Shown here: positions 1-9,797 of the stretch, piece by piece
Layout: every line of letters begins with the position of its first letter
Position numbering within the stretch: position 1 is the stretch's first letter
Origin: Chloroflexota bacterium
Lineage (GTDB): Bacteria > Chloroflexota > Anaerolineae > Caldilineales > Caldilineaceae
Assembly: GCA_003577005.1 (NCBI GenBank)
Contig: QEUW01000301.1
Span: 1-9,797 of the forward strand
Direction of reading: 5' to 3'
Length of the DNA stretch: 9,797 nucleotides
Notes under the pieces: model-generated
What the model saw: the letters and a program-made list of their open reading frames with translations, nothing else
What the model was told of the DNA's origin: nothing
Database searches by the model: none
Made by a program: the position numbers and the translations under genes

Positions 1-18
1 GTTGGGGTTTTAGCGCAA

Positions 19-99
19 GGTGCGTTGCACTCGAAGAGTGCGATGCACCTGGATGAACGGGTTGCAGAGGTGCATCGCACCTTTCAGGTGCAACGCACC
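19..99. repeat. Large palindromic element with four copies of a 12-mer
   Basis: Two 32-base arms (19-50 and 68-99) are inverted repeats around a 17-base loop; they match perfectly except in their central seven bases. Each arm is itself a near-palindrome built from ggtgcgttgcac and gtgcgatgcacc, so the 12-mer occurs four times in alternating orientation, with only two differing positions between versions. As DNA this can form a cruciform, and as RNA either one long hairpin or two short ones. There is no T-tract, so it is not an ordinary intrinsic terminator. It may be a dispersed REP/MITE-type palindrome or a protein binding site. The structure is certain; the role is unknown. Confidence 0.85.
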
Positions 100-104
100 G
101 GGTG

Positions 105-141
105 GTGAGGCGGGTGGGCGTTGCGGGCCGCCCACCCTCAC
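105..141. repeat. GC-rich hairpin next to the palindromic element
   Basis: An inverted repeat pairs gggtgggc (112-119) with gcccaccc (130-137), extended by gtgag (105-109) with ctcac (137-141, sharing one base) across a small bulge. It starts six bases after the larger palindrome. No T-run follows, so it is at best a weak or Rho-assisted terminator for a gene left of the window, or part of the same structured element. Bases 142-249 hold no further structure I can support, apart from the SD (aagga) of the first gene. Confidence 0.5.
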
Positions 142-249
142 GAGAGTTTGGCAACGACGGGAGGTTGTCCGTCGAGGTCCGCATTTATGGTAAGTGGGAG
201 TGCTGAGATTGTCAATACCTGTCGCTTTACGTTCGGCTGAAGGAATTCT

Positions 250-501
250 ATGAACACAGGGGAGGTGTACGCAGCAGACAAACTCTATCTCTATCTGAGC
301 GCCGACGGGGTGACCCGCCAGCGCTGCGGGCGGCACGTGCATCAAGAGCGCTGGGGTCACCCTGTGCGCATCTGGCTGGTGCAGCGGCCCAGCAAACGGC
401 ACACGTGCATCGAGTGTAAGTTTCAGTCGGGACCACTAGAAAAGCAAGCAAAGGAGCAAGAGCATGAAGATCGAAGTGAACCTATCGTTCAACACGGATG
501 A
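250..501 (+). CDS. Small Cys/His-motif protein, probable zinc binder, function unknown
   Basis: This 83-aa protein starts at an ATG preceded by gaaggaattct, a good SD. Its middle carries C26, H29, H31 and a C-x2-C pair (C53, C56), a possible four-ligand zinc site; the C-terminal third is highly charged (many E, K, Q) and probably disordered. The arrangement C-x2-H, then a basic and aromatic stretch, then C-x2-C recurs in the protein encoded at 936-1256, so the two may be paralogues. It overlaps the next gene by 38 bases, in another frame, which suggests translational coupling. I do not recognise the family. Coding is likely from the SD and the conserved motif, but its last 12 codons may be free to vary because of the overlap. 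Confidence 0.65.
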   Translation: MNTGEVYAADKLYLYLSADGVTRQRCGRHVHQERWGHPVRIWLVQRPSKRHTCIECKFQSGPLEKQAKEQEHEDRSEPIVQHG

Positions 502-1036
502 CCTGGAAACGTTCGACGCCAATATGAGGCGGCTTTCGCAGCTCATCGACCGGCTGTTAGGGGCGCCGGTGGAGAGCGCTCCAGATGTTGTGGTCGAGGC
601 CTCACCGGTCGCAGAGAAGCCCATGCCGGTGGCCGAGCCAAGAGACGCCATTGTCTGGACCGAGTCACTGCGTGATGTGGCGGTCCGGCTGACTGCCGGT
701 CACACCACGTGGCGCAAGGTGGATCGGGCGACACGCAAGGCGCTAGCCATCCAGGTGATCCGCAATCTCATCGAGCAGGGCTATTGCACCATGCCCGGGT
801 TTGATCGCCGGCGCCCGGCGTGGATGCCCAAAGCGATTTCGCTCGCCACCTCGTTTGGGTTGAAGTGGTCGGAACTGGTCAGCGATGCGCTGCCTGGCCA
901 GGTATCGCAGACGGCGCCGCCCATCATCAACGTGAATGCCCCAACGCCGATCATCGCTGGAGCCGTGCAACCGGCGCCGGCGCTGGCGGGTCACCCCATC
1001 GGCGGCAACGGGCATAGTCACGGGAGGCATCTTTGA
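464..1036 (+). CDS. Unknown 190-aa protein with Pro/Ala-rich C-terminal tail
   Basis: The ATG at 464 follows aaaggagcaagagc, a strong SD. Residues 1-32 look like a small folded or helical segment ending in a leucine-rich helix. Residues 35-60 are a Pro/Val/Ala linker. Residues 62-143 are a basic, Trp-containing globular domain with several helices (for example RKALAIQVIRNLIEQGY), which could bind DNA. Residues 147-190 are a Pro/Ala/Gly/His-rich low-complexity tail. The short N-terminal segment, linker, central domain and tail layout is common in accessory proteins of plasmids and phages, but I recognise no named family. It overlaps the neighbours on both sides, so it probably belongs to one operon with them. 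Confidence 0.8.
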   Translation: MKIEVNLSFNTDDLETFDANMRRLSQLIDRLLGAPVESAPDVVVEASPVAEKPMPVAEPRDAIVWTESLRDVAVRLTAGHTTWRKVDRATRKALAIQVIRNLIEQGYCTMPGFDRRRPAWMPKAISLATSFGLKWSELVSDALPGQVSQTAPPIINVNAPTPIIAGAVQPAPALAGHPIGGNGHSHGRHL

Positions 1037-1256
1037 CCCGCAGGACCCAACGCTCAAGCCGGTGTGCGATGTACATGGCCGGGTGATGCGCTTCGTCCAC
1101 GTGGGGCCAGGTGAGATGACCTGCCTGGACTGCGGAGAGACGACGGCGTACGACCACTGCCCCAGGTGCAGCGAGTTCGACCAGCACATCATCAAGCGCA
1201 ATCTGATTCCAACGCTTCAGTATCTACAGGAGGATGAATATGTGGTTGTGTCATAA
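936..1256 (+). CDS. Small zinc-ribbon-like protein; start codon uncertain
   Basis: The convincing part is the C-terminal two thirds, with C44 and H47, then C-x2-C pairs at C63/C66 and C75/C78 (positions from the ATG at 936). This could bind one or two zinc ions. The start is a problem. The ATG at 936 has no SD and lies 101 bases inside the previous gene, and the first 30 residues are Arg-rich like an out-of-frame translation. A strong SD (gggagg, 1022-1027) stands before the coding-like segment, yet the start codon at a suitable distance, TTG at 1033, is in another frame. GTG at 1062 is a further option, without an SD. A start-region frameshift is possible. The motif resembles that of the protein at 250-501. 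The last 17 bases overlap the next gene. Confidence 0.65.
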   Translation: MPQRRSSLEPCNRRRRWRVTPSAATGIVTGGIFDPQDPTLKPVCDVHGRVMRFVHVGPGEMTCLDCGETTAYDHCPRCSEFDQHIIKRNLIPTLQYLQEDEYVVVS

Positions 1257-1380
1257 GCAAGATGACAAGGGTAAAAAGGATAGCTCTTCTAAGGGAAAGA
1301 GCGGCAACGCCACGGTAGAGGACCACGTGCGGCTGTGTGAGCAGGTGGAGAAAGCGCTTGGCAAGGGCGCCAAGAAATAA
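1240..1380 (+). CDS. Tiny 46-aa basic protein, unknown
   Basis: The ATG at 1240 is preceded by an excellent SD (caggaggatgaat), and the reading frame gives a 46-aa, Lys/Ser/Gly-rich product beginning MWLCHKQDDKGKK. It holds two Cys (C4, C33), and a short helix near the C-terminus (residues 27-41, with E and K/R on alternate turns). The gene overlaps the end of the preceding zinc-ribbon gene by 17 bases and is followed six bases later by a 12-bp hairpin, so it appears to be the last gene of this group. Such small basic proteins are frequent in mobile elements. I do not recognise it. The SD and neat placement make it likely to be translated. Confidence 0.6.
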   Translation: MWLCHKQDDKGKKDSSSKGKSGNATVEDHVRLCEQVEKALGKGAKK

Positions 1381-1386
1381 CGTAGA

Positions 1387-1417
1387 GCCCTGACCTGTGC
1401 GCAAAACAGGTCAGGGC
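1387..1417. terminator. 12-bp hairpin at the end of the first gene group
   Basis: A perfect 12-bp stem (gccctgacctgt, 1387-1398, with acaggtcagggc, 1406-1417) encloses a 7-base loop. It begins six bases after a stop codon, at the end of a gene group, which is a typical terminator position. The T-run expected on the downstream side is absent (ccattcgac follows), so it is a weak intrinsic terminator or an mRNA 3'-end stabiliser. Bases 1418-1461 are AT-rich and carry the SD (caggagtat) of the next gene. A promoter could be there, but I cannot place -35/-10 boxes convincingly. Confidence 0.6.
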
Positions 1418-1461
1418 CCATTCGACAAAACTATCTTATAACAAGCAGGAGTATACCCCAC

Positions 1462-1815
1462 ATGCAACGAAACGACAAAGGGCAGTTTGTCCGGGGCAAC
1501 ACCATCGCCCGCAAGGGCGGCCAGGCCCGGGCGCGCAAGCTCACCCCTGCGCAGCGCAGCGAGATCGCACGCCAGGGTTGGGACGCTATGGTGGACAAGC
1601 ACTTCGGTGGCGGTCAGCAGGCTGCAAAAGAGTGGTGGGGCGCTATCGGCGCCTGGGCCAGCGATGTCATGGCGGGCTATGCCGGCACCTGGATGCACGT
1701 CTTCCACCACCCGGGATCGCCTGCCGAATTCCTCCAGGTCTATCAGGCCCAGCAGGCGTACAAGAAGCAGCGGCTGGAATTCACGCTCAGCGAACTGGGC
1801 GAACTCTCTTTCTAA
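1462..1815 (+). CDS. Small basic phage/plasmid-type protein with KGG-like N-terminal motif
   Basis: This 117-aa protein starts at an ATG after gcaggagtatacccc (SD). Residues 1-26 are basic and Gly/Arg-rich (RKGGQARARKLTPAQRSEIA, 17-36). This motif, with a Lys-Leu-Thr/Ser-Pro step followed by an 'EIARxG/A' helix, is one I associate with small proteins of phages and plasmids, where it is thought to be a nucleic-acid-binding tail. Residues 40-70 are Trp-rich and residues 85-117 form a helix-rich acidic end. It is followed by a gene 11 bases downstream whose SD (taaggag) overlaps this stop codon, so the two are cotranslated. The function is unknown; DNA binding is inference. Confidence 0.8.
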   Translation: MQRNDKGQFVRGNTIARKGGQARARKLTPAQRSEIARQGWDAMVDKHFGGGQQAAKEWWGAIGAWASDVMAGYAGTWMHVFHHPGSPAEFLQVYQAQQAYKKQRLEFTLSELGELSF

Positions 1816-1825
1816 GGAGCAGATC

Positions 1826-2020
1826 ATGGAACGGATCAGCCATCCCGCCAAGCGGACGGCCGTCTTTCTCACCCGGCAGGACCTCTATCTGCTCACCAGC
1901 TACCTGGCCGAGTGGATCGCCGACGACGAGAAGGCCGGGGTGCGGCCCCACAAGCGGCTGGTGCGCGTGGTAAGTAAGCTGGAGCGGGCCCACCAGCGGG
2001 CCGTGGAGCGTGGATTATGA
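1826..2020 (+). CDS. 64-aa helical protein, unknown
   Basis: The ATG at 1826 has an ideal SD, taaggagcagatc. The 64-aa product is short, helical and basic towards its C-terminus (KRLVRVVSKLERAHQRAVER), and carries LTRQDLYLLTSYLAEWIADDE in its middle, which looks like two amphipathic helices separated by a charged turn. It may be a small dimeric DNA- or protein-binding protein, but no family is recognised. Longer readings of this frame starting at 1487 overlap the preceding gene and have no SD, so I reject them. Its stop overlaps the ATG of the mini-ORF at 2017 (ATGA). Confidence 0.75.
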   Translation: MERISHPAKRTAVFLTRQDLYLLTSYLAEWIADDEKAGVRPHKRLVRVVSKLERAHQRAVERGL

Positions 2021-2061
2021 CACTCATCGCTGTGACGCCAGGCAGAAAGAGACAAGAGTGA
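2017..2061 (+). CDS. 14-codon mini-ORF between two genes, possible remnant
   Basis: ATG at 2017 overlaps the previous stop (ATGA), has a plausible SD (ggag about eight bases upstream), and encodes MTLIAVTPGRKRQE before a TGA one base short of the HNH gene's ATG. Its first six residues (MTLIAV) closely match the start of the Cys-rich protein encoded at 2487 (MTLIEV), and 14 of the first 18 bases are identical. It may be a leader that couples translation, or the remnant of the original gene start left when the HNH gene was inserted. It could also be chance. Confidence 0.3.
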   Translation: MTLIAVTPGRKRQE

Positions 2062-2062
2062 T

Positions 2063-2512
2063 ATGCCACCAAAACGAGAGCCAATCAAGAGGTTTTGGGA
2101 GAAGGTAGACATTGACGCCAATGGTTGTTGGCTGTGGAAGGGATCAATAAGTCCTGAGGGCTACGGACGACTGAGCATCAACAATTATCCAGTCTATGCG
2201 CACAGATGGTCGTACGAACATTTTGTAGGGCCGATACCAGAGGGGCTTGTCTTAGACCACCTTTGTCGAGTGCGCAATTGCGTCAATCCTTACCACCTGG
2301 AAATCGTCACGACTCGTGAAAACTGTCTTCGTGGAGAGAGTATCGCTGCACAAATGGCGCACAAAACACACTGCGCAAATGGTCATCCGTGGAATGGGAA
2401 CAATACTCATTATCGTCCAGACGGAAGCCGTTACTGCCGGGCATGTGGTCGAGAGCGTGAACGCCGCCGAAAGGAACGAATGCGAAATGACGCTGATCGA
2501 GGTGCGCAATAG
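2063..2512 (+). CDS. HNH endonuclease (HNH_3-type, homing-like)
   Basis: This 149-aa protein carries a full HNH nuclease core: H47 in AHRWSYE, D65-H66 in VLDHLCR, the N72-C73-x-N75-P76-x2-L79 step (RNCVNPYHLE) with H78, then basic helices. N-terminal residues 10-45 (WEKV, CWLWKG, GYGR) match the usual lead-in of the HNH_3 family. A C-terminal Cys/His segment (C104, H107, C125, C128) is a probable zinc finger for DNA binding. Such freestanding nucleases cut double-stranded DNA and are common in phages and plasmids. The HNH gene is clearly AT-richer than its neighbours (two sampled 60-base lines of it give about 48-52% GC, against about 63% in a sampled line of the gene at 1462), pointing to separate origin. 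It overlaps the next gene by 26 bases. The start has a modest SD (acaagag). Confidence 0.94.
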   Translation: MPPKREPIKRFWEKVDIDANGCWLWKGSISPEGYGRLSINNYPVYAHRWSYEHFVGPIPEGLVLDHLCRVRNCVNPYHLEIVTTRENCLRGESIAAQMAHKTHCANGHPWNGNNTHYRPDGSRYCRACGRERERRRKERMRNDADRGAQ

Positions 2513-2747
2513 TGAAGGAGTGGTGGGTCGTTGTAATGCGCTTTGCTATGAGGCGACCACGCCAGACTGCCAGTGCGTCTGTGGGGGCGCCAACCACGGC
2601 GCCGGCCAGCAGCGGGCCATGGACAATACCCGCCAGATGGCAGAAAACTGGATCGAGGAATACGCCCGGCGTCACGATCTGCGTGACTACCACGGCGAAA
2701 TCAATCCAAAGTGTATTCAGTTGTCATTGTTCGAGGGAGGTGCGTAG
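2487..2747 (+). CDS. Cys-rich small protein with GRCNAxCY...CxCxCGGxNHG motif
   Basis: The ATG at 2487 follows aaggaacgaatgcga, a spaced SD, and gives 86 aa; an earlier ATG at 2316 would extend through the HNH core in another frame, so I reject it. Residues 14-38 carry a dense motif with C16, C20, C28, C30, C32 and a GG-x-NHG turn (H37). I recall this signature from small proteins on mobile elements of Actinobacteria and Chloroflexota, but know no assigned function. A metal-binding knuckle is the likely reading. Residues 39-66 form a helix, and a short C-terminal part holds C76. It ends exactly where the next gene begins (TAG then ATG), with the next SD (gagggagg) inside it. Confidence 0.8.
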   Translation: MTLIEVRNSEGVVGRCNALCYEATTPDCQCVCGGANHGAGQQRAMDNTRQMAENWIEEYARRHDLRDYHGEINPKCIQLSLFEGGA

Positions 2748-3161
2748 ATGTTGCCTGTCATCCATTTTAGCACGTTGAGCGAGCTGCTCGACGAGTTCAA
2801 CGGAGAACGCCGCGAGATCGTCCGGGTCTCTCACCATCAGCGGACGGAGACCAAGCCAGGGCGGCCCGCTCCGTACACGGTGCTCACCATCCAGGTCAAT
2901 GTGCGGGCGCTCTACCAGGGCGCTATCCTCTCCTACGTTGCTTTCTCGCAGGAGATCCGGGACGGCATCCTGTATAACCGGGATGAGGCGAGGGCCAAAT
3001 ACGAGGCAGCCTGGGACGCTGCCCAGAAGGTGAAATGGGCGATCTGCGCGGAGATCCGGGCGGCGGGCCACGAACCCAGGCCGGGGATCATCGACCTGGG
3101 CGGCGTGCAGCCGGTGGTTGGGGAACAGTGGCCGTTGAGCGAGGTAGACCATGCTGAATGA
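2748..3161 (+). CDS. Unknown 137-aa protein upstream of the ATPase
   Basis: The start at 2748 follows gagggaggtgcgtag, a strong SD, directly after the previous stop. The 137-aa product has an N-terminal helix (STLSELLDEFNGERREIVRV), a central beta-rich region (VLTIQVNVRALYQGAILSYV) and a C-terminal helix rich in Lys/Ala/Glu/Trp (residues 79-106) before a short tail. It has no signal peptide, membrane segment or Cys motif. Because its last 11 bases overlap the ATPase gene, it is likely cotranslated with the ATPase and may act with it, for example as an accessory replication protein; that is inference. No family recognised. Confidence 0.8.
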   Translation: MLPVIHFSTLSELLDEFNGERREIVRVSHHQRTETKPGRPAPYTVLTIQVNVRALYQGAILSYVAFSQEIRDGILYNRDEARAKYEAAWDAAQKVKWAICAEIRAAGHEPRPGIIDLGGVQPVVGEQWPLSEVDHAE

Positions 3162-4404
3162 CCCGCGAGAGTTGATCGGGCGCAACGGGCACAGCGTCTA
3201 CGAGGTGGAACCGGACGCCGATGTGCAAATGCTGCACCGGGCGGAGATGGCCTTTTCCCTCCTCCTCGTCGGTGACGACCCGGAGCCAGAGTATCCGGTG
3301 GGGAGTCTGGGTCCGTTTGACGACTGCTACCGCGCCCTGCTGGCCGCCTATGACAAAGCGGCAGACGGCGAAGAAACAGCGGCGGTTCGAGCCGTGCTAG
3401 ACCAGTACATGGCGCGGGACCCGCTCTTCGCCGACATGGTCGTCGGGGACCACAGCGCCCTCCACAAGCGCAGTTGGTCGGTCTCCGAACTCTATGCGAC
3501 GGAGTTCCCAGAACCGCGCTACCTGGTGCCTGGCCTGCTGCCGGCAGGGCTGGCGGCGCTCGGCGCCAGGCCGAAGATCGGTAAATCGTGGATGGCGCTG
3601 CAGATGAGCGTGGCCATCGGCATCGGCGGCCCGATCTTCGACCTGCCCACCCAGAAGGGCCGCGTGCTCTACCTGGCGCTGGAGGACAGCCCACGGCGCA
3701 TAAAATCACGCCTGCAGCGGCAGCGGGCGACCGAGCATACTAACGTGCGATTTGAGTTCTCCTGGGCGCCACTGTTGGAGGGGGGCATCGACCAACTGTT
3801 GCGCGCCATCGACCGCCACCGCTATGCGTTGATAGTTGTTGATACATTAGCTCGGATCCTGGGGCACATCGACCACAACAAATCGGTTGAGATGAGTGAT
3901 TGTTTGGGGCTGCTCCAGCAGACAGCGGTACAACGCAACATGACGATCCTGCTCATCGACCACCACCGCAAGGGCAACGGCGGCGACGGCGACGTGATCG
4001 ACGATATCATCGGTACGACGGTCAAGACTGGAACGTTTGACGTGGCCATGGGTCTCTACCGCAACCGGGGCGAAAAGAACGCCACCCTGAAGCTCACCGG
4101 TCGCGACATCGAAGAGCGCGAGCTGGCCATGCGCTTCGACCATGAGACCGGCTGCTGGGAATGCCTGGGCGACGCCGAAGAGATCGTCAGCAGCGAACAC
4201 GAAAAGGCCATCCTGGAAGCTGTCAGCAAGCTGGGGGCGCCCACACACAAAGAGATCGCCGACGTGACGGGGCAAGACCGCAGCAACTGCTTCCGGCGCA
4301 TCCAGGATCTTATCCATAAAGGGCGGCTTCGCCAGATCGACGGGCGTCCAGCACGGTTCATGTTGGCAACAGAAACATTAAAGCCAGATGAGAATTTGTT
4401 GTAG
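3151..4404 (+). CDS. AAA_25/RecA-like ATPase with C-terminal winged helix (RepA-type)
   Basis: This 417-aa protein begins at an ATG with SD gagcgaggtagacc, overlapping the previous gene by 11 bases. Residues 1-110 are a helical N-terminal region of unknown role. Residues 120-330 are a P-loop ATPase: Walker A GARPKIGKSW (138-147, K145, S146), LYLALEDS (173-180, the usual catalytic acidic ED), Walker B ALIVVDTLA (226-234, D231), then LLIDHHRK (267-274) and a GTT turn (288-290). This matches the AAA_25 / RecA-fold family that includes the RepA replicative helicases of broad-host-range plasmids and many phage and ICE ATPases. Residues 346-405 fit a winged helix. It probably unwinds or loads at a replication origin, and the repeat array beginning in its last codons is a likely target. 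Which role (helicase, loader or regulator) is not shown. Confidence 0.9.
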   Translation: MLNDPRELIGRNGHSVYEVEPDADVQMLHRAEMAFSLLLVGDDPEPEYPVGSLGPFDDCYRALLAAYDKAADGEETAAVRAVLDQYMARDPLFADMVVGDHSALHKRSWSVSELYATEFPEPRYLVPGLLPAGLAALGARPKIGKSWMALQMSVAIGIGGPIFDLPTQKGRVLYLALEDSPRRIKSRLQRQRATEHTNVRFEFSWAPLLEGGIDQLLRAIDRHRYALIVVDTLARILGHIDHNKSVEMSDCLGLLQQTAVQRNMTILLIDHHRKGNGGDGDVIDDIIGTTVKTGTFDVAMGLYRNRGEKNATLKLTGRDIEERELAMRFDHETGCWECLGDAEEIVSSEHEKAILEAVSKLGAPTHKEIADVTGQDRSNCFRRIQDLIHKGRLRQIDGRPARFMLATETLKPDENLL

Positions 4405-4611
4405 TTGTTGTAGTTTGTTGTAAAAGGTCGATTACAACAATTTTCGAGGTCTCCACAGGTGAAGAAATGCCCAAAATTGTTGTTTGTTGTAGTTGTTGTA
4501 CCTAAATCACCAAAACGCTTGCTATCCGAAGAAACAGGTCTTTTGGTGCAGACTTTTTACAACAACTACAACAACTACACAAACTACAACAACTACAACA
4601 ACTACAACAAC
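4396..4611. repeat. Iteron-like array of a 9-bp repeat in both orientations
   Basis: The unit TTGTTGTAG occurs forward at 4396, 4405 and 4414 (last imperfect), inverted at 4433, forward at 4477, 4484 and 4493 (the first short), and inverted (CTACAACAA) at 4558, 4566, 4575, 4584, 4593 and 4602, one of them a variant (CTACACAAA). That is 13 units in about 216 bases, with no gene. The first unit supplies the last two Leu codons and the stop of the ATPase gene. Bases 4484-4500 pair perfectly (17 bp) with 4558-4574, and inside that loop 4508-4515 (caccaaaa) pairs with 4541-4548 (ttttggtg). Best reading: an iteron origin or operator for the adjacent ATPase, or a regulatory RNA structure. Units of 9 bp are shorter than classic 17-22-bp iterons. 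Confidence 0.85.
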
Positions 4612-4634
4612 TTTTCAGGGGATTCAAGGAGGAC

Positions 4635-4922
4635 ATGGTGAACACAGAATTACAGCAAGTGACGGCCGATTCGGACATGGTCCGGCGATTGACCGACCAC
4701 CTGATCGCCGCCTACGAACAATTCATCAACGCCGAACCCGGCGACGTGGCCTACATCGATGGCTTAATGGCTGCGCACAATTTCCACTGTGCGGTCATCT
4801 TCCATCTGGAGCGTGATGCTGAGTTTCCTCCAGCGCACGCGCTGGATCTGCGTAGGATCGCAATCGCCACGTTTACGGATCGGATGAAGAGAGAGCCACT
4901 GCCGGAGGTAAGTAATGCCTAA
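4635..4922 (+). CDS. Unknown 95-aa helical protein
   Basis: The start at 4635 has an almost perfect SD (caaggaggac) and sits 24 bases after the last repeat of the array, so it is probably the first gene of a new transcript, possibly one controlled by the array. The 95-aa product is soluble, acidic in the middle (EQFINAEPGDVAYIDGLMAA) and helical; there is a His/Cys cluster (H48, H51, C52) but no complete metal site. I recognise no family. An alternative reading beginning further upstream in the array would give runs of Asn/Tyr or Thr and has no SD. It overlaps the next gene by eight bases, so the two are coupled. Confidence 0.8.
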   Translation: MVNTELQQVTADSDMVRRLTDHLIAAYEQFINAEPGDVAYIDGLMAAHNFHCAVIFHLERDAEFPPAHALDLRRIAIATFTDRMKREPLPEVSNA

Positions 4923-5175
4923 GATCCGCTACACCTACCCCCAAGAAGTCGAAGTCAAGCAGCTCCGTGCGCAGGCTGCCCGGCGACGGCGAGCGCTGGT
5001 CGACGCCGGGTGCTCGACCTACACGTTGGGCATCCGTGGCGGCGTGACAGCCATCGTCTGTCTCTGCTGTGGGCTGGGTAGCGTCAACCCGAACGATATC
5101 GCGAACCGGTACTGCGGCTTTTGCCGGGATTTCCACAGAGAGTGGAGAGAGGACACTAACCATGTGGTGCGATGA
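4915..5175 (+). CDS. Small zinc-ribbon protein with RYCGFC motif
   Basis: The 86-aa product starts at an ATG overlapping the previous gene by eight bases, with SD ggaggtaagta. Residues 1-30 are basic helix. Residues 47-74 carry a treble-clef or ribbon-like arrangement: C49, C51, C52 ... NPND ... RYC67-G-F-C70 ... H74. A similar layout (CxxCG...NPND..RYCGxCH.F) recurs in small phage and plasmid proteins that I believe lack a firm function; binding of nucleic acid or partner proteins is the usual guess. It ends inside the next gene (14-base overlap). The family resemblance is from memory and not checked. Confidence 0.8.
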   Translation: MPKIRYTYPQEVEVKQLRAQAARRRRALVDAGCSTYTLGIRGGVTAIVCLCCGLGSVNPNDIANRYCGFCRDFHREWREDTNHVVR

Positions 5176-5644
5176 TTTTGACATGGACCTCTACAAAGTC
5201 ATTCCCGCTGCCAAAGAGATCCTGGCGCCGGTGGCCGCCGTCGAGCTGGTCACGCACGGCAGTTTGACCGATGGCAAACTGAATCACCCAGCGTGCTGGA
5301 ATCACCAGGTAGGGATGATTGCCTTCTTTGGCTTTGAGCAGCCAGGCAAGCCAGATGCGTACTGGACAGATGAACCAATCGTCCACTGCACGTTCGAGGA
5401 GGCGATCCGCGACTGCTGGCCGCACCACTATGCCATCGTGCTCAGCGACAGGGTCATCTGGAACTCTCAATCGTTCCATAACCGCTTCATGGCGTTGATG
5501 TATCACATCCGCGGCTGGCGCAAGCTGTCAGAGCAGGCTGTGGAGCATTGCCAGGCAAAGGTGGCAGAGTCACTGCGGGCAGCGGTGGCAAGCTTCGAGG
5601 TCGAGAAACTGCGGTATGAGTTGCTGCGGAAGCAGGTGGAGTAA
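5162..5644 (+). CDS. Unknown 160-aa protein
   Basis: The start is ATG 5162, with SD gagagaggacactaacc; an ATG at 5069 in the same frame would extend 31 residues into the previous gene in another frame without an SD, so I prefer 5162. The product has an acidic N-terminus (MWCDDFDMDLYKV), a mixed alpha/beta middle rich in Trp and His (residues 45-120) and a C-terminal alpha-helical coil (about 124-160, with QAVEHCQAKVAESLRAAVAS). No signal peptide or membrane segment. It may be an accessory protein of the element. It is the last gene before three hairpins, so it closes its operon. No family recognised. Confidence 0.75.
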   Translation: MWCDDFDMDLYKVIPAAKEILAPVAAVELVTHGSLTDGKLNHPACWNHQVGMIAFFGFEQPGKPDAYWTDEPIVHCTFEEAIRDCWPHHYAIVLSDRVIWNSQSFHNRFMALMYHIRGWRKLSEQAVEHCQAKVAESLRAAVASFEVEKLRYELLRKQVE

Positions 5645-5668
5645 AGGATTCTGAATTGTTGGTAACGT

Positions 5669-5699
5669 CGCTGTGCAGTGGTTGGAGCACTGCACAGCG
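5669..5699. repeat. First of three hairpins after the unknown 160-aa gene
   Basis: A perfect 12-bp stem, cgctgtgcagtg (5669-5680) with cactgcacagcg (5688-5699), has a 7-base loop and starts 24 bases after the stop codon. No T-run follows. It may stabilise the 3' end of the mRNA. Confidence 0.7.
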
Positions 5700-5725
5700 G
5701 CTTCCCAAGCCGGCTAAGGCGGCCA

Positions 5726-5759
5726 GGGCAGTGTGGATTGTACCCCGTCCACACTGCCC
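5726..5759. repeat. Second of three hairpins
   Basis: A perfect 12-bp stem, gggcagtgtgga (5726-5737) with tccacactgccc (5748-5759), encloses a 10-base loop. It stands 26 bases after the first hairpin. Three perfect or near-perfect stems in 130 bases is more than a single terminator needs, so they could also form a small structured RNA. Confidence 0.7.
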
Positions 5760-5763
5760 ATCC

Positions 5764-5804
5764 AAACGCTTTGGCCGGTGAGGTGGTCAAAGCGTTTTTC
5801 TTTT
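5764..5804 (+). terminator. Intrinsic terminator (third hairpin)
   Basis: The stem aaacgctttg (5764-5773) pairs with caaagcgttt (5788-5797); three further pairs including one G-U extend it towards an 8-base loop. It runs straight into ttttt and cttttc, a good U-tract. The next gene begins 19 bases on, so it either has its own promoter inside or after these hairpins or depends on read-through; no clear promoter is visible in the short gap. Confidence 0.8.
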
Positions 5805-5823
5805 CACAGCTAAGGAGTGACAG

Positions 5824-6039
5824 ATGGAAGAGCGTATTCAAGCGTTGTTGGACTTTGCCGAGGCCGAAGGGCTGGAGCTGCCCTATGACCCTGTCTTCAT
5901 CGCCTGGATGGAAAGCAAGGGACATGTGGTCGACCTGGAGACCAGCGAGATCATGTTCAACCAGGCTGATCGGCCGGTGCCCTACGTGGTAACGCCGGCC
6001 GGCCTGGCTGCGCTGCAAGCGGGGGAGGGTAGCGAGTGA
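5824..6039 (+). CDS. Small acidic 71-aa protein, unknown
   Basis: The ATG follows aaggagtgacag (SD aaggag). The 71-aa product is acidic (EERIQALLDFAEAEGLELPYD at its start) with helix 2-18, a central hydrophobic patch, then a short C-terminal helix (VTPAGLAALQAG). The segment FAEAEGLELPYDPVFIAWME may be a protein interaction domain of a type seen in mobile-element proteins, but I cannot name it. It is the first gene of the putative DNA-transfer group, after a terminator. Its stop overlaps the next start (gtgatgag). Confidence 0.75.
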   Translation: MEERIQALLDFAEAEGLELPYDPVFIAWMESKGHVVDLETSEIMFNQADRPVPYVVTPAGLAALQAGEGSE

Positions 6040-6352
6040 TGAGCCTCATTCTCTCTGCGGTCGCAACGGTAATCATCGCCCTGACTGGGTTCGCCGACCA
6101 CAACAGCAACTGGGCCCTGGATGCGGGCGAACAGTTGGCCGGTGGCGCCTACGAGGTCTACTACACGGCGCCGGATGGAGCGGTGGCTATGGTGATGGTC
6201 TCGCTCATTGGTATGCCCTCGAAGTGTTTGAAGGCGAGTATGAGATCATGTCTGGGTGCGGCAGTCTGACCCTCGACACGAATGTGACGGAGTTCTATGT
6301 ACCGGTCATCTGCCGGAGTGTGTTTTTGCCATTAGCGTTCGGGGGTAGGTGA
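6036..6352 (+). pseudogene. Frameshifted secreted or anchored protein gene
   Basis: From ATG 6036 the frame reads through a hydrophobic signal or anchor segment (residues 3-18, LILSAVATVIIALTG) and continues as protein-like sequence until about 6211, then ends at a stop at 6269. From about 6195-6212 the sequence that looks like coding shifts to another frame, where it runs without a stop (YALEVFEGEYEI... ) to TGA 6350-6352. That stop overlaps the ATG of the FtsK-like gene (TGATG), as in coupled genes, which supports the second frame being the true end. The whole would be about 105 aa, with two Cys (in EIMSGCGSL and VPVICRS) after the signal segment. A one-base deletion explains it; no slippery heptamer is visible. 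Two separate overlapping genes is the alternative. Confidence 0.55.
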
Positions 6353-7728
6353 TGGAGATCGAGAAACTGGTGATGGCGGAAATTTCGCTGATCAACCGCA
6401 TGTTAGCGGCGCACCAAGTGCAAGCATTCACCAGCAAGAAGCGCACGATGGTGGTCGATTCCTCCTTCATTGCGTACGGCTTAAAGCTCGCTCCGGGCGA
6501 GACCGTGACAAAGATCGAGCGCATCCAGCGCGAGCTTTCCAACGAGTTGGCCCGGCAACGAGTGCGCCTGCTGGCTGGCTATAACGGTCATGCGGTCGTG
6601 CGACTCCGCGATTACCCGCTCGCCATCGAGGTGCCCCATCCGGCGCCGGTCCCGCTGGATTGGCGGGCGGCCAGCCTGCGCATGGGGCGTTTTGTTGCGC
6701 TAATCGGACGCAGCTATGACTATACTGGGATGCGTGACGAGTACCTCGACCTCGAGCGCCACTATCATACGCTCGTGGCAGCTATGAGCGGCGGCGGCAA
6801 GAGCACCCTCATGCGCATGGCCCTACTCACAGTCACGCGCAACACGAGCCCGAACGATCTGCATGTGATGTTGATCGATCTCAAAAACGATGACCTCGTT
6901 CCGTTCCGCCAGGCGCCTCATGTCGTACACTATGCCGGCAGCATCATGGCTGCTACCAGCGCCATCGACTACGTGCATCAGGTTAAAGAGGAGCGGATCG
7001 AGACCCAGGAAAAGCCATGGCGATTGCTCCTTGTAATTGATGAACTGGCCGAACTTGGGGTCAACCGAGAGGCACTGCGGCAACTGGGAAGCATCCTATC
7101 GACGGGGCGCAGTTTAGGAATCAACGTGTGGGCAGGGACGCAATATCCCACCGCGGCCACTATCGGCAGCGTCGTAAATTCATCCTTTACGACGCGGTTG
7201 GTTGGCATGGTCGATGGCAAGCAGGCGGCTGCGACCGCTACCAAGCGCGCAGGCAGTGGCGCTGAATTGCTCCAGACCCCTGGTGATTTTTTGCGGGTTG
7301 ATGGCGTGGAGTTGCGCCGGATGAAGGCGTACAACATCGCCCTGGATGACACCGAGCGCCTGATCGTGCAGATTGCGCGCCGGTGGCGCAGTGGTTATGA
7401 GCGCCAGCCGTTGCAGGTTGGAAGTGGTTACGAGACTGGTTATGAACCTCCCATAACCGGTTATGTGACCGGTTATGGCGAGCGCACCAGTGGTGACAAC
7501 GAGCGGGCCACCATAACCGGTTATCATAACCACTTCCCAATCCGCGCCGGACGGCCCCTCACGCACATGGAGAGACAGGCCGTGCGCAGGTTGGCTGAAG
7601 CAGGAAAGTTCGAGCATCGAGGCCAATTTAGCCTGAACCGTGCCGTGCTGTTTGTCTATGGCAGCAAAAGTCCTGAGCGCCTGGCGTGGGTGCGCGAGGC
7701 TCTTGAACAAGTCGACGTAGGAGAATAA
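6352..7728 (+). CDS. FtsK/SpoIIIE-type DNA translocase, soluble
   Basis: This 458-aa protein (459 from a GTG at 6349) has an FtsK-like motor. Residues 1-100 resemble the region before the motor (APGETVTKIERIQRELSNEL, 47-66, and IEVP at 92-95). Walker A is SGGGKST (146-152), VMLIDLKN lies at 172-179, Walker B is LLLVIDELAEL (225-235; D230, E231), the GTQ sensor is at 262-264, and a conserved serine-rich segment at 270-283 precedes RLVG. It lacks an N-terminal membrane domain, unlike cell-division FtsK. Such proteins pump double-stranded DNA in conjugation (TraB-like in Streptomyces) or chromosome partition. Residues 347-395 are a Thr-Gly-Tyr repeat and 400-458 a small C-terminal domain. Start chosen because of TGATG overlap and the G-rich SD; overlap implies coupling to the previous gene. 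Confidence 0.92.
   Translation: MEIEKLVMAEISLINRMLAAHQVQAFTSKKRTMVVDSSFIAYGLKLAPGETVTKIERIQRELSNELARQRVRLLAGYNGHAVVRLRDYPLAIEVPHPAPVPLDWRAASLRMGRFVALIGRSYDYTGMRDEYLDLERHYHTLVAAMSGGGKSTLMRMALLTVTRNTSPNDLHVMLIDLKNDDLVPFRQAPHVVHYAGSIMAATSAIDYVHQVKEERIETQEKPWRLLLVIDELAELGVNREALRQLGSILSTGRSLGINVWAGTQYPTAATIGSVVNSSFTTRLVGMVDGKQAAATATKRAGSGAELLQTPGDFLRVDGVELRRMKAYNIALDDTERLIVQIARRWRSGYERQPLQVGSGYETGYEPPITGYVTGYGERTSGDNERATITGYHNHFPIRAGRPLTHMERQAVRRLAEAGKFEHRGQFSLNRAVLFVYGSKSPERLAWVREALEQVDVGE
7393..7531. repeat. GGTTAT repeats with ATAACCGGTTAT palindromes inside the FtsK-like gene
   Basis: GGTTAT (one GGTTAC) occurs at 7393, 7426, 7438, 7459, 7471 and 7519 and its complement ATAACC at 7453, 7513 and 7526: nine half-sites in 139 bases. 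Two pairs form palindromes, CATAACCGGTTATG at 7452-7465 and a 12-base core at 7513-7524. The encoded protein shows (I/V/E)TGY repeats. They may be a DNA binding site inside the gene, a low-complexity linker, or both. Confidence 0.7.
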
Positions 7729-7730
7729 AC

Positions 7731-8204
7731 ATGGAACGTAGAGAGCGCAGAGGGGGCAATGCCGCAGCGGTCATCACTGTCGCCGTGATCGCCTTTGTGG
7801 TGGTCGGCGTGTGGTGGGTCGAAAGTCGCTTTGGATCCACAACTGCGATTTTGGTGTTGGGCGGCTTCTTTGGTGTGGCCTGTCTGGTGATCGGTTATCT
7901 GTTGAACCTGGCCAGCACCCGCTACACCCTCAATACAGCCGCTGACTTCAACCGTGACCTGGCCGGAGTGGAAAAGTATCGCCAGCAGGCATTCAAGGAG
8001 TTTGCGCGCGGGGATGCCGCGGAGCGGACCGCCCAGGCGCGCATCCAGGTGCTCGATGCGCGCCGGGTGGATCAACTGGCGCAGCAGCGCGCCGGCTTGC
8101 TCCTCGACCTGGAACGCAAGCGCATGGAGGAGCAGCAACGCCGCCAACCGCCAACCTGGGCCGTGGACGATGATGAGGACGGCGACTTTCAGCGCTACCA
8201 ATAG
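7731..8204 (+). CDS. Two-helix membrane protein with long coiled coil
   Basis: The ATG at 7731 lies two bases after the FtsK-like stop, with SD gtaggagaataaac. The 157-aa product has a basic N-terminus (MERRERRGG), two membrane helices at about 12-30 and 37-60, and a long charged coil at about 64-140 with Glu/Arg/Gln heptad character, ending in an acidic tail (DDDEDGD). It probably sits in the inner membrane with the coil in the cytoplasm. Position immediately after the FtsK-like gene suggests that it anchors or partners the translocase, comparable in role to small membrane proteins found beside TraB-like genes in actinobacteria. That is inference and no family is recognised. Confidence 0.85.
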   Translation: MERRERRGGNAAAVITVAVIAFVVVGVWWVESRFGSTTAILVLGGFFGVACLVIGYLLNLASTRYTLNTAADFNRDLAGVEKYRQQAFKEFARGDAAERTAQARIQVLDARRVDQLAQQRAGLLLDLERKRMEEQQRRQPPTWAVDDDEDGDFQRYQ

Positions 8205-8212
8205 GAGGGGCC

Positions 8213-8329
8213 ATGTACTGGTTGCTGTTGGCTGATCGCCTGCCGGAATGGGCGCAGGGTTCGCTCATTGTCTTGCTGATTGTACTGATGCTCTTGGGTC
8301 TACAGGTAACGGAATCTGATGGAGAGTGA
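8213..8329 (+). CDS. 38-aa single-pass membrane peptide
   Basis: The ATG at 8213 follows taggagggg, a strong SD, nine bases after the previous stop. The product has a short polar N-terminus (MYWLLLADRLPEWAQGS), a hydrophobic helix of about 15 residues (SLIVLLIVLMLLGLQ) and an acidic end. It is one base short of the next start (8331), so the gene sits neatly between two membrane protein genes. A tiny membrane peptide between the components of a transfer module may be a small subunit. Evidence is the SD, spacing and composition only. Confidence 0.65.
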   Translation: MYWLLLADRLPEWAQGSLIVLLIVLMLLGLQVTESDGE

Positions 8330-8330
8330 C

Positions 8331-9104
8331 ATGACGAGACATAAGGACAAAGTGAGCTATATCGTGCTGGCGCTCATCGCCGTCTTGACGCTGGCGAGCA
8401 TCCTCAATATCATCCAAAAGAGCCGCCACTATCATTATGGTTTTTCCGCCAACCTGATCGGCATCGGGTTTGGCGTGAGTTTGGCGGTCACCGTCTACAT
8501 CGTGATGATCGCCGATACCGCCAAAACACGGTGGACCGCCGCCATTTTCGCCATTGTTTTTGCAGCGGTCAGCGCCACGATCCAGACCGCGCTGTATTTG
8601 GATGAGCAGGCGCCGTTTGGTGTGGCGCTAGCCTACGGCGCCGGGGTGCCCGGATTTGAAGCGGCCTTGGCGATCCTGGAGGCGCTGCTGCGGCGTGAGG
8701 TGGCGACGGAAGCCAGGGATGCGGAGATCGAGCGGTTGGCGAGCGATGTGGCGGATCGGGATGTGGCGCTCGAATCCGCCGCCGCCACGATTGGCGAGCT
8801 AACCGCCAAATTGACCGATATGGAGCGCCGGTTGGCGGAAGCGCCAGCGCCAGCGCCATCTTCCGCCAATGGCGACCGCCAGACAACCCGCCAACCGTCC
8901 GCCACCCTCACCGCCAAACAGATCGCCAAAATGCAGGAAGTGGCGCAAGTGGCGGAAGATGGCGGATTCGCCACTGACGGGGAACTGGCGGATCTGCTGA
9001 GCTGGAGCGAGACGACGGCCAGGCGCTACCGGTCGCTGGCCGAGCGGCATGGCTTTATCGCCGTCAACGGCGACAACCGCTATCACCGCAAAAATACGTC
9101 ATAA
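8331..9104 (+). CDS. Four-helix membrane protein with coiled coil and C-terminal helix-turn-helix
   Basis: I take the ATG at 8331 (SD ggag, six bases away) over the ATG at 8319, which has no SD and overlaps the 38-aa gene. The 257-aa product has four membrane helices at about 9-28, 39-61, 67-90 and 95-120, a coiled coil at about 122-170, an Ala/Pro/Ser linker (171-195) and a C-terminal region (196-257: LTAKQIAKMQEVA..., then a helix-turn-helix, LADLLSWSETTARRYRSLAE). The wrapped layout (membrane domain + coil + DNA-binding domain) resembles membrane-anchored DNA-binding proteins; similar N-termini occur in DUF2637-type proteins of conjugative elements, but I am unsure of that match. It may tether DNA to the FtsK-like pump. 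The DNA is unusually dense in TGGCG/CGCCA. Confidence 0.85.
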   Translation: MTRHKDKVSYIVLALIAVLTLASILNIIQKSRHYHYGFSANLIGIGFGVSLAVTVYIVMIADTAKTRWTAAIFAIVFAAVSATIQTALYLDEQAPFGVALAYGAGVPGFEAALAILEALLRREVATEARDAEIERLASDVADRDVALESAAATIGELTAKLTDMERRLAEAPAPAPSSANGDRQTTRQPSATLTAKQIAKMQEVAQVAEDGGFATDGELADLLSWSETTARRYRSLAERHGFIAVNGDNRYHRKNTS

Positions 9105-9158
9105 ATCCAGTAGACGAGGCAGCACGGATGTGCTAAAGTGCTGATGGACGCACTGACG

Positions 9159-9194
9159 ACACGGAGAAGCCTAGTCCGCTTCTCCGTGTTTCGT
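9159..9194 (+). terminator. Terminator at the end of the transfer group
   Basis: A perfect 12-bp stem, acacggagaagc (9159-9170) with gcttctccgtgt (9178-9189), has a 7-base loop (ctagtcc) and is followed by ttcgttt. It is 55 bases after the last gene of the group and probably works in the + direction. Two smaller hairpins (agcac/gtgct and agtgc/gcact, within 9121-9154) precede it. Confidence 0.75.
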
Positions 9195-9361
9195 TTCACA
9201 AATCGTACAATTGTTCTATTTTTGCATGATTTGGTAGGTATGAGCGATATATACTTGTAAGAGCCATTGGTGACAACGGGTCTTCGCTATGCTCCCCTGG
9301 TGCGGGCCGGGGGAAGCCCACACGCGTACCAGTCGCCGTTTTTGCGAGAGGTTTGGCAGTT
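9195..9361. other. Intergenic AT-rich stretch before the CHAT gene
   Basis: Bases 9195-9262 are distinctly AT-rich, unlike the rest (for example gcgatatatacttg near 9243), and may contain a promoter for the CHAT gene: TATACT-like boxes are visible, but no -35 at the usual distance. Bases 9265-9361 are GC-richer and carry no start codon with an SD before 9362. I see no tRNA or att-site signature here. Confidence 0.3.
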
Positions 9362-9797
9362 GTGTCGAGGTTGAACATTCTCCTGGTAGCCCCAGACCAT
9401 CCCGATCTACCCAACGTGGCGGCTGAAGTGGCCTCCATCCGCCAGAATCATGAGGTTGTTGCGCTGCTGGGACCGGTGCGTGACGCCGATATAGCGCGTG
9501 CGGTCCAGAATGGGCCGTATGACATCATCTGGTTTGCCAGCCACGGCAACGAAAACGGCGTGCTGCTGAGTGATGGGCTGCTCTCCATCGCCGGCGTGGG
9601 CCAGTATGCCCGCCACGCTGCGCTGTGCGTTCTCAACACCTGCTCCAGCGAAAATGTTGCCATCTCCATCATCAGCGGCGGCGAAACCGACATGATCTGC
9701 ACCATTGGCGACTTGGGGGACGACGATGCACAGCGCTTTGGCATCCTTATATCGGGTGAGCTTGCGCATACAAATAACTTCCACGATGCCTATCTGC
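9362..9797 (+). CDS. CHAT-domain caspase-like protease, N-terminal part
   Basis: The gene runs off the right edge; 145 codons are visible. From GTG 9362 (SD-like gagagg about ten bases upstream; TTG 9371 is an alternative) the protein opens NILLVAPDHPDL, then has DIIWFASHG (H61) and, later, CVLNTCSSE (C94). The SHG histidine and the NTC(S) cysteine, each after a hydrophobic strand, are the expected catalytic dyad of CHAT domains (caspase-HetF-associated), which cleave proteins and act as effectors in signalling and defence systems. The domain sits right at the N-terminus. C-terminal domains, probably a sensor, lie beyond the window. It is separated from the mobile-element genes by a terminator and 170 bases, so it may be host DNA or element cargo. 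Confidence 0.85.
   Translation, partial: MSRLNILLVAPDHPDLPNVAAEVASIRQNHEVVALLGPVRDADIARAVQNGPYDIIWFASHGNENGVLLSDGLLSIAGVGQYARHAALCVLNTCSSENVAISIISGGETDMICTIGDLGDDDAQRFGILISGELAHTNNFHDAYL

Follow-up and report, generated by a model that had tools for sequence, protein, structure and literature searches.

What is the role of a dense array of short repeats in two orientations that begins within the last codons of a replication-type ATPase gene and occupies the gap up to the next gene? The question is raised by a locus in a 9,797-bp stretch of DNA (the window) from a Chloroflexota bacterium. Thirteen TTGTTGTAG units, the number claimed in a sequence-only reading, were counted in register (at least 7 of 9 matches) between 4396 and 4610, seven of them exact. 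The exact word TTGTTGTA occurs 11 times in the window, always within the array, compared with a mean of 0.06 and a maximum of 1 in 200 dinucleotide shuffles. The array consists of three forward units (iteron cluster 1, 4396–4423, plus strand; units at 4396, 4405 and 4415), a lone inverted unit (4432–4440, minus strand), three further forward units (cluster 2, 4477–4501, plus strand; 4477, degenerate with 7/9 matches, 4484 and 4493), a 55-bp spacer (4502–4556) and six inverted units at a 9-bp pitch (cluster 3, 4557–4610, minus strand; 4557, 4566, 4575 with 7/9 matches, 4584, 4593 and 4602), which is the order of clusters described before. The first unit indeed ends the ATPase gene, as it coincides with the Leu-Leu-stop of the open reading frame 3151–4404 and includes its stop codon. 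An A+T content of 58% at 4501–4557, compared with 41% for the whole window, is moderate and reveals no clear melting element; the spacer between the opposed clusters is considered a candidate melting site. The first gene 3′ of the array (4635–4922, plus strand) encodes a 95-residue protein that matches neither Pfam nor PHROG at the limits applied.

The array had also been described as a 17-bp stem enclosing an 8-bp stem. Both inverted pairs are present in the window (perfect 17-bp pair, 4484–4500 with 4558–4574; 8-bp pair, 4508–4515 with 4541–4548), and the single-strand fold of the array is far stabler than those of shuffled sequences (z −8.3). Self-pairing is expected since the units occur in both orientations, and the inner 8-bp stem is not seen in the related contig L002, as judged from the alignment and the fold of its array. 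Conservation of a nested structure is therefore not established, and the nested stem-loop is disfavoured as a functional unit, the outer stem following from the opposed units. An RNA-family reading found no Rfam match at the gathering score, and a tRNA/att reading was rejected as no tRNA lies within the window.

The ATPase gene (3151–4404, plus strand) codes for a RepA/DnaB-like (AAA_25) protein of 417 residues, whose RecA-fold core exceeds the curated AAA_25 domain score. RSF1010 RepA is its clear best profile match among solved structures and also its top structure match, there tied with DnaB-type helicases; a Pfam profile search revealed no D5_N, DUF5906 or Pox_D5 matches. The AF2 model of the C-terminus shows helices at 342–361, 366–373 and 377–389 and strands at 393–396 and 402–405, with block pLDDT values of 90–97 for residues 341–400. 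These features suggest a winged helix (residues 342–405, codons 4174–4365, plus strand), onto which the Pfam profiles HTH_24 and HTH_IclR match below threshold. Based on the model and these matches, the product of the array-adjacent gene is classed as a RecA-fold helicase of the RSF1010 RepA/DnaB type that ends in a winged helix; the array starts 30 nt past the winged-helix codons. Used alone in Foldseek/VIA, the winged helix retrieved general winged-helix matches with Zalpha domains on top of those listed. The solved structure 1ka8 of the last 100 residues of P4 alpha, which we take to be a winged helix, is not among the 50 matches listed, which excludes nothing.

The genetic setting was deduced from the closest relatives. 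The IMG/VR contig L002 is collinear with the window in blastn at 81–87% nucleotide identity over about half of the window length (nine longer pieces, ca. 5,000 of the 9,797 bases); the HNH gene, the FtsK-like gene and the first part of the array of the window lie outside these pieces. L002 (38 kb) carries genes for terminase, portal, protease, major capsid, tape measure and tail proteins and two integrases, and contig L004 (52% identical) carries terminase, head and integrase genes. Because of these virion and integrase genes, the two contigs closest to the window are regarded, by gene content, as temperate phages and not as plasmids. A Chloroflexota host is likely since the three organism-named entries among the 120 helicase homologues listed come from Chloroflexota lineages (Caldilineaceae, Anaerolineae and Chloroflexota). 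L002 has an array at the same place with a different word, TTGTTGCAC/TTGTTGCAG (TTGTTGCAC/G), and that of L004 uses ACTACCATA.

Elsewhere in the window, nested inverted repeats at 17–99 (32-nt arms, 88% complementary, 17 nt apart) lie close to the position which, in L002, comes after an integrase gene, and the start of a CHAT-domain (caspase-like) protein (9353–9796, E 1.7e-05) is truncated at the edge of the window. A further repeat cluster in two orientations, with the unit GGTTATG, is found at 7393–7531 within the FtsK-like coding region (6352–7728). It has seven exact copies in 140 bp, eight in the window against 0.70 expected, and nine with one mismatch. By analogy to clt, the recognition array of Streptomyces TraB, it may be the recognition array of the FtsK-like translocase.

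Whether such arrays accompany homologous ATPase genes, as the sequence-only reading had suggested to check, was analysed with relatives collected by four helicase alignments. Of 398 records, 278 matched; filtering at 40% shared 24-mers left 189 non-redundant ones, of which 185 offered sufficient sequence. Those 160 with at least 100 bits were defined as relatives and the 25 below as weak-hit controls, which are mostly chromosomal DnaB/RadA-like proteins as far as match size and place tell, without single annotation. The relatives comprise 148 viral-contig loci, 11 loci from bacterial genomes and the window, and are not fully independent. The loci listed by a pattern scan with TTGTTGYANTTGTTGYA, mostly unrelated contigs, made up only one part of the records scanned, among which L050 emerged as a weak-hit control. 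Repeats were first scored with 8-mers allowing one mismatch, but this score gave too much noise in GC-rich DNA (53/160 stood out) and was abandoned. It was replaced by an exact rule demanding one 7-mer at least four times within 480 bp, on both strands and with at least one same-strand pair 8–10 bp apart; this rule was therefore set after arrays had been seen, and the controls were subjected to the same rule.

A two-orientation array of about 9-bp pitch is situated directly 3′ of the helicase gene in 87 of the 160 non-redundant relatives, and a second, stop-anchored look increased the calls to 91 (83/148 viral-contig loci, 7/11 bacterial genomes and the window). The corresponding calls in controls amount to 1/142 upstream stretches, 21/2,320 other stretches (0.9%) and 1/25 weak hits. 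Binned by distance (480 bp), 85 of 156 loci have a call where the profile match ends; every other bin has six calls or fewer (6/160), the farthest bins containing few loci. When intergenic windows were considered, 44/90 were called at the helicase end versus 10/367 elsewhere. At least one array is present in 52 of 84 clusters at 50% identity. Counted independently of the array rule, same-strand repeats are most often spaced by 9 bp, with secondary maxima at 18 and 27 bp, and 9-bp spacing accounts for 1.46 runs per region at the helicase 3′ end versus 0.12 elsewhere. In a second set from annotated collections, composed of 11 (H1–H5, H8–H13) of 15 plasmid and phage matches with H6, H7, H14 and H15 left out, the array was called in seven and four were negative. 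One of the called arrays belongs to pATHE01, a natural 8.3-kb plasmid of Caldicellulosiruptor bescii. Its TTCACTC units (six forward, one inverted, one forward, three inverted) reside at L401:1738–1910, within the gene of a Prim-Pol + AAA_25 + winged-helix protein, the sole replication-domain protein among four scanned of seven annotated.

The arrays are also confined in position, 84 of the 91 starting between −60 and +150 nt relative to where the profile match ends. This end is wrong in a few loci (L007, L014, perhaps others) where only an early profile piece was recorded. In 21 of the 91 called loci, L007 and L014 with their early match piece included, the reading frame extends more than 150 nt beyond the recorded match end; 14 of these 21 arrays start within −60 to +150 nt of the match end and 17 start before the stop codon. 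The array thus tends to follow the end of the winged helix and not the stop codon. The A+T fraction of the gap is 0.53 versus 0.43 per locus and is higher in 69 of 84 loci. Compared to shuffles that do not preserve runs of units, the orientation strings are more dyad-symmetric (0.657 versus 0.514; largest of 1,000 shuffles, 0.583), and 24 are perfectly so versus 11 in shuffles (at most 19). The locus L014 (8984–9206) offers a strong second case, a two-way GCGCATCA array after the helicase with a near-unbroken 9-bp run at its end. The repeat of L006 (9100–9420) at the array place is one-way and encodes PVA repeats in the helicase tail; it is either a converted array or due to chance, and its call is probably false.

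No array was called in 69 of the 160 relatives even at the second look, 49 of them with the profile end matched; some of the 69 may have weak arrays and some none. The words of the units mostly differ among relatives, and over all 91 arrays unit similarity is uncorrelated with winged-helix similarity (Mantel r 0.02, p 0.32). Sharing of unit words rises with winged-helix identity only above ca. 50%, which common descent would produce equally well. A GC-skew switch at the array, also suggested for checking, was not found: the window exhibits only a dip, and no turn is visible at the arrays of relatives (right exceeding left in 18 of 41 loci).

Origins of related layout exist in satellite phages and chromosomal islands. 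The GenBank record of P4 annotates a crr (‘cis required region for replication’) whose end is separated from the alpha stop by 45 bp. Each of its two 120-bp halves carries five 8-bp ‘ori type 1 repeats’, ten in all, which occur in both orientations and include one pair per half at a 9-bp distance; a second site, the annotated origin, is ca. 4.5 kb away from crr. The array caller marks crr and 1/17 other P4 stretches. For the PICI comparison, performed with EcCICFT073 DNA, it marks the origin and 0/87 other stretches of that E. coli sequence. The GTCTACC units after pri-rep of EcCICFT073 follow the string ++-+++--+-- with steps of 9, 47, 21, 11, 9, 32, 11, 21, 47 and 9 bp, three of the ten steps being 9 bp. 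Passages of PMC6092414 report that rep and ori of EcCICFT073 maintain a plasmid, that the PICI origin is positioned immediately 3′ of rep and built from an A+T-rich stretch flanked by two iteron sets, and that this organisation is common to no other known replicon. The window array equals this type in its place directly 3′ of an initiator-helicase gene, with the first unit over the stop codon, and in its multiple short iterons forming two oppositely oriented sets. In repeat layout and place the window array thus resembles known origins. In contrast, the motors deviate: P4 alpha comprises a Toprim primase and D5_N/DUF5906/Pox_D5 and the EcCICFT073 Rep likewise D5_N/DUF5906/Pox_D5, presumably an SF3 motor in both, whereas that of the window is of the AAA_25/RecA fold. 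The likeness is therefore one of layout. A winged-helix nature of the C-terminal domain of P4 alpha is implied in passages of PMC4234260.

Other replicons share single aspects. RSF1010 RepA is loaded, according to passages of PMC8965321, at an oriV first melted by the separate protein RepC; the window helicase differs from it by the fused winged helix and by the array at its own gene. For the Sulfolobus plasmid pRN1, passages of PMC4234260 describe a required segment just 3′ of orf904, which encodes a replication protein with a C-terminal winged helix, and within this segment a stem-loop with a 21-nt stem and a 58-nt loop and no iterons. Its dimensions recall the 17-bp arms of the window, which are 57 nt apart, but orf904 is an SF3 helicase. 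In SCCmec, the C-terminal domain of Cch2 recognises short direct repeats located close behind its gene; binding needs three 5-nt direct repeats and was unaffected by deletion of the inverted repeats there (passages of PMC7581432). This putative origin is likewise just 3′ of a helicase gene, albeit of another family than that of the window. Classical iteron origins of the RK2, F and R6K type carry iterons of ca. 17–22 bp in one orientation beside a Rep with two winged helices. The difference from this type noted in the sequence-only reading is borne out by the 9-bp units in two orientations and the combination of AAA_25 with one modelled winged helix.

On these grounds we consider it very probable that a temperate-phage (or phage-derived) element replicates from this array, which its own helicase would bind through the winged helix. 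The array most likely represents the replication start because the same layout with other words sits behind many distant helicase relatives. Of the earlier proposal of an origin or an autoregulatory operator, the first part is thus favoured by the resemblance to P4 crr and the E. coli PICI origin, and the second has lost ground since the arrays sit 3′ of the gene and occur in only 1/142 upstream stretches. An operator, on which the winged helix or another regulator would control the downstream genes or the helicase gene itself, is accordingly unlikely as the sole role, even though the array occupies the gap ahead of the gene at 4635 and a winged helix is available; 17 of the 21 arrays of the long-frame loci start before the stop codon. 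Neither a promoter (scan of 4200–4800) nor a terminator was detected (chance expectation 0.3 and 0.9), and the absence of a promoter-like site says little because merely 0.3 are expected by chance. Origin iterons often double as operators, and the array may additionally act as such. Still less probable is that the array serves as a centromere or transfer site, with a partition protein or the FtsK-like translocase of the window as its ligand. Many such sites consist of repeat arrays, and a ParB-like gene is present in L002 and an FtsK-like gene in the window; however, the array accompanies AAA_25 helicase genes across diverse loci, L002 has the array and no nucleotide-level match to the FtsK-like gene of the window, although it may carry a distant copy, and the FtsK-like gene of the window has its own separate cluster (7393–7531). 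That the repeats are without function, as slippage-prone simple repeats or a low-complexity coding tail, is hardly credible despite the TTG/TTG/TAG-like triplets composing the unit and the one-way coding repeat of L006, as the use of both orientations, the opposed clusters, the place and the 9-bp pitch reappear while the words mostly change, other stretches are called at the low rate given above and the preference for the helicase end persists in intergenic windows.

For replication initiation at the array we propose the following scenario. Each 9-bp unit would serve as an iteron for the helicase whose gene lies just upstream and which would contact it with its C-terminal winged helix, so that helicase protomers might be arranged side by side on neighbouring units of the opposed clusters. 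The opposed clusters would thereby place two RecA-fold hexamer assemblies face to face. The A+T-richer spacer between them might then melt, the hexamers would load themselves by closing around the single strands, and the helicases would start the forks, replication beginning at the array.

Iterons beside Rep genes are textbook knowledge, and the layout is already known from P4 and PICI origins. The open-access literature searched yielded no report in which a two-way iteron array is placed 3′ of AAA_25/RepA-like helicases. As far as seen in that literature, the new aspect is the pairing of a P4/PICI-like layout with winged-helix RecA/DnaB-type RepA-like helicases in viral contigs, plasmids and bacterial genomes. 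The statement in passages of PMC6092414 that the PICI origin organisation is unshared may thus need widening. Beyond the single locus, we lean, if only slightly, towards a large and as yet undescribed class of initiators in phages and plasmids. In these, a RepA-like helicase of the RecA/DnaB type would have a winged helix of its own and load by itself onto a two-way iteron array of 9-bp pitch situated behind the helicase gene, needing neither a separate origin-binding protein nor a loader. In that case two unrelated motors would use the P4/PICI origin grammar, and the unit word could vary between elements as an identity code. Loading of DnaB/RepA-type helicases normally depends on other proteins; the helicases described here would be self-loading members of this class if they read their own origin. 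The layout rule, a 9-bp two-way array just 3′ of the winged helix, predicts the origin together with its cognate initiator in many phages and plasmids, and the paired winged helices and target words would provide a natural series for studying DNA recognition and replicon incompatibility.
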